Source: Aureispira sp. CCB-QB1
Lineage (GTDB): Bacteria > Bacteroidota > Bacteroidia > Chitinophagales > Saprospiraceae
Reading direction: 5' to 3'
NCBI RefSeq assembly: GCF_000724545.1
Contig: NZ_JHBV01000037.1
Location: forward strand, 1 to 64,000
DNA length: 64,000 bases
Part shown: piece by piece, positions 1 to 64,000 of the stretch
How the letters are laid out: each line of letters begins with the position of its first letter
How positions within the stretch are numbered: position 1 is the stretch's first letter
The notes under the pieces: model-generated
Database searches by the model: none
The model's input: only the letters and a program-made list of their open reading frames with translations
Told to the model about the DNA's origin: nothing
Position numbers and translations under genes: made by a program

Positions 1-63
1 AGTCCTATATTTAAAGAAGTTATACAGCAGATCACAAGGATTTGTAAAAGGTTGAAAAAATAG

Positions 64-1140
64 TATGTAGAGGCGTACGATCTCACAGACCACTTGGGGA
101 ATGTGACGACGCAAGTGAGTGATAGAAAAGCGGGTACACTACTAACCAATGACATTAAAGCCAATGTGCTCAGTTATCAGCAATATTATCCCTTTGGTTG
201 GGAAATGCCTGGGAGAAAGTACAACTCGGGCAATTATCGTTTTGGATTTAATGGGATGGAGAAAGATAAGGAAATCTCTAACGGAAATTATACCACTCAC
301 TTTAGAGCTTTAGATACAAGGATAGGACGTTGGTGGTCGGTTGACCCTGTTACGCATGCACATCTTTCGCCTTACAACTCTATGGATGATAATCCTATAC
401 TTGGAGTTGATCCTGTTGGAGGGAATACAGAATCTACGCATATTGATAAATTGGGAAATGTTATACACGAATATGATGATGGTGATAATGGTGTGTATGT
501 TCACGAAAACGGTACAACAAGGGCTGATATTGATTTACAAAGAAATGGGGGACTTAATCCAGGAGGTGATGGGAATTACATAGGACAATTAGGTGGTTCA
601 CTTGATTTAGGTAAATATGGTATATATCAAAATAAATTAGTAGAAAGTGCCAATATAGCTTTGTCAGAAAATTTCTCTACCGAACAATGGATTACAAACG
701 TTAAAGGTGATGGTATTTGGGATTTAAAGGCTAACTGTTCGACTATATGGGGTGTTGCTTGGGCATATGATGAAAACGATTGGAGTGGAACAGGCAAGAA
801 AACGCAGTTTGTTACTCCAAAATTAACGTTCGAGGATGCATCAGATTTTGGTAATTATCATGCAGGATTTACAGGTTCTATGACAGGTATTCCTACTTCA
901 ATACAAACAATAGGAGCAGGGTTAATTGAGCAGTACAAAGATTTGAAAGCAGGAGAAATTATGCAAATGATTGACCAGTATACTCAAAATTGGAATTTCT
1001 ACCTAGGAGAACCTCCTGCTTTTATGGATGAGGTAGATGATCATTATTGGAATACACAAGGTATGTCAGATGCGTTATTTCTTAAAGAAAAATTAAAATT
1101 GAGTTCTACTAATCCTCTTGGGGTTATAAAAAAAGAATAG
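64..1140 (+). CDS. Orphan Rhs C-terminal tip with polymorphic toxin domain (toxin 44-like)
   Basis: The frame opens after a stop at 61-63 and reads straight into the end of an Rhs core (TDHLGNV, then YYPFGWEMPGR, FNGMEKD and IGRWWSVDP), so this is a 5'-truncated tip of ~358 residues and not a complete gene. The first plausible start is TTG at 94. The Rhs core ends near residue 115 at the DPVGG hinge. The remaining ~240 residues are the toxin part. A stretch with WDLK, then NYHAGFTGSMTG followed by an alanine/glycine-rich helix and DEVDDHYW, reminds me of the bacterial toxin 44 family. That family call is from memory and uncertain. The immunity-like gene starts 2 bases after the stop. Without its own promoter and N-terminus the tip is probably silent unless recombined onto a full Rhs gene, which would lie left of the window. 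Confidence 0.72.
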   Translation, partial: YVEAYDLTDHLGNVTTQVSDRKAGTLLTNDIKANVLSYQQYYPFGWEMPGRKYNSGNYRFGFNGMEKDKEISNGNYTTHFRALDTRIGRWWSVDPVTHAHLSPYNSMDDNPILGVDPVGGNTESTHIDKLGNVIHEYDDGDNGVYVHENGTTRADIDLQRNGGLNPGGDGNYIGQLGGSLDLGKYGIYQNKLVESANIALSENFSTEQWITNVKGDGIWDLKANCSTIWGVAWAYDENDWSGTGKKTQFVTPKLTFEDASDFGNYHAGFTGSMTGIPTSIQTIGAGLIEQYKDLKAGEIMQMIDQYTQNWNFYLGEPPAFMDEVDDHYWNTQGMSDALFLKEKLKLSSTNPLGVIKKE

Positions 1141-1142
1141 AT

Positions 1143-1493
1143 ATGAAGTATAACTGGATGACGATTTTATTCGCTATGTTGTTTTCTTTTATTGCATGCA
1201 ACTCAGAAGATATTACAGGATATAAACAATTAAGCAATATAAAGTTATCAGATAGCTTATTTGTTGAAAGATACTCTAAAAGTTATGGTGCTGTAGGAGG
1301 AGGAGTTACAAAGTATTTTTTAACCAATTATTCAGACTATCGGCTAATGATTGGGCAATGTGATGAAAAAGAATTTTATAAGATAAGTATTAAGGATAAT
1401 CAAATTCTAATAATAAAACATTCACGAAGAAATAAAAAGAACGGAGTTACAAAAATAATAGGAACACAAACAATGGAATTACCCCCAAGCTAG
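1143..1493 (+). CDS. Probable lipoprotein immunity protein for the first Rhs tip
   Basis: A 116-residue protein whose N-terminus is a lipoprotein signal: a hydrophobic stretch (residues 7-18) ending in a lipobox-like FIAC with Cys19. The rest is a small beta-rich soluble domain that I do not recognise. It starts 2 bases after the toxin tip and is followed 26 bases later by the cassette-end repeat, the layout expected of a toxin-immunity pair. Membrane anchoring outside the cytoplasm would suit a toxin acting in the periplasm or on the envelope. The immunity role is inferred only from position and size. Confidence 0.6.
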   Translation: MKYNWMTILFAMLFSFIACNSEDITGYKQLSNIKLSDSLFVERYSKSYGAVGGGVTKYFLTNYSDYRLMIGQCDEKEFYKISIKDNQILIIKHSRRNKKNGVTKIIGTQTMELPPS

Positions 1494-1519
1494 TCCAAGT
1501 TTGTAGCAAAAGGGGCTAA

Positions 1520-1603
1520 GGTATTCCACCAAGAGAGTAGTGATCTAGTATTGCGCCAGTAGCTGAAAAAGCTACCAGTCACTAGCCGTTCTTTCTGTCA
1601 CAG
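1520..1603 (+). repeat. Cassette-end site 1 (attC-like), outer left end of element copy 1
   Basis: Consists of GGTATTC (1520-1526), a 27-base spacer, CGCCAGTA (1554-1561), a hairpin GTAGCT-GAAAA-AGCTAC (1559-1575), then CTAGCCGTTC and TCTGTCACAG. Similar blocks lie at 8869-8955, 16657-16739 and 17855-17940, and inverted at 7390-7470 and 14680-14760. It begins 26 bases after the immunity gene. A structured site at the 3' end of every cassette suggests a recombination site. Confidence 0.7.
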
Positions 1604-2033
1604 TCCTAGGCTTCACTATTCGGTGTCATGGCGGGTTCTCATGCTTATAGCCTCGGCGTAGCATCCTTGTCAGGTTCACTCCACCATATAGCCACTGGCT
1701 ATATGCCCTTTGGGTACGTTCGTTCATGTTATAAGCACTACACCGCCCTAGTATGCGTCCCTTCGTGGAGCCGCCTAGCTGCGTAGATTTAGTTTTTATT
1801 TTCAAATGAAATATAAGGTATCTACTTGCATAAAATGCCCCTTCAGATTTTTTCTGAAGGGGCGTTCATGTATCAGCCTATCGCTCTACTTTGTAGGACT
1901 TTCCTAGTCTTTACTAGTCGCTCCATACGCTATCGGGAACGCCAGCCACAAGGGCGTTTTGTCCTCTCTTATACATTACGCTTGTCGCTGCATGGGGCAA
2001 TATTTTTATTACGCTATGCTCCATAAAAATAAA
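1604..2033. repeat. Structured left end of element copy 1, non-coding
   Basis: About 430 bases without a convincing gene. From 1604 to 1920 it is similar but not identical to 8956-9210. From 1921 on it is identical to 9211 onwards. It matches, in reverse complement, the right end at 7121-7390, including blocks around TTCTCATGCTTATAG, GAGCCGCCTAGCTGC, CTATCGCTC and TTTCCTA. It also contains the stem-loop at 1837-1863. Confidence 0.65.
1837..1863. terminator. Strong GC-rich stem-loop in left end, terminator-like
   Basis: GCCCCTTCAG (1837-1846) pairs perfectly with CTGAAGGGGC (1854-1863) around a 7-base T-rich loop. There is no clean T-run after it on either strand here, but the counterpart at 9128-9154 has one. 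It may insulate the toxin cassette from the element. Confidence 0.5.
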
Positions 2034-2096
2034 CCTCAATTATCATTGTACGCTGCCATCGCTGCAAAGCAGCCACGCATACAATAATAATTGAGG
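2034..2096 (-). terminator. Long stem-loop after the XRE gene
   Basis: CCTCAATTAT..ATTGTA at 2034-2050 pairs with TACAATAATAATTGAGG at 2080-2096 (about 20 bp, two mismatches), with a smaller GC hairpin inside. On the minus strand it lies 8 bases past the XRE stop and is followed by a T-rich stretch, so it probably terminates that transcript. An identical copy is at 9324-9386. Confidence 0.65.
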
Positions 2097-2104
2097 TCAG
2101 AAAA

Positions 2105-2434
2105 TTAACTGTAAGCTTGACGAGCTTTAGCATCTCTTAAATATGTATTAATTATATTGAAAAGAATAGATTGAGTATCCTTGTCAAGAGTTTGAATCTC
2201 TTTCATTTTTTGCACAACTTCTTGGTTAAAATCTTCTTCGTCATTACCTCCCAGAACTTCAAGACTAACCTCTAAAGCATCTGCAATTTTTTTTGCTACG
2301 TCAAAAGATGGAATCGCATCGCCACGTTCATACTTGCCAATCATTACTTGAGAAACGTCTGTTTTTTTTGCAAGTTCAGATTGAGACCAACCTTTATCTT
2401 TACGCAAGTTCATTATTATTTTACCTATTTCCAT
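2105..2434 (-). CDS. XRE-family (cI-like) HTH regulator, copy 1
   Basis: A 109-residue protein with a classic HTH_3 domain at residues ~4-60: LRKDKGWSQSELAKKTDVSQ is followed by GKYERGDAIPS and the KIADALEVSL helix. The C-terminal ~45 residues are acidic and helical and probably dimerise. It is transcribed away from the primase gene and shares the ~190-base intergenic region, which holds a 12-base perfect palindrome. By analogy with phage and ICE repressors it may repress the primase-recombinase operon and itself. That role is inferred from layout. The protein is identical in both element copies. Confidence 0.85.
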   Translation of the reverse strand: MEIGKIIMNLRKDKGWSQSELAKKTDVSQVMIGKYERGDAIPSFDVAKKIADALEVSLEVLGGNDEEDFNQEVVQKMKEIQTLDKDTQSILFNIINTYLRDAKARQAYS

Positions 2435-2540
2435 AACTAAAGGATAGTTTTTGTAATTAAAATCATGGTTTTTTGTAAAAATACAGAATTATAAGAAATA
2501 AATAAAATATATAGTTCTTGTGTGTTTTAGAATAAAAAGA

Positions 2541-2597
2541 TATATTTGTGTCTAATAGTTTTATTTTTTCAAAAGAAAATTTTTTTTAGACGTCTAA
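2541..2597 (+). promoter_or_regulatory. Promoter and palindromic operator candidate before the primase gene
   Basis: TATATTTG at 2541-2548 fits the Bacteroidota -7 box TAnnTTTG. A weak TTG/TTTT region lies ~18-22 bases upstream. Downstream, TTAGACGTCTAA at 2586-2597 is a perfect 12-base palindrome directly before the primase start, a good operator candidate for the neighbouring XRE protein. The same sequence occurs at 9831-9887 in copy 2. Confidence 0.5.
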
Positions 2598-2624
2598 GGG
2601 AATTTGCAAACCCTACAAAGATTA

Positions 2625-5201
2625 ATGACCATCGAACAAATCAAAGAAAGTCTAAGCATCCAAGATGTATTAGCACATTACGGCTATGCAATAAACAGAA
2701 ATAAGCATATCAACTGCCCTTTTCATGAGGACAAAAATCCAAGTATGAAAGTCTATGAAGAGACGAACACAGTTTATTGCTTTAGTGGGAATTGCTCCAC
2801 GCATGGGAAAAGCTTAGATGTAATTGAATTTATCATGAAGCATGAGAGTTGCACGAGACATCAAGCGATTATGAAATGCAAATCCTTATTAAATTACCAA
2901 AACCCAAATCAAAAGAAAATGAATCTAATCCCTCAGCTGTGGCAAGAGTTTACGAATTGTTTTACAAAGTCAAAGAAAGCCAAGAGCTACGCTCAAAGCA
3001 GAGGGATAGAAAATTTAGAGCTTGGCTATAATCAAGGCAGATGGCATAATAAAAAAGAGCGGACAGAGGATGAAATTAAAGCAGCTCAAAACATGGGTTA
3101 TTTATTGCCATCCATGAGCAACAAGGGGCATAAGGTCTGGGCAAAAGAATGTTTAATCTTTGCCCTGCGAAATGCAAAAAATGAAGTCGTAAGCTTTTAT
3201 GGTAGAAGCATTAATCAAAGCGGACACTTTTATATAAAAAACCGACAAGGCTTATATCCATCTTATCCAAAAGCAACGACTAAAAAACTAATCCTAACAG
3301 AAAGCATCATAGATGCAGCAAGTCTATTACAAATCGCTTCTATAGTAGAAAGTTACAGCGTTTTAGCCTTGTACGGCACAAATGGACTGACCGAAGAACA
3401 TCGAGCAGCAATCTCAAATCTAAAGAACTTAGAAGAGATAATTATCATGCTCGATGGAGACGAAGCAGGCAGCCAAGCGAGTGAAAAACTAGCAAAATTT
3501 TTAATAGACCAGTTGGGACATTCCGCACGAAGCTGCGGAAATCCAAATCTTAGTATCAAAATAGCTCATCTTGCTAAAGATATGGACGTGAATGAGCTTT
3601 GGGCAAATCATCTAAGCGAAGGATTATTTTTAGAATTATTGAGCGAAGCCCAAGAACTAAAACCAAGCTCCAACACAGCACTAAAAATTATCAATGCAAA
3701 TTATTACATCTATAAAACTCAAAAGCTAAACATTGAAGTTCTAGGTGGCATAAATATAGAGCAAATGGATAAGATGGCTTGTACATTAAGGCTAACAAGA
3801 ATCCCCAAAAGAAATGCTTTAGACAAGCTTCGCCAAAACTTAAATTTATACCATAGCGGACAGGTCAAAAGCTTAATAAAACGAGTAGCCGAAGAGTTCG
3901 AGCTACCTATGCAAGAGCTTCGTTTAGTCTTTGCCAATCTGATAGAATCCCTAGAAGAAGTTCGTAGTCAAGAGCAAGATGCAGCTTTAGAAAATCAGCT
4001 TAGTAAACGAAGTTTAAGCAAAGAGCAGAAACAAAAAGCCCTGGCGTTTTTAGAAGATGAAAAGTTGATGGAAAGAACCTGGGAGGACTTGGGCAAAATC
4101 GGGATAGTTGGAGAGCGAATAAGTGCGATGATAATGTACTTGTGCTTTAGCTCTAGGAAATTAGAAAAGCCTTTGCATGTCATTAGCTTGGGCAGTAGTG
4201 GAAGTTTAAAAACGCATCTACAAGAATCCATAGCAGAGCTAATCCCAGAGCATGAAGTAATCAACATCACAAGTTTATCCGATAACGCTTTGTACTATTA
4301 TCCCAAAGGCTCATTAGAACATAGCTTGTTTGTAGTTGAAGATATGGACGGCATGAGCGAAGATGCTCAATATGCAGTAAGAGAGCTAAAAAGTAAAGGT
4401 TACTTGAAAAAAGATGTCGTTCTAAAAGACGTAAAAGGGAAACCCAGAACGGTATCTGTTTTTGTGAAAGGTCCAATCTGCTTTGCAGGAAGCACCACAA
4501 AAGAAAAAGTTTACGAAGACAATGCAAACCGTTGTTTATTGCTTTATAGAAATGAGAGCAAAGCTCATAAAGAAGCTGTAATGAAACAACAACGCAAAGC
4601 ATCTGCAGGACGAGTAAATGAGTTAGAACAAAGAGGAATCAAAGAGCTTTTTAAAGATGTTCAAATGATGCTCCAACCGATAAAAGTAGTGAATCCTTAT
4701 GCTGAAAAATTAGTATTACCGAATCAAGTTTTTAAGCCATTAAGAACGAATGCACACTACTTGAAATTTATAGAAGTTATCACCTTTTACCATCAACATC
4801 AACGCACCATCAAGACAAGCCAATCAGGCACAAGATATATTGAAACAACGATAGAAGATATTGAATGGGCAAACAAGTTGATGAAAGATGTACTCTTATC
4901 AAAAAGTGATGAATTAAGTTGGGGAGTTCGTCAGTTCTTGGAGCGACTAAAAAGATGGTTGGAAAAGAATAAAGTTGAAAGCTTTAGAATGAAAGAAGTA
5001 AGAGAAGCTTTGCGTATAAACCCTGCAAATATGAAATATTATGTACAGCAATTATTACGCTATAATCAACTAAAAATCTTAGGTGGTAGCCGTTACAGAG
5101 GCTTTGAATATGAATTAGTTAAGCAAAATGATTATCAAGAGTTGAAAAGTCATATTGATAGTGTATTAGATACTGTTTTAGAGCAAATAAAGAGTAGATA
5201 A
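2625..5201 (+). CDS. CHC2 zinc-finger / TOPRIM primase fused to P-loop ATPase, copy 1
   Basis: I prefer ATG at 2625 (MTIEQIKESLSIQDVLAHYG, the usual start of such proteins) over TTG at 2604, giving 858 residues. A CHC2 zinc finger lies near residues 10-90, with Cys31, His34, Cys52 and Cys57 as likely ligands. A TOPRIM domain follows at ~220-300, with Glu226 and a DGD at 277-279. The C-terminal half has a modified Walker A, GSSGSLKT at ~523-530, where the usual glycine before lysine is leucine, and a Walker B-like FVVED at ~569-573. A winged-helix-like tail follows. It probably primes and unwinds DNA for replication of the mobile element. The two recombinases follow downstream. Function beyond the domains is inferred. 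Confidence 0.85.
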   Translation: MTIEQIKESLSIQDVLAHYGYAINRNKHINCPFHEDKNPSMKVYEETNTVYCFSGNCSTHGKSLDVIEFIMKHESCTRHQAIMKCKSLLNYQNPNQKKMNLIPQLWQEFTNCFTKSKKAKSYAQSRGIENLELGYNQGRWHNKKERTEDEIKAAQNMGYLLPSMSNKGHKVWAKECLIFALRNAKNEVVSFYGRSINQSGHFYIKNRQGLYPSYPKATTKKLILTESIIDAASLLQIASIVESYSVLALYGTNGLTEEHRAAISNLKNLEEIIIMLDGDEAGSQASEKLAKFLIDQLGHSARSCGNPNLSIKIAHLAKDMDVNELWANHLSEGLFLELLSEAQELKPSSNTALKIINANYYIYKTQKLNIEVLGGINIEQMDKMACTLRLTRIPKRNALDKLRQNLNLYHSGQVKSLIKRVAEEFELPMQELRLVFANLIESLEEVRSQEQDAALENQLSKRSLSKEQKQKALAFLEDEKLMERTWEDLGKIGIVGERISAMIMYLCFSSRKLEKPLHVISLGSSGSLKTHLQESIAELIPEHEVINITSLSDNALYYYPKGSLEHSLFVVEDMDGMSEDAQYAVRELKSKGYLKKDVVLKDVKGKPRTVSVFVKGPICFAGSTTKEKVYEDNANRCLLLYRNESKAHKEAVMKQQRKASAGRVNELEQRGIKELFKDVQMMLQPIKVVNPYAEKLVLPNQVFKPLRTNAHYLKFIEVITFYHQHQRTIKTSQSGTRYIETTIEDIEWANKLMKDVLLSKSDELSWGVRQFLERLKRWLEKNKVESFRMKEVREALRINPANMKYYVQQLLRYNQLKILGGSRYRGFEYELVKQNDYQELKSHIDSVLDTVLEQIKSR

Positions 5202-5306
5202 TACTAGATAATAGGTAGATAATTGATAGAATTATCCACTCAAAGAGAAGAAAATCAATGAGTTACAAGAGTGGATAATGTAGATAGCCAAAAGTGCAAG
5301 ATAGGG

Positions 5307-6197
5307 ATGAAAAAATTAGAGTTAAAAACAAAGCAGTATGAGCAGTTGGAAAAGTCTTTTAAAAGTTGGTTAGAAGTACAAAATTATAGTGAAAGTACTT
5401 GTTACAATCTGCCCTTACGCATACGAGAATTTTTGCACTATCAAGAAGGGAAAAAGAAAGACTTAGCTGCTTGGCAAGGAAGTGATTTTGAAAGCTTTAT
5501 GAGCTATTACAAAAATAGAAAGAATCAACGCAAGGCAGGAGCTTTGAGCACAGCACACATTAACAAAACAGCTCATGCCCTTTGCTTGTTGCAAAAGTAT
5601 TTAGGAAAGCTCAATCAACTAGACTTTTACTACAAAATAGAACGCTTAAAGCGAGAAGAAAAGGAAATAAAAGTCTTTAGTCAAGAGCAAATAAAGCAGT
5701 TGTACGAAGCTTGTGACTCTGGAGCTTTTGGATATAGAAATAAAGTAATCTTGGGCTTGTGTTATGGCTGTGGACTAAGAAAAAGCGAAGCTGTAAACTT
5801 AGAACTTAGTGATTTATGGTACGACAAAGCTTTGCTTCAAGTAAGAAAATCAAAGACAAAAACGAGTAGATTAGTTCCCTTAACAGCCAAGCTAATCGAG
5901 GACTTTAAAGATTATCAAAGCTTAATAAGACCTTTGTTTTTGAAGCAAGAAAAATGCAGTAGTTTTTTATTAAGCAATCGAGGAACAGCGATAACAAGAC
6001 AAGTCATTTATCTAAGCTTTACCAAGCTACTAGAAGAGGCAGAAATGCCCAAAACAGGACTACACACATTAAGACATAGCATTGCTTCACATCTAGCTCA
6101 ATCAGGTATGTCAAGTGAGCAAATAGGACAATTTTTAGGGCATAAAACGCTAGACTCCACACAAATATATGTTCATTACAAAACTAAAGAATTATGA
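5307..6197 (+). CDS. Tyrosine recombinase/integrase A, copy 1
   Basis: XerC/D-like protein. I prefer ATG at 5307 (296 residues) because the extension from GTG 5271 (308 residues) has no family-like content. An N-terminal SAM-like core-binding domain (~1-110) precedes the catalytic domain. Catalytic residues are visible, numbered from 5307: Arg158 (GCGLRKSE), a lysine in the KSKTKTSR hairpin, His253 and Arg256 (LHTLRHS), His279 (LGHKT) and nucleophile Tyr288 (STQIYVHY). All key residues are present, so it should be active. Its stop overlaps the next recombinase start by 4 bases, pointing to translational coupling. Probably cuts and joins the element ends or the cassette-end sites. Confidence 0.9.
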   Translation: MKKLELKTKQYEQLEKSFKSWLEVQNYSESTCYNLPLRIREFLHYQEGKKKDLAAWQGSDFESFMSYYKNRKNQRKAGALSTAHINKTAHALCLLQKYLGKLNQLDFYYKIERLKREEKEIKVFSQEQIKQLYEACDSGAFGYRNKVILGLCYGCGLRKSEAVNLELSDLWYDKALLQVRKSKTKTSRLVPLTAKLIEDFKDYQSLIRPLFLKQEKCSSFLLSNRGTAITRQVIYLSFTKLLEEAEMPKTGLHTLRHSIASHLAQSGMSSEQIGQFLGHKTLDSTQIYVHYKTKEL

Positions 6198-7039
6198 TAA
6201 AAGAGTACTTGGAAACACGGCATAAAATGAAGACGGCAAGTTCTTATTATAGAGAGTGGAAGGACTTTGAATCTTATCTTTATCAAAAGAATTGTTCAAT
6301 ACAAAATGTGACTTATCCTTTAATCTTAAATTATGTAGAATCATTGCAAAAGCGAAGCTTAAAAGCCAAGAGCATCAATAGAAAGCTAATGATAATTGAG
6401 AAAATTTATAAGCATCTTTTGCCAAACAAGAACAATCCCATCAAAGGCTTGCGAGTAAAAACAGAAGGACGAAGTCCATTATCTGAACCCATAGCAATAG
6501 AAGATTTATCAAAACTCTTAAAGGACTTGCCAAGGGAAACAGCCTATCAAAAACGAAATGTTCTGATGTTAAGTCTTATCCATCATCAAGCCTTACGAGT
6601 TGGAGAAATCAAAGCGTTAAAACTGCAAGATATAGACTTAGAAAAAGCTCGAATCTACGTTCCAAAGAGCAATAGAAGCAAGAGCAGAAGCCTAGAATTA
6701 ACAGCTTTGCAAGTCATCGAGCTACAAGATTATATAAAAACAACTCGTCCAGAGCTTTTGCAATACAAAACCAATCAACTTTTTATTACAGGAGGAAGCT
6801 CTAAGAGTTTACAAAATAGCTTTTTGAAATTAAAGAAGAAGCTGCAAAAACGCCTACCCAAATTAAAGAATCTAGAACATTGGCGAAGCAGCATCATAGT
6901 ACATTGGTTAGAGCATAGTCCTTTGTTGGAAGTTCAACAGAAGTTAGGACATTGCTACGCCAGTAGTACAGAAAGATACAAAGTATATGCTGTAAAAAAT
7001 CTACAAAAAGCCTTAAGCGTTCATCATCCATTAAGATGA
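6194..7039 (+). CDS. Tyrosine recombinase/integrase B, copy 1, atypical active site
   Basis: A 281-residue tyrosine recombinase, overlapping recombinase A by 4 bases (ATGA). It has an N-terminal core-binding domain (~1-90) and a catalytic domain with Arg135 (QALRVGE), Lys in the PKSNRSKSR strand region, Arg231, His253 (LGHCY) and nucleophile Tyr262 (STERYKVY). The usual HxxR box reads EHWR (228-231), so the canonical histidine is glutamate, with a histidine displaced by one. It may be catalytically weak or act as a partner subunit, as for paired recombinases such as XerC/XerD or the TnpA/TnpB pair of Tn554. Identical in copy 2. Confidence 0.87.
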   Translation: MIKEYLETRHKMKTASSYYREWKDFESYLYQKNCSIQNVTYPLILNYVESLQKRSLKAKSINRKLMIIEKIYKHLLPNKNNPIKGLRVKTEGRSPLSEPIAIEDLSKLLKDLPRETAYQKRNVLMLSLIHHQALRVGEIKALKLQDIDLEKARIYVPKSNRSKSRSLELTALQVIELQDYIKTTRPELLQYKTNQLFITGGSSKSLQNSFLKLKKKLQKRLPKLKNLEHWRSSIIVHWLEHSPLLEVQQKLGHCYASSTERYKVYAVKNLQKALSVHHPLR

Positions 7040-7044
7040 TTTTT

Positions 7045-7115
7045 TTAATATTTGACATGCTAGCCGATAGGCGACGTATGGCAAATATTAAAACTTATAG
7101 CCGACAAGGCTATAA
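7045..7115. terminator. Two adjacent stem-loops after recombinase B
   Basis: TTAATATTTG (7045-7054) pairs with CAAATATTAA (7082-7091). A second perfect hairpin is TTATAGCC-GACAA-GGCTATAA (7095-7115). They lie directly after the recombinase stop and probably end the operon, but they may also belong to the structured right end. Identical at 14335-14405. Confidence 0.5.
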
Positions 7116-7470
7116 AAAAAGAGCGTACAAAGTGGGCTTGTCCCCAGCGTACCGATAGCGTAAGGAGCGACCAGTGCAGTATAGGAAAGCTATGTTAAGA
7201 GCGATAGACTGCTATATGATACTTCATACAAATCTATGATCCCGTATGAAACGAAGTGTAACTAAGGGGCGTAGTGCAGCTAGGCGGCTCCTAGCGGGTA
7301 CGCACACTAAGCTAGTGAAGTGCTTGTACTATATATATTATAGTATAAGGACGAGAACTAAGCATGATGAGGAACATGTAAGCCCAGAGCTATGACAGAA
7401 TGAATGACAAATGAATGCTATATTATTATACTGGCGAAGCTCTGGAAGGCAACTCCTGACGAAGAATACC
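7116..7470 (-). repeat. Structured right end of element copy 1, ending in inverted cassette-end site
   Basis: About 355 non-coding bases. Read in reverse complement they follow the left end: GGTATTC (7464-7470), 27-base spacer, CGCCAGTA, short AT hairpin around 7419-7430, TTCATTCTGTCAT, then blocks TTCTCGTCCTTATA, GAGCCGCCTAGCTGC, CTATCGCTC, TTTCCTA and CTCCTTACGCTATCGG in the same order as on the left. I see no ORF here. Identical at 14406-14760. Confidence 0.65.
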
Positions 7471-7598
7471 AATCTCCCCCGTTATGAAATAACGTTTGTA
7501 TAACTTTTTTTTCAATAGAAAATTAAGTCTTCTGTTGAAAAAAGAAGTATCTTTAAAAAGTGGAAGAGGATGAGAAAAAAGCTGTTTGAAAAAGTTGA
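7471..7598 (+). other. Spacer between element right end and Rhs tip 2
   Basis: A 128-base stretch, repeated exactly at 14761-14888. It contains a small palindrome CGTTAT-GAA-ATAACG (7480-7494) with a T-run at 7505-7512, a possible weak terminator. It has no open frame into the tip, since stops at 7587 and 7596 close it. The tip therefore has no start from this side. Confidence 0.5.
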
Positions 7599-8537
7599 AG
7601 GAATTATTACCCCTTCGGATGGAACCAACCTGGGCGCTCGCTCAATGGGGATAAAAGTCGATTCACATTTAATGGAAAAGAATTTGACTCAGAGTGGAAA
7701 ATACAAGATTTTGGAGGGAGACTATATGAGAATAGAATAGGTCGCTTTATTTCTAGAGATCCTAAGTTTAGGAAATTTCCTTGGGCTAGCCCTTATAATT
7801 TTGCAGCTAATAGTCCTGTAACGAATATAGACCTTGATGGTCATAGTCCTATAAAAGCTTTAATTACTATTGCAAAAGCAGCTAGAAAAGCTGCTAAAGC
7901 GAAGAAAAGGGGCAAGAAATTTAACGTAAAGGAATTTTTGACAGAAGAATTAGAAGGCATAGTAGACAATGTGCATACGATATTTATAGATCCTACTGCC
8001 TCTAATACAGAAATAGTTATGGCTGCAATTGAGTTAGCAACAGGGGCAGACATAGGGCCAGGTAAAAAATCTAAAAAGCAACTAAGATTAGAAGGAAAAG
8101 CTATCACTGATGCTGCTAAGTCAGATGGTTTTATCAATGATGTTGTAACTGAAAAAGCTTTGCGAGAAAGTGGTACATTTTGGGGATGGATTAAGGGCTT
8201 ATTTAGCAAGAAAAAAAGAAAAAGAGCACCTAATGCTAAGAAACCTGGGGAGGGTTTGAATTTTGAACATAACAAAAAACATGGTAATGAGCAAAAAGGA
8301 AATAGAGGGAAAGCACCAACTAATCCCCAAAAATCTTTAGAAAATTCATATGAATTACCTGGTAATACAACAAGAAGAGTAGGAGTAGACAAGGAGACTG
8401 GTGAGTTTAATGTATTTGATGAACATACTAAAGGTAATTTCCACGGACATGTAAGAACATGGAAAGAATTGAGTCAAGATATGAAGAACACATTGATTAA
8501 AAATAAAGTAGCTAATAGAAAAGGTAAAATATTATAA
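7599..8537 (+). CDS. Orphan Rhs tip 2 with polymorphic toxin (type 17-like C-terminus)
   Basis: The frame opens at 7599 straight into an Rhs core (YYPFGWNQPGRSLNG, FNGKEFDSEW, GRLYENRIGRF, SPYNFAANSP, IDLDGHSP) and continues to 8537, ~312 residues. There is no ATG, and the first alternative start is TTG at 7938. A basic, glycine/lysine-rich linker leads to a C-terminal domain with TRRVGVDKETGEFNVFDEH, FHGHVRTW and a final NRKGKIL. That ending matches my memory of the polymorphic toxin type 17 domain, in which the conserved His and Arg may be catalytic. This is a recollection, not a search. The tip is followed after 1 base by a HEAT-like immunity gene. The Rhs-core start is nearly identical to tip 3 and then diverges, as in tip exchange. 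Confidence 0.75.
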   Translation, partial: RNYYPFGWNQPGRSLNGDKSRFTFNGKEFDSEWKIQDFGGRLYENRIGRFISRDPKFRKFPWASPYNFAANSPVTNIDLDGHSPIKALITIAKAARKAAKAKKRGKKFNVKEFLTEELEGIVDNVHTIFIDPTASNTEIVMAAIELATGADIGPGKKSKKQLRLEGKAITDAAKSDGFINDVVTEKALRESGTFWGWIKGLFSKKKRKRAPNAKKPGEGLNFEHNKKHGNEQKGNRGKAPTNPQKSLENSYELPGNTTRRVGVDKETGEFNVFDEHTKGNFHGHVRTWKELSQDMKNTLIKNKVANRKGKIL

Positions 8538-8538
8538 T

Positions 8539-8898
8539 ATGAAATATGAAAATTTCACTAAAAGGTCTAAAAGTGAGATAGTTTCTTTATTATCTTCAAA
8601 AGATGATAATCAAATTATAGAAGGATTGATTAGTATTATAGATTTAAATGAGAATTGGAAATGGAAACAGGATCAAATATTAAGATTTATTCATCATCAT
8701 AATTTTTGGATTGCTAAGAATGCAATAACTGGTTTGGGTGACTTGGCAAGAATTCATGGCACTCTAGAGAAATTAAAGGTAACGAATGAATTAACATTAA
8801 TCAATAATCCTGAACTTAAGGGTATTATTGATGCAACAGTTGACGATTTTAATATTTTTTTAAGCAAAGGTGTTCCTCCTCAGAAGCCAACAGACTAG
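8539..8898 (+). CDS. HEAT-repeat-like immunity protein for toxin tip 2
   Basis: A 119-residue all-helical cytoplasmic protein with no signal. It starts 1 base after the toxin stop. The pattern FIHHHNFWIAKNAITGLGDLARIHG, in paired helices, is typical of HEAT-like immunity proteins found next to Rhs and other polymorphic toxins, and I am fairly sure of that group. It would bind and neutralise the tip 2 toxin in the cytosol, which suits a nuclease or other cytosolic toxin. The cassette-end site overlaps its 3' end: GGTGTTC at 8869-8875 is inside the gene. Confidence 0.75.
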   Translation: MKYENFTKRSKSEIVSLLSSKDDNQIIEGLISIIDLNENWKWKQDQILRFIHHHNFWIAKNAITGLGDLARIHGTLEKLKVTNELTLINNPELKGIIDATVDDFNIFLSKGVPPQKPTD

Positions 8899-8955
8899 AA
8901 TCACGCCAGTAGTTATAAAAAACTACCATTACGCTAGTCGCTATATTCTGTCACG
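8869..8955 (+). repeat. Cassette-end site 2, left end of element copy 2
   Basis: GGTGTTC (8869-8875), a 28-base spacer, CGCCAGTA (8904-8911), hairpin GTAGTT-ATAAAA-AACTAC (8909-8926), then GCTAGTCGCTAT and TCTGTCAC. Compared with site 1 the stem has a C-G pair changed to T-A, which preserves pairing. It overlaps the end of the immunity gene. Confidence 0.68.
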
Positions 8956-9323
8956 CTTCTAGGATTGGCATGTTTGTCGTCACGGCGGTTCTCATGCTTA
9001 TAGCCTCGGCACAGCCTATGTTACAAGCACTACACCGCCCTAGTGTGTGTACCTTGTAGGAGCTGTCAGGCTGCGTATTTTTGTTTTCATTTGAAAATAA
9101 AATTATTGTAAATACTTGCATAGAAAAGCCCCTTCAGAATAGTTCTGAGGGGGCTTTTTATGTAGCTATCTATCGTAGCTAAACGCTACTTTCCTATATA
9201 GCACCTTACACTCCATACGCTATCGGGAACGCCAGCCACAAGGGCGTTTTGTCCTCTCTTATACATTACGCTTGTCGCTGCATGGGGCAATATTTTTATT
9301 ACGCTATGCTCCATAAAAATAAA
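8956..9323. repeat. Structured left end of element copy 2, non-coding
   Basis: Holds the conserved block TTCTCATGCTTATAG and then AGCACTACACCGCCCTAGTG, both also present in copy 1 at 1636-1765. It becomes identical to copy 1 from 9211. No gene is seen. Confidence 0.6.
9128..9159 (+). terminator. Rho-independent terminator after toxin-immunity cassette 2
   Basis: GCCCCTTCAGAA (9128-9139) pairs with TTCTGAGGGGGC (9143-9154, one G-T pair), followed by TTTTT at 9155-9159. Homologous to the stem-loop at 1837-1863. Confidence 0.7.
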
Positions 9324-9394
9324 CCTCAATTATCATTGTACGCTGCCATCGCTGCAAAGCAGCCACGCATACAATAATAATTGAGGTCAGAAAA

Positions 9395-9724
9395 TTAACT
9401 GTAAGCTTGACGAGCTTTAGCATCTCTTAAATATGTATTAATTATATTGAAAAGAATAGATTGAGTATCCTTGTCAAGAGTTTGAATCTCTTTCATTTTT
9501 TGCACAACTTCTTGGTTAAAATCTTCTTCGTCATTACCTCCCAGAACTTCAAGACTAACCTCTAAAGCATCTGCAATTTTTTTTGCTACGTCAAAAGATG
9601 GAATCGCATCGCCACGTTCATACTTGCCAATCATTACTTGAGAAACGTCTGTTTTTTTTGCAAGTTCAGATTGAGACCAACCTTTATCTTTACGCAAGTT
9701 CATTATTATTTTACCTATTTCCAT
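9395..9724 (-). CDS. XRE-family HTH regulator, copy 2
   Basis: 109 residues, identical to the protein at 2105-2434, including the divergent intergenic region (9725-9914) with TATATTTG at 9831-9838, the palindrome TTAGACGTCTAA at 9876-9887, and the long terminator stem-loop at 9324-9386. If it represses its own element it would also act on copy 1. Confidence 0.85.
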   Translation of the reverse strand: MEIGKIIMNLRKDKGWSQSELAKKTDVSQVMIGKYERGDAIPSFDVAKKIADALEVSLEVLGGNDEEDFNQEVVQKMKEIQTLDKDTQSILFNIINTYLRDAKARQAYS

Positions 9725-9914
9725 AACTAAAGGATAGTTTTTGTAATTAAAATCATGGTTTTTTGTAAAAATACAGAATTATAAGAAATAAATAAAATAT
9801 ATAGTTCTTGTGTGTTTTAGAATAAAAAGATATATTTGTGTCTAATAGTTTTATTTTTTCAAAAGAAAATTTTTTTTAGACGTCTAAGGGAATTTGCAAA
9901 CCCTACAAAGATTA

Positions 9915-12491
9915 ATGACCATCGAACAAATCAAAGAAAGTCTAAGCATCCAAGATGTATTAGCACATTACGGCTATGCAATAAACAGAAATAAGCATAT
10001 CAACTGCCCTTTTCATGAGGACAAAAATCCAAGTATGAAAGTCTATGAAGAGACGAACACAGTTTATTGCTTTAGTGGGAATTGCTCCACGCATGGGAAA
10101 AGCTTAGATGTAATTGAATTTATCATGAAGCATGAGAGTTGCACGAGACATCAAGCGATTATGAAATGCAAATCCTTATTAAATTACCAAAACCCAAATC
10201 AAAAGAAAATGAATCTAATCCCTCAGCTGTGGCAAGAGTTTACGAATTGTTTTACAAAGTCAAAGAAAGCCAAGAGCTACGCTCAAAGCAGAGGGATAGA
10301 AAATTTAGAGCTTGGCTATAATCAAGGCAGATGGCATAATAAAAAAGAGCGGACAGAGGATGAAATTAAAGCAGCTCAAAACATGGGTTATTTATTGCCA
10401 TCCATGAGCAACAAGGGGCATAAGGTCTGGGCAAAAGAATGTTTAATCTTTGCCCTGCGAAATGCAAAAAATGAAGTCGTAAGCTTTTATGGTAGAAGCA
10501 TTAATCAAAGCGGACACTTTTATATAAAAAACCGACAAGGCTTATATCCATCTTATCCAAAAGCAACGACTAAAAAACTAATCCTAACAGAAAGCATCAT
10601 AGATGCAGCAAGTCTATTACAAATCGCTTCTATAGTAGAAAGTTACAGCGTTTTAGCCTTGTACGGCACAAATGGACTGACCGAAGAACATCGAGCAGCA
10701 ATCTCAAATCTAAAGAACTTAGAAGAGATAATTATCATGCTCGATGGAGACGAAGCAGGCAGCCAAGCGAGTGAAAAACTAGCAAAATTTTTAATAGACC
10801 AGTTGGGACATTCCGCACGAAGCTGCGGAAATCCAAATCTTAGTATCAAAATAGCTCATCTTGCTAAAGATATGGACGTGAATGAGCTTTGGGCAAATCA
10901 TCTAAGCGAAGGATTATTTTTAGAATTATTGAGCGAAGCCCAAGAACTAAAACCAAGCTCCAACACAGCACTAAAAATTATCAATGCAAATTATTACATC
11001 TATAAAACTCAAAAGCTAAACATTGAAGTTCTAGGTGGCATAAATATAGAGCAAATGGATAAGATGGCTTGTACATTAAGGCTAACAAGAATCCCCAAAA
11101 GAAATGCTTTAGACAAGCTTCGCCAAAACTTAAATTTATACCATAGCGGACAGGTCAAAAGCTTAATAAAACGAGTAGCCGAAGAGTTCGAGCTACCTAT
11201 GCAAGAGCTTCGTTTAGTCTTTGCCAATCTGATAGAATCCCTAGAAGAAGTTCGTAGTCAAGAGCAAGATGCAGCTTTAGAAAATCAGCTTAGTAAACGA
11301 AGTTTAAGCAAAGAGCAGAAACAAAAAGCCCTGGCGTTTTTAGAAGATGAAAAGTTGATGGAAAGAACCTGGGAGGACTTGGGCAAAATCGGGATAGTTG
11401 GAGAGCGAATAAGTGCGATGATAATGTACTTGTGCTTTAGCTCTAGGAAATTAGAAAAGCCTTTGCATGTCATTAGCTTGGGCAGTAGTGGAAGTTTAAA
11501 AACGCATCTACAAGAATCCATAGCAGAGCTAATCCCAGAGCATGAAGTAATCAACATCACAAGTTTATCCGATAACGCTTTGTACTATTATCCCAAAGGC
11601 TCATTAGAACATAGCTTGTTTGTAGTTGAAGATATGGACGGCATGAGCGAAGATGCTCAATATGCAGTAAGAGAGCTAAAAAGTAAAGGTTACTTGAAAA
11701 AAGATGTCGTTCTAAAAGACGTAAAAGGGAAACCCAGAACGGTATCTGTTTTTGTGAAAGGTCCAATCTGCTTTGCAGGAAGCACCACAAAAGAAAAAGT
11801 TTACGAAGACAATGCAAACCGTTGTTTATTGCTTTATAGAAATGAGAGCAAAGCTCATAAAGAAGCTGTAATGAAACAACAACGCAAAGCATCTGCAGGA
11901 CGAGTAAATGAGTTAGAACAAAGAGGAATCAAAGAGCTTTTTAAAGATGTTCAAATGATGCTCCAACCGATAAAAGTAGTGAATCCTTATGCTGAAAAAT
12001 TAGTATTACCGAATCAAGTTTTTAAGCCATTAAGAACGAATGCACACTACTTGAAATTTATAGAAGTTATCACCTTTTACCATCAACATCAACGCACCAT
12101 CAAGACAAGCCAATCAGGCACAAGATATATTGAAACAACGATAGAAGATATTGAATGGGCAAACAAGTTGATGAAAGATGTACTCTTATCAAAAAGTGAT
12201 GAATTAAGTTGGGGAGTTCGTCAGTTCTTGGAGCGACTAAAAAGATGGTTGGAAAAGAATAAAGTTGAAAGCTTTAGAATGAAAGAAGTAAGAGAAGCTT
12301 TGCGTATAAACCCTGCAAATATGAAATATTATGTACAGCAATTATTACGCTATAATCAACTAAAAATCTTAGGTGGTAGCCGTTACAGAGGCTTTGAATA
12401 TGAATTAGTTAAGCAAAATGATTATCAAGAGTTGAAAAGTCATATTGATAGTGTATTAGATACTGTTTTAGAGCAAATAAAGAGTAGATAA
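9915..12491 (+). CDS. CHC2/TOPRIM primase-ATPase, copy 2
   Basis: Identical at the protein level to the gene at 2625-5201. Start chosen at ATG 9915 for the same reason, with TTG at 9894 as the alternative. Zinc-finger, TOPRIM and altered Walker A motifs are all intact, so this copy is not decaying, which implies recent origin or ongoing selection. Confidence 0.85.
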   Translation: MTIEQIKESLSIQDVLAHYGYAINRNKHINCPFHEDKNPSMKVYEETNTVYCFSGNCSTHGKSLDVIEFIMKHESCTRHQAIMKCKSLLNYQNPNQKKMNLIPQLWQEFTNCFTKSKKAKSYAQSRGIENLELGYNQGRWHNKKERTEDEIKAAQNMGYLLPSMSNKGHKVWAKECLIFALRNAKNEVVSFYGRSINQSGHFYIKNRQGLYPSYPKATTKKLILTESIIDAASLLQIASIVESYSVLALYGTNGLTEEHRAAISNLKNLEEIIIMLDGDEAGSQASEKLAKFLIDQLGHSARSCGNPNLSIKIAHLAKDMDVNELWANHLSEGLFLELLSEAQELKPSSNTALKIINANYYIYKTQKLNIEVLGGINIEQMDKMACTLRLTRIPKRNALDKLRQNLNLYHSGQVKSLIKRVAEEFELPMQELRLVFANLIESLEEVRSQEQDAALENQLSKRSLSKEQKQKALAFLEDEKLMERTWEDLGKIGIVGERISAMIMYLCFSSRKLEKPLHVISLGSSGSLKTHLQESIAELIPEHEVINITSLSDNALYYYPKGSLEHSLFVVEDMDGMSEDAQYAVRELKSKGYLKKDVVLKDVKGKPRTVSVFVKGPICFAGSTTKEKVYEDNANRCLLLYRNESKAHKEAVMKQQRKASAGRVNELEQRGIKELFKDVQMMLQPIKVVNPYAEKLVLPNQVFKPLRTNAHYLKFIEVITFYHQHQRTIKTSQSGTRYIETTIEDIEWANKLMKDVLLSKSDELSWGVRQFLERLKRWLEKNKVESFRMKEVREALRINPANMKYYVQQLLRYNQLKILGGSRYRGFEYELVKQNDYQELKSHIDSVLDTVLEQIKSR

Positions 12492-12596
12492 TACTAGATA
12501 ATAGGTAGATAATTGATAGAATTATCCACTCAAAGAGAAGAAAATCAATGAGTTACAAGAGTGGATAATGTAGATAGCCAAAAGTGCAAGATAGGG

Positions 12597-13487
12597 ATGA
12601 AAAAATTAGAGTTAAAAACAAAGCAGTATGAGCAGTTGGAAAAGTCTTTTAAAAGTTGGTTAGAAGTACAAAATTATAGTGAAAGTACTTGTTACAATCT
12701 GCCCTTACGCATACGAGAATTTTTGCACTATCAAGAAGGGAAAAAGAAAGACTTAGCTGCTTGGCAAGGAAGTGATTTTGAAAGCTTTATGAGCTATTAC
12801 AAAAATAGAAAGAATCAACGCAAGGCAGGAGCTTTGAGCACAGCACACATTAACAAAACAGCTCATGCCCTTTGCTTGTTGCAAAAGTATTTAGGAAAGC
12901 TCAATCAACTAGACTTTTACTACAAAATAGAACGCTTAAAGCGAGAAGAAAAGGAAATAAAAGTCTTTAGTCAAGAGCAAATAAAGCAGTTGTACGAAGC
13001 TTGTGACTCTGGAGCTTTTGGATATAGAAATAAAGTAATCTTGGGCTTGTGTTATGGCTGTGGACTAAGAAAAAGCGAAGCTGTAAACTTAGAACTTAGT
13101 GATTTATGGTACGACAAAGCTTTGCTTCAAGTAAGAAAATCAAAGACAAAAACGAGTAGATTAGTTCCCTTAACAGCCAAGCTAATCGAGGACTTTAAAG
13201 ATTATCAAAGCTTAATAAGACCTTTGTTTTTGAAGCAAGAAAAATGCAGTAGTTTTTTATTAAGCAATCGAGGAACAGCGATAACAAGACAAGTCATTTA
13301 TCTAAGCTTTACCAAGCTACTAGAAGAGGCAGAAATGCCCAAAACAGGACTACACACATTAAGACATAGCATTGCTTCACATCTAGCTCAATCAGGTATG
13401 TCAAGTGAGCAAATAGGACAATTTTTAGGGCATAAAACGCTAGACTCCACACAAATATATGTTCATTACAAAACTAAAGAATTATGA
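12597..13487 (+). CDS. Tyrosine recombinase A, copy 2
   Basis: Identical to the protein encoded at 5307-6197, with all catalytic residues (Arg, His-x-x-Arg, His, Tyr) intact. ATG at 12597 preferred, GTG at 12561 is the longer alternative. Overlaps recombinase B by 4 bases. Confidence 0.9.
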   Translation: MKKLELKTKQYEQLEKSFKSWLEVQNYSESTCYNLPLRIREFLHYQEGKKKDLAAWQGSDFESFMSYYKNRKNQRKAGALSTAHINKTAHALCLLQKYLGKLNQLDFYYKIERLKREEKEIKVFSQEQIKQLYEACDSGAFGYRNKVILGLCYGCGLRKSEAVNLELSDLWYDKALLQVRKSKTKTSRLVPLTAKLIEDFKDYQSLIRPLFLKQEKCSSFLLSNRGTAITRQVIYLSFTKLLEEAEMPKTGLHTLRHSIASHLAQSGMSSEQIGQFLGHKTLDSTQIYVHYKTKEL

Positions 13488-14329
13488 TAAAAGAGTACTT
13501 GGAAACACGGCATAAAATGAAGACGGCAAGTTCTTATTATAGAGAGTGGAAGGACTTTGAATCTTATCTTTATCAAAAGAATTGTTCAATACAAAATGTG
13601 ACTTATCCTTTAATCTTAAATTATGTAGAATCATTGCAAAAGCGAAGCTTAAAAGCCAAGAGCATCAATAGAAAGCTAATGATAATTGAGAAAATTTATA
13701 AGCATCTTTTGCCAAACAAGAACAATCCCATCAAAGGCTTGCGAGTAAAAACAGAAGGACGAAGTCCATTATCTGAACCCATAGCAATAGAAGATTTATC
13801 AAAACTCTTAAAGGACTTGCCAAGGGAAACAGCCTATCAAAAACGAAATGTTCTGATGTTAAGTCTTATCCATCATCAAGCCTTACGAGTTGGAGAAATC
13901 AAAGCGTTAAAACTGCAAGATATAGACTTAGAAAAAGCTCGAATCTACGTTCCAAAGAGCAATAGAAGCAAGAGCAGAAGCCTAGAATTAACAGCTTTGC
14001 AAGTCATCGAGCTACAAGATTATATAAAAACAACTCGTCCAGAGCTTTTGCAATACAAAACCAATCAACTTTTTATTACAGGAGGAAGCTCTAAGAGTTT
14101 ACAAAATAGCTTTTTGAAATTAAAGAAGAAGCTGCAAAAACGCCTACCCAAATTAAAGAATCTAGAACATTGGCGAAGCAGCATCATAGTACATTGGTTA
14201 GAGCATAGTCCTTTGTTGGAAGTTCAACAGAAGTTAGGACATTGCTACGCCAGTAGTACAGAAAGATACAAAGTATATGCTGTAAAAAATCTACAAAAAG
14301 CCTTAAGCGTTCATCATCCATTAAGATGA
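13484..14329 (+). CDS. Tyrosine recombinase B, copy 2, atypical active site
   Basis: Identical to the protein at 6194-7039, including EHWR in place of the canonical HxxR box, with Tyr262 retained. Two intact identical copies carrying the same deviation argue that it is a real feature of the family and not a chance mutation. Confidence 0.87.
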   Translation: MIKEYLETRHKMKTASSYYREWKDFESYLYQKNCSIQNVTYPLILNYVESLQKRSLKAKSINRKLMIIEKIYKHLLPNKNNPIKGLRVKTEGRSPLSEPIAIEDLSKLLKDLPRETAYQKRNVLMLSLIHHQALRVGEIKALKLQDIDLEKARIYVPKSNRSKSRSLELTALQVIELQDYIKTTRPELLQYKTNQLFITGGSSKSLQNSFLKLKKKLQKRLPKLKNLEHWRSSIIVHWLEHSPLLEVQQKLGHCYASSTERYKVYAVKNLQKALSVHHPLR

Positions 14330-14405
14330 TTTTTTTAATATTTGACATGCTAGCCGATAGGCGACGTATGGCAAATATTAAAACTTATAGCCGACAAGGC
14401 TATAA

Positions 14406-14888
14406 AAAAAGAGCGTACAAAGTGGGCTTGTCCCCAGCGTACCGATAGCGTAAGGAGCGACCAGTGCAGTATAGGAAAGCTATGTTAAGAGCGATAGACT
14501 GCTATATGATACTTCATACAAATCTATGATCCCGTATGAAACGAAGTGTAACTAAGGGGCGTAGTGCAGCTAGGCGGCTCCTAGCGGGTACGCACACTAA
14601 GCTAGTGAAGTGCTTGTACTATATATATTATAGTATAAGGACGAGAACTAAGCATGATGAGGAACATGTAAGCCCAGAGCTATGACAGAATGAATGACAA
14701 ATGAATGCTATATTATTATACTGGCGAAGCTCTGGAAGGCAACTCCTGACGAAGAATACCAATCTCCCCCGTTATGAAATAACGTTTGTATAACTTTTTT
14801 TTCAATAGAAAATTAAGTCTTCTGTTGAAAAAAGAAGTATCTTTAAAAAGTGGAAGAGGATGAGAAAAAAGCTGTTTGAAAAAGTTGA
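14406..14888 (-). repeat. Structured right end of element copy 2 plus spacer
   Basis: Identical to 7116-7598. The inverted cassette-end site lies at 14680-14760 and the spacer to the next Rhs tip at 14761-14888. No gene seen. Confidence 0.62.
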
Positions 14889-15917
14889 AGGAATTATTAC
14901 CCCTTTGGTTGGAACCAACCTGGGCGCTCGCTCAATGCTGATAGAAGTCGATTTACGTTTTTTAATGGAAAAGAGTTTGACCCAGAATGGAATATTCAAG
15001 ATTATGGGTTTAGACTCTATGATAACCGTTTAGGTAAATTTCTTTCCTTCGATCCTCTTTCAGATAAATACCCAGATTTAACACCATATCAATTTGCTAG
15101 TAATACACCGATTCAGTCTATTGACTTAGATGGTTTAGAACGATTTGATGTACAGTTTAACAGAGAAGATGGAGATGCTCATTTGTCATTGGTGGATGCT
15201 ACAGGACCATTACGTTTCTTTATTCATGGTAATGGGTTATATATATCTGAAGATTCTAAACGAGGAATAGCTTTAAGAAAGGCATGGAATACCTTGTCAG
15301 ATATACATGGAATAACTACAGCTAGAATTAATGGTTATGACATAATTGCCCAAAGTGTTCCTTCTAATACGGTAGCTAGAGATCCTCGGTCAATTTTCTA
15401 TCCTTCCGATCCCAAAGTAAGAGATAATGTATTAAAACCTGTAGGAACACCCAATGGAGAATTTGGAGAAGGAATAATAGGACTAAAGATTAAAAGTATA
15501 CCAGATGGATCTATGTTCAAACAATTGGATCCATTAAATCCTGATGAATTAGAAATAGAAGAACCAGAACCAGATTTATATATTATAGAAATAACTAGAG
15601 AACAATATATAGATGAAAACTTTACAATGGTTTTAACGCCTAAAGTTTTACATGGACCAACCCCCGCAGATAAGAGAAATTATAAGAAATCTATTAAAAC
15701 TGCTAAAAACATGGCAAAAACTCCCAATCGGGTTATCAAAATAAATGGGACGCCAAAACAGCAAAAACAGTTTAGAAAAGACTTGATAAAAGCAGGCGTT
15801 GATCCTAAAAAAATTCGAAATGATTTACCTAGCAATAAAACAAATTCTTCTTTTGGTATACAAGTAGGTGAAGTAAAAACAAGAATTATAGAGACAACTA
15901 GAAAATTGAATAAATGA
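14889..15917 (+). CDS. Orphan Rhs tip 3 with unidentified toxin domain
   Basis: Frame opens at 14889 in the Rhs core (YYPFGWNQPGRSLNA, FNGKEFDPEWN, IQDYGFRLYDNRLGKF, PYQFASNTP, IDLDGLERFD) and runs to 15917, ~342 residues. There is no ATG near the beginning, and the TTG at 15183 is the first alternative start. After the core, a ~250-residue region ends in a lysine-rich segment (KTAKNMAKTPNRVIKING, then KQQKQFRKDLIKAGVDPKK). I do not recognise the toxin family. An ATGA overlap couples it to the following gene, strongly suggesting a toxin-immunity pair. Relative to tip 2 the core carries an extra Phe codon (FTFFNGKE). Confidence 0.7.
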   Translation, partial: RNYYPFGWNQPGRSLNADRSRFTFFNGKEFDPEWNIQDYGFRLYDNRLGKFLSFDPLSDKYPDLTPYQFASNTPIQSIDLDGLERFDVQFNREDGDAHLSLVDATGPLRFFIHGNGLYISEDSKRGIALRKAWNTLSDIHGITTARINGYDIIAQSVPSNTVARDPRSIFYPSDPKVRDNVLKPVGTPNGEFGEGIIGLKIKSIPDGSMFKQLDPLNPDELEIEEPEPDLYIIEITREQYIDENFTMVLTPKVLHGPTPADKRNYKKSIKTAKNMAKTPNRVIKINGTPKQQKQFRKDLIKAGVDPKKIRNDLPSNKTNSSFGIQVGEVKTRIIETTRKLNK

Positions 15918-16630
15918 GAGTAATAATAGCTTATATTTTTATATTTGGTCTTGTAAACTTCCTATATGGTCAAAGTACACAAGAGAAAGTGAACGAGGTA
16001 AGTAGAATATTGCCAGATTCTACGATAATCAAGTTTGAATTTTATTATATAGAGGATTACTTATATAAGATATACATATACGAAAGTGATGTTCTAAAAT
16101 CAGTAGGGTTTACGAAAGATAAAGATAAAATAGAGAACATTCATTATGTAGGCTTTTTTCAAAGTTTCCATAAAAATGGAAAAGTTCGTTTGGAAGGAGA
16201 ATATAATTATAGTCATCTTCATGAAGGAGAGTGGAAAGAATATTATGAATCTGGTCAATTACTTTCCATCAAAGTTTGTAAGAATGGTTTATTGAGTGGT
16301 AAATATATTTGTTATTATGAATCAGGAGGACTAAAAGAGAAAGGTGAATTTGGCACAAAAGAATATAGGATAGACAATAAACTTCATATTATGGATTCTA
16401 AAATAGGTTTTTGGACTGCGTATCATCCAAATGGCACAAAGGAGTGTGAAGGCAATTACTGGTTTGGAGCTATTATAGAATTCACGAATGATGAATACAA
16501 AGAACAAGAACAGAAATATGGTGTCACTTTTTATCCTCAATATAGACAAGATATGAGGCATGGATATTGGAGCTATTGGAATGATAAAGGTTTATTGGAA
16601 AAAAAGAAGAGTACTACAAAGGTATTTTAA
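15914..16630 (+). CDS. YwqK/MORN-type immunity (antitoxin) protein for tip 3
   Basis: 238 residues with an N-terminal signal peptide (hydrophobic residues ~3-17, cleavage near YGQS). The body has MORN-variant repeats of the type FHKNGKVRLEGEY, EGEWKEYYESGQL, SGKYICYYESGGLKEKGEF and GFWTAYHPNGTKECEG, as in the toxin-antitoxin YwqK family antitoxins common next to Rhs and other polymorphic toxins in Bacteroidota. Start overlaps the toxin stop by 4 bases. Export suggests that the partner toxin acts outside the cytoplasm. Immunity function is inferred from family and position. Confidence 0.75.
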   Translation: MRVIIAYIFIFGLVNFLYGQSTQEKVNEVSRILPDSTIIKFEFYYIEDYLYKIYIYESDVLKSVGFTKDKDKIENIHYVGFFQSFHKNGKVRLEGEYNYSHLHEGEWKEYYESGQLLSIKVCKNGLLSGKYICYYESGGLKEKGEFGTKEYRIDNKLHIMDSKIGFWTAYHPNGTKECEGNYWFGAIIEFTNDEYKEQEQKYGVTFYPQYRQDMRHGYWSYWNDKGLLEKKKSTTKVF

Positions 16631-16656
16631 TTCAGGAATTGAAAATAGAAGAACAA

Positions 16657-16739
16657 GGTAATTCCACCAAGAGAGTAGCGATCTAGTACTGCGCCAGTAG
16701 CAAAAGGCTACTGTTCTCTAGTCGTTCACTCTGTAACAG
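16657..16739 (+). repeat. Cassette-end site 3
   Basis: GGTAATTC (16657-16664), a 27-base spacer nearly identical to site 1, CGCCAGTA (16692-16699), hairpin CAGTAGC-AAAAG-GCTACTG (16695-16713), CTAGTCGTTC and CTCTGTAACAG. It starts 26 bases after the immunity stop, exactly as at site 1. The rest of the element end is missing and the next cassette joins right at the end of the site. Confidence 0.68.
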
Positions 16740-16891
16740 TAAAACCATATAGTGAGAATAAAAATACAGTATCATCTTTAGCTAGAAAGAGTAGTGTTAG
16801 TAATAAAAATTTTCAAGCACTAAACAGGAAAAATCTTACCAAAAAGGGAGACTTAATTATTGGTAAAAAAGTAAAAATACTTAAAAAGTAG
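16733..16891 (+). pseudogene. Orphan LysM-like toxin tail fragment
   Basis: An open frame of ~52 codons joined directly to cassette-end site 3: VTVKPYSENKNTVSSLARKS, then SVSNKNFQALN, LTKKGDLIIGKKVKILKK, stop at 16889. The spacing and hydrophobic pattern resemble a LysM repeat (valine-rich start, SSLARKS-like helix, LxxLN, GxxLxIG..VKIL), which often closes secreted toxins. It lacks a start and any upstream toxin region, so it looks like the 3' remnant of a fourth tip, kept with its downstream immunity-like gene (3 bases away). Confidence 0.5.
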
Positions 16892-16894
16892 ATT

Positions 16895-17848
16895 ATGCTT
16901 CAAATAAGAAATATTTTATCTCTATTCATTATTATATTTGGAAATATCAGCTCTATTTCTCAGATAAATACCTCTTTAGAAAGTTCCTTTTCAAAAAAAG
17001 GAGATTTTAGTATAAATTCAATAGGTATAAATAAAGATAATATATTAATTGCAAGCTTTTGCAATAAAAAAAAATCATTATATATTTTTTACGAAAATGG
17101 TAAGTTGAAAAATAATATATACTTAGGGTATAGTAATATTGATGAAATTGAATTTGTTCCAAAAACAAATCAAGTAATTCTTTTACAAGATGCAAAAAAT
17201 AGAATAACAATAGTTGATTATGAAGATGAATCTATTCAATTAAAAAATATACTAATTAGAGATCAATGGTATTCAATGTATTCTGCTGGTTATCAGGATC
17301 TATATGAGGCAGACATGTATTATTTATTACCAAAATATATCAATAAGCATCAACTTGATATTCAAAGTTCAATATTAAGCGCTCAAAGTGATTGTTTGAT
17401 TAATGCAAAAGATTTGAAAGATTCTATATACTGTGAAAGAGGGAATGATTTATATAAACTTAATTTTTGGGAAAACCAAGATGATTTTTATTTTTCTTCA
17501 TTTCATGTTTTGTATAAAAAAGATAATACTTATACACCAGAACGAGGAGGAATAGATACTTTATGGTATATTGGAAATGATTTTTTCCCTGATTCAAAAG
17601 TTATTTACTTTGAACCTGATAAAGGTGATTTATTATACACTAAATATCAAGGATATAATCATGTATTATCATACAGGAATATAATTCAGAATAAGAAAGA
17701 GGATTTAAACTATTTAGAAAAAAATAATGAAAGAAAGATTGGGGGAAATTATTATTATAGATATATTTTAAATGGAAATATTCTTTGCCTTGCCTTTGTG
17801 AGGAAAGGAGAACTTTTCTTTAAAAAAATAAAGATAAAATTTGATTAG
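16895..17848 (+). CDS. Exported protein, probable orphan immunity protein of cassette 4
   Basis: 317 residues, very AT-rich, with a signal peptide (hydrophobic residues ~9-20, cleavage near SISQ). The mature part is a beta-rich repeated-strand domain (YIFYENGKLKNNIYLGY and similar, possibly a propeller-like fold) with no family I recognise. It follows the LysM-like remnant by 3 bases and ends 6 bases before cassette-end site 4, so by position it is an immunity gene whose toxin has been lost. It could also be an unrelated secreted protein. Confidence 0.55.
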   Translation: MLQIRNILSLFIIIFGNISSISQINTSLESSFSKKGDFSINSIGINKDNILIASFCNKKKSLYIFYENGKLKNNIYLGYSNIDEIEFVPKTNQVILLQDAKNRITIVDYEDESIQLKNILIRDQWYSMYSAGYQDLYEADMYYLLPKYINKHQLDIQSSILSAQSDCLINAKDLKDSIYCERGNDLYKLNFWENQDDFYFSSFHVLYKKDNTYTPERGGIDTLWYIGNDFFPDSKVIYFEPDKGDLLYTKYQGYNHVLSYRNIIQNKKEDLNYLEKNNERKIGGNYYYRYILNGNILCLAFVRKGELFFKKIKIKFD

Positions 17849-17854
17849 GAGCAA

Positions 17855-17940
17855 GGTATTCAACTTAAAAAGTAACGTTCTAGTACTACGCTAGTAGCTT
17901 GGAATAGCTAGCAGTCATTAGTCATACCTTCTATCGTAGT
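17855..17940 (+). repeat. Cassette-end site 4, degenerate
   Basis: GGTATTC (17855-17861), a 27-base spacer, CGCTAGTA, stem TAGCT-TGGAAT-AGCTA (17895-17910), CATTAGTCATACCTTCTATCG. It matches the other sites in order and spacing but is more diverged. It closes the array. What follows is ordinary chromosome. Confidence 0.58.
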
Positions 17941-18133
17941 ACTTGACATACACGACTTCATAATGGTTCATCTGCTTACCCCCTTCAGTTGTAATCGCTG
18001 CGTTCTTGTGTTCAGAGTATTTGAATAAAAATGTATACTCTTGCATAACTACATAACCTAAAGACCTCCGTTTGGACGGAAAAGAGGCTGGGGGAAAATC
18101 CTTTTCCAAGAACCTCTTTCTTGTTGATATTAG
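17941..18133. other. Junction between toxin array and chromosome
   Basis: Nearly 200 bases with no gene I can support. A 63-codon open frame on the minus strand (17918-18109) overlaps the degenerate site and has no recognisable content. Confidence 0.4.
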
Positions 18134-18328
18134 CTATTTATAAATTTGCTTTTTCTCCAAATTAGCAGAAAGCACTTTTAAGCAATCCGCACACAAACAA
18201 TCTTGATAATTAACTTGCAATCTAGCAATTAGTTCTGGTGTTAATGAAACATTTGAGCAATGGCAGTTTTTAATATCTGTAGCATTGCACACAAATTTAT
18301 TTTGGCACTTGGCGCAAGTTTTTTCCAT
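18134..18328 (-). CDS. Cysteine-rich CWC family protein
   Basis: 64 residues with the CWC family pattern: CAKCQNKFVCN, then a CHC cluster, then a YQDCLCADCLKVL ending. Eight cysteines are arranged as CxxC ... C ... CxC ... CxCxxC and probably bind a metal. The family is small, widespread and of unknown function. It stands alone on the minus strand, downstream of the LRR gene. Confidence 0.75.
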   Translation of the reverse strand: MEKTCAKCQNKFVCNATDIKNCHCSNVSLTPELIARLQVNYQDCLCADCLKVLSANLEKKQIYK

Positions 18329-18371
18329 GGTGTAGAATATTTAAGAGGAAACCCAACCATCCATAAAATTA

Positions 18372-18416
18372 ATAGTCTGCTAAGAACCTTGAAATTAATT
18401 GAGGCTAGCAGACTAT
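18372..18416 (-). terminator. Stem-loop between LRR and CWC genes
   Basis: ATAGTCTGCTA (18372-18382) pairs perfectly with TAGCAGACTAT (18406-18416), with a further partial stem inside. It lies ~30 bases past the stop of the minus-strand LRR gene and precedes an A/T-rich stretch. Likely terminates LRR transcription. Confidence 0.5.
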
Positions 18417-18447
18417 CAACTTTGGAATAATTACAGGGTGTTTAATC

Positions 18448-20073
18448 CTATTGAGTAATAATTTTAGTAGTAGGCAATGCTTTTTTTAGTGGTACCAAAA
18501 CTTGTTGATCAAATTCGGCATTGGTAAGAACAATTTTTTTTGCGCGTATCATAGGAATTTCGTTAGGAAAATTAACCAATTTAGAAGCAGTTAAATTTAA
18601 CTCTTCTAATTGCAAGGGCGCAATATTGACCAATGTGGTTCCTATATCCAAAGTTGGAATTTTAGCCAAAGAAAGTACCTCTAATTGTGTCAAGTTTTTG
18701 ATAGCGTCAGGAATATACTGAACAGCAGTTCCATTTAAACTAAGTGTTTTTAGCTGGGAAATATCTTTGATAGACTCTGGTAAAACGTCTAAACTATCAT
18801 TATTTTCTAAATATAGATGCTCTAAGTTTTTTAGTGCCGACAGATCTTCGGGAAGATTTTTTAATGCCGTTTGGTTTAGCTTGAGTGTTTTTAGCGCAGG
18901 CAATTTTGCAAGGGTTGCCCAAAACTCATTTTGATACAATTGCTGCATACCTGATAAATCCAAAAACTCTACCTTTGTTAGAGTGGAGAGGTTCGTTGTT
19001 TTTACGTCTTCAATATTGGCACTTAAATCTAGGTAGCGCAAGGTTCTTAAATTACCAACATTAAAACCTAGTTTTGTCAACTCACTTCCACCAACATCGA
19101 GCACTTCTAAATATTTTAATTTGCGCAAATTTTCAGGAAGGCTAGCCAATGGATTATTGTGTACTTCTAGAACCTGCAATTCCGCAATTGCATTAATCCC
19201 GCTAGGCAGTGCTGTCAACTGGTTGTTATTCATCTTCCAAACTTGCAGCCCTTCTAATAATGAAAAGGCTTCGGAGACCTTGGTAATCGCATTGTTTTCT
19301 GCATTTAGCGTTTTCATACGAATGAGTTGAGTCATTCGGTCAGGTAGTTCTGTGATTTTGTTATTGGAGACATTCAACGTAGAGATGTAACGACAATCCA
19401 TGACTTCTTTGGGAATTTCAGTCAATTCATTATTAGAAATATCAATACTACGAAGGGTCTTGATTAGAGCAATATTTTCAAAAGATTCTCTAAATTCTAA
19501 CGAAGGGTTTTGGGATAGACCGATGTATTGAAGTGCTAGCATTTTGGAAATATTCTTGGGGAGGTGAACTAGTGCGTTGTTCCCCAATTCCAAGTATTTA
19601 AGAGCTTTGAGTGATTTGATATTATTAGGCAAACTAGATATATCATTATTTTTTAATTCTAATTTTGCAAGTTTAGGGTTTTTGATAAACAATCCAAAAG
19701 CTGTGTTAATACTATTAGACTTAATGGCATTGTTGAGATAGACCTCTTCAATAGACTTTAAATCTTTGAATGTTTTAGGCAAAGATTCTAATGGATTATT
19801 ATCCAAAACAAGCACTTTTAGTTTTTTTAAAGAGCCCAATTCATCAGGCAAACTCTCTAATTGATTGTTAGCTAGATTTAACTTTTCAATATTAATACAT
19901 TGAGTGAGTTGAGGGGGTAATTCCGTTAATTTCTGATTGCTAAGATCAAGATGAATGACATTCTCAAATTCTAGGGTACCACTCGTATCAGAGATAAAGG
20001 TATAGATTGTATCTTTTTGAGCATGAGACACAATACTGGTGAGTAGTAGTCCAATAAATGTAAATAGTCGCAT
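18448..20073 (-). CDS. Secreted leucine-rich repeat protein
   Basis: 541 residues. Signal peptide at 1-18 (MRLFTFIGLLLTSIVSHA, then Q). Almost the whole mature chain is ~18-20 leucine-rich repeats of 22-24 residues of the LxxLxLxxNxLxxLP type (IEKLNLANNQLESLP, LKVLVLDNNPLESLP, LEHLYLENNDSLDVLP). Such curved solenoids bind other proteins. No T9SS sorting tail or lipobox is visible, so it may be periplasmic. It is a single-gene unit. Its ligand is unknown. Confidence 0.85.
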   Translation of the reverse strand: MRLFTFIGLLLTSIVSHAQKDTIYTFISDTSGTLEFENVIHLDLSNQKLTELPPQLTQCINIEKLNLANNQLESLPDELGSLKKLKVLVLDNNPLESLPKTFKDLKSIEEVYLNNAIKSNSINTAFGLFIKNPKLAKLELKNNDISSLPNNIKSLKALKYLELGNNALVHLPKNISKMLALQYIGLSQNPSLEFRESFENIALIKTLRSIDISNNELTEIPKEVMDCRYISTLNVSNNKITELPDRMTQLIRMKTLNAENNAITKVSEAFSLLEGLQVWKMNNNQLTALPSGINAIAELQVLEVHNNPLASLPENLRKLKYLEVLDVGGSELTKLGFNVGNLRTLRYLDLSANIEDVKTTNLSTLTKVEFLDLSGMQQLYQNEFWATLAKLPALKTLKLNQTALKNLPEDLSALKNLEHLYLENNDSLDVLPESIKDISQLKTLSLNGTAVQYIPDAIKNLTQLEVLSLAKIPTLDIGTTLVNIAPLQLEELNLTASKLVNFPNEIPMIRAKKIVLTNAEFDQQVLVPLKKALPTTKIITQ

Positions 20074-20721
20074 TTAATAATTGATTTTTGTGTTAAAATT
20101 AATGGTTTTAATGCAAGTTGGAAGACAAAGTTAATGAATAACCGACAGGGTACCTTTTGTTTGTGGATTTTCCTTCAAAAAGTCTCAGTTTAACTTTTAT
20201 TCCAGGTTTACAATTTAGTTTTTGGGGAGCAAACAACAACAATTGTAAACAATGCTACTTGGGGCTTGTAAATCAAAAAACTAACCAAATTTAGTAATTA
20301 GAGAAAGGAGTCTGAAAAATTGATAAGTAAAAGACATCTTTTAAAGTCCTGGTTGTTAAGTTACATTATTTTTGACAGACTCTTTTTAGTGAAATTTAAT
20401 GATTTTACAATTTGATGTTAGTTGTTTGTGCCGAATTATAACAGTAACACAAATAAAGACCTAAAGAAGTTCACCTAAAAGCCTTTAAGCAAATTGAATA
20501 TTTACTTTATAAGAAATGGGGATAGAACTTCCTACAAAATTATTTTATCAAATTCATAACAAGACTTAACGTTCTTTTTTGACAATAGCATTTTAAAAGT
20601 TCTTTGAATAAGCTATCTTTGGGAGAAGAACATAGAAAATAACCAATATTAAAAGAAAAGCGCAAAAAGTAACGCAGCAGTAAGGGGATTTTAGGAGTAA
20701 ATCATTTTCAATATAACAATA
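20074..20721. other. 648-base intergenic region between LRR gene and tsaB
   Basis: AT-rich, with divergent genes on both sides. I see no ORF or RNA gene. TATCTTTG at 20614-20621 fits the TAnnTTTG box and may be the tsaB promoter, but a good -33 element is not obvious. Confidence 0.4.
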
Positions 20722-21420
20722 GTGGCAACAAAAATATTAACAATAGAAACTGCAACTCGAAGTTGTTCTGTTTGTTTGACAAAAGACGGACAGCCATGGA
20801 TTATTCGAGAGACGAATAGTCAAGCTGGACATGCAGAAAAGTTGACTTTATTTATAGAAGAAGTTATGCAAACGGCAAATGTAACATTGAAAGATTTGGA
20901 TGCAATTGCTGTGAGTCAAGGTCCTGGTTCTTATACTGGGTTGAGAATTGGAATTTCTACTGCCAAAGGTTTATGTTATGCTTTAGATAAGCCGATGCTT
21001 GCTATTGATACTTTACAAGCGTTGGCTTTTGGTGCCATTCAGCAATATAATAATCCCAAAGCAGCTTATGTGGCTTTGATGGATGCTCGAAGAATGGATG
21101 CTTATGTTGGCGTGTATGATGTGAATTGCAAGTGTATAAAAACGCCTTATTTTGCTACTTTAGAACCCAATAGTTTTGATGAATTATTAGAATACTCAGA
21201 GATAGACGAAGTTGTTTTGGTAGGGGATGCAGTGGCAAAATATCAAGAAAACTGTCAAACCAATCCTTTGAAAATTAGCACCGTTCAATTGCCTTCTTCC
21301 AAATATCTAGCGCAGTTGGCTTATGAGGCTTACCAACAACAAAAAACAGTAGACGTTGCTTATTTCGAGCCATTCTACCTCAAAAAACCGAATATTACCA
21401 AACCAAAGCCCAAGTTTTAA
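20722..21420 (+). CDS. tsaB: tRNA threonylcarbamoyladenosine biosynthesis protein TsaB
   Basis: 232 residues from GTG 20722. Family hallmarks are ILTIETATRSCSVCL at the N-terminus (actin/HSP70-like ATPase fold), then HAEKLTLFIEEVM and AVSQGPGSYTGLRIGIST (~64-81). TsaB pairs with TsaD and TsaE to add the threonylcarbamoyl group to A37 of ANN-decoding tRNAs in the cytoplasm. Length is normal. The lptF-like gene starts 2 bases downstream, so they are co-transcribed. Confidence 0.93.
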   Translation: MATKILTIETATRSCSVCLTKDGQPWIIRETNSQAGHAEKLTLFIEEVMQTANVTLKDLDAIAVSQGPGSYTGLRIGISTAKGLCYALDKPMLAIDTLQALAFGAIQQYNNPKAAYVALMDARRMDAYVGVYDVNCKCIKTPYFATLEPNSFDELLEYSEIDEVVLVGDAVAKYQENCQTNPLKISTVQLPSSKYLAQLAYEAYQQQKTVDVAYFEPFYLKKPNITKPKPKF

Positions 21421-21422
21421 TC

Positions 21423-22523
21423 TTGAAAATATTAGATCGATACATACTAAAACGATACTTGGGAAGCTTTTTCTTTATTGTATTACTTTCCTCCATGCTT
21501 TCTGTAGTGGTTGATGCTGCAGAAAAAATCAATGATTTTTTAGAAGAAGGTGGTCCTACTTTTTATCAAGTTGTTTTTGAATATTATTTGAATTTTATTC
21601 CATTCTTAAACAGTTTGATTTTTCCTTTGTACAACCTTATCGCTGTTGTTTTTTTTACGTCTCGATTAGCAGCTAACTCAGAGTTTATTGCCATGGTAGG
21701 CAATGGCGTAAACCACTATCGCTTGTTGGTTCCTTATCTAATGGGAGCCTCTATTATTGCAGGTTTGCATTATTATGGAAATCATAATCTAATTCCACGA
21801 TCTAATACGACCCGAACAGCTTTTGAGAATACATATATCTACAAGCATAATTATGTTGGTAATACGGGCAATTTTCATGCTGCCGCAAGCCCTTATGAAG
21901 AGTTTTATTTGCAAGGATTTAATCGATATGATAGCACTGGAAGCCAATTTGCATGGATCAAGCACGATAGCTCTCGATTGCGTCGAACATCTGTTTTGAC
22001 AGCGACTAAAATTCGTTTGTTAAAAGCCCCTAACCGTTGGCGCTTATCTGGAATACGAAAGCGAGAAAAAGTGTCAGCTTATAGAGACAATGTGGTTAAA
22101 TTGCCTCCCCAAGAGTTTATGGATACGACGATTGGTTTTTATATCACAGATTTAATCAAACGAGATAATCATAAAGATAATATGACAACCAATGAATTGA
22201 TAGAGTATATCAACAAACAGAAAGCAAAGGGGGTTGGGGGGACACTAGTTTTTGAGGTAGAACGTTATCGAAGAAGTGCCGATCCTTTTTCTATTTTTAT
22301 TTTAACATTAATTGGTTTTTCGATTGCCTCACGAAAAATGCGTGGGGGGATGGCTTGGCATTTGGTAATTGGATTTGGGCTATCAGCAATTTATATCTTT
22401 ATGACAAAATTCTCAACAACTTTCTCTATCAATGGAGGATTGTCCCCTTTATTGGGAGTTTGGGTGCCCAATATTTTCTTTTTGGGAGTAGCTTTTTGGA
22501 TGTTGTTCCGTGCTCAGAAGTAA
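21423..22523 (+). CDS. LptF/LptG family permease
   Basis: 366 residues from TTG 21423, chosen because MKILDRYILKRYLGSFF is the standard start of YjgP/YjgQ permeases. Six membrane segments are expected: three near the N-terminus (about 15-32, 53-75, 99-116) and three at the C-terminus (about 285-300, 313-330, 340-362), around a periplasmic beta-jellyroll. In the Lpt system LptF and LptG with LptB extract LPS from the inner membrane. Whether this is LptF or LptG cannot be decided here. Confidence 0.9.
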   Translation: MKILDRYILKRYLGSFFFIVLLSSMLSVVVDAAEKINDFLEEGGPTFYQVVFEYYLNFIPFLNSLIFPLYNLIAVVFFTSRLAANSEFIAMVGNGVNHYRLLVPYLMGASIIAGLHYYGNHNLIPRSNTTRTAFENTYIYKHNYVGNTGNFHAAASPYEEFYLQGFNRYDSTGSQFAWIKHDSSRLRRTSVLTATKIRLLKAPNRWRLSGIRKREKVSAYRDNVVKLPPQEFMDTTIGFYITDLIKRDNHKDNMTTNELIEYINKQKAKGVGGTLVFEVERYRRSADPFSIFILTLIGFSIASRKMRGGMAWHLVIGFGLSAIYIFMTKFSTTFSINGGLSPLLGVWVPNIFFLGVAFWMLFRAQK

Positions 22524-22585
22524 ATGAGGATAGTTTGGGATTGCAGTTTGGACCGTCTAAGCTGCTATTTTTTTATGCATTTTGT

Positions 22586-22617
22586 TAATGCAACAGCGTT
22601 GCATTAGTGTTTTTTTT
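22586..22617 (+). terminator. Rho-independent terminator after tsaB-lptF operon
   Basis: TAATGCAAC (22586-22594), loop AGC, GTTGCATTA (22598-22606), then GTG and a run of eight T (22610-22617). Confidence 0.88.
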
Positions 22618-22698
22618 CTTATCTTTAACAAAAGAGCTGTGTAGGAGTGAAATGAGCTACTATACAACATCAATTGAAATACAATTTATTATAAAAAG

Positions 22699-23610
22699 AT
22701 GCGTACTATGAATCAGCAAATTTATGACGTTATAATAATAGGTGGAAGCTATGCAGGATTGGCAGCTGCAATGGCTTTGGGGCGTTCTTTGAGAAAGGTA
22801 TTGGTGATAGATGCAGGCAAACCCTGTAATCGGCAGACTCCACATTCTCATAATTTTATTACTCAAGACGGGAAAGCACCTTTGGAAATTTTAAAGGAAG
22901 CAAGAGTTCAGGTAGAACAGTATAAGACAGTCCATTTTCATGCTGGGCTTGCTATTAACAGCCAAAAGACAACAACAGGTTTTGAAGTTGGTACAGAAAA
23001 AGGAGTTGTTTTTAAAGCTAAGAAATTAATTTTGGCAACAGGAATAAAGGACATATTACCTGATATCAACGGATTTAAAGCGTGTTGGGGGATTTCTGTA
23101 TTGCATTGTCCTTATTGTCATGGTTACGAAGTCCGCCACCGACCAACGGGAATTATTGCCAATGGTGCAGCGGCTATGCATTATGCTCAATTGATTTCCA
23201 ATTGGACAAATGATTTGACGCTCTTTACCAACGGTGCTTCTTTGTTAACAGAAGAAGAGACTAAGAAATTGGGAGCACATAATATTACAATAGTAGAAAC
23301 AGCGATTAAAACATTGTACCACGAAAAGGGGCAAATACAGTCTATTGAGTTAGAAAATGGTCGTTTGTTGCCTTTAGAAGCAGCATATGCTATGGTCAAC
23401 TTTGTTCAAACTTCAAATTTAGTGGAGCAATTAGGATGTAAGTTGACAGAAGGGGGGCTTATAGAGGTGGACGAATCGCAAGAAACGACGGTTAAAGATG
23501 TTTTTGCTTGTGGTGATAATTCTTCAAAACGGGCACTTGCCTTTGCCGTTGCTAGTGGAACCTTGGCTGGCGTAATGGTTAATTTTCAATTAATTGAAGC
23601 TACTTTTTGA
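22699..23610 (+). CDS. Thioredoxin-reductase-like FAD/NAD(P)-dependent oxidoreductase
   Basis: 303 residues, ATG at 22699, with ATG at 22708 equally possible. FAD-binding GGSYAGLAAAMALGR at ~15-29, redox-active-type CPYC at 137-140, ILATGI before it, and FACGD near the C-terminus for FAD. Overall closer to the short thioredoxin-reductase-like oxidoreductases, often next to rhodanese or antioxidant genes, than to main TrxB. Expected to move electrons from NAD(P)H through FAD to a disulfide. Partner unknown. It sits alone between two terminators/promoters. Confidence 0.85.
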   Translation: MRTMNQQIYDVIIIGGSYAGLAAAMALGRSLRKVLVIDAGKPCNRQTPHSHNFITQDGKAPLEILKEARVQVEQYKTVHFHAGLAINSQKTTTGFEVGTEKGVVFKAKKLILATGIKDILPDINGFKACWGISVLHCPYCHGYEVRHRPTGIIANGAAAMHYAQLISNWTNDLTLFTNGASLLTEEETKKLGAHNITIVETAIKTLYHEKGQIQSIELENGRLLPLEAAYAMVNFVQTSNLVEQLGCKLTEGGLIEVDESQETTVKDVFACGDNSSKRALAFAVASGTLAGVMVNFQLIEATF

Positions 23611-23745
23611 TAAAATAGTTTAAGGAGTAGTTTATTAGAAGATTGTCTAGATGTTATTTTTTGATAAAAAAAATGGTTTTTAAACAAGTGTACAGGCTTT
23701 TTTTATTAAATATAGTTTAAAGAATATCAATGAAATACTAAAAAG

Positions 23746-23777
23746 TTGGTCAATAACAAATAAAAGTTGTACTTTTG
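23746..23777 (+). promoter_or_regulatory. Promoter of typA
   Basis: TTG at 23746-23748 and TACTTTTG at 23770-23777, separated by 21 bases, fit the Bacteroidota -33/-7 pattern (TTTG/TTG, 17-23 bases, TAnnTTTG). The start codon is ~63 bases downstream. Confidence 0.65.
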
Positions 23778-23839
23778 CAGCGCTTTTAAGCAGCTAAAGA
23801 AAACAGCTGTATTTTTAATTAGAATAATGAATATAAAAA

Positions 23840-25648
23840 ATGGCCAATCAACCATTGCGTAATATCGCTATCATAGCGCACGTAGACCATGGAAAAACTA
23901 CTTTGGTAGACAAAATTTTGCACCAATGTCAATTATTTAGAGAAAATGAAGAGGCTGGTGAATTAATTTTGGATAACAATGACCAAGAACGTGAGCGAGG
24001 TATCACGATTTTAGCCAAAAATGTATCGGTACAATATAAAGGTACTAAAATCAATATCATTGATACACCGGGTCACGCCGATTTTGGTGGTGAAGTAGAA
24101 CGTGTATTAAACATGGCAGATGGTGTGTTATTGTTGGTTGATGCTTTTGAAGGAGCAATGCCTCAAACACGTTATGTACTATCCAAAGCTTTGGCATTGG
24201 GAAAAACAGTAATCGTTGTTGTTAACAAAGTTGATAAAGACAATTGCCGTCCTGATGAAGTGCAAGAGGAAGTATTTGAGTTGATGTTTAACTTGGACGC
24301 AACAGAGGAACAGCTAGAGTTTAAAACGGTATATGGTTCAGCAAAAATGGGCTGGATGGGACCTGATTGGAAAAACCCTACGGATGATGTTACGCACTTG
24401 TTGGATGTTGTATTGGAAGAAGTTCCTGCTCCTGAAGTGGTAGAGGGAACGGTTCAATTGCAAATTACGAACATTGACTACTCTAAATATATTGGACGTA
24501 TGGCAATGGGACGTATTACTCGTGGACACCTAAAGGTGAATCAGCCTATTTCTTTGGTTCGCAGAGATGGTTCTATTGACAAGACACGTGTTAAGACATT
24601 GTATGTTTTTGATGGATTGGGCAAAAAGGAAACCAACCAGGTTGAATGTGGTGATTTGTGTACTGTAGCTGGAATGGATCAATTTGACATTGGAGATACC
24701 ATTGCAGATGCTGAAAACCCAGAAGGCTTAGAGCCAATGTCTATTGACGAGCCAACTATGAGTATGTTGTTTACAATCAACGATTCTCCATTCTTTGGAA
24801 AAGAAGGTAAATATGTTACTTCTCGTCATATTAGAGAGCGTTTGTTCAAAGAAACGGAGAAGAATTTGGCTTTGAAAATTGAAGAAACAGAATCTCCAGA
24901 TGCTTATATGGTTTATGGACGTGGTGTAATGCACTTGTCTGTATTGATAGAAACTATGCGTCGTGAAGGGTACGAACTACAAGTTGGTAAGCCGCGTGTT
25001 ATTATCAAAGAAATAGATGGTAAAAAACACGAACCTGTAGAGTTGCTATCTATTGATGTGCCTGAGACTTATTCTGGAAAAGTAATTGAATTGGTTTCTC
25101 AACGAAAAGGAGACATGACAATTATGGAACCTAAAGGTGATTTGATGCACTTGGAATTTAACATTCCTTCTCGTGGTATCATTGGTTTGAGAACGAATAT
25201 TTTGAATGGAACAGCAGGTGAAGCTGTTATGACACACCGTTTCTTGCAGTATGAGCCTTGGAAAGGTGAGATTGAGGGGCGTAGCAAGGGGGCATTTATT
25301 GCCATGGAAAATGGTACGTCTATCCCTTATTCTATGGATAAATTGCAAGATCGTGGTAAATTCTTTATTCCTACAGGAGTAGATATTTATGAAGGTCAAG
25401 TGATTGGTGAGCATAGCCGTGATAATGATTTGGTTATCAATGTTACCAAAACTAAGAAATTGACCAATATGCGTTCTTCTGGAGCAGACGATAAAGTAAA
25501 ATTACCACCTCCAGTAGTTTTCTCTTTGGAGCAAGCAATGGAATACATCGGTGAAGATGAGTATGTAGAGGTAACTCCGTTGAATATTCGTATGCGTAAA
25601 ATTCTTTTGAAAGAACACGATCGCAAGCGTAGTGCTAAAAAAGATTAG
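23840..25648 (+). CDS. typA: Ribosome-associated GTPase TypA/BipA
   Basis: 602 residues, normal length. G1 motif AHVDHGKTT (~13-21), switch motif ERGITILAKN, G3 DTPGHADFGGEVERV, G4 NKVDK. Then EF-G-like domains II, III and V and the BipA-specific C-terminal domain with MRSSGADDKVKL. A translational GTPase that binds the 70S ribosome and helps 50S assembly and stress adaptation. Single-gene unit with its own promoter and terminator. Confidence 0.97.
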   Translation: MANQPLRNIAIIAHVDHGKTTLVDKILHQCQLFRENEEAGELILDNNDQERERGITILAKNVSVQYKGTKINIIDTPGHADFGGEVERVLNMADGVLLLVDAFEGAMPQTRYVLSKALALGKTVIVVVNKVDKDNCRPDEVQEEVFELMFNLDATEEQLEFKTVYGSAKMGWMGPDWKNPTDDVTHLLDVVLEEVPAPEVVEGTVQLQITNIDYSKYIGRMAMGRITRGHLKVNQPISLVRRDGSIDKTRVKTLYVFDGLGKKETNQVECGDLCTVAGMDQFDIGDTIADAENPEGLEPMSIDEPTMSMLFTINDSPFFGKEGKYVTSRHIRERLFKETEKNLALKIEETESPDAYMVYGRGVMHLSVLIETMRREGYELQVGKPRVIIKEIDGKKHEPVELLSIDVPETYSGKVIELVSQRKGDMTIMEPKGDLMHLEFNIPSRGIIGLRTNILNGTAGEAVMTHRFLQYEPWKGEIEGRSKGAFIAMENGTSIPYSMDKLQDRGKFFIPTGVDIYEGQVIGEHSRDNDLVINVTKTKKLTNMRSSGADDKVKLPPPVVFSLEQAMEYIGEDEYVEVTPLNIRMRKILLKEHDRKRSAKKD

Positions 25649-25681
25649 TCTAAGCAATTTTAGATCAAATAATAACTGCAA

Positions 25682-25714
25682 AGTCACTTCTAATGCTTAG
25701 AAGTGGCTTTTTTT
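25682..25714 (+). terminator. Terminator of typA
   Basis: AGTCACTTCT (25682-25691), 7-base loop, AGAAGTGGCT (25699-25708), then a T-run to 25714. One G-T pair in the stem. Confidence 0.85.
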
Positions 25715-25767
25715 GATAAAAAAGGAAAATAAAAGCAGTATATATTTTAATATCCAAAATTTAATTC

Positions 25768-25775
25768 TATTTTTG
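25768..25775 (+). promoter_or_regulatory. -7 box of the rpsF operon promoter
   Basis: TATTTTTG fits TAnnTTTG and lies ~110 bases before rpsF. No clear -33 element. The long leader leaves room for control by ribosomal protein binding (S6-S18 is a known target in other phyla). I do not see a specific motif. Confidence 0.5.
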
Positions 25776-25886
25776 CACCCGCTTAGGTTTTATCCATTAA
25801 AAGGTTGTGACAGTTTTTGAGCATAACTTTTGGAAGAATTTAAGTTTTATTAATTGTAAACCATACATATAAATTATTAAATCGTA

Positions 25887-26282
25887 ATGAGACAATACGA
25901 AACAACGTTCATCATCAATCCCGCACTGTCAGGTGATGAAATCAAGCAGACAGCTCAAATGTATGTCGACTTCCTAAAAGGGGAAGGTGCAGAGATTATA
26001 CATCTTGAAGAAATGGGTGTTCTACAATTAGCTTATCCTATCAAAAAACGTTCTTCTGGAGCTTATTTTTGGTTAGAGTATAAAGCGCCAAATGGAGCTA
26101 TTATCGACAAAATGGAATTGGCTTTCCGTCGTGATGACAATGTATTACGTTATTTGACTATCAAAGTAGACAAGCATAGAGCACAGTACAATGTGGACAA
26201 ACGTGCTGGTAAGTTTGAGAAAACAAATGAAGGTGTTGAAGCAGCTGAATCTGCTGATACTAAAGCGTCTGTAGATGCTTAA
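25887..26282 (+). CDS. rpsF: Small ribosomal subunit protein bS6
   Basis: 131 residues. Begins MRQYETTFIINPALSGDEI and has the ferredoxin-like S6 fold with LAYPIKKRSSGAYFWLEY and a DDNVLRYLTIK strand. The acidic C-terminal tail (EGVEAAESADTKAS) is usual. First gene of the rpsF-rpsR-rplI operon; S6 pairs with S18 on the platform of the 30S subunit. Confidence 0.97.
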   Translation: MRQYETTFIINPALSGDEIKQTAQMYVDFLKGEGAEIIHLEEMGVLQLAYPIKKRSSGAYFWLEYKAPNGAIIDKMELAFRRDDNVLRYLTIKVDKHRAQYNVDKRAGKFEKTNEGVEAAESADTKASVDA

Positions 26283-26384
26283 TCTTGTCTTTTAAGACTG
26301 AGATGATGCAAATGCAAAGTCATTTAAAAATTATTAAAAAATAGTTCTCCAAATCTGATTTGGAAATCATAAAAGCTATAAATT

Positions 26385-26651
26385 ATGGCAACTAGAGAAG
26401 ATATCAAGTTTTTGAGCAATCCTAAGATCGGTCAAAAACGTAAAAAATACTGTCGTTTCCGTCGTTACGGAATTAAGTCAATCGATTATAGAGATGTTGA
26501 CTTTTTGATGAACTTTATCAATGAGCAAGGAAAAATTCTTCCTCGTCGTATCACTGGTAACTCATTGAAATACCAAAGAAAAGTGGCTACTGCTGTTAAA
26601 CGTGCTCGTCACTTAAGTTTACTACCTTATGTAGTAGATAACTTGAAATAA
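26385..26651 (+). CDS. rpsR: Small ribosomal subunit protein bS18
   Basis: 88 residues. Contains the family core [58 protein letters not shown]. Binds 16S rRNA with S6. 103 bases after rpsF, normal for Bacteroidota. Confidence 0.97.
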
Positions 26652-26709
26652 ATAACAGCTTAAACGCTAGTTTATTCTTTTTTGAATCTTGATAATCTGA
26701 CTATAAATC

Positions 26710-27171
26710 ATGGAAATTATATTATTAAAAGATGTAGAGCACATCGGTTTGGCCAAAGCATTGGTTACTGTAAAAGCTGGTTATGCTCGCAATTATTTGA
26801 TCCCTCAAGGATTGGCAATCGTTGCTAACAAAGCAAACAAAAATAGCTTGAAACAAGAGATTCTTCAACAAGAAGAAAGAGCTCAAAAAATCTTAGACGA
26901 GGCTAAAGAATTGGCTACTACATTGGCTAGCCAAACGCTTAAAATTGCTGCCAAAGCAGGTACAAGCGGCAAAATCTTTGGTTCTGTTTCTAACGTTCAG
27001 TTGGTGAATGCTCTTAAAGATACATTTGGAGTTGAAATCGACAAGAAAAAAATCAAGCTTCCTGAAGAAGTTAAGATGCTAGGAACTTACACGGCTGTAG
27101 TAGCACTTCACAAAGAAGTATCTGCTTCTGTTAAGTTTGAGGTATACGACGATAAAGATGAAGTAGCTTAG
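26710..27171 (+). CDS. rplI: Large ribosomal subunit protein bL9
   Basis: 153 residues. N-terminal domain MEIILLKDVEHIGLAKALVTVKAGYARNYLIPQGLA binds 23S rRNA near the L1 stalk. A central long helix and a C-terminal domain with GKIFGSVSN follow. Last gene of the operon. Confidence 0.97.
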   Translation: MEIILLKDVEHIGLAKALVTVKAGYARNYLIPQGLAIVANKANKNSLKQEILQQEERAQKILDEAKELATTLASQTLKIAAKAGTSGKIFGSVSNVQLVNALKDTFGVEIDKKKIKLPEEVKMLGTYTAVVALHKEVSASVKFEVYDDKDEVA

Positions 27172-27203
27172 TAGTTGCTGAGTTCAGTCATTAAAAATTA
27201 TAC

Positions 27204-27237
27204 AATCCTACTCATATTTTTTGAGTAGGATTTTTTT
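27204..27237 (+). terminator. Terminator of the rpsF-rpsR-rplI operon
   Basis: AATCCTACTCA (27204-27214), loop TATTTTT, TGAGTAGGATT (27222-27232), and a T-run to 27237. Confidence 0.9.
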
Positions 27238-27985
27238 GTTAGAAATTGTTTTGATATTTCTTTAACAATTTGATGAATAAGAAAAATTCACGCTCTACGT
27301 TAAAGTGTTAAGTGATAGGGCTTATTGAAAACGGAACACCTCTTGATCCTTTGATCGTTATTGTTGTCCTAAAATTGTAGCCAGAACAAAAAATCAATAA
27401 AAATAACAACTTTCACTATGCTGACTTGTTTTTATTGTCATGCAATTGATATTTAGGAAGGCTTTATATAAGTAATTTAAAGAATAGTTTTTTTTGACAA
27501 TTTTTTGTACAATTGCTTCTTCAATACTTGATCTTGATAGGATGGTATGACAATATCAGATCTTTGGATAGGCGCTTCGATACTAAGCCAGTAGAACGTT
27601 CTCCAACTTCATGATATATTATTATATTTGCCTAGCTTGGTAATTATATTTTAGACTATTAATCAGTAGTTTTTTAACACAATACTAGCTACGCTGCTAT
27701 AAACAATAACCTTAACAAGCTACGCTGTTAAAACTATATTAAGAACACCAAACGGAGTCATTGGTGCGTATGTAGGTAACCAAGAAGAGAGGGAAGGAAG
27801 CACAGTAGGTAGGCAAAAAATTATCAACTAAAAAATCAGCTTACTTTTGTGTGGATACAAAATAAAAAAGTGTAGGTTTAGTAAGCAAACAATTATATTG
27901 AGTTGTGCTGTGTCAAGATCTAATTTTGTCGACTATTAGAAGTTACATACTCCATTTAATCTAAGAAACAAATAAATCCATTGGA
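27238..27985. other. Long intergenic region (~750 bases) before the TPR gene
   Basis: No ORF with family content on either strand and no clear RNA gene. At 27684-27730 it carries two members of the dispersed palindromic repeat family (CTAGCTACGCTGCTATA and AAGCTACGCTGTTAA). The remainder is AT-rich. It may include the promoter of the TPR gene, but I could not assign a -33/-7 pair. Confidence 0.4.
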
Positions 27986-30900
27986 ATGAGTATTAAAAAA
28001 TCTTTTATTGCCCTTATTTTTTTGAGTATAAGTAATCTGCTTATTGCTCAAGAATCCGCTATTTATAGAGATTATCAGGAAACTTATAAACGTGGGATGC
28101 ACTTTTATAACCAACGTCTCTATGGACAAGCTTTGGAAGAATTTGATAAAGTTGTTCAAGCAGAACAGCTCTTTCAAGACACGGATGTACCAATGTATAT
28201 CCTTCAGTCAGAATTGCATTCAGGTTTGTCTGCTTTGTATCTTGGTCAACCTGATGCAGAGAAACGCTTGTTGTATTTTATGGAAAAAAATGAGCCTAGT
28301 GCCGTAGCGACTAGAGCACGTTTGGCTTTGGGGAATTATTATTATGATCAAAGAGATTATAATATGGCTATTAAATACCTAAGTGAGGTTTCTTCACTCG
28401 AATTGACCAATGAAGAAATCATTGAAAAAAAATTCAAATTAGGGTATGCTTATTTTGTAAAGAAAAAATTTGATAAGGCAAATGCTTTGTTTACACAAAT
28501 CAAAGAAGCAAAGACACAATATTATTATCCTTCTAATTATTATTACGGTATCACTGAATTCTTTGACAAGGATTATGATAAAGCTTTGGAAGCGTTTAAT
28601 CGAGCTAACCAATCGAGCCGTTATGAGAATATTGTTCCTTCTTATATCATTCAAATATATTTTGCCAAAAAGGAGTATAAAGAAGTTATCAAGTTTGGAA
28701 AGCCTTTAGTCAATAAAAAAGAGCTTCGGGAACGGGAACAAGTTGCTCAATTGGTTGGTCAATCGTACTTTGAACTTGGGCAGTATCGAAAAGCTTTGCC
28801 TCTATTGGAGCAATACGTAGAAAAAACACCTAAAGTAACTAAGGAAGCCTTGTATCAATTGGGATATACGCAATACAAAACAGGAAAGTATAAGGAGGCG
28901 ATTAAGAACTTTGAACAGTTGAACAGCGAAAAAAATCCTTTGGGACAAAATGCGTTGTACAATATGGCAGATTGCTTATTAAAAACCAATGATAAATCTG
29001 CTGCCCGCCAAGCATTTCAAAAAGCTAGTAAGATGAACTTTAATCCTGCTTTGCAGGAAGATGCTTTGATTAATTATGCCAAACTATCGTATGAACTAGG
29101 ATTCGATAGTGAAGCTATATCTGCATTGCAAGATATTCCTATTGCATCGGATTATGGCAATGAAGCACAAAACTTAATGGCAGAAGTGTTTTTGAATACT
29201 AGAGATTATGACAAAGCTCTAGAGACGTTGCGCAAAATGGACAAAAACAAGAAAACGGCCAAAATCAAAGAAACACATCAGAAAGTGGCTTACTTTCGAG
29301 GAGTACAGTTGTACAATGATGGAAAGTATAATCAAGCTATCAAATTGTTTGATGAATCCTTGGCTCAAGGAATCAATATGGAAACTAAGGCACTGGCTTA
29401 TTTTTGGAAAGCAGAAGCGTTTTTCAAACAGGAAAAATTTGATGCTAGTATTGATGAGTATGGTAAGTTTTTGTTGATAGAAAAAACCTTAAAACGGTTG
29501 CCCGATAATTCATCTTTAGGAGTTGCTTATTATGGAATGGGTTATGCTTATATCAAGAAAGATGATTATGCCAATGCTTCTAAGTATTTTAATAATTCGG
29601 TGAATGTGATCGAGAAAAAGTTAAGAAGTTATAATGATAAGTATGTCACCAACTTTGTTTATCCAGACGCCTTATTGCGTGCTGGTGATTGTTTGTTGTA
29701 CTTGAGAAACTATTCAGGAGCTCAAGGGCATTACAATACCATCATCCGAAACAATTACCCCAATAAAGATTATGCAATGTATCAGTTAAGTTTGATTCAT
29801 AATCTAGAAAACAATACGACTAGTCAGTTGGCTTTGTTGGATAAAATTATCCGTGATTACCCTAGCTCTCGTTATGCAGATGATGCTTACTATGACAAAG
29901 GGAATACCTTATTTAATATGAACCGCAAGGATTTGGCAATTGCAGCTTACGAGCAGTTGTTGCAAGATTATCCTAATAGTGATATGAAAAACAAAGCTCT
30001 GTTAAAACTAGGTTTAATTGCTTATTCTGTAGGACGAAATGAAGAGGCTTTGAATTATTACAAAGGAGTCTTTAGAACAGATCCGCAAAGTGAGGAAGCT
30101 AAGGATGCCTTGGCGGCGATCAAAGAAATTTATATAGAGGATGGCAATCCAGATGGGTACTTTAATTTTGTGAATACGGTTCAAGGGTACAATGTAGGAG
30201 AGTTTGAGCGAGATTCTTTAATGTTTATTGCGGCACAAATTAAATTTAACAATGCGGATTGGGAAGGAGCTGTAGCTAGTTACACTAGTTATTTAGATCG
30301 CTTTCCAAATGGATTGAATAGTATCCAAGCACATTTTAATAGGGGAGAAGCTTTATTTGATTTGAAACGCTACAACGAAGCGATTCAAGATTATGCTTAT
30401 ATTTCGGATCAAGGAAGCTCAATTTTTGCAGAAACTGCCAACCATCGAGCAGCAAATATTGCTTATTACAGCACACAAAATTTCCGTGAAGCTCAGAAAT
30501 ACTATGGGCGTTTGGAACAAACAGCAACAACAGAAGAATTGCTTTTCGAGGCACAACAGTTTGGGATGCGTAGTGCTTTTTATGCTTCAGATTTTCAAAA
30601 TTTGCCTTTGATTGCAGAGCGTTTAATAAAGAATTCTCGTGCGACGACACAAGATCATGCCGAAGCGTATTACTTTATTGGAAAGGCGTATCTTGCACAG
30701 AAGGATTACGATCAAGCACTGGCGGCTTTTAGCAAGAATATACAATTGTCAGGAGACGATGTGCACTCGGCAGAAGCGCGTTACTGGAGAGCTTATATTA
30801 CCTACAAAAAACGCGATTTGGATAAAGCAATGGATTTATGTTTTAAAAATAATAAAGAGATACCAGGACATCCTTATTGGTTGGTTAAGAGCTTTATTCT

Positions 30901-31105
30901 TTTGGCAGATATTTATGCAGAACAAGACAACCTATTTCAAGCAAAGGCAACCTTGCAATCTATCGTTGATAACTACGATGGCGATCAAGAATTGTTGAAT
31001 GAAGCAAAACGTAAGTTGCAACGTGTAATTGATGCTGAGAAAAGTAAGAGCAAAATCAAACCATCTAATTTGAATGGTGATTTGGAAATGCTTGAGGAAA
31101 ATTAA
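27986..31105 (+). CDS. Large secreted tetratricopeptide repeat protein
   Basis: 1039 residues with an N-terminal signal peptide (MSIKKSFIALIFLSISNLLIA). The whole mature chain is TPR-like helix pairs (YKRGMHFYNQRLYGQALEEF, ALYQLGYTQYKTGKYKEAIK, AYYFIGKAYLAQKDYDQALA and many more), making a long superhelix that holds protein partners. The next gene encodes a beta-barrel outer-membrane protein 135 bases downstream. TPR plus outer-membrane-protein pairs recur in Bacteroidota, so this is likely a periplasmic scaffold for envelope assembly. Exact role unknown. Confidence 0.85.
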   Translation: MSIKKSFIALIFLSISNLLIAQESAIYRDYQETYKRGMHFYNQRLYGQALEEFDKVVQAEQLFQDTDVPMYILQSELHSGLSALYLGQPDAEKRLLYFMEKNEPSAVATRARLALGNYYYDQRDYNMAIKYLSEVSSLELTNEEIIEKKFKLGYAYFVKKKFDKANALFTQIKEAKTQYYYPSNYYYGITEFFDKDYDKALEAFNRANQSSRYENIVPSYIIQIYFAKKEYKEVIKFGKPLVNKKELREREQVAQLVGQSYFELGQYRKALPLLEQYVEKTPKVTKEALYQLGYTQYKTGKYKEAIKNFEQLNSEKNPLGQNALYNMADCLLKTNDKSAARQAFQKASKMNFNPALQEDALINYAKLSYELGFDSEAISALQDIPIASDYGNEAQNLMAEVFLNTRDYDKALETLRKMDKNKKTAKIKETHQKVAYFRGVQLYNDGKYNQAIKLFDESLAQGINMETKALAYFWKAEAFFKQEKFDASIDEYGKFLLIEKTLKRLPDNSSLGVAYYGMGYAYIKKDDYANASKYFNNSVNVIEKKLRSYNDKYVTNFVYPDALLRAGDCLLYLRNYSGAQGHYNTIIRNNYPNKDYAMYQLSLIHNLENNTTSQLALLDKIIRDYPSSRYADDAYYDKGNTLFNMNRKDLAIAAYEQLLQDYPNSDMKNKALLKLGLIAYSVGRNEEALNYYKGVFRTDPQSEEAKDALAAIKEIYIEDGNPDGYFNFVNTVQGYNVGEFERDSLMFIAAQIKFNNADWEGAVASYTSYLDRFPNGLNSIQAHFNRGEALFDLKRYNEAIQDYAYISDQGSSIFAETANHRAANIAYYSTQNFREAQKYYGRLEQTATTEELLFEAQQFGMRSAFYASDFQNLPLIAERLIKNSRATTQDHAEAYYFIGKAYLAQKDYDQALAAFSKNIQLSGDDVHSAEARYWRAYITYKKRDLDKAMDLCFKNNKEIPGHPYWLVKSFILLADIYAEQDNLFQAKATLQSIVDNYDGDQELLNEAKRKLQRVIDAEKSKSKIKPSNLNGDLEMLEEN

Positions 31106-31240
31106 ATTGAAATTGATAACCATCAAGTTTCTTTTTCTCGTTTGCTTGTGAAGTTGTTTTTGGAAAATGCGCAGCATATGCCCAAACAGCTTTATAGATA
31201 AAAATAAAAGTCTAATCTTTTGAGCTTTAAAATTAGAATA

Positions 31241-32956
31241 ATGAATAATATAAATAGAGTAATTTTATGGTGCTTATTGTTGGCATTTTGTCAAATCGGG
31301 ACAGCACAGATTATAGATGACACTCAGACAGAATTTCTGAAACCATTTCGTGCAAAATTGGCAAAAAGCAAAAAGTTTGAGGCAGCTCCTTTATTGCCCA
31401 AACTGGATACTAATGCCAATAAAAAATTGAATTATGTTGTCCCGACACATTTGTCAACATTAGCTTATCCTGCGCCTGTCATTCGCCCTTTGGCAATGCC
31501 TAAAGCTAAGGATGCACCAGTGTATAGTTTTTATGCAAAAGCTGGATTTGGTTATCCTTTGTCTCCTTTGGTAGAATTATCTTATTATAATAAAGATATC
31601 AACAACTTGAAGTTTGGCTTGAATGCTCGACACCATTCTGTTATTCAAGGATATTTGCCCAATCAAAGTTTTACTAAGACGCATTTTGATGCGAATGCGA
31701 CCTATTTTACTCAAAAAAATCTAGCTGTTGGAGCTCGTTTTGAGTTTAATTTTAACACCAATCGCTTTTATGGATTTACAGATTCAATAGAGACAATTAC
31801 GATTAGTGAGGATAGTATGCGTCAGCGTTTTGTAGATGTAAAAGGAAATATTAATTTATTTAATAGCACAATTAATAAGGCAAATTTCAATTATCGTGGA
31901 GATATTGATTTTTATAGCTATAGCGATGCTTTTGGTTCTAGCGAGTTTAGTTTGACTCCTAATATAATGATAGAGAAGTGGTTTGGAAAAAGTAAAAATA
32001 GGCATCCTTTGCGTTTGAATGTCGGTCTCAATTATTTGTCCTTTGATGATGTTCCTATTACAATTGACAGCACAACAACAACAGCTACAAAAAGTATTTT
32101 CTTATTTTATTTTCATCCAACCTTTACCGTTAATGCTGGAGACTTCAAAGCTCGTTTAGGGGTGAATTTAGGTGTTAATGAAGGTAATTTCTTTATTCAT
32201 CCAGATGTTGAATTGTCTTATTCTATTGCAGAAGGTGCTTTTATTCCTTACGCAGGCGCAGTCGGACAAGTACGCCAAAACAGCTTCCGTTCTTTGACTT
32301 ACTACAATCGATTTTTGGTTTCCAATCCAGAATTGCATCACACCAATTATTTGGAATTGTTTGGTGGTTTAAAAGGTTCTATCAAAAAGATAGGTTACGA
32401 TGTTAAAGCAGGTTATGCGATTACTCAAAACTTGCCTTATTTCTTGAACGATACTTCTGATAGCTTGGCTCAGTTTTCTAGATTCCGACCAGTATACGAT
32501 ACCACAGGAATCGTCTTTGTGAGAGGAACACTGGATTTCAGACTATTAAAAGATTTGGTTGTTGGAGGAACAATAGGTTATAATATTTATAATACAAAAA
32601 ATTACGAAAAAGCATTTCATTTGCCTACATTCGAGAGTAATTTCTTTATTACTTATAATATGTATTTTAATGGAAAAAAATCAAAACCGAAAAAGGGTGG
32701 ACGTAGAGATAGTAACTACTTGTCACTCAAAGCGGAGTTGTTTGTAAATGCAGGAGTACCTTATTTGGATGAGACCAATACCGTAAAAGTACTACAAGGC
32801 TTGTACGATTTTAGTTTTAACATTCGTTATCAAGTTTCTCCTAATTTTGCGCTTTTTGCAGATTTAAATAATATTATACACAATCAAAATCAACGCTGGT
32901 ACTTGTATCGACAATTAGGATTTAATGGTATGGTTGGCTTAGAACTGAAGTTCTAA
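31241..32956 (+). CDS. Outer-membrane beta-barrel protein
   Basis: ATG at 31241 (MNNINRVILWCLLLAFC, ending GTAQ) preferred over TTG at 31220, giving ~571 residues. After the signal peptide come ~80 residues of linker and then alternating amphipathic strands (SFYAKAGFGYPLSPLVELSYY, FKARLGVNLGVNEGNFF, FNIRYQVSPNFALFADLNN), closing with LELKF, an aromatic last residue as in outer-membrane barrels. There is no plug domain, so it is not a TonB receptor. Follows the TPR gene and may be functionally linked to it. Confidence 0.8.
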   Translation: MNNINRVILWCLLLAFCQIGTAQIIDDTQTEFLKPFRAKLAKSKKFEAAPLLPKLDTNANKKLNYVVPTHLSTLAYPAPVIRPLAMPKAKDAPVYSFYAKAGFGYPLSPLVELSYYNKDINNLKFGLNARHHSVIQGYLPNQSFTKTHFDANATYFTQKNLAVGARFEFNFNTNRFYGFTDSIETITISEDSMRQRFVDVKGNINLFNSTINKANFNYRGDIDFYSYSDAFGSSEFSLTPNIMIEKWFGKSKNRHPLRLNVGLNYLSFDDVPITIDSTTTTATKSIFLFYFHPTFTVNAGDFKARLGVNLGVNEGNFFIHPDVELSYSIAEGAFIPYAGAVGQVRQNSFRSLTYYNRFLVSNPELHHTNYLELFGGLKGSIKKIGYDVKAGYAITQNLPYFLNDTSDSLAQFSRFRPVYDTTGIVFVRGTLDFRLLKDLVVGGTIGYNIYNTKNYEKAFHLPTFESNFFITYNMYFNGKKSKPKKGGRRDSNYLSLKAELFVNAGVPYLDETNTVKVLQGLYDFSFNIRYQVSPNFALFADLNNIIHNQNQRWYLYRQLGFNGMVGLELKF

Positions 32957-32987
32957 TTAAAAAGCAAACGCCCTCTACTAAAAATAC

Positions 32988-33025
32988 AAACGCATGTAAG
33001 TCCTAAGATTTGCATGCGTTTTTTT
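32988..33025 (+). terminator. Terminator of the TPR/outer-membrane protein unit
   Basis: AAACGCATG (32988-32996) pairs with CATGCGTTT (33013-33021), followed by T to 33025. Confidence 0.78.
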
Positions 33026-33046
33026 CGGAATACCGCCTATTAACAA

Positions 33047-33068
33047 TAGTTAGCAGCGTAGCTAACTA
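33047..33068. repeat. Dispersed palindromic repeat
   Basis: TAGTTAGC-AGCGTA-GCTAACTA, a perfect 8-base inverted repeat around a 6-base centre. The same palindrome is found at 33960-33981, and partial forms at several other intergenic sites. Confidence 0.6.
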
Positions 33069-33103
33069 CTATATTAATAGATTATCACACAAGGAATAAA
33101 ATA

Positions 33104-33736
33104 ATGAAGCAAACCATTTATTTCCTGACTTTCTTTTTTTTAATAATGCACACCGCATTGGAGAGCACAGCACAAGAATGGAAAAAAACAGAATTCAGCA
33201 AGGGAGATACTTTAGTGCATATAGAGCTTTATGTAGACGAAAAAGGAAAACCTATCGCTGATTCTTTAGGAACCCATAAAATCGTTTCGGAGTATAAGAA
33301 TTATTATTTGTTAAAATCAGAGCGATTTGGTTTAGATGGTGCCCGAACGGAAGATCATCGAGGAGTCCACCAGCAGGTTATTTTTTTGAAAAAGTTTTTC
33401 AAGTTTTATGATAAAGAAGGCAATCCATTGCAATGGGTAAAAGAACCTTATGCTTATGAGCAAAGCAATGCGACTTATTGTATTTTTAAATACAATAAAC
33501 ACAGCGATTTATTGGAAGTCTGTTTTTATAAAGATGATGTGCTAGAAAAAGGAACGGCAGGGGTATATGTTCGGAAGCGAACGGATGCGGTAGAATCCTA
33601 CAAAGGCATGATTCATAAATATCAATACAAATATTCTCGCAATCGCAATACAATTAGAGAATATACCTACAACATACGAGGCGACTTTGTTGAGATGAGG
33701 ATTCTAAAACGAAAACGAACTAAGAAAAAAGGGTAA
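33104..33736 (+). CDS. Exported protein of unknown function
   Basis: 210 residues with signal peptide (hydrophobic residues 5-18, cleavage around ESTAQE). The mature part is a basic beta-rich domain with repeated K/E/Y segments (EYKNYYLLKSERFGLDGAR, HKYQYKYSRNRNTIREYTYN). The ending is lysine/arginine-rich (RKRTKKKG). No family recognised. Free-standing between dispersed repeats. Confidence 0.65.
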   Translation: MKQTIYFLTFFFLIMHTALESTAQEWKKTEFSKGDTLVHIELYVDEKGKPIADSLGTHKIVSEYKNYYLLKSERFGLDGARTEDHRGVHQQVIFLKKFFKFYDKEGNPLQWVKEPYAYEQSNATYCIFKYNKHSDLLEVCFYKDDVLEKGTAGVYVRKRTDAVESYKGMIHKYQYKYSRNRNTIREYTYNIRGDFVEMRILKRKRTKKKG

Positions 33737-33740
33737 TCAA

Positions 33741-33775
33741 CGACCACGAAGTAGCAGCATAGCTAACTACTAGTA
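33741..33775. repeat. Dispersed repeat, CGACCACGAAGTAGCAGC type
   Basis: CGACCACGAAGTAGCAGC followed by ATAGCTAACTACTAG. The same string recurs at ~50600 and, inverted, at ~55450. Confidence 0.55.
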
Positions 33776-33828
33776 GTTAATAAGATGGTATAAAATATTG
33801 GGGATTGATGTTACTTTATTTGTCATTT

Positions 33829-33928
33829 GTCCGTTTTAGAGGAAAAACGTCCGTTTTGGATGTTTTTAAGAAAGAAGCATTCACAAAATATCCTCAATGT
33901 CCGTTTTTGAACCAAATCTGTCCGTTTT
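33829..33928 (+). promoter_or_regulatory. Four direct repeats GTCCGTTTT before the metallophosphoesterase gene
   Basis: GTCCGTTTT occurs at 33829, 33849, 33899 and 33920, with start-to-start distances of 20, 50 and 21 bases, close to whole helical turns. It looks like a cooperative binding array for a regulator. The gene starts ~100 bases downstream. Confidence 0.45.
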
Positions 33929-33959
33929 ATATACAAAAAATAAGAGTTATTTGGATCAA

Positions 33960-33981
33960 TAGTTAGCTGCGCTGCTAACTA
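33960..33981. repeat. Dispersed palindromic repeat
   Basis: TAGTTAGC-TGCGCT-GCTAACTA, with the same arms as at 33047-33068 and a different 6-base centre. Confidence 0.6.
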
Positions 33982-34027
33982 CTATTGGATAATAATATAT
34001 TTTTTATCACACGAATAAATAACTCAA

Positions 34028-36499
34028 ATGAAAAACCTACCGATTTTTACCGTTAGAAATCCAGAACTTTCCCGTTGGCAATCTTTTGTAGAGAAAGCCC
34101 TAAAAGAGAAGCACCCTAATTTATCTCTGGGTGAGATTCGAAATTTACCAGAGTTGCAAGGTTGTTGGTTGCATGTAAAACAAGCTATGGAAGGGAGCAC
34201 CCCAAAAGCTATTGATGGAGATTTTGATACGAACAACATCGAACATCATGCTTATGCTTCGGCTTTCTTTTTTAACGCTGCCAAGGAAGCTAGTAAAGCT
34301 AAAAACACCACTAATCTTAGTACAAGTATAGATACTTGGCCTTATAGTACGGCTGAATGGTGGCAGTGGTTGGGGCAGTCGATTTACTCAGGCTATTTGT
34401 CTTGGGATTATCTAACAGGCAACTGGATGTATCGAGATTACGAAAAAGAAGGAAATGGAAATATTAATTATAGTGTGATTGACTGGAAGTTGCCATCTGA
34501 CTCCAAAGTTGCATTGATTGGAGATTGGGGAACTGGTAATACCGATGCGCATGAATTTTTAAGAGCACTACTTGCCAAGGAAGAAATAGACTGTATCATT
34601 CACTTAGGAGATATTTACTATACAGGAACAGAGGATGAATGCACCAATTATTTTTTAAATGTTATTCGTCAAGAAATTGGGAGCCAAGTGCCTGTCTTTA
34701 CGATTCCTGGCAATCACGAGTATTATTCTTTTGGGCATGGATTCTATGGTCTTATTGATACCATTAACAATGGGATTCCCATTAGTAATACTAGACAAGC
34801 AGCGAGTTATTTTTGTTTGAGAACAGATAATGACGAGTATCAATTTCTGGGATTGGATACAGGATATAATGATCACAGCGCTTGGGATACTAATTTTACA
34901 CCACCAGCACCAGCACTCAAAAGTAGCAACGATTATAAATGGGCAATCGATAAAATCAAAAACTTTCGAGGTAAGACGATTTTATTGTCCCATCATCAGC
35001 TATTTTCGCGTACTGGAGATATGAATTCGGATCAATATGGCGATAGTTATGCGAATCCACACTTATACAAGCATTTTTCCCCTTTCTTTCACAATAAAAT
35101 TGCCACTTGGTTTTGGGGGCATGAGCATAGTTTTGCTTTGTTTAAAAATGGCGCTTTTGGGTTGAACCAAGGCCGCTTAGTTGGGAGCAGTTCTTATGAA
35201 GAAGCGACTACGGACAATCCTTATGCTAACAATTATCCAATGGTTCCTTATAGCGATGCCAATACATTTTTAGCAACAAATCCTGCTTATAATAATGACC
35301 ATGATGCTAATTATTATTACCCACACGTAGGAGCAATTATTACAATGAGAACCAATAACAACCCTAAGGTAGACTATTATCGTTATCCTTCTTGGGAAAA
35401 TGGTCATGCGCCTAGCAATCCTCAACTCACCTTAATTACTTCTGAAATTATTCAAAACCCTACCAAAAGCCCTACTGGAGGATGGAGTGGCAACCACCAA
35501 ATAAAATCAAGCAATGCTCAGTCAAATAAGGCACCTGCTTTGGCTACGATAGGAGAGGACTTATATATGGTGTATAAGAATACCAACGACCATAAAAACT
35601 TATGGTGGGATCAACCTTCCTACGATACTTTATCGGGGAAGATAATAAGCAATCCCTCTATCTTACCAGTGGATATTTCAACAACAGGAAGCGATAAGAC
35701 TCCAACCACAGACAAACATCCAGCAATGGTTTATTTTGAAGGACAGTTGCATCTTGTATACAAAGACAGTGACAATAGTAATTTGAAATGGTGTGTCTAC
35801 AATCCTGATACTCACCAATGGACAAAAAATGGAAATCCTAATAGCAGTATGGTCTCTAATAATGGTCCTTCTTTGGCGGTCTTTAATGGGGTGTTGTATT
35901 GTTTCTTTTTGAGTACTAGTGACGATGCTACTATTAAATATGCAACATGTAATGGTAGTTCATGGACGTATGAAGGAAGTTTTAAAAAGAATGGTACTGC
36001 TGTGGTTTCTCACCATACGGTTTGTCCTGCTGTTGTGGGCAATGCAAGTAATTTGTTTTTAGTGTACGCCCCAAGTAGTTCTTCGTATAATTTAGCCGTG
36101 GTTAGAATGGACACCTCAGGAACTGTTTATGATATGGGCAATGTAACCAATAACAATACCTTAAATGACTTTGTTCCACAGACGAGCACGAGCATTTCAG
36201 TTTGTGGCGACGACAAATTCTTGCGACTGCTGTATCGAGCACACGACAATGACCATAAAATTAGTTGGGCTACCTTGGACTTAGGCTATTATGATGATTA
36301 TGATCAATTTATAGCTTATGATTTGAATACCCAAACGCCTACTTGGTCAGGAGGACTGCCTATTGTTTGTCTTAACAATGGAGATATTCCTCAAACATCG
36401 GATTTTCCTGGTTATTGCATGAATGATAACTATTCATTTATGGCTTACCCTGGCAATAGTAGTGATCAACTTTGGTCTGCCATTCAAAAAAATTGGTAA
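34028..36499 (+). CDS. Calcineurin-like metallophosphoesterase with C-terminal beta-propeller/lectin-like region
   Basis: 823 residues. Metal-binding motifs in order: ALIGDWGTG (Asp166), HLGDIYYTG (Asp195), IPGNHEYY (Asn229, His230), LLSHHQLF and FWGHEHSF, as in purple acid phosphatases and related phosphoesterases. The C-terminal ~350 residues contain repeats of the type ALATIGEDLYMVYKNTNDHKNLWW, PAMVYFEGQLHLVYKDSDNSNLKW and SLAVFNGVLYCFFLSTSDDATIKY, resembling sialidase/fucose-lectin propeller blades that bind sugars. I see no signal peptide, odd for an enzyme with such a tail, and no T9SS tail. Substrate unknown. Confidence 0.82.
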   Translation: MKNLPIFTVRNPELSRWQSFVEKALKEKHPNLSLGEIRNLPELQGCWLHVKQAMEGSTPKAIDGDFDTNNIEHHAYASAFFFNAAKEASKAKNTTNLSTSIDTWPYSTAEWWQWLGQSIYSGYLSWDYLTGNWMYRDYEKEGNGNINYSVIDWKLPSDSKVALIGDWGTGNTDAHEFLRALLAKEEIDCIIHLGDIYYTGTEDECTNYFLNVIRQEIGSQVPVFTIPGNHEYYSFGHGFYGLIDTINNGIPISNTRQAASYFCLRTDNDEYQFLGLDTGYNDHSAWDTNFTPPAPALKSSNDYKWAIDKIKNFRGKTILLSHHQLFSRTGDMNSDQYGDSYANPHLYKHFSPFFHNKIATWFWGHEHSFALFKNGAFGLNQGRLVGSSSYEEATTDNPYANNYPMVPYSDANTFLATNPAYNNDHDANYYYPHVGAIITMRTNNNPKVDYYRYPSWENGHAPSNPQLTLITSEIIQNPTKSPTGGWSGNHQIKSSNAQSNKAPALATIGEDLYMVYKNTNDHKNLWWDQPSYDTLSGKIISNPSILPVDISTTGSDKTPTTDKHPAMVYFEGQLHLVYKDSDNSNLKWCVYNPDTHQWTKNGNPNSSMVSNNGPSLAVFNGVLYCFFLSTSDDATIKYATCNGSSWTYEGSFKKNGTAVVSHHTVCPAVVGNASNLFLVYAPSSSSYNLAVVRMDTSGTVYDMGNVTNNNTLNDFVPQTSTSISVCGDDKFLRLLYRAHDNDHKISWATLDLGYYDDYDQFIAYDLNTQTPTWSGGLPIVCLNNGDIPQTSDFPGYCMNDNYSFMAYPGNSSDQLWSAIQKNW

Positions 36500-36823
36500 G
36501 GGACTTCGGATTGGTTATAGAATGTTATCTCTAATTTAGAGCAAGGTCTGTCTACGGTAGTAGATGGACTTTTTATATTTTTTTTGTAAAAAAAATGATA
36601 ATTACCCAACCTTTTACCCCATTATTCCCATCTTATAAGATAGACGTTTCCCAATTTGCACGTTATAAGATTAAATAACTGTTAGTAATGATCAATAGTT
36701 AGCTTCGCTGCTACTAAATGATAACGTAAATAGAATATTAAACTTTTATAAACTACGTCTAAATCGCTTTATCCTTTGCATATACCAAGTAAAAGGATAT
36801 TTTTGCAAAAAACAAACAACTAT
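36500..36823. other. Intergenic region with terminator and dispersed repeat
   Basis: A terminator-like stem GTCTGTCTAC-GGTA-GTAGATGGAC with following T-run lies at ~36546-36577. A dispersed repeat (AATAGTTAGCTTCGCTGCTACTA) is at 36694-36716. No gene seen. Confidence 0.5.
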
Positions 36824-37702
36824 ATGATTAAGTTTTATCAAGTTTTGGGATTGATGATAGCCCTCTTTTTGGGAGGCTGTATTGAAGATAATAATCCCTC
36901 ACGTCCTGCTTATGTTTATATTGAAGATATTTTCTTTGAAGCAGACACATCCTTAGGACAAGGTTCTTCGTCTTCTAATATTACGGATGTTTGGGTTAGT
37001 GTTGATGGGCAATTATTAGGAACCAACAACTTGCCTGCCTTATTTCCTGTTATTTTGGATGATAATTTTCAGGTAAATAGTGTTCGAATTTCTGCGGGAA
37101 TTAAAGACAATGGTATTACAAATACGAGAGCGATATATCCTTTTTATGATCCTAATGTAACAACGGTTGATTTAGAATCAGGAAAGATTGATACCTTCCG
37201 CCCAACTTTGTATTATCCTTCTAATGCAAATGTTATTATTGTTGAGGACTTTGAAGATCCTAATCAACCTATTTTTACAGATGATTTGGATGGAAACCCC
37301 AATACAGAAATGATTACTCAGATGGATGAAGTATTTGAAGGAAATTATTCTGGAGCACTTGTGCTGGATAGTGCCAACTTGGACTGTACGGTAGCTACAT
37401 CTACGCATTATTATAACCTAAATAACATTTCTGCAACGGCTGTTTATTTAGAAATGAACTTTAAAACCAACACCCCATTTCAAGTAGGATTGGTAGCTCA
37501 TTATGGTTCTAATGACACAGAAGTATTGTACAAAGGTGGAGTGAATGCAACAACTACTTGGAAGAAAATTTATTTTAACTTGACAGAAGAAGCCTATGGT
37601 GCTAATGCGGCAGAATATTCTGTTATTGTTAGAGCCTTGAAAACAGCGGATATCGATCAGCCCCAAATTTATGTGGACAACATAAAATTGTTACACTTCT
37701 AG
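36824..37702 (+). CDS. Lipoprotein of unknown function
   Basis: ATG at 36824 chosen over the upstream frame from 36776, because MIKFYQVLGLMIALFLGGC is a complete lipoprotein signal with Cys19 in LGGC. The ~292-residue product continues with an acidic linker. A first domain (VYIEDIFFEAD ... VWVSVDGQLLG) and a later one (IIVEDFEDPNQPIF ... YVDNIKLLHF) look like beta sandwiches. The second has the form of a carbohydrate-binding-like module. Probably surface or periplasmic. No family named. Confidence 0.75.
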   Translation: MIKFYQVLGLMIALFLGGCIEDNNPSRPAYVYIEDIFFEADTSLGQGSSSSNITDVWVSVDGQLLGTNNLPALFPVILDDNFQVNSVRISAGIKDNGITNTRAIYPFYDPNVTTVDLESGKIDTFRPTLYYPSNANVIIVEDFEDPNQPIFTDDLDGNPNTEMITQMDEVFEGNYSGALVLDSANLDCTVATSTHYYNLNNISATAVYLEMNFKTNTPFQVGLVAHYGSNDTEVLYKGGVNATTTWKKIYFNLTEEAYGANAAEYSVIVRALKTADIDQPQIYVDNIKLLHF

Positions 37703-37767
37703 TTGGTTGACATTTGTATGGTCTATTTTACGACCAATTTTAAGGTTTTACCCAAAAGCGGAAATAA

Positions 37768-37808
37768 AAAAGGTGCCCAGTCATAGCAATGACTTACAAG
37801 CACCTTTT
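37768..37808. terminator. Bidirectional terminator between lipoprotein and thioredoxin genes
   Basis: AAAAGGTGC (37768-37776) pairs with GCACCTTTT (37800-37808), with an inner stem AGTCAT/ATGACT. A-run and T-run flank it, serving both convergent genes. Confidence 0.8.
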
Positions 37809-37839
37809 ACGCTGTATTTAGTCGATAAAAACTTTTAAT

Positions 37840-38157
37840 CTATTTACTATAAGTTGCGAATCTTGATTGTAGAGCAGCTTCTGATTGGAACCCAACAAGT
37901 TTTTCTTTCACTACCTTGTTTTGAATAAAGAACAAGGCAGGAATACTGCGTACATTTAATTTGCTCGCTAAAGCATTGTGTTGATCGATATTGACCTTTG
38001 CAACTTCTATTTTGCCATCGTATTGATTGGCTAATTTTTCAACTGTTGGTAATAATGCTTGACAAGGGCCACACCAATCGGCATAGAAGTCCAGTAAAAC
38101 AGGTTTGTCTTGTTCCATCAAGCGGTTAAAATCTTGAACACTTTTTATTTCTTTCAT
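37840..38157 (-). CDS. Thioredoxin
   Basis: 105 residues with the active site WCGPC (Cys29, Cys32) after LLDFYADWCGPC, the cis-proline segment VRSIPALFFI and a normal thioredoxin length. No signal, so cytoplasmic. Reduces protein disulfides. It lies next to an AhpD-like protein and an AraC regulator on the same strand, suggesting a redox-response group. Confidence 0.93.
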   Translation of the reverse strand: MKEIKSVQDFNRLMEQDKPVLLDFYADWCGPCQALLPTVEKLANQYDGKIEVAKVNIDQHNALASKLNVRSIPALFFIQNKVVKEKLVGFQSEAALQSRFATYSK

Positions 38158-38332
38158 GATAATATGATTTTTGTTTTGAACAGGTCGTTTATGAATGGGG
38201 ATAACTGTTTATACAACAAAGATAAGGGAGTAACGATGGACTTTGTTAGGCTATTTTTCCCCACTACTTGGCTAAAAGTCCTTTTCTTGTTAAATCAAGC
38301 ACTGACAAGTCTTCAATCAATGAATTAACTCC

Positions 38333-38881
38333 TTAAGCTTTAACAGAATCTAATTCTGGAGCTAGAGGGAAATCAATTGCAAAATCGGCTAAGTTGTGAA
38401 TGTAATTACTAATGGTTTTGTCGCCAATAACAATAACGGTATCAATCAAATTAGCCTCTGTATAGCCTGCTTCAAAGAATGCTTTTTTTGCGTTTTCATC
38501 TGCTTTACCTCTATTGACTACGGTAGATTTTGCAAACTTTACCAAAGCATCTAATTTGGCATCAAAACTGGCACTACCGCCACGAATTTCTATGATTTGA
38601 GCTTCAGAGAATCCATGCATTTTGCCTAAAACGGTATGAGCAGACTGGCAATAACGACAGCCATTCACTTGGCTAACAACCAAATTGATAATTTCCCTTT
38701 CTTTTGCTTTTAAAGTAGATTTTCGATTTTGTAAAGCTAAGTAATCAGGAAGTGCGGTTTCGCTCTTAGCATAATAAGCATACAAGTTAGGAACGAAACC
38801 CAAACTTTTTTGTAGTTGATCAAAAATTGCTTGATTGTTAGCAGATACATCTTCTCTTGTTGGAACTGTGAAGTTTGACAT
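38333..38881 (-). CDS. AhpD-like / carboxymuconolactone decarboxylase family protein
   Basis: 182 residues. The motif QVNGCRYCQSAHTVLG has Cys75, Cys78 and His82 in the Cx2C..H arrangement of AhpD-like peroxidase proteins, preceded by EREIINLVVS. N-terminal PTREDVSANNQ and FVPNLYAYYAKSE are typical of the 'carboxymuconolactone decarboxylase family' oxidative-stress proteins. Thiol-dependent peroxide reduction is expected. Thioredoxin, a possible electron source, is encoded 175 bases downstream. Confidence 0.87.
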   Translation of the reverse strand: MSNFTVPTREDVSANNQAIFDQLQKSLGFVPNLYAYYAKSETALPDYLALQNRKSTLKAKEREIINLVVSQVNGCRYCQSAHTVLGKMHGFSEAQIIEIRGGSASFDAKLDALVKFAKSTVVNRGKADENAKKAFFEAGYTEANLIDTVIVIGDKTISNYIHNLADFAIDFPLAPELDSVKA

Positions 38882-39143
38882 TGTCTTTAAATTTTTTTAT
38901 GAGATAGAAAGTAGCAAGAAAACTACTGCTTTCCGTTAATTAATTTGATAAGACAAAGATGAGGGAAAAGAAGATGGGATAGTTAGGCTAGTTTTCCTTA
39001 GAATTTATCAATTTATCCCTAATGTTGTTTTTATTAATAAAAGCCATGCATCACAATAGTTAGTTGCATGCGATTTTGTGATTGTTGAGAAGAGATTATA
39101 GACAATTTAAGATGCTTTTAAGTGAGCTACTGCTTTCTAAAAA

Positions 39144-40013
39144 TTAAAGACTAGGTTTGTTTTCACTAAGGTGCATTTCTCTAAATTCGGAAGGAGAGGA
39201 GCCTTCATTCTTCTTGAAAAACCTGCTAAAGGATTGAATATCGTTAAACCCAATCTGGTAACCAATTTCAGAAATAGGCTCATTAGTGTAACTAAGCAAT
39301 CGTCTAGCTTCTAGCATACGGCGGTTTTTGATTAATTCTAGTGGCGTTCGATGGCTTATTTTTTTGAATAAGTTAGCCAGTGTTTTGGGCGATTTGTTTA
39401 GTAATTTAGCATATTCACTAACAGTATGTTTTTCTCTAAAATGCTGCTCAACCAAGAAATTAAACGCTCGTACAACGGTATCGTTGTTGTGTTCGAGTTG
39501 GTCAAAATTTTCTTGTGACTTGTAAACTCTAGTGCAAAGAATTAAAATTCTTTTGAGCATCATCTGCAACATTTCTAATTGCAAATTGTCTCTAGATTCC
39601 ATTTCTATACCCAACATTTTCCAAGCAGTCTCTAATATATCAGCATCTTTATTGGTTAAATTAATAATGGGCAAATTTGAAGAGCCAAAGTAAAGAATTC
39701 CCTTACAACCAACTTCGCTATCGTGATTGCTAATGCAATAGAAAGGACGATTGAACCGCAAGAGCTGCAAGCCTTGAATTTGCACAGGCTTGATATTATG
39801 AAATTCAGTAGTACAAATAATTTGATTTTTGTTGAATGTATACTGAACGGCATCAATAACTAAAACATTGTTATCAGTATTAAACCATAAAAGGGAAAGC
39901 CGTTCGTTGCCTACTTCTTTTAAAAGATAGCAATTTTCTTTTGAAATAGTTACGACTTCAAAATATTCATTGGTACTGCCTATATACTTCATTGCTGATG
40001 GTGTTGCTGTCAA
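39144..40013 (-). CDS. AraC-family transcriptional regulator
   Basis: 289 residues from TTG 40013, with ATG at 39992 a plausible alternative. The C-terminal ~100 residues are the double HTH: EKHTVSEYAKLLNKSPKTLANLFKK and then EPISEIGYQIGFNDIQSFSRFFKKNEGSSPSEFR. The N-terminal ~165 residues form a sensor domain of the cupin-like type without clear ligand motif. It may control the adjacent AhpD-like and thioredoxin genes, all on the same strand. That is an inference from adjacency. Confidence 0.87.
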   Translation of the reverse strand: MTATPSAMKYIGSTNEYFEVVTISKENCYLLKEVGNERLSLLWFNTDNNVLVIDAVQYTFNKNQIICTTEFHNIKPVQIQGLQLLRFNRPFYCISNHDSEVGCKGILYFGSSNLPIINLTNKDADILETAWKMLGIEMESRDNLQLEMLQMMLKRILILCTRVYKSQENFDQLEHNNDTVVRAFNFLVEQHFREKHTVSEYAKLLNKSPKTLANLFKKISHRTPLELIKNRRMLEARRLLSYTNEPISEIGYQIGFNDIQSFSRFFKKNEGSSPSEFREMHLSENKPSL

Positions 40014-40204
40014 TTTTTGAAAAACATTGGATGAAAACGGATTAGAGAAAGTAAATTATTAATATTAGATGAATTTTAATTGTTTTTTCTGTAAAAGGAA
40101 GGTAAATTTCTAACCATTGGGTTCGATTTATAAAGAAACAAATTTTTAATAGAAAAGAATTTCAGTTTGTTGCAAGCGTCTAGGAATTGTGTAGAATAAT
40201 ACGC

Positions 40205-40212
40205 TATATTTG
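40205..40212 (+). promoter_or_regulatory. -7 box of the sugar transferase promoter
   Basis: TATATTTG fits TAnnTTTG and lies 24 bases before the TTG start. The nearest TTG upstream (40187) is only 15 bases away, so the -33 element is uncertain. Confidence 0.45.
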
Positions 40213-40235
40213 AAGAGAGAGGACTTAGAGACTCA

Positions 40236-41747
40236 TTGTTTCGAAAATCGCAATTAATTTTATTACCTTTGTCACGAAAAAAACTATCTGCACAACTTAA
40301 TTTGGGAATGAAATCTTGGCGACTCCCGCAAGGGGTTTTATTTTATGCTTTTTGTGATTACCTAACTGCCGCATTATCGTGGTTTGTTTTTGTAATCTTT
40401 AGAAGAATCATCATAGAAGGTCGACCATTTTCGACCTCGATTTTTCAAGATGATAACTTCTTGTATAGTATGTTGGTTGTGCCAGGGATTTGGTTGATGG
40501 TATACATTATTTTTGATAGTTATAGAAATGTATACCGCATGTCTAGATTAACCGAATTTGCAAGAACAATTTTTGCCAGTTTAGCGGGCGGCTTGCTTTT
40601 GTTTTTTACCATACTTTTGGATGATTTGGTAAATTATTTAGGAGGATACCATGCATATTATCTTGCTTTTGGTGGTTTGTTGACCATTCACTTCTCTTTG
40701 ACGGTATTTTCAAGAATGCTTTTGCTAAGTATTGCCAACCAACGGATTCGATCAGGAAAGGTGGCTTTTAATACAATCATAGTAGGACGGCATCCCAAAA
40801 TAGAGGGCATCTACTCCGAAATTATCAATCGAGAACACCGATTAGGCTACGACATTATTGGTTATGTCTTAACAAAGAAGAAAAAAAATTTATTGCATCC
40901 TCTAGCCGAAAAACTACCTGAATTAGGAAATGTAGATAACTTAAATGAACTGGTTTTAAAACATCAAGTAGAAGAGGTGATTTTGGCATTGGAAAAATCA
41001 GAACATACCAAGCTCAAAAAAATTATAGGAATTTTGGACCGGCATAGTCATACTGTGCTGGTACGAGCGATACCGCAAATGCGTGAAGTTCTACTTGGTA
41101 AAGTAAATATGCCGAATGTACGAGGGGTGGGGCTACTAGAAATCAAAACCCACTTTATTCCTCTTTGGTTGCGTGTTGTCAAACGGTCAATGGATGTAAT
41201 TGCATCGTTCTTGGTCTTATTGCTTTGTAGCCCTTTGTATCTTTTTGTCGCTATTCGGGTACGGTTGTCTTCCGAAGGACCTATTTTTTACAAACAGGAA
41301 CGCATCGGACGATATGGAAAACCATTTATGATTTACAAATTTCGTTCTATGTATTTGGATGCGGAAAAGGGAGGTCCTCAACTATCTTCAGATACAGACG
41401 ATCGTTGTACACCTTGGGGACGTGTCATGCGCAAATACCGTTTGGATGAAATTCCTCAATTTTGGAATGTGCTCAAAGGAGATATGTCCTTGGTTGGACC
41501 TCGTCCAGAACGGCAATTTTTTATTGATCAAATCGCTCAAAAAGATCCTAGAGTACACAAACTACACAAAGTACGCCCTGGTATTACCTCTTGGGGACAA
41601 GTACAATATGGCTATGCTTCTAATGTAGAAGAAATGATTGAACGCCTAAAATTAGATTTAATATACATAGAAAACTTAACGCTAAGTTTGGATATTAAGA
41701 TTATGATCCATACCGTTTTAGTTATCCTAAAGGGAAGCGGGAAGTAA
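40236..41747 (+). CDS. Exopolysaccharide polyprenyl glycosylphosphotransferase (sugar transferase)
   Basis: 503 residues from TTG 40236; an ATG at 40308 would shorten it by 24. Four hydrophobic segments in the N-terminal half, a CoA-binding-like domain (~180-290) and a C-terminal bacterial sugar transferase domain: KRSMDVIASFLVLLLCSPLY, then KQERIGRYGKPFMIYKFRSM, DEIPQFWNVLKGDMSLVGPRPE and KVRPGITSWGQ. Transfers a sugar-1-phosphate onto undecaprenyl phosphate, the first step of capsule or exopolysaccharide synthesis. No polysaccharide cluster follows, so it stands alone here. Confidence 0.92.
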   Translation: MFRKSQLILLPLSRKKLSAQLNLGMKSWRLPQGVLFYAFCDYLTAALSWFVFVIFRRIIIEGRPFSTSIFQDDNFLYSMLVVPGIWLMVYIIFDSYRNVYRMSRLTEFARTIFASLAGGLLLFFTILLDDLVNYLGGYHAYYLAFGGLLTIHFSLTVFSRMLLLSIANQRIRSGKVAFNTIIVGRHPKIEGIYSEIINREHRLGYDIIGYVLTKKKKNLLHPLAEKLPELGNVDNLNELVLKHQVEEVILALEKSEHTKLKKIIGILDRHSHTVLVRAIPQMREVLLGKVNMPNVRGVGLLEIKTHFIPLWLRVVKRSMDVIASFLVLLLCSPLYLFVAIRVRLSSEGPIFYKQERIGRYGKPFMIYKFRSMYLDAEKGGPQLSSDTDDRCTPWGRVMRKYRLDEIPQFWNVLKGDMSLVGPRPERQFFIDQIAQKDPRVHKLHKVRPGITSWGQVQYGYASNVEEMIERLKLDLIYIENLTLSLDIKIMIHTVLVILKGSGK

Positions 41748-41900
41748 AGACTAAAAGATAGACCAAAGTAAGTCTTAAAAAAATAGCCATAAGCATAAAA
41801 ATTATTAATCTCTAGTGTATATTTGTTGGCTAATTAATTCCTTGGAACTAATTGAGTAATTTTCATAAATTAAATTATTAAATTAAGCTCTTATAAAAGT

Positions 41901-43205
41901 ATGAGTAATGCACTAGGACGACATATTTTAGTCGAATTTTTTGGTTGTTCTTCAACTATTTTGAACGACGTTATTATAATAGAAAAAGCAATGGTAGATG
42001 CGGCTAAAGCTGCTGAAGCGACCGTGATTAACTCTACCTTTCATCATTTTTCACCTTATGGTGTTTCTGGTGTTGTTGTTATCCAGGAAAGCCATTTAGC
42101 CATTCATGCTTGGCCAGAATATCAGTACGCAGCCGTAGACATTTTTACTTGTGGGGAAGAAGTTGACCCTTGGATTGCCTATGATTTTCTAAAAAAAGCT
42201 TTTGAAGCCGATCATGGTTCTTCTATGGAGCTTAATCGAGGGCAAAAGCAACTGTTGAAGCGTATCAATGTTGATTATTTGAGCAAAGATAGAGAGTTAG
42301 CAGAAGAGGAATTAAATCCTTTGTTTAAGAGGGATGTATGGTTTACCGATAAGGATGAGAATATAGCCCTTTCTTTACGTCATACTGGAAATTTGTTGTA
42401 CAACGAAGTTTCTCCTTACCAACGTGTTCGTGTTTTGGAAAGTTATGCTTATGGCAAGACGCTATTGATTGATGATATGGTGATGGCGACAGAGAAAGAT
42501 GAATTTGTTTATCACGAAATGATTGCGCATGTTCCTGCCTTTATTCACGGCAATCCTAAGAGGGTATTGGTTATAGGTGGCGGAGATGGAGGAACTGTTA
42601 GAGAGTTGTTTAAGCATGAGAGTGTAGAGGAAATTGTCATGGTTGAAATTGATGAGAAGGTGGTAGAAGCTTCTAAGTTGCATTTGCCTCAGTTGTCTTG
42701 TGAATTTGACAACCCTAAGTTAGATTTGCGTATTCAAGATGGTATCCAATATTTGAAAGAATGCGATGAAGCTCGTTTTGATTTAATTGTAATTGATGGT
42801 AGTGACCCAGAGGGACCCGCAGAAGGGTTGTTTAGCCCTGCATTCTACAAAGATGTTTATCGTGCCTTGAAACCAGAAGGTGTTTTAAATTTACAAAGTG
42901 AAGGTCCTTTGTTTAATACCGAAGCTTTCTTGGATTTGAATCAGTGTATTGGAGACATTTTTGGAAGAAGCTCTATGGCTTGTTATCTAGCGTATATTTC
43001 TACTTATCCGACAGGTATGTGGAGTTTTACCGTAGCACAAAAAGGAAAAGAGTTGGAGTACACCAACTTCAATTTGGCTGATGCAGCTATTTTCTCAGAG
43101 CAGCAAAAATTACAATATTATACACCAGAAATACATTATGCTGCTTTTGCTTTGCCTCCATTTGTTCGCACTATGATTGAGGAGCGTAACGCTATTAAGG
43201 CTTAA
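41901..43205 (+). CDS. AdoMet decarboxylase-spermidine synthase fusion
   Basis: 434 residues. N-terminal part (~1-125) is a class 1b S-adenosylmethionine decarboxylase: Ser64 ([12 protein letters not shown]) should be the pyruvoyl precursor, with His69 and Cys84 (IFTCG) as in the prokaryotic SpeH. The C-terminal part (~140-430) is spermidine synthase with [23 protein letters not shown] and [15 protein letters not shown]. The fused enzyme would supply decarboxylated AdoMet directly to the aminopropyl transfer making spermidine from putrescine. The ORF is continuous and all key residues are present, so I think both activities work. SpeD/SpeE-type fusions are known in some bacteria. Confidence 0.93.
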
Positions 43206-43255
43206 AGTAATAATTTGTACAATTAATACATTTATCGTTATAAACGATAAAAATA

Positions 43256-43284
43256 AAGGCGAATTGCAATCTGCAATTCGCCTT
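43256..43284. terminator. Bidirectional terminator between spermidine synthase and yidC
   Basis: AAGGCGAATTGCA (43256-43268), loop ATC, TGCAATTCGCCTT (43272-43284), a perfect 13-bp stem between convergent genes. Confidence 0.85.
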
Positions 43285-43305
43285 CTTTATAAAGTACTTA
43301 TTTAT

Positions 43306-45270
43306 TTATTTCTTGCCTTTTTTCTTTTGGCGTTCCATTTCTTTTTGTTGTTCTGCTAACAACTCCTGATACTTCGCCATGAAGCCTTTTTTGCCACCAG
43401 GTTGTTCTTTATAGTTGCGTTTTTTCTCTAGCAACTCTTCTCTAAGCTTATCTTTATTAATCAAAACATTTTTGGTAATAAAGGTTTGTGCAATGTTTAA
43501 TAAGTTACTGAATAACATATAAGCGGTCAAACCTGCTGCCCAGCTATTCAATGCAAAGAAGAATAAAACAGGGAAGGCAAATTGCATGTATTTCATCATT
43601 TTCATATTCGCACCGCCACCTGCTGCTGCGGACATATCCATTTGTTTGCTATTGTACCACAAAAATGCAAACATAGAAAGCATCCACAATAAGGTAAATA
43701 AACTAACATGATCGCCATAAATGTCATATATAAATGGAATGTATCCAAAATCCAGAATAGAGTCGTAACTAACCAAATCATCTGCCCATAAGAAACTTTC
43801 TTGACGGAAAGAAATAGAAGAAGGGAAGAAACGATACAAAGCAATCCAAATAGGCATGGTCAATAACATTGGCAAACAACCACCTAGAGGATTTAAGCCA
43901 TATTCTTGGTACATTTTCATTTGAGCCGCTTGCATTCCTGCTGGGTCATCTTTGTACTTAGCGCGCATGGCTTCCATTTCAGGTTTCATAACCCCCATTT
44001 TAACCCCATTTAAAATCATCTTATATTGTAGAGGGAACAATGCTAGACGAATTAAAAGTGTTAACAATAGAATAATAATGCCATAATTGGAAATGAACAA
44101 GGCAAAGAAATTGAATAATGGGCGAATAACAGAGCGGCTAATAAAGCCAAAAATACTCCATCCAAAAGGTATGATTCGCTCAAATTCATTGCCCATCGTC
44201 ACCAACTCATTGTAATCGTTAGGACCAATATAAAATTGCATGTCATAAGCCGCAGATTTTTGATCTCTAGTAGCAATCTCAATTTTTGAATCTAAGATTT
44301 TAAGAAATTCTTCTTTATCGTCTACTACATAAGCACCCACATTGGCAGATTTGAAGGTTGTTCCTTCTTGTGCAAACAAACTAGCATTAAAGAACTGTTG
44401 AGATTGAGAAACCCATTGTACAGGAGCATCTAATTGCTCTTCGTTGGTAGTTCTACAGTCGCAATAATCAAAGCCATCTTCTTTATTTTTGTAATAAACT
44501 GTTGTCATGGTCTTTTCGTAATGCGGATTTTTTTCAATCTTACGAACATAAGTGTACCAATCTAACACAATATTTTTATTACGAGGCATTGAGGTATTGA
44601 TGCCTTCCAAGTTTAATTGATAATCCAACACATAATTATCATTAATGGTATATTTTTGCTCAATGTATTGGCTCTTGTCGTCGGCATAGGCGCGCATTTT
44701 CAGTGTATTGCCTTCCAAAATAGGCTCAAAATACAAGTCTCCTGTCGAAATATCTCCTTTAGATGCGCCAGTTAAAGGAATGTAGTAAGAAAATCTATTG
44801 TTGGGGTTGTCCATCAAGACAAGAGGCTCCTTGTCGTAAGGATCTTCGGTAGTGTGGTCGTACTGCAAAAAGCCTTTTACCTCCACTTTGGCAATAGAAC
44901 CACCTTTGGTATTAAAAGTGATTTTTAACTTTTCGTTTTCCAAGGTAGCTTGTTCTTCAGAACCGATTGCTGCTGAGGTGAAAATACCATATTGGTTACC
45001 GAGCAAATCTTTTTGTAATTGTTGCTGCACACTATCTTTTTGTTCATCTGTTAGTGTGGTGTCTTTTTGAATTTGTTGAACTTTTAGCTCTGCTTGTTGC
45101 TGTTCAGCCTTTGTTAAACTGTCTAAGTATTCTTGTTGGCGAATCGCTTCTGCTTGCTCTTGTTGCTGCTGTTCGATTTCTTCTTTGGTAGGACCTGTTA
45201 AGATACTGTATGTTAACCATAAGAGTACCAATAACATAATACCTGTAAACGTAGAATTGTTTGATTTCAT
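43306..45270 (-). CDS. yidC: Membrane protein insertase YidC
   Basis: 654 residues, long form. N-terminal membrane anchor (~9-22), a coiled, Q/E-rich stretch (~28-95), a periplasmic beta domain with LENEKLKITFNTKGGSIAKVEVKGF, and the conserved YidC/Oxa1 core with segments IRPLFNFFALFISNYGIIILLLTLLIR, YGLNPLGGCLPMLLTMPIW and AGGGANMKMMKYMQFAFPVLFFF. The C-terminus is basic. Inserts inner-membrane proteins with or without SecYEG. Alone on its strand here. Confidence 0.95.
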   Translation of the reverse strand: MKSNNSTFTGIMLLVLLWLTYSILTGPTKEEIEQQQQEQAEAIRQQEYLDSLTKAEQQQAELKVQQIQKDTTLTDEQKDSVQQQLQKDLLGNQYGIFTSAAIGSEEQATLENEKLKITFNTKGGSIAKVEVKGFLQYDHTTEDPYDKEPLVLMDNPNNRFSYYIPLTGASKGDISTGDLYFEPILEGNTLKMRAYADDKSQYIEQKYTINDNYVLDYQLNLEGINTSMPRNKNIVLDWYTYVRKIEKNPHYEKTMTTVYYKNKEDGFDYCDCRTTNEEQLDAPVQWVSQSQQFFNASLFAQEGTTFKSANVGAYVVDDKEEFLKILDSKIEIATRDQKSAAYDMQFYIGPNDYNELVTMGNEFERIIPFGWSIFGFISRSVIRPLFNFFALFISNYGIIILLLTLLIRLALFPLQYKMILNGVKMGVMKPEMEAMRAKYKDDPAGMQAAQMKMYQEYGLNPLGGCLPMLLTMPIWIALYRFFPSSISFRQESFLWADDLVSYDSILDFGYIPFIYDIYGDHVSLFTLLWMLSMFAFLWYNSKQMDMSAAAGGGANMKMMKYMQFAFPVLFFFALNSWAAGLTAYMLFSNLLNIAQTFITKNVLINKDKLREELLEKKRNYKEQPGGKKGFMAKYQELLAEQQKEMERQKKKGKK

Positions 45271-45544
45271 TTTAAGTAATGCGTTCTAACCGTTTATTTT
45301 ATTATAAAATATCATCTTTCATTTGAGAGTGCAAAGATAAGTAAAAAACAAAGTTATTCAAACGATTGTAAGAATTGTACTTTCCCTATCAACCTTTTAT
45401 TCGTAGGCATAGTTCCACTTTAATTTTTTCCTAGTCGATAATAATCTTACCTTTGTCTGAATTAGTGGGCGTTGTGTGTATTAAATTTAGGGGTATAATA
45501 AAATATAGTCCACTTATCCATCATTCATTTTTTATATACAATCA
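45271..45544. other. Divergent intergenic region between yidC and the sensor kinase
   Basis: 274 AT-rich bases. No gene, terminator or clear promoter box that I can defend. Confidence 0.35.
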
Positions 45545-46732
45545 ATGAAGAAACCTAAACTATACGAACGTACTAGATGGCGATTTGCCTTAATCATTAT
45601 AGCTTTAATAGTGGTCGCCACTTCTATTTTGTATACCAATACGGTTGTGTATCAACTGAAATTGGATGAAGAAAAGCGTGTGAAATTGTGGTTTGATGCT
45701 CAAAAGGCTATGTTTGATGTAACAACACAAGAAGACGAATTTTGTGATTTTAGTCTTAATTTGAGTATTATAGAAAGTAATTCTGATATTCCGATTATTC
45801 TGACCGATGAGCATTACAGAATTATGGATGTGATGAATTATGAGGATAAAGATGCAATAAAAGATACGGCTTATTTTAATAAGGAGATTGCTTACTTAAA
45901 AAAGCATCAAAAACCTTTGGTTATAGAAGATGACGTGATCAAAAACTATTTGTTTTATAGGCAATCTACTTTAATTACTAGTCTAGAATGGTTTCCTTAT
46001 TTTCAATTTGCTTTGTTGGGAGTGTTGTTAATGCTTTCTTATTTTACCTTTAGTTTCAATCGACAAGCCGAACAAGAGCGGGTATGGGTTGGTATGGCAA
46101 AAGAGACCGCTCATCAATTGGGAACGCCTCTAACTTCTTTAATGGGGTGGATTCAGAATATTAATATGATGTATCCAGATGATGAAGACCTATTGATGAT
46201 CGCTGAAGAAATGAATACAGATGTAGAGTTGTTAAAACTGGTTGCTGATCGTTTTTCCAAGATTGGTGCCGTTCCTAAACTAGAACCTATCAATGTTTAT
46301 GATAATTTGAACAAACATCTTCAATATGTCCAGCAGCGAGCTTCTAGAAAAATCACCTTTGATTTTCCTGATCCGACCAAGCACGCCGCTTTAATGGTTA
46401 ATATTAACCCTTTGCTATTTGATTGGGTGGTAGAAAACTTATTAAAAAATGCCTTAGATGCTTTGGAAGGCAAAGGTCAAATAGAAGCAAGGGTAATTGA
46501 TGGCGAATATTTTGTACACATTGATATTTCAGATACAGGAAAAGGAATTCCCAAACGCAGCTTTAAATCAGTTTTTCAGCCAGGCTATTCTACCAAAAAG
46601 CGAGGCTGGGGCTTAGGTTTGTCTTTATGCAAAAGAATTGTTGAGAAATACCATAATGGTAAAATTTTTGTGCTGAAATCTACCGAAGGAAAAGGAACGA
46701 CTTTTCGAATTCAATTACCTCAAATAAAATAG
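45545..46732 (+). CDS. Membrane sensor histidine kinase
   Basis: 395 residues: TM1 (~13-33), extracytoplasmic sensor region (~34-150), TM2 (~151-170), then HisKA with His190 in AKETAHQLGTPLTSLMGW, and HATPase_c with ENLLKNALDALEG, DTGKGIP and a GWGLGLSLCKRIVE box. It autophosphorylates in response to an unknown signal. I see no partner response regulator next to it, so it is an orphan in this window. Confidence 0.92.
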   Translation: MKKPKLYERTRWRFALIIIALIVVATSILYTNTVVYQLKLDEEKRVKLWFDAQKAMFDVTTQEDEFCDFSLNLSIIESNSDIPIILTDEHYRIMDVMNYEDKDAIKDTAYFNKEIAYLKKHQKPLVIEDDVIKNYLFYRQSTLITSLEWFPYFQFALLGVLLMLSYFTFSFNRQAEQERVWVGMAKETAHQLGTPLTSLMGWIQNINMMYPDDEDLLMIAEEMNTDVELLKLVADRFSKIGAVPKLEPINVYDNLNKHLQYVQQRASRKITFDFPDPTKHAALMVNINPLLFDWVVENLLKNALDALEGKGQIEARVIDGEYFVHIDISDTGKGIPKRSFKSVFQPGYSTKKRGWGLGLSLCKRIVEKYHNGKIFVLKSTEGKGTTFRIQLPQIK

Positions 46733-47109
46733 CCTTTATTACAAAAAAAATCTTAATAAAATCTGTACAAAAAACTCAAATAACAAAAAAAAATAGTGTC
46801 CTTTGGTAGTTTGTTGAAACCACGCAGTAGCAGCGCAGCTAATATGAATGTACTTTTTTATCTTTTGAGTAAAAAGTAAACAACTAAGCGATAGCGATCT
46901 CCTAAAATAATCAACAATCAATGTCATAACAGTGTAGTTAACTACAATTAATAAATTAGATCAAATGTTCATGGTGTGAAAACTGTGGTTGTTACAGTAC
47001 TAGATTACTTACTAGGTTAATGAGTATGGCTCTTTGTTCATCATTCCCCCAATTAAATATTCAATAACACTTTGCAGAAATTGAGTTATCAAACGTTATT
47101 AAAACTATT
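46733..47109. other. Intergenic region with dispersed repeats
   Basis: 377 bases. A dispersed repeat with GTTGAAACCACGCAGTAGCA followed by GCGCAGCTAA lies at ~46813-46842, with trailing blocks (TTTTTTATCTTTTGAGTAAAA) also found at ~50535. No gene. Confidence 0.5.
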
Positions 47110-49608
47110 ATGCTGAAATTTTTTACGTTCTTTTTTACACTTTTTGTTCTACAAACATCTCTTAAAGCCCAATATACAGATACCATTCGTGTGATTGATG
47201 AAGATGGATTTCCTGTTATTAATGCCTCTGTTTTTATTGTTGATAAGATTGATAATGTCTATGAAATTGATTCTGCAAGCCAACAATTAACGGACATTGA
47301 TGGGAAGGCAATTTTTAGAGATATAGGGTATGATAATCGTGTTCATATTGCCAGCATACAACATCGAGAAACTACTTTGAGTATTCACGATATTCGTGCA
47401 AATAATTTGGAGGTTGTTCTTGAATCAGGGTATCTGACTATGATTCAGGTAATCGGGAAAGGGACAACGAATGAGAAAATTCCGCTTTCTGAAATTCCGA
47501 ATAAAGTGACTGTAATTGACCGTAAAGATATAGAATTGTACAATCCGCAAACTTCTGCCGACGCTCTAGCGCAAAGTGGGGATGTATTTGTACAAAAAAG
47601 CCAAATGGGAGGAGGAAGCCCAATTATTAGAGGCTTTGAAGCAAACAAAGTTTTATTGGTAATTGATGGGGTGAGAATGAATAATGCTATTTATAGAAGT
47701 GGTCACTTGCAAAATGCAATTACAATAGATAATGCAGCAATTGAGCGAGTAGAAGTGCATCATGGTCCTGGCTCTGTGATGTATGGAAGTGATGCCTTGG
47801 GTGGGGTAATGCATTTTTATACCAAAACGCCCCGTTTGCGTTCTAAGGATTTAAAGCCAATGGATGCCAATGTGTATACTCGTTTTTCCACAGCTAATTA
47901 TGAAGCAACGGTACACGCCGATGTAAATGTGGGCAGCGAAAAAATAGCTTCTTATACTAGTGTGACGTATTCTGCTTTCCAAGATTTACGAGCAGGACGT
48001 TTGAAGAGTAGCCCTAATATGACACTGAACTGGAACCGCTATTTTTATGCAACTAGAAACGACAGTGCAGATATTGTGGAAGTCAATGAGAATCCTAATG
48101 TACAGGTTGGAACTCGCTATTCGCAATTAGACGCTATTCAAAAAATTCGTTTTAAACCCAAGCAAGGACTAGAGTTTTTGTTCAATTTGCAGTATTCTAC
48201 CAGTAGTAATATTCCTCGTTATGACCAATTGACGGAAGGAGATGTGACAATTGCCAATGGTCAAATTACAGAACAAACATTTAAATATTCAGAATGGTTT
48301 TATGGTCCTCAACAGCGTTTGTTTGGAGCATTAACAGCCAAGATTGACAACGACAATATTGCTTTGTTTAGCCAAGCGAATATTACAGCAGCGTACCAGA
48401 AAATTGACGAAGATAGAATCACTAGAAAATTTGATGATCCATTGAGAAGGATACAACAAGAGGATGTTCATGTTTTGACGTTAAATGCAGATTTTATCAA
48501 AAAAATTGGCAAAAAAAATAAGCCCAAATCTAAACTATTGTATGGTGTAGAAGCAACGCATAATATTGTTCAGTCTAGAATTAAAACACAAAATATTTTG
48601 ACGGGAGAATTGTCTAATAGAGGTATAGGAACTCGTTATCCAGATGGAGGAAGTTTTATGACAACAGCAGGGCTTTATGCAAGTTATAAGTTAAAACTAG
48701 GAGAAAAAGCCAATGTTATAGGAGGGGTAAGGTATGTGTTTTCTTATACTTCGGCTAATTTTTTAGATACCGTTTTGTATAGTTTGCCTTATAGCACCAT
48801 TGTTGCTTCGAACCATGCCGTGACAGGGAGTTTGGCTTTGGCTTGGGATATGGGAAAGCAATTTCAGTTTAATACTGCATTTTCTTCCTCTTTTAGAACT
48901 CCTAATATTGATGATAATGGAAAAATTCGAGCGAAAGGAGATAATATAACCATTCCTAATCCATCCATAAAACCAGAGCAAGCACTGAACTTTGAGGCAA
49001 CACTTGGCAAGCAGTTTAAACAGAAAGCTTGGTTAGGGGCAACGTTTTTTTATACGCATATTTTTGATGCTATTTTGCAAGAACCTTATAGTTTGAATGG
49101 TGTAGATTCTATGTATTATGATGGCTCTTTTAGAAGTATTTATTCTAATATTAATGCAGGGCAAGCAACCATATGGGGACTTAGTGCTAATTTGAAAGTA
49201 GAGTTTACGGAGAATATTTTTATGAAAATGGGCGTAAATTATACAGAAGGAAGAGAATTAGAAACGGGGATAGAGCCTCAACCTTTAGCACATATACCAC
49301 CTTTGTATGGGCAATTTGAGTTGGGCTACAAGCGCAAAATATTCCAGACGCGTTTCAACATTCGATTTAATGGAGCTAAGGAACTAAAAGATTATTCTAA
49401 TGATAGTTCTGAAAACTTGGATAAAGCATTGCCAGAAGGAACACCTGCTTGGTTTACCGTAAATATTTATGCAAGTTTCCGTTTGCACAAATTCTTCTCG
49501 ATCAATTTGGGGCTAGAAAATTTGTTAGACTGGCATTATCGCCCTTATGGTTCTGGTGTTTCTGCGCCTGGTATGAATGTTATTGTAACTTTAAGAGGGC
49601 ATTTTTAG
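47110..49608 (+). CDS. TonB-dependent receptor (iron/heme type)
   Basis: 832 residues. Signal peptide (MLKFFTFFFTLFVLQTSLKA), then a carboxypeptidase-regulatory-like domain (~25-105), a plug with KVTVIDRKDIELYNPQTSAD, GSPIIRGFEANKVLLVIDGVRMNNAIYRSGHLQ, GPGSVMYGSDALGGVMHF, and a 22-strand barrel with a C-terminal TLRGHF ending in Phe. The plug resembles heme/hemoglobin receptors. It imports a metal complex into the periplasm using TonB-ExbBD. No Fur box or ligand-handling gene is seen nearby, so the substrate is not settled. Confidence 0.92.
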   Translation: MLKFFTFFFTLFVLQTSLKAQYTDTIRVIDEDGFPVINASVFIVDKIDNVYEIDSASQQLTDIDGKAIFRDIGYDNRVHIASIQHRETTLSIHDIRANNLEVVLESGYLTMIQVIGKGTTNEKIPLSEIPNKVTVIDRKDIELYNPQTSADALAQSGDVFVQKSQMGGGSPIIRGFEANKVLLVIDGVRMNNAIYRSGHLQNAITIDNAAIERVEVHHGPGSVMYGSDALGGVMHFYTKTPRLRSKDLKPMDANVYTRFSTANYEATVHADVNVGSEKIASYTSVTYSAFQDLRAGRLKSSPNMTLNWNRYFYATRNDSADIVEVNENPNVQVGTRYSQLDAIQKIRFKPKQGLEFLFNLQYSTSSNIPRYDQLTEGDVTIANGQITEQTFKYSEWFYGPQQRLFGALTAKIDNDNIALFSQANITAAYQKIDEDRITRKFDDPLRRIQQEDVHVLTLNADFIKKIGKKNKPKSKLLYGVEATHNIVQSRIKTQNILTGELSNRGIGTRYPDGGSFMTTAGLYASYKLKLGEKANVIGGVRYVFSYTSANFLDTVLYSLPYSTIVASNHAVTGSLALAWDMGKQFQFNTAFSSSFRTPNIDDNGKIRAKGDNITIPNPSIKPEQALNFEATLGKQFKQKAWLGATFFYTHIFDAILQEPYSLNGVDSMYYDGSFRSIYSNINAGQATIWGLSANLKVEFTENIFMKMGVNYTEGRELETGIEPQPLAHIPPLYGQFELGYKRKIFQTRFNIRFNGAKELKDYSNDSSENLDKALPEGTPAWFTVNIYASFRLHKFFSINLGLENLLDWHYRPYGSGVSAPGMNVIVTLRGHF

Positions 49609-49722
49609 AAATTATATCGCTTCGTGTTTTCTGTGCTAAGTTTGTGTTTTCACGATCCGCAGAAATCACCAATGATCTATTGGTTGTTAACTGAGCAGCA
49701 CTCACAAAGTAATTATCTTATG

Positions 49723-50250
49723 TTAAACATACTTGGATGGATAAGCTTTGAGTAGGGCTATAAATGAAAACATTGTAAAATACATGCCACTAATGCCGTA
49801 ACCTAGTAGGTAGGTGTCAACACCATAATAAGCATCGTCTGTACAATTGGATAGATTGCAGTCTGCATCAGGGAGACATTGTATTTTCAAAGTAGCATAG
49901 GCCAATAAAAATAAACCAAGACTCAAAGCAAAGCCTATTTTTGAGAAAAGTCTAACAGATGGCAGTTGGTAAACCGTGTAATTGGTATCGACCAAAGTAC
50001 TGTCTAACAATTTATCATTGGATGTTGTTTTTTGGATACTAGAAAGCTCAGAAAACTTAAATAAAAATAAGGTGCAAAACAATAAGAAGAAAATTGAGAA
50101 GCCCAAACTGATGACGATATAAGCGTCGTGATTTAAAATAGAATAACTGCATTCACACCCCCAATTATAACAGTCTTGATAGCTTAAACACCATGTTGTG
50201 GCAAATAGTATGATGACTGCTCCCAAACCTAAAAAAGATAAAGCTTTCAT
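49723..50250 (-). CDS. Small multi-pass membrane protein of unknown function
   Basis: 175 residues with four hydrophobic segments (about 4-22, 45-65, 105-121, 148-166). A cysteine-rich loop follows TM1 (YQDCYNWGCECSYS) and another lies between TM3 and TM4 (IQCLPDADCNLSNCTDD), perhaps forming disulfides outside the cytoplasm. No family recognised. Confidence 0.65.
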   Translation of the reverse strand: MKALSFLGLGAVIILFATTWCLSYQDCYNWGCECSYSILNHDAYIVISLGFSIFFLLFCTLFLFKFSELSSIQKTTSNDKLLDSTLVDTNYTVYQLPSVRLFSKIGFALSLGLFLLAYATLKIQCLPDADCNLSNCTDDAYYGVDTYLLGYGISGMYFTMFSFIALLKAYPSKYV

Positions 50251-50681
50251 AGCCTTTAGTTTACATGTTTTATAGAGAATTTTTTATCAATAGTTTGTTG
50301 AAACTAGATCGTAGCAGCATCGTTAATTACTACCTATAACTTACAATAGTTCGTTGAAACCACGCAGTAGCAGCGAAGCTAAACTTTATTGGGTTGATAA
50401 TTAGTAAGTTGTGTCTTTGTTGTGTTTTGTGTTAAAATTTTGATTATCAACTGCGCAGCACTCATGAAGTACCACGAAGTAGCAGCGAAGCTAACTAAAA
50501 GCGCAGCGCTCACGAAGTAAACTAATATAAATGTGCTTTTTTATCTTTTGGGTAAAAAAGTAAAAAACTAAGCTTGCGCCCTCATGAGCGTAGCGAACTA
50601 ATCAACGACCACGAAGTAGCAGCGTAGCTAACTACTAAACTTAGTATCAATACACTTTTATCAAAATAGAACAAAAACGGG
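50251..50681. repeat. Intergenic cluster of dispersed repeats
   Basis: About 430 bases dense in repeats: CGTTGAAACCACGCAGTAGC at ~50352, CCACGAAGTAGCAGCGAAGC at ~50477 and CGACCACGAAGTAGCAGC at ~50604, with GTGTTAAAATTTTGATTATC and TAAGCTTGCGCCCTCATGA between them. Related blocks are at 53490-53640 and 55430-55730. No gene. Confidence 0.6.
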
Positions 50682-51493
50682 ATGTTGCAAAAAATACTTT
50701 TAATACTTTTTTCTGCTTTAGCTTTGACAGGAGTGGGGCAGGTAGCAAAAGCACTTCCAAATGGGCATGCGCACAATGATTATGAAAAAAAATGGCCTGC
50801 TTTTAAAACGGCACTGTCAAAAGGGTTTGTAAGTTTAGAAATAGATGTATTCCCTTATAAAAATCAACTAAAAGTGGCACACATAGATTTTTTCTTAAAT
50901 GTAGCTCCTGAATTAGAAGCATTGTATTTTAAGCCATTGGAGGAGTGGTTGTCAAAAAAGGAAAATTGTTTGAGGATAGTACACAACGGTTAATATTTAT
51001 GATTGATATAAAACGATCATCTTCCAAAAGTTATGCCTTATTAAGAACATTATGTATGCGATACAAACATTTGATAACCCATTACTATCCCGACAAAGAT
51101 TCTGTTTCCTATGGAGTTTTAGACATATTATTGTCAGGAAATAAACCCTATGAGCAGGTCTTAAGGGACTCGGTACGATATATGTTGATTGATGGAGGGT
51201 TAGAGGATATTAACGATTCTATCCGAACGGCAGCCATTGCCCCTCGTGTCAGTGGGCGTTATGCCAGTGTGTTTTCTTGGCGAGGAAAAGGGGAGATGCC
51301 CCCCAAAGAATTGACGCGTTTGCGAAAGATTGTAGCAACAGCACATGCCGATAATCGAAAAGTTCGTTTTTGGGGAATGCCCAATAAGCCTGTTGTCTGG
51401 AAACTATTATTGGATGAAGGGGTAGATTGGATGAATGTAGATGCTTTGGAAGCTTATCGTTTGTTTTATCAAGAGTATCAACAAAAAGAATAA
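50682..51493 (+). CDS. GDPD/AIM6-like phosphodiesterase, split by -1 shift at a slippery A6G site
   Basis: Two frames encode one protein. Frame 1 (50682-50993) begins with a signal peptide, then NGHAHNDYEKKWPAFKTALSKGF and EIDVFPYKNQLKVAH, as in glycerophosphodiester phosphodiesterase-like (AIM6-type) proteins. Continuing alone it stops after KENCLRIVHNG. Frame 2 (from ~50945) carries the rest (LIFMIDIKRSS, APRVSGRYASVFSW, WGMPNKPVVWKLLLDEGVDWMNVDALEAY). A -1 slip on A-AAA-AAG (50954-50960) gives LSKKGKLFED, restoring the expected chain of ~270 residues. It may be a programmed slip, a polymerase slip, a mutation or a sequencing error. The catalytic His pair (HAHND) and Glu/Asp are present. 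Confidence 0.75.
50939..50960 (+). promoter_or_regulatory. Slippery heptamer with upstream GGAGGAG (candidate -1 frameshift signal)
   Basis: A-AAA-AAG at 50954-50960 is in exactly the right phase (codons TCA AAA AAG), as in E. coli dnaX. A Shine-Dalgarno-like GGAGGAG lies at 50939-50945, 8 bases upstream, as in that system. No strong stem-loop follows. Bacteroidota ribosomes use SD sites poorly, so its stimulatory role is doubtful. Confidence 0.4.
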
Positions 51494-51693
51494 TTTAATC
51501 CTCATCTCTAGAGAATACTTTTCTTTGGTCTTTTTTGTTTTTTTACCAATTTATAACACGTTTTGAAAAAAAAAAAGAAACATTATGAGGATGAACTGGT
51601 TATAATCTTTAATTTTGAGCGTACAAAAATAATTACAACTAAGTGTTTACTTGCAAAAAAAGCACTTTACTATTCAACAAAACAAAGTCAAAT

Positions 51694-53286
51694 ATGAACT
51701 TGAAAAAATTAGCACTGTTTGTTACCCTGTTTATTCCATTTTTAATGAATGCCCAATCCCCCAGCACTTCTTCTAATGATGGTTTTAAATGTGGTATCAG
51801 CGAACAATCAGCCGCTTTGATCAAGCAGCGTTTAATGGCCAACCGTCAGTTGTTTACTAGACAAGAGGTCGAAGATTTAGTCACTAAACGCACAACGACT
51901 TATATTCCAGTAACCATACATAATGTAGCGGGGAATTCAAGTGGTCTGGGTAAAACTAGTGAGCAAACTATTTTAGCTTTTTTATGTGGTTTGAATGCCA
52001 TCTATGCAAGCCAAAATGTCCAATTTTTTATGCATGGACCTATTCGCAATAGAATAAGTAATAATATTTATAACAATGCAGGAACCTCTACTTCTCGTTT
52101 TCAAATGTTGAGTTATAGAGTTCCGAATACCTTAAACTTAATTATAGGTGCGTCTATCAATAATCCTAGAGCAAGTTGGTATGATACACAAGGTGATTTT
52201 GTCTTTTTGTTACAACAAATGTTGACTAGTGCTGCCAAAACAGAGGCGCATGAAATTGGACATTTCTTTACTTTACCACACACTTTCTATGGTTGGGAAA
52301 ATAGCACGGTTACAAGTATATATCCTTCTGGAACACTACCATCTTGTACTGTTAATCCAAGTGGTTTTTATTCTTTTGCTCCTGAACGTGTAGCTCGTAC
52401 AGGACCAAGAGCCAATTGTCAAACAGCAGGAGATGGCTTTTGTGATACGCCAGCAGATTATTTTTCAGATCGGTTAAATTGCCCTTTCCCAGCATTCAAT
52501 GATTGTGATACAGTTCCATTGAATCCAGACGAAAGCAATATTATGTCTTATGCTTATGATGCTTGTGTGAATAGCTTTTCAGCAGAACAAGAAGCTGCCA
52601 TTGCAATGGATATAGCTGCTCGTACATGGGTAACAAATACGCCACCAACAACTACCGATGTAACGACATCGACAACTCCTGTGTCTCCTTTGGATGGAGC
52701 GCAATTAGGGGATATCAATGACCCAACAGTATTGTTAGAATGGAATCCTGTGCCAGGAGCAACAATGTATTATGTAGAAGTATATGGAACACAATTTCCT
52801 GGTCTTTGGTTGCCTAATACAAATGATCCTATATACAAAGGGATTGTTAATTCTGCCACACCACAGTTGAATTTGCCAACAACTAATTTGACAGCAGGAA
52901 GTCGTTATGCTTGGCGTGTAAAAGGGTTTAATTCTCTTTCTACTTGTGGACCTATGTCTGCATATGCTGACTTTGAAGCAACAACAGGAGTAACTACATC
53001 TATCAAGGATTTGCCAATTGGGAAGCAAATGTCATTTACAGTTAACTCCAATCCAATTACAACTTCGTCTATTGCTTTGTCAATTTATTCAGCGGAAGAT
53101 GTTGTTGGGTCTATCAAAATCTATAGCGTCGATGGTAGAGAAGCCTTGACTTGGAACAAACAAGATATTAGCAAAGGTTCTAGCATTATTCAATTGCCTG
53201 CTGATGGTTTGGAAAATGGACTATATGTTGCTGTTTTAATTACTGAAAGAGGACAATTGCAACAAAAAATTATCATACAACGATAA
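51694..53286 (+). CDS. Secreted M43-type zinc metalloprotease with T9SS sorting tail, paralogue 1
   Basis: ATG at 51694 (MNLKKLALFVTLFIPFLMNAQ) preferred over the upstream frame from 51643, giving ~530 residues. Metzincin zinc motif HEIGHFFTLPH (His186, His190, His196) and a downstream ESNIMSYAYD Met-turn point to the pappalysin/M43 group. Cysteine-rich segments follow, then a fibronectin-like domain (VSPLDGAQLGDINDPTVLLEW ... YAWRVKGFN) and a T9SS type A tail (SIKIYSVDGREALTW ... GLYVAVLITERGQLQQKIIIQ). Secreted through the outer membrane to digest proteins. The next gene is a close paralogue. Confidence 0.9.
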   Translation: MNLKKLALFVTLFIPFLMNAQSPSTSSNDGFKCGISEQSAALIKQRLMANRQLFTRQEVEDLVTKRTTTYIPVTIHNVAGNSSGLGKTSEQTILAFLCGLNAIYASQNVQFFMHGPIRNRISNNIYNNAGTSTSRFQMLSYRVPNTLNLIIGASINNPRASWYDTQGDFVFLLQQMLTSAAKTEAHEIGHFFTLPHTFYGWENSTVTSIYPSGTLPSCTVNPSGFYSFAPERVARTGPRANCQTAGDGFCDTPADYFSDRLNCPFPAFNDCDTVPLNPDESNIMSYAYDACVNSFSAEQEAAIAMDIAARTWVTNTPPTTTDVTTSTTPVSPLDGAQLGDINDPTVLLEWNPVPGATMYYVEVYGTQFPGLWLPNTNDPIYKGIVNSATPQLNLPTTNLTAGSRYAWRVKGFNSLSTCGPMSAYADFEATTGVTTSIKDLPIGKQMSFTVNSNPITTSSIALSIYSAEDVVGSIKIYSVDGREALTWNKQDISKGSSIIQLPADGLENGLYVAVLITERGQLQQKIIIQR

Positions 53287-53313
53287 TTAATAGTCAATTA
53301 TTTTGATAAAAAG

Positions 53314-53346
53314 AGGAAAGATTTCAAGAGAGGTCTTTCCTTTTTT
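53314..53346 (+). terminator. Terminator after metalloprotease 1
   Basis: AGGAAAGA (53314-53321) pairs with TCTTTCCT (53334-53341), followed by T to 53346. Confidence 0.8.
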
Positions 53347-53705
53347 CGTTAGAAAAACTTACTTTTAAGTAATAACCACTACTTCACTTCACAATTATTC
53401 ATACCAATTCACTTATTTTAAAGAAGGACAAATTTCTTCCGCACTCAAATACTAGGAAGGATAATAACTCCATGTCTTGTATTTCATTACTCCGTTGAAA
53501 AATCGTATTAGTTTGATTATCAATGAGATATGCTTTTATTAGTCTTTGCGCTAAAAGACTGATAATCAAACTAATGCAAGATGCTTTTTTACGTTTTTCG
53601 TAGGAAAACTAAAAAATCAACGGAGTATTAGTATTTATTAATCTAATACAATTTAGTCGCGCTATTACTGCGTGGTTTAAGCGAATTAATGTAAATAATA
53701 ACAGT
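53347..53705. repeat. Intergenic region with dispersed repeat block
   Basis: About 360 bases. From ~53490 to 53632 it holds blocks CTAAAAGACTGATAATCAAA, GCAAGATGCTTTTTTACG and AATCAACGGAGTATTA that recur, with an insertion, at ~55590-55730. The last ~70 bases lead into metalloprotease 2. No gene. Confidence 0.55.
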
Positions 53706-55265
53706 ATGAAAAAAACAATCTCACTTTGGATGCTTACTTTATTAAGTATAGTATCTCTACAAGCGCAACAGTTTAATTGTGGAGTAGATGCAGCAGCAGC
53801 AGCAATTATTAAGCAACGTATGTTAGCCAATCGCCAGTTGTTTACCAAGCAGCAAATAAATAGCTTGATGACTTCAAGAGCCATCACATATATTCCTATA
53901 ACAATTCATAATGTACGGAATACTAGTGGGGAAGGAGCCATTTCGGAAGATCGTATACTAGGCTTTTTATGTGGTTTAAATGCCATTTATGCGGATCAAG
54001 ACATACAGTTTTTTATTCATGGTCAGATTAATAATTTGACCAATGACTTTATTGATGCCAATTCCAATACCTTTCAAGCAAAGCTAGCGATGTTCCAAAA
54101 TAAGGTAGCGAATACCTTGAATATTTATATTGGACGGTCTACCTTTTATCCAGCAACAGGATATACGAGTTATTATGAACCCAATTATGATTATGTCTTT
54201 TTGCAAGAGCCAATGGTATCTTCTGCGGCGAAAACAGAAGCACATGAAATAGGGCATTTCTTTACTTTACCACATACTTTTAATGGATGGGAAGGAACTG
54301 ATGCAGAGATAGATTATAATGGTGTTAATGCACCAACTCATGTGCCATTGACAGGAGCATTGGTAGAAAAGGTAGCTAGAGGAGCTGGAGGAAATTGCGC
54401 AACAGCAGCCGATGGTTTTTGTGATACAGAAGCCGATTACCACTCTACGGCACTCATTCAAAGTTGCAATTTTACCCCTTCAACATTAGATCCTACAGGA
54501 GTTACCTTAAATCCAGACGAAAGTAATTATATGTCTTATTATAATGATAATTGTCAAAATAACTTTTCTACAGAGCAGAAAGGGGCGATTGCCATGTCTG
54601 TAGCTAATAGAACATGGGTAACCAATACGCCTCCTAATACAACTACTGTAACAGGAGTACCGACACTTGTATCCCCTGCTAATAATACTCCCGCTTCTAT
54701 TGCGAACTCAACGGTTCGCTTGGATTGGGATAATGTTACGGGGGCAACTTGGTACTATTTGGAAGTATATGGCACGCAGTTTCCTGGAATTTGGCTTCCG
54801 AATACCAACGATGTTAAATTTAAAGGAATTGTTACAACAGGGAATAGCCATTATGACTTATCAACAACAGGCTTGACAGTAGGAGAGCGGTACGCTTGGC
54901 GCGTGAAAGCAATTAACCAATATTCAACTTGTGCTGGTTTTGCAAGTTATAATAAATTTGAAGCAACTGCCGCTACAAGTATCAAAGATTTGTCAATAGA
55001 GAAACAGATGACGCTAAAAGTAAGCAATAATCCAATTACATCGAACGACGTAGCTTTATCTATTTATACCGCAGAGGAAGTTGTTGGGTCTATCCAAATC
55101 TATGGAATGGATGGAAGAGTTATGGTTACTTTAGCTAAAGAAACAATTGCTAAAGGGGATAATTTGGTTCAGATCCCTGCTGCTAATTTAACGAATGGAA
55201 TGTATTTAGTAGTTGTGGCAACAGACAGAGGTTTTTTGCAACAGAAATTTGTCATACAACGATAA
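53706..55265 (+). CDS. Secreted M43-type zinc metalloprotease with T9SS sorting tail, paralogue 2
   Basis: 519 residues. Signal peptide (MKKTISLWMLTLLSIVSLQA), zinc motif HEIGHFFTLPHTF (His180, His184, His190), Met-turn NYMSYYND, then a fibronectin-like domain and a T9SS tail (SIQIYGMDGRVMVTL ... GMYLVVVATDRGFLQQKFVIQ). Strongly similar to the gene before it along its whole length, so the pair arose by tandem duplication. The repeat block between them gives each its own upstream region. Confidence 0.9.
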   Translation: MKKTISLWMLTLLSIVSLQAQQFNCGVDAAAAAIIKQRMLANRQLFTKQQINSLMTSRAITYIPITIHNVRNTSGEGAISEDRILGFLCGLNAIYADQDIQFFIHGQINNLTNDFIDANSNTFQAKLAMFQNKVANTLNIYIGRSTFYPATGYTSYYEPNYDYVFLQEPMVSSAAKTEAHEIGHFFTLPHTFNGWEGTDAEIDYNGVNAPTHVPLTGALVEKVARGAGGNCATAADGFCDTEADYHSTALIQSCNFTPSTLDPTGVTLNPDESNYMSYYNDNCQNNFSTEQKGAIAMSVANRTWVTNTPPNTTTVTGVPTLVSPANNTPASIANSTVRLDWDNVTGATWYYLEVYGTQFPGIWLPNTNDVKFKGIVTTGNSHYDLSTTGLTVGERYAWRVKAINQYSTCAGFASYNKFEATAATSIKDLSIEKQMTLKVSNNPITSNDVALSIYTAEEVVGSIQIYGMDGRVMVTLAKETIAKGDNLVQIPAANLTNGMYLVVVATDRGFLQQKFVIQR

Positions 55266-55848
55266 TAAATACATAAATGCGTTATTGTTGAGTAACGACT
55301 AGTATTGAACAGGAATTTTGCTGCTAATAAGCAAGATTCCTATTTTTATTCGAAGAAAAGGACCTTGCTTTGGTTTTTGTTATCAAGGACTAGTTTGGTA
55401 ACCTTCTATTTTAACATGACTTTGTTATTAACAATAGTTAGCTGCGCTGCTACTACGTGGTCGTTGAAAAATTTTATTGGTTTACTTCGTGAGTGCTGCG
55501 CAGTTGATAATCAGAAAGTTGTATCTTTATTGCGTTTTGTGTTAAAATTTTGATTATCAGTAAGATGTGTTTTTGTTGACTTTTGTGCTAAAAGACTGAT
55601 AATTAAACTAGTGCAAGATGCTTTTTTACGTTTTTACTTCGTGAGCCTACGGGTTCGTAGGAAAACTAAAAAACTAAGCTTGCGCCCTCATGACCAGAGG
55701 GAATAATCAACGGAGTATTAATATTAAATAGCACCTTTTTTTTTACTGGGGAACAACTTTGTGTGGATTCGTGTTACTATTGTATAATCGGTTACTTATA
55801 TTATTACTTTAATTGGACAGAAAGCCCCAACAAAAATAGCCTAAATAT
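55266..55848. repeat. Intergenic region with dispersed palindromic repeats
   Basis: 583 bases. ACAATAGTTAGCTGCGCTGC near 55429 is followed by CTACGTGGTCGTTGAAAA, the inverted form of the repeat at ~50604, and then by blocks shared with 50431-50640 and 53559-53640. I see no gene; an 82-codon frame at 55305-55553 runs across the repeats and is rejected. Confidence 0.55.
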
Positions 55849-56313
55849 ATGTTTGGAAGAGTTAAGAAATGGTTTGGAATAGAGGGAACAAAGATAAGAC
55901 TGCATGTATTACCTTCTTATCCTAGAAATGTTAAAACAATTAACGGAGAAATAGAAATTTACTCCAAGCGTCCCGAAAGAGTTTTGGCAATTAAACTAAA
56001 GTTTATAGAAGTTTATACTCGTGGAAGAGGAGAAGACAAACGTATAGATGAATTCTTACTGGGAACTTGGGAGTATAACAAACCAATAGAGGTCAGCGAT
56101 GGCAACCCACATATGTTGTTCTTTAAATTGGAATTTAACCCTGTAGAATCAGCGATGGATAAGCGGGCAGGCAAAGGACCTTTGTTGAGAGGAGTCGTTA
56201 ATATGATGAAATCTATGAAGGGCGTTCAATCTGACTACAGAATTGAAGCAGAGGCAATTGTTGAAGACAATACTTGGAACCCTTTGGCTAAGGCAAGAAT
56301 TTTATTTGATTAG
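55849..56313 (+). CDS. Arrestin/Spo0M-like protein
   Basis: 154 residues, no signal. MFGRVKKWFGIEGTKIRLHV resembles the start of Spo0M-like proteins, and the strand pattern (IEIYSKRPERVLAIKLKFIEVY, FFKLEFNPVES, DYRIEAEAIVEDNTW) fits half of an arrestin-like beta sandwich, which is shorter than full Spo0M. It would act as a cytoplasmic scaffold. Family assignment is tentative and the role unknown. Confidence 0.55.
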   Translation: MFGRVKKWFGIEGTKIRLHVLPSYPRNVKTINGEIEIYSKRPERVLAIKLKFIEVYTRGRGEDKRIDEFLLGTWEYNKPIEVSDGNPHMLFFKLEFNPVESAMDKRAGKGPLLRGVVNMMKSMKGVQSDYRIEAEAIVEDNTWNPLAKARILFD

Positions 56314-56351
56314 TTTAAGAATAAAAAAATGTATTTCAGAATACTACAAAA

Positions 56352-56388
56352 AAAAACCTTTTGATGTGTAAATCATCAAAAGGTTTTT
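56352..56388 (+). terminator. Terminator before the cobalamin riboswitch
   Basis: AAAAACCTTTTGATG (56352-56366) pairs with CATCAAAAGGTTTTT (56374-56388), ending in a T-run. Confidence 0.82.
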
Positions 56389-56396
56389 TACATTTG
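56389..56396 (+). promoter_or_regulatory. -7 box of the riboswitch-controlled transcript
   Basis: TACATTTG fits TAnnTTTG and lies just after the preceding terminator. TTG at 56361-56363 is 25 bases upstream, slightly long. Transcription would start ~50 bases before the conserved riboswitch core. Confidence 0.5.
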
Positions 56397-56439
56397 CGGC
56401 ATCTTTTAGAGATGTAGGTTTTTCATTTTATGTATTTGA

Positions 56440-56600
56440 AAATTAAAAGGGAATCGAGTGTAAATCTTGAACTGTCCCGCAACTGTAAATAGCATTTTGT
56501 TTTTGTAAAAAAAAATCCACTGTTCAATTTAGAATGGGAAGGAATATAAAAACGCTATAAGTCAGGAGACCTGCCTATATCCTTTTGGTTAATGCTTTCG
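56440..56600 (+). promoter_or_regulatory. Cobalamin (B12) riboswitch
   Basis: Contains the class signature in order: AAAGGGAATCGAGTG (~56446-56460), AACTGTCCCGCAACTGTAAA (~56470-56489) and the B12 box GTCAGGAGACCTGCCTA (56561-56577), with a variable arm between. It binds adenosyl- or other cobalamins in the leader RNA and lowers expression of the next gene when B12 is plentiful. The next gene starts at 56720. A stem GCTAGT..ACTAGC near 56650-56671 may belong to the expression platform. Confidence 0.92.
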
Positions 56601-56719
56601 TGGATTGAAGCAACCAGTCTAGGAGCCTTTTTAGCCTTCCTATATTGGGCTAGTTCTACTTGGACTAGCTTCTATTCTGTTAGCATAGTAAAATTTTTTT
56701 TCATTTAAATTTTAAAGCT

Positions 56720-58033
56720 ATGCAAGCCTTAGTAAAATTTACACTTTTAACCTTCCTATTGGTCGGAACAATGGGCAATCTTTTTGCTCAAAATGAATCT
56801 ATTATTGTTGTCAATGGTGGTATTTATGGCGTAACAAATGCCAATACAACGATTGAAGCTCTAAATTCTGGAGTAGCTACCAATATGGGAACCATTGGAA
56901 CCTCTTCTATTCAAGATGTGCTCGTTGATAGCCAATATGTATATGTAGCAGCGCAAGATAGTATTGTGAAGTACAATTGGATGACAAAAAACAGAGTTGC
57001 TGCCAACGCTTTTGGTGGAGAGAGTACCTTAAGTTTGGCACTTCACAACAACCATTTGTTAGTAGGAAACTGGTATGGACCTTGGGGGGCTACTGGACCT
57101 TACAATCGTCATTTTTTGATTTATGATGCGAATGATTTATCGTTGATTGATAGTATCCCACAAGTAACAAAACCAGCAGATGATTTTGTGGTGATTGGAG
57201 ATTACGCTTATATCGCTCAAAACAACGATAAAACAGTTGGTTTTGGAGACACATTAGGATATTTGGCTGTAGTAGATTTGACAACAATGACTTTGGTTCG
57301 CAACGATACATTATCAACTACAGGAGAAGAAATAGGTCGATTGGTGGTAGAAGGTGATATGATTTATGCAATCAATGGCGCAAGCAACACGATTTCTAGT
57401 TACAACACAGTGACTTTAGCAAAATCAACACAACCAGCTGCTAATGGATTGGATTTGAAACCAGCTGCATATGGACCAACAGCATTCACAAAAGGTGCTG
57501 GTGTTTGGTATTTTCCTTATGATAGTGGAATTGGTAGCTATGATTTGGCTAATAATGCTGTTATAGCTGCGAACATGGTTAACATTGCAGGAAGTTTTGC
57601 TTTTGTGTTGGATACATTCAACAATACCTTCTGTGTGAGCCATATCAATTATTCTGATCAGCTTCAAAACAAAGGAAGAATTTATGATATGAATGGAGAT
57701 AGTGTGGGAATGTTCCAAGTAGAATATTCTCCTGAAGCATTGGCGATTGTTTCTGATATTTTGGTGAGTTCTACTCTCCAAGTAGCTAAATCGAACGAAT
57801 TGATGTATTCTATAAGTCCTAATCCTGCCACAACTACTTTGGCTGTAAATTTTGAAAAAGCAGAAGCTGTAACCTTAGTTGTTTTGAACCAAGTTGGACA
57901 AAATGTATTAACAAAACAATCAACAGATACTGCTGTTGTATTGGATGTTGCAGAATTAACTGCTGGCGTTTATTTCTTGGCTGTTGTTAGTGAAGATGGC
58001 ATTATGAGAACTCAACGTTTTGTAAAGCAATAA
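56720..58033 (+). CDS. BtuG-like (YncE/DUF5074 type) secreted beta-propeller with T9SS tail
   Basis: 437 residues. Signal peptide (MQALVKFTLLTFLLVGTMGNLFA), then seven-bladed-propeller-like repeats (ALHNNHLLVGNWYG, VIGDYAYIAQNND, LVVEGDMIYAINGASN, FAFVLDTFNNTFCV) and a T9SS type A tail (SISPNPATTTLAVNF ... GVYFLAVVSEDGIMRTQRFVKQ). It is directly under a B12 riboswitch. In Bacteroides, BtuG is a surface beta-propeller that binds B12 with very high affinity and works with BtuB, so I infer a B12-binding role here. Here the tail suggests T9SS export and surface anchoring instead of a lipid anchor. No btuB is adjacent. Confidence 0.8.
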   Translation: MQALVKFTLLTFLLVGTMGNLFAQNESIIVVNGGIYGVTNANTTIEALNSGVATNMGTIGTSSIQDVLVDSQYVYVAAQDSIVKYNWMTKNRVAANAFGGESTLSLALHNNHLLVGNWYGPWGATGPYNRHFLIYDANDLSLIDSIPQVTKPADDFVVIGDYAYIAQNNDKTVGFGDTLGYLAVVDLTTMTLVRNDTLSTTGEEIGRLVVEGDMIYAINGASNTISSYNTVTLAKSTQPAANGLDLKPAAYGPTAFTKGAGVWYFPYDSGIGSYDLANNAVIAANMVNIAGSFAFVLDTFNNTFCVSHINYSDQLQNKGRIYDMNGDSVGMFQVEYSPEALAIVSDILVSSTLQVAKSNELMYSISPNPATTTLAVNFEKAEAVTLVVLNQVGQNVLTKQSTDTAVVLDVAELTAGVYFLAVVSEDGIMRTQRFVKQ

Positions 58034-58125
58034 ATTATTGGGAGTAGTGTTTCTAGTAAATTATTCATGAAATGAATATGTGATTTTATGACCATGAATT
58101 ACTTCGAACAATCTGCTTATAAAAA

Positions 58126-58158
58126 AGTCTGTATATCCTCGGATGTATGGGCTTTTTT
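58126..58158 (+). terminator. Terminator after the BtuG-like gene
   Basis: AGTCTGTATATCC (58126-58138) pairs, using several G-T pairs, with GGATGTATGGGCT (58141-58153), followed by a T-run. Confidence 0.7.
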
Positions 58159-58302
58159 CTTTTTAAAGAGGGTATTTATATCTGATAAACAGGGAAAAAT
58201 GTTCTTGCAGATACGATCTGATTTTTGGATTTTAGAGTTGCTACAAGATTATGGCATATAGCATTTTTTATAATTCAAAAGAAATTCTAAATACATCAAA
58301 AA

Positions 58303-59544
58303 ATGAAACAAATTGTACTTTTTCTATTTTTTATTGCGATGAATCTTCATATGCAAGCACAAGACACAACAAGGGTCTTATTTATTGGAAATAGCATTAC
58401 CTATTTTAATAATATGCCACAAACCTTTGAAGCTATTGCAAATTCTCATGGCGATACAACTGCCGTTACGGTGTATGCACCAGGAGGGACAGGGTTTGTT
58501 AACCATGTTTCGAATCCCAATGTATTCGCACAGTTTAGACAGGGAAATTGGGATTATGTTGTCTTGCAACCCGGTTCTAATGAATCACCAGGTTATTCCT
58601 ATCCAATCAGCGAAACATTGAGTAGAGGTCGAATATTACAAGATTCTATTTACAAATACAATCCATGTGCAAAGGTTTTATTTTATGAAATATCTTATGG
58701 CGTATGGGGCAATTCTGCAAGTAATTTAGCTACCTATAACAATACCATGACCGCAATTCGAAACAATTTAACTTATTTGTCTGATTCTACAGAGACATTT
58801 TTTGCACCTGTAGGAGAAGCATTTAGAACCGCATGGAATCAAGACCAGAATAGCCTGTTGTGGGGAGGTTACGGAGACATACATCCTAATGCAAAAGGTT
58901 CTTATATTGCTGCTTGTGTTTTTTATGCGACTATTTTTCAAAAACCATCTAGAGGGTCTACAGTTGTAACTTCGTTGTCTGCTGCGGATGCAGATTTTTA
59001 TCAAGAGTTGGCAGATACAACGGTTTTGAATTATTTATCAAATTGGAGAATCAATACCTTTGCTCCAACGATCGATTTTAATTACACCACTAATGGAAAT
59101 ACCATTAGTTTTACCAATCTTTCTACAAATATAGATAGTTCCTTTTGGGATTTTGGAGATGGGACGACATCAACGGTTTTCGATCCGATGGTGACGTATG
59201 GAGGAACAGGAAATTATAATGTGACGTTGACTACGTACAAAAATGGCTGCGCAAAATCAATGGAACAAACAGTTGCGATTGGAGTACTTGGAGTGGAAAA
59301 TGTAAAAACGTGGTCGGGAAGTTTCATATATCCCAATCCAACTAAAGATTATTTAAATATAGAACTAGAGCAAGACCATTCTAAGTATCATTTTGAGGTT
59401 TATAATCATTTGGGAGAATTGATTGTCAAGACCAATAAACGGTCTATTCAAATAGCACATTTGCCCAATGGAATTTACTATATAAATGTTGTAAATACGG
59501 AAACATTAGAGAGTCAAATACACAAATGGAAAAAGTATTCGTAA
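58303..59544 (+). CDS. Secreted SGNH-hydrolase-like (DUF4886) protein with PKD domain and T9SS tail
   Basis: 413 residues. Signal peptide (MKQIVLFLFFIAMNLHMQA), then VLFIGNSITYFNNMP with the SGNH serine in GNS, DYVVLQPGSNE, and GDIHPNAKGS carrying the C-terminal Asp/His pair. A PKD-like domain follows (DFGDGTTSTVFDPMVTYGG ... TLTTYKNGC), then a T9SS tail (YPNPTKDYLNIELEQ ... GIYYINVVNTETLESQIHKW). Probably an esterase on the surface. It follows the BtuG-like gene but a terminator lies between, so B12 control is uncertain. Confidence 0.85.
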   Translation: MKQIVLFLFFIAMNLHMQAQDTTRVLFIGNSITYFNNMPQTFEAIANSHGDTTAVTVYAPGGTGFVNHVSNPNVFAQFRQGNWDYVVLQPGSNESPGYSYPISETLSRGRILQDSIYKYNPCAKVLFYEISYGVWGNSASNLATYNNTMTAIRNNLTYLSDSTETFFAPVGEAFRTAWNQDQNSLLWGGYGDIHPNAKGSYIAACVFYATIFQKPSRGSTVVTSLSAADADFYQELADTTVLNYLSNWRINTFAPTIDFNYTTNGNTISFTNLSTNIDSSFWDFGDGTTSTVFDPMVTYGGTGNYNVTLTTYKNGCAKSMEQTVAIGVLGVENVKTWSGSFIYPNPTKDYLNIELEQDHSKYHFEVYNHLGELIVKTNKRSIQIAHLPNGIYYINVVNTETLESQIHKWKKYS

Positions 59545-59602
59545 CTTTGTTTTTGATAAGTAGGAGAGCAGAAAAATATAGCTAAAAAAATAGACTTACT
59601 AT

Positions 59603-60403
59603 ATGGCTACATCAGAGTATCAAGGACAAAAGTATTTAAAGAAGCAACAAAAGCTTGTACAAGATGTGTTGACAGTCGAAGAAGCGTTGCAAATTACTAT
59701 TAACAATTTTCCATTTACAGTAACCATGCGAACGCCAGGCAACGATCGAGCATTGGTTCGCGGCTTATTGTTTTCTGAAGATATTTACAGAGGAGACAAT
59801 GCCGCTTTAACCATCGACTATCGACAGAAAAATGCGATTACCAGAATTGCCAATGTGAGCCTAGATAAATCGCTTTTGGGAGCAGGAATAAAAAGCACTA
59901 GAAATTTACTATCTGTTTCTTCTTGCGGTATTTGTGGACGACAAGACTTGGATGAGCAATCTACATTTAAAGATTGCCTGACCAAAAAAGTAACCATAGA
60001 TATAGAGAAGTTGTACCAATCTTTTGAGTTGATGCGTACTCAGCAAGATAATTTCTTGCGCTCTGGTGGATCACATGCCGCAGCAGCTTTTTCTAAGAAC
60101 GGAGAAATGCTAAGTTTAATGGAAGATATTGGGAGACATAATGCAGTAGACAAAGTAATTGGAGATTTGATTTGGAAGGAAGCATTAGGAAAAGCTAGTT
60201 ATTTGTTGGTGAGTGGTAGAATTTCTTATGAAATTGTTTCCAAAGCTTTTTGTGCCCAGATTCCTATTTTAGCTGCTGTTTCTGCACCATCTTCGCTGGC
60301 CGTAGAATATGCCAAACAATTTGGACTGACCTTATTGGGCTTTTGTCGAGAAGAACGTGCTACTTGTTATGCAAATGATTGGAGATTAGCCATTAAGGGA
60401 TAA
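59603..60403 (+). CDS. fdhD: Formate dehydrogenase accessory sulfurtransferase FdhD
   Basis: 266 residues. Motifs: NNFPFTVTMRTPGNDRALVRGLLFSED near 32-58, the sulfur-carrying SSCGICGRQDL (two Cys as CxxC), SGGSHAAAAFSKNGEM, EDIGRHNAVDKVIG and VSGRISYEIVSKA. FdhD takes sulfur from IscS-type desulfurases and passes it to the molybdenum cofactor of formate dehydrogenase. It starts 58 bases after the SGNH gene. No molybdenum or formate gene is adjacent here. Confidence 0.95.
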   Translation: MATSEYQGQKYLKKQQKLVQDVLTVEEALQITINNFPFTVTMRTPGNDRALVRGLLFSEDIYRGDNAALTIDYRQKNAITRIANVSLDKSLLGAGIKSTRNLLSVSSCGICGRQDLDEQSTFKDCLTKKVTIDIEKLYQSFELMRTQQDNFLRSGGSHAAAAFSKNGEMLSLMEDIGRHNAVDKVIGDLIWKEALGKASYLLVSGRISYEIVSKAFCAQIPILAAVSAPSSLAVEYAKQFGLTLLGFCREERATCYANDWRLAIKG

Positions 60404-60406
60404 AAA

Positions 60407-60444
60407 AAGCCAATTTGAAAATAATCCTATTTTCAAATTGGCTT
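60407..60444. terminator. Bidirectional terminator between fdhD and the T9SS protein
   Basis: AAGCCAATTTGAAAATA (60407-60423), loop of 4, TATTTTCAAATTGGCTT (60428-60444): a perfect 17-bp stem between convergent genes. Confidence 0.85.
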
Positions 60445-60491
60445 AAAAAAACTAAGTAAGTGGGCATAAAAAATTATAGGTAAAAAATAAG

Positions 60492-60522
60492 GTTGTTTAG
60501 CTGCGCTGCTACTTCGTGGTTT
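60492..60522. repeat. Dispersed repeat
   Basis: GTTTAGCTGCGCTGCTACTT followed by CGTGGTT, the inverted form of the CCACGAAGTAGCAGCG family. Confidence 0.5.
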
Positions 60523-60559
60523 ATAGAATTTTTTCTGAACGATTACTTATGAAGTGGTT

Positions 60560-63379
60560 TTATTGTTTTATCGCTTTTTTTAACGTTCTAAAACCTTCTT
60601 TTTCATTTTTCAGTTCAATGTAATAAATACCTGAAGCAAACTCATTCAAAGGAATTTCAATGGTATTATGACCTTGCAAAACCTGATGAGTACCCATGTT
60701 GATTAACGTACGTCCCAGCACATCTGTAATTTTTAACTCAACATTGTTAGGCTGTTGTGCGTGGAAACGAAGTAAGGTATTTCCTTTTGTTGGATTGGGT
60801 TGTAGATGGATGTCATTGACAAATTTTCCACTCATTTGCACATGGCTGATATCACAAATAAATTCAGGGCTATAAGAAATATCTACCTGTTTCAGCCTAT
60901 AATAATAATCAAGCCCATTGGCGACATGAACATCTTTGTAGGAATAATGTTGAGAAACATTTGTCGTACCAGCACCATCGACCCAAGCAATTTCTTCAAA
61001 CAAGATCCCATCAGTACTTCGTTCAATAGAGAAACCAAGGTTGTCCTCTTCTCCTAAAGTAGTCCATTGTAGTTGGATGGCATTTTCCTGCTGCATGGCT
61101 GTGAAATTTTCACATTTAACAGGCAGTAGAATACAACCAATTCGAATGTTGCGTTGTGTGGCACAAATACCATCATCAGCAGTACAGGTATAAGTCGTTG
61201 TTAAAAGTGGAGACGCCGAAGTATTGGCAGAGTTGGTCGAACTAAGCCCAGAGCTAGGAGACCAAGCATAGGTATAGTTAGAAACAAAACTACCTGGTAT
61301 AGGACAAAAAGTAATTCCTTCATTTGTTGCCGTCCAAGCTGATGAATTTCTTCCCGCTACCGTAACGGCATTATTACCACCTGCATCTTCTATACCCATG
61401 GTATGTCCTCCAGAACCATCTGGTTGTGTTGTTGTGTGGATTTCAATACAACCTGTTGCTTCTATTAAGTGCACTTGAGTAGTGATATTATTACCAGAAG
61501 GATAATGATCTACATTAAAAAACTCCATCACTAAGGTGCGATTTGGAGCAACCCCTACTGTCTGATAACGAATAACATTGGCTGTTGGTTGTCCGCCATT
61601 ACCTGGATCTAAATCATCCCAAGAAAAGGCAATTAAATTGTTTGGAGTAGTGGTAGAAGGGAGAGTTTGACCAGCACAACATCCATTGGGAGAGCCTGCC
61701 GTAAACGTCATGAAGCCATTGGAGCTAATATAAAAGTCGGTATAGTTGATACCCCAAAAATTAAAAGGAAAACCAATTGGCAAAGCACCACTTAGCGCAT
61801 CATCGCCTAGAGATACTGTTGTGCCGCCTGGGATAGCAATGGGAGCAAAAGCTGTCGTACCTGTATTGTACCCTGCTGCAACGGGAATAGGAACATCGCC
61901 ATTTAAAGCAGCAACTAAGTTAACAGGGGCATCTCCTGCACAATATTGTAATTGGCTGGTATCTGGCGTAAAAGCCAAATTCATAGCATGGTCGGTTACC
62001 GTTAGAGAATTGGTGGCTGTACATCCTAAGGGATCTGTGTAAGTAACTGAAAAAGTAGCAGGAGTTGTTGGTATGGTTGCGATAGGATTAGCTATATTCG
62101 GATCGGATAGGTTTGCTGCGGGACTCCAAGAATAAGTGCCACTGCCAGCTAAGGCTTGTAATTGTTTGGTTGTTTCATTTGGGCATTTAACAGTGTCTTG
62201 AGCAGGAAAACTAACTCCTACAGGCTTAATAATAAAGCCCAAGGTTTGTTGACCAGCTACAGGACAAGCTCCATCATTAAAATTAATCGTAAAGGTTTGG
62301 TTGGCAATAGTATTAACAAACCAACTAACATTGATTGTAGCAGGGTTGCCATTAACAACAGTAACAATGGCTCCTGTTAGATTAGCAGCGATGTTATTGG
62401 CAATTGTAACAACATCTGTTGCGTCAGGGTCTGGGCAACTAATATCAAATGATAGTGTGTTGCCGACACAAGTTTCAAAAGCGCTATTGTTAAGAGCACC
62501 TCCACTAATATTACTAACAGGATCAGGAACAGGGGTATTGTTGGTACAAGAAATAACCACAATTTCCATATCTCTCATAGTTGTACCAATTAAAACACCA
62601 TTTCTATATTCTTCAACCAAAATAGCAACAACGCCAATTTGTGTTGCGTCGGGCGTAAAATTCATTTGCCCTGTTGCGGGATCGAAACCATACGTTCCTG
62701 TGGTAGAAAGTGGTTGAGTTGCACTAAATCCAGCATTGTGGGTGATGTCTAAAGTGGCACTTTCTTTAGGATTAATTAATGAAAATACCAATGAGTCGCC
62801 ATCGGGGTCTATCGTACCGTGATTGTAGCCAAAAGGTTGATTGGCACAAATATAGGGGATAGGGGGCGTTGAGAAAGTTGGAGAATTGTTGCAAGGTGCT
62901 GCTACATTATTAATTAACGTTTCGACATAAATAGAACCTGTACTAGAGTTGGTAATAGCACTATTACGACAACAATCGGAGAAAGACGCAATCCAATCGG
63001 TACAAGGTCCTGATAAAGTGACAGAAGCAGTATAGGTATAGACTTCAACTCCTTGTAAAGTTCCGCCATTACAAGTACTATTAGGAAGTTGTGCAGGACA
63101 AAGAGGAGAAGCTTCTGCAACGGATTGTTGAGTCATTGAGACAGATTGGCTAGTGCCACAACCAGAGGCAGAATTTAAATTGAGCGTTACTGTAGTTGGA
63201 GCGGCAATTCCAGCACAGTCTCGATAAAATGCTAATGTGAAAGTATAGTTATTGCCCCCTGTGCAGACATAGGACAAATCGGCTCCCATATTATGAGAGG
63301 CATAACTAGGTGATGCTAGGGAATAGCAAAGCAGGACAAAAGCAATCCTTAATAGGTTGCTGGTGTAAAATTGGTTCAT
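60560..63379 (-). CDS. Large T9SS-secreted adhesin-like protein
   Basis: 939 residues. Signal peptide (about 1-27), then the ASHNMGADLSYVCTGGNNY module with FTLAFYRDC, common at the N-terminus of big Bacteroidota surface proteins. Cadherin/Ig-like and lectin-like domains follow (PYICANQPFGYNHGTIDPDGD, PAATFSVTYTD-like Ig repeats, and a segment FPFNFWGINYTDFYISSNGFM of the nidogen/NHL-type). The tail is a T9SS sorting domain (LQPNPTKGNTLLRFHAQ ... GIYYIELKNEKEGFRTLKK). Probably an adhesin or cell-surface matrix protein. Ligand unknown. Confidence 0.85.
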   Translation of the reverse strand: MNQFYTSNLLRIAFVLLCYSLASPSYASHNMGADLSYVCTGGNNYTFTLAFYRDCAGIAAPTTVTLNLNSASGCGTSQSVSMTQQSVAEASPLCPAQLPNSTCNGGTLQGVEVYTYTASVTLSGPCTDWIASFSDCCRNSAITNSSTGSIYVETLINNVAAPCNNSPTFSTPPIPYICANQPFGYNHGTIDPDGDSLVFSLINPKESATLDITHNAGFSATQPLSTTGTYGFDPATGQMNFTPDATQIGVVAILVEEYRNGVLIGTTMRDMEIVVISCTNNTPVPDPVSNISGGALNNSAFETCVGNTLSFDISCPDPDATDVVTIANNIAANLTGAIVTVVNGNPATINVSWFVNTIANQTFTINFNDGACPVAGQQTLGFIIKPVGVSFPAQDTVKCPNETTKQLQALAGSGTYSWSPAANLSDPNIANPIATIPTTPATFSVTYTDPLGCTATNSLTVTDHAMNLAFTPDTSQLQYCAGDAPVNLVAALNGDVPIPVAAGYNTGTTAFAPIAIPGGTTVSLGDDALSGALPIGFPFNFWGINYTDFYISSNGFMTFTAGSPNGCCAGQTLPSTTTPNNLIAFSWDDLDPGNGGQPTANVIRYQTVGVAPNRTLVMEFFNVDHYPSGNNITTQVHLIEATGCIEIHTTTQPDGSGGHTMGIEDAGGNNAVTVAGRNSSAWTATNEGITFCPIPGSFVSNYTYAWSPSSGLSSTNSANTSASPLLTTTYTCTADDGICATQRNIRIGCILLPVKCENFTAMQQENAIQLQWTTLGEEDNLGFSIERSTDGILFEEIAWVDGAGTTNVSQHYSYKDVHVANGLDYYYRLKQVDISYSPEFICDISHVQMSGKFVNDIHLQPNPTKGNTLLRFHAQQPNNVELKITDVLGRTLINMGTHQVLQGHNTIEIPLNEFASGIYYIELKNEKEGFRTLKKAIKQ

Positions 63380-64000
63380 TTAAAAGAAGTTTAATTGAAA
63401 AAAATGATTGCAATTATTATGTGTGTGTAAATTAATTGGCAACTCAATTTTTTAATTAAGTACTCCTATCCTTACCGATGTAAGTTTAAAATTTAGGGCA
63501 GTTTACTACAATGAATTAATATGGGGTATTAAGTCATGGAAAAACTATCAATTGCTCAGAAAGGGGGGGATAGGGGATTTCAAAGCAATTACTACATCAA
63601 TGTATTATTACAATAGAGGATACAAGGGATATTAATTAAAAAGGTTATTTTGTTTTGTGATATAAAATTTTAAATAAGTGTCATAAATTTAAAAGGATAT
63701 TTTATTAAAACAAATTAATGAGGTATTTTATTTTGCATGGAAGTGTATTTATATACAAATTGTCTGTAAAGTTACCTTTTGATGACGTAATTGTTGCTTA
63801 ATGAGCAGATTATCAAGTAGATTGGTTGCTTTGTAGAAAGGTAAGTAATAGTAACAAAACGTGTAAAAAATATAAGTTATTGAAGAGGTAAAGAATAAGC
63901 CGTATATCATAATAGAAGATATACGGCTTACGTTTTGAAAAAATGTACTTCAACGGTAATAGAAACCTTTAAAAGGATGTGGCGTCACAATAGTCTTTAA
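63380..64000. other. Terminal intergenic region (621 bases)
   Basis: AT-rich, no gene supported. A perfect 13-bp stem-loop TAAGCCGTATATC / GATATACGGCTTA at 63896-63930 is a probable terminator for a gene beyond the right edge. Confidence 0.45.

Follow-up and report, generated by a model that had tools for sequence, protein, structure and literature searches.

The window analyzed here (the whole stretch of 64,000 nucleotides from Aureispira sp. CCB-QB1, contig NZ_JHBV01000037.1) carries on its forward strand an ORF for a 437-aa protein (56720..58033, +), a predicted propeller with a BtuG-like fold and a type IX secretion system (T9SS) tail, which is preceded by a cobalamin (B12) riboswitch. 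The Rfam covariance model RF00174 matched positions 56399-56592 (+) with 108.9 bits (E 2.4e-26) against a gathering score of 31.5, which bears out the riboswitch signature that the first-pass annotation had read at this place. The aptamer is of full length, with all model positions 1-189 covered. The annotated extent starts at 56440, about 40 bases late relative to the aptamer start at 56399. A chance riboswitch-like match was ruled out by the score and by the presence of a riboswitch upstream of the homologs as well. By reading of the sequence, CCCGCAACTGTAAA occupies 56476-56489 and GTCAGGAGACCTGCC 56561-56575. This is the single RF00174 match in the whole genome (7.37 Mb, 99.2% complete).

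On the 5' side of the aptamer, a 16-pair hairpin that has a T run (56351..56389, strand not assigned) is terminator-like on the minus strand, its stem being nearly symmetric; it lies between an upstream gene for a 154-aa protein and the riboswitch, and probably separates two transcription units. The 154-aa protein (55849-56313, +) had no Pfam match, and relatives of it stand directly upstream of the riboswitch-preceded gene in five loci of the Aureispira group (L071-L075). Further upstream, two neighboring secreted proteins (51643-53286 and 53706-55265, +) are alike by eye and appear to have arisen by tandem duplication; the one that was scanned (53706-55265) has Peptidase_M43 and a T9SS tail above cut-off. 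The consensus of the Bacteroidetes -7 promoter element is TAnnTTTG, with which TACATTTG, read at 56389..56396 (+) just 5' of the aptamer, agrees. In the leader alignment, G380, G284, and L071 have variants of this motif at the corresponding position, and the motif is absent from the equivalent place in L075; the stretches of L070 and L072 end short of its position.

Directly after the aptamer, a hairpin was read at 56593..56612 (+; TGCTTTC-GTGGATT-GAAGCA). It is identical in six of the seven aligned leaders of the Aureispira group and, in the seventh, still able to form despite changes in both stem and loop. Base pairing is possible between its loop GAUU and AAUC of the aptamer loop L5 (56463-56466), which makes the hairpin a candidate for an L13-like kissing-loop partner of L5. 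A second, terminator-like hairpin with a weakly T-rich tail (56647..56671, +) lies between the aptamer and the start codon and is a possible expression platform. Since another terminator-like hairpin (58121..58158, +) follows the gene on its 3' side, the gene probably forms a transcription unit of its own. A joint operon with the SGNH-hydrolase gene and fdhD on its 3' side was rejected on account of this hairpin and of the rarity of such neighbors in related loci: relatives of fdhD were found near the propeller gene in 3 of 59 loci, and those of the SGNH-hydrolase in none of the 59, their sole matches being short stretches of two propeller genes. We attach no meaning to the position of fdhD (59603-60403), two genes after the propeller gene.

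The encoded protein starts with a signal peptide (residues 1-24, 56720..56791, +), recognized by reading of its N-terminus MQALVKFTLLTFLLVGTMGNLFAQ and in agreement with the first-pass annotation; the structural model has a helix at residues 2-20, and no lipobox cysteine was found in the N-terminus. A beta-propeller domain with a BtuG-like fold follows (residues ~25-346, 56792..57757, +), as indicated by profile comparison and an AlphaFold2 model with a mean pLDDT of 86.7. Pfam recognizes none of the propeller repeats noted earlier above cut-off, but the best PDB matches of the model are BtuG propellers; apart from the sorting domain, the Pfam scan of the whole protein yielded nothing above that level. 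The C-terminal part (residues 365-437, 57812..58030, +) is a T9SS type A sorting domain (TIGR04183, 45.6 bits, cut-off 23; PF18962, 40.6 bits, cut-off 27), so the earlier reading of a T9SS tail holds. The genome encodes the T9SS translocon (SprA_N, PF14349, 556.6 bits) and has at least 147 matches to a tail-including profile, 150 of 289 candidates having been scored.

Distribution of the propeller family and its riboswitch linkage

A scan of the genome-contig collection with the single protein found no relative, and when the PDB was searched with it, nothing beyond the sorting domain and noise came up. The order-level search of 396 genomes recovered relatives of full length, the most distant at about 22% identity, amid many matches to the tail only. 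The first set of loci (L003-L031) consisted of the best 29 homologs besides the window's own, L003 being from the window's own species, and the second of 59 loci (L070-L128) obtained by searching named genomes with an alignment of 10 members. The nearest relatives in the second set belong to Aureispira (76-82% identity); the others come from Saprospira grandis, Flavobacteriales, Bacteroidales, and further Bacteroidota MAGs. Sequence set A1 used 24 of the 29 homologs (L003, L009, L010, L016, and L018 were omitted as near-identical to others), and A6 used 55 of the 59 loci (L072, L106, and L127 were omitted as partial, and L078 as a 924-aa protein with extra domains); A3, A4, and A5 used 30 of 34, 29 of 36, and 26 of 37 listed members, respectively. 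All 56 family members matched the T9SS type A domain at E 0.01.

A cobalamin-type riboswitch lies upstream on the same strand at 27 of the 29 loci of the first set (20/20 and 7/9), that of L007 being scored as RF01482; none was detected at L024 and L029. In the second set, 49 loci were counted after removal of ten whose contigs, judged by length, were already present in the first set, one genome with two loci (L117 and L121) being counted twice, and a riboswitch was found 46-267 bases before the matched start at no fewer than 40 of them, a lower bound because the riboswitch scan of this set had stricter filters. Eight of the nine loci without a detected riboswitch have one gene neighborhood in common. 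Altogether, a riboswitch precedes the gene at 67 of 78 loci, all on different contigs and chosen by protein homology alone. Chance is no explanation for this linkage, since 37 of the 40 second-set genomes with a match have exactly one cobalamin riboswitch. In the order sample, such riboswitches were present in 346 of the 396 genomes and some 30-odd full-length propeller relatives were found, so most cobalamin riboswitches of the order must precede other genes. In the phylum sample of 395 genomes, at least 4 had a propeller match at E 1e-25, a minimum, because four candidates were scored per genome and the T9SS tail crowds the first look; this points to a sparse family.

Two cases call for separate mention. 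A contig labelled Woesearchaeota archaeon (L090) carries the riboswitch, the propeller, btuB, btuG, and a further T9SS-tailed gene, cl2 (see below), and was probably misbinned. One genome (G433) has two copies of the T9SS propeller (L117 and L121), of which one stands alone with a riboswitch, and the other is followed by cl2-btuB-btuG and has no detected riboswitch.

Cobalamin uptake genes in the relatives and in the genome of CCB-QB1

Clustering of the neighbors at the 59 loci revealed three genes that, wherever present, lie downstream of the propeller gene and share its strand: cl2, encoding a T9SS-tailed protein of about 330 aa (37 loci), the TonB-dependent receptor gene btuB (39 loci), and btuG, encoding a lipoprotein propeller (34 loci). 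All three are present at 31 loci, and the commonest order is riboswitch, T9SS propeller, cl2, btuB, btuG. The receptor profile matches BtuB2 of Bacteroides thetaiotaomicron (8BMX chain C) at 6.6e-158, and the lipoprotein profile matches BtuG3 and BtuG2 at 1e-111 to 1e-106 (BtuG3, 1.2e-111); the one neighboring BtuG that was scanned, that of L093, matches DUF5074 at 4.2e-21. No btuB was found in the fetched flank of 20 of the 59 loci, several of which are interrupted by contig ends. At the loci of Aureispira and Saprospira other than L072, which are uninterrupted, none of cl2, btuB, and btuG follows the propeller gene, with the exception of cl2 in L075. At seven loci (L078, L083, L085, L087, L089, L091, and L093) the next gene after the T9SS propeller encodes a protein of about 495 aa distinct from cl2; the one scanned (L083) matched an FGE-sulfatase domain. 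In Flavobacterium, a cobalamin riboswitch has been described before a TonB-dependent transporter (PMC9723704).

In the genome of the window the three genes are scattered and unlinked to the propeller gene. The first-pass annotation had expected btuB elsewhere in the genome, and it was indeed located at G000:C5:94631-96502, with 520 bits to the operon-derived profile that itself matches BtuB2 of B. thetaiotaomicron. No gene scored above cut-off for TIGR01779 in this genome, and the best match below the cut-off (L032) differs from the gene found with the operon-derived profile. A lipoprotein BtuG with the lipobox LSAC is encoded at G000:C14:56869-57930 (272 bits), behind genes that by eye resemble those of molybdopterin synthesis (L163:7224-8582), an arrangement to which we attach no meaning. 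The gene cl2 is found at G000:C14:172479-173456 (L164:8974-9972, - strand; 424 bits), where it stands apart. Each of the seven other genomes searched contains one strong match to BtuB, one to BtuG, and one to cl2. No cobalamin riboswitch was detected in 59 kb around the btuB, btuG, and cl2 genes of CCB-QB1 at E up to 1, and the propeller gene is therefore the only one of the four with a detected riboswitch in this genome. The genome also encodes two B12 enzymes, the B12-dependent methionine synthase MetH and methylmalonyl-CoA mutase. In a sister species, a second cobalamin riboswitch (L183; G380:C1:2299029-2299236, - strand) stands directly before a gene for a TonB-dependent receptor-like protein, which is not the BtuB ortholog and represents a candidate second corrinoid transporter.

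Relation of the two T9SS-tailed proteins to BtuG and BtuH

The first-pass annotation had called the propeller BtuG-like, and the structural comparison agrees: BtuG chains are the best PDB matches of the predicted model, occupying ranks 1-12 in Foldseek and ranks 1-11 in VIA-align (Z 27.5-28.9 over about 300 residues), several of them being cobalamin complexes. Since other propellers come next with Z 26.6, the fold alone cannot single out BtuG or prove function, and gene linkage is the stronger argument for the latter. When the family profile was compared with that of the operons' BtuG (hhalign), the probability was 99.4 and E 2.6e-21 over 324 columns at 14% identity; with 56 members, E was 2.1e-16. 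A search of the PDB with a 25-member profile reached BtuG at about 1e-10 and gave a similar score to a surface-layer propeller of archaeal origin. The 56-member profile (hmmsearch) retrieved no BtuG at E 1e-6, solely sorting-domain matches, and none of the 56 T9SS propellers matched DUF5074 (PF16819) at E 0.01. In the phylogenetic tree, the 56 T9SS propellers and 32 BtuG proteins form two separate sets with a split support of 1.0, and for this reason we regard the T9SS propeller as BtuG-like, but not as a member of BtuG. By the criteria of sequence, namely the missing lipobox and DUF5074 and the T9SS tail in 56/56 members, the T9SS propellers are a family separate from BtuG.

Among the contacts of BtuG2 are the loop Asn54-Thr64 and the residues Trp194, Tyr239, Trp272, Tyr316, and Tyr335 (PMC10404256). 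The clamping loop maps to residues 32-42 of the protein studied here, with an NGG motif at residues 32-34: Asn54 corresponds to residue 32 (N in 47/56 members) and Gly56 to residue 34 (G in 53/56). Tyr335 corresponds to residue 311, which is Y or F in 49/56 members. Trp194, Tyr239, Trp272, and Tyr316, that is, four of the six named pocket residues, are not kept, at positions where the alignments, with 13-15% identity, are uncertain. The net charge of residues 25-350 is -17, and it ranges from -12 to -34 in the eleven other members counted; a net charge of -18 is given for BtuG2 (PMC10404256).

The companion protein cl2 has a T9SS tail in all 29 members scanned, and any further Pfam family matches at most one of these. 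The cl2 model (mean pLDDT 85.1) most resembles, over residues 41-238, BtuH2 of B. thetaiotaomicron (7BIZ; VIA-align Z 11.5, 162 residues), followed by the C-terminal part of BtuG1 (Z 10.3, 161 residues, 22% identity) and the best unrelated fold (Z 8.8). The accession 7BIZ is that of the BtuH paper (PMC8941943). BtuH was not among the Foldseek top 50, a listing led by partial matches with TM-scores of about 0.2, and no sequence match between cl2 and BtuH was found. Domains of the BtuG and BtuH types also occur fused in B. thetaiotaomicron (PMC12751083). On the basis of these models, BtuG and BtuH seem to have a counterpart in the relatives, namely a pair of proteins delivered by the T9SS.

Proposed role and comparison with known systems

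The riboswitch, the T9SS domain, the predicted fold, the gene linkage, and the genomic presence of btuB, btuG, SprA, and B12 enzymes are directly supported; from them we infer B12 repression, B12 binding, surface attachment, and hand-over to BtuG/BtuB. The propeller is thus likely, though by no means certain, to be a B12-repressed, T9SS-delivered catcher of corrinoids at the outer surface that feeds BtuG/BtuB and acts in addition to the lipoprotein BtuG. When B12 is plentiful, the riboswitch would bind it and the gene would be shut; when B12 is scarce, repression would be lifted and the propeller made. In B. thetaiotaomicron, reporters of operons with such riboswitches were shut by B12 (PMC12751083). 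The signal peptide is predicted to take the propeller across the inner membrane; passage of the outer membrane would be through the T9SS, which would recognize the C-terminal domain and most likely attach the protein to the cell surface. There, the acidic BtuG-like propeller could bind corrinoids in its central pocket and pass them to the lipoprotein BtuG, the lid of the TonB-dependent transporter BtuB. In the relatives, cl2 would be exported by the T9SS likewise, as a second capture protein.

Some of this evidence would also suit other readings. The same propeller might be released by the T9SS as a soluble corrinoid carrier that later docks on BtuG/BtuB, a possibility that we consider rather doubtful. 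Haemophores are comparable soluble carriers for haem; type A sorting domains serve attached and released cargo alike, and besides its sorting domain no anchor is visible in the 437-aa sequence, and these last two points would suit release, but a free protein would be costly in open sea water. Vesicle-borne B12 binders are used in a siderophore-like manner by B. thetaiotaomicron (PMC12751083), which would again favor a carrier. An extension of this reading to Bacteroidota outside the studied gut Bacteroides, in which a second T9SS-exported capture layer of BtuG-like and BtuH-like proteins would be made in B12 shortage and released as soluble "corrinophores" feeding BtuB-BtuG, is similarly speculative. 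Nor do we think it likely that the propeller is a B12-regulated accessory protein without B12 binding of its own, which helps in assembly or binds other surface parts. That four of the six named BtuG2 pocket residues are not kept would fit such a role, as would the precedent of BtuL and BtuK2, which belong to loci of B. thetaiotaomicron and showed no cobalamin binding (PMC12751083); against it stand BtuG as the nearest fold, the agreement in acidic charge, and the conserved N-x-G loop at the ligand clamp.

Two further readings are far less probable than these. With so many T9SS cargo proteins in the genome, an ordinary surface protein (an adhesin or similar) could have come to lie behind a riboswitch by accident, but the linkage across loci chosen by protein homology, the single riboswitch of most matched genomes, and the btuB that follows at 39/59 loci leave very little room for this. 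The first-pass annotation proposed an alternative surface anchoring route, which would make the propeller BtuG itself with its lipid anchor swapped for a T9SS tail. The same fold and the same kind of riboswitch control speak for such a swap, but a lipoprotein BtuG is kept in the same genome and lies close by at 34/59 loci, side by side with the propeller in many relatives, and the tree parts the two sets at full support; the propeller is consequently not an alternative form of BtuG, and we rejected this highly improbable reading. The surface-attached catcher acting in addition to BtuG is the reading that we prefer. If it is true, and a BtuH-like partner is likewise delivered by the T9SS, the lipid-anchored proteins would not be the only layer of B12 scavenging in other Bacteroidota, the T9SS would be tied to vitamin uptake, and a testable function would be obtained for two families whose main domains are without a Pfam model. 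It also suggests a way of searching genomes, in which a T9SS tail encoded behind a B12 riboswitch would mark such genes.

Known T9SS type A cargo consists mostly of enzymes and adhesins, with which the 437-aa protein shares the signal peptide and a TIGR04183 domain above cut-off. Judged by titles and abstract openings, the open-licence papers listed yielded neither a T9SS-exported B12 protein nor B12-related cargo of type A. In the one paper among them that has both BtuG and type IX secretion, BtuG appears as a BAM substrate and in the references, and nowhere else (PMC12578637). In the publications consulted here, the surface B12 binders BtuG, BtuH, BtuJ, and BtuK of B. thetaiotaomicron are lipoproteins, the lipobox of BtuG being Cys32-MKWD (PMC6143338).

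Of the known systems, BtuG1/2/3 of B. thetaiotaomicron (PDB 8BMX, 8BMY, 8OKV, 8P97, and 3DSM) are the closest in fold (Z up to 28.9), and the likeness extends to the B12 riboswitch, the linkage to btuB in relatives, the strong negative charge, and the N-x-G loop at the ligand clamp. The differences are the T9SS sorting domain in place of the lipobox and lipid anchor, the 14% identity, the lack of DUF5074, the separate clade, and the occurrence beside BtuG rather than in its place. The B12-binding propeller BtuK1 (PDB 9S6C), from a B12 locus of B. thetaiotaomicron (PMC12751083), shares the propeller fold, but with Z 25.8 it scores below BtuG, is not matched by the 25-member profile at E 1, and is a predicted lipoprotein. 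From BtuH2, cl2 differs in its T9SS tail (29/29) and in the absence of a lipobox, by eye, from the aligned sequences. The DUF4465 binders (BtuJ1/2 and relatives) are likewise B12-binding proteins that Bacteroidota and other phyla export, and those from outside the gut that bind B12 include one from Fluviicola taffensis; they are, however, beta-jelly-rolls rather than propellers, and the text of the paper makes no mention of the T9SS (PMC13398666). Finally, the riboswitch of CCB-QB1 is full-length like the usual RF00174, but it stands ahead of a T9SS propeller gene, and none was detected near the btuB and btuG of its own genome.
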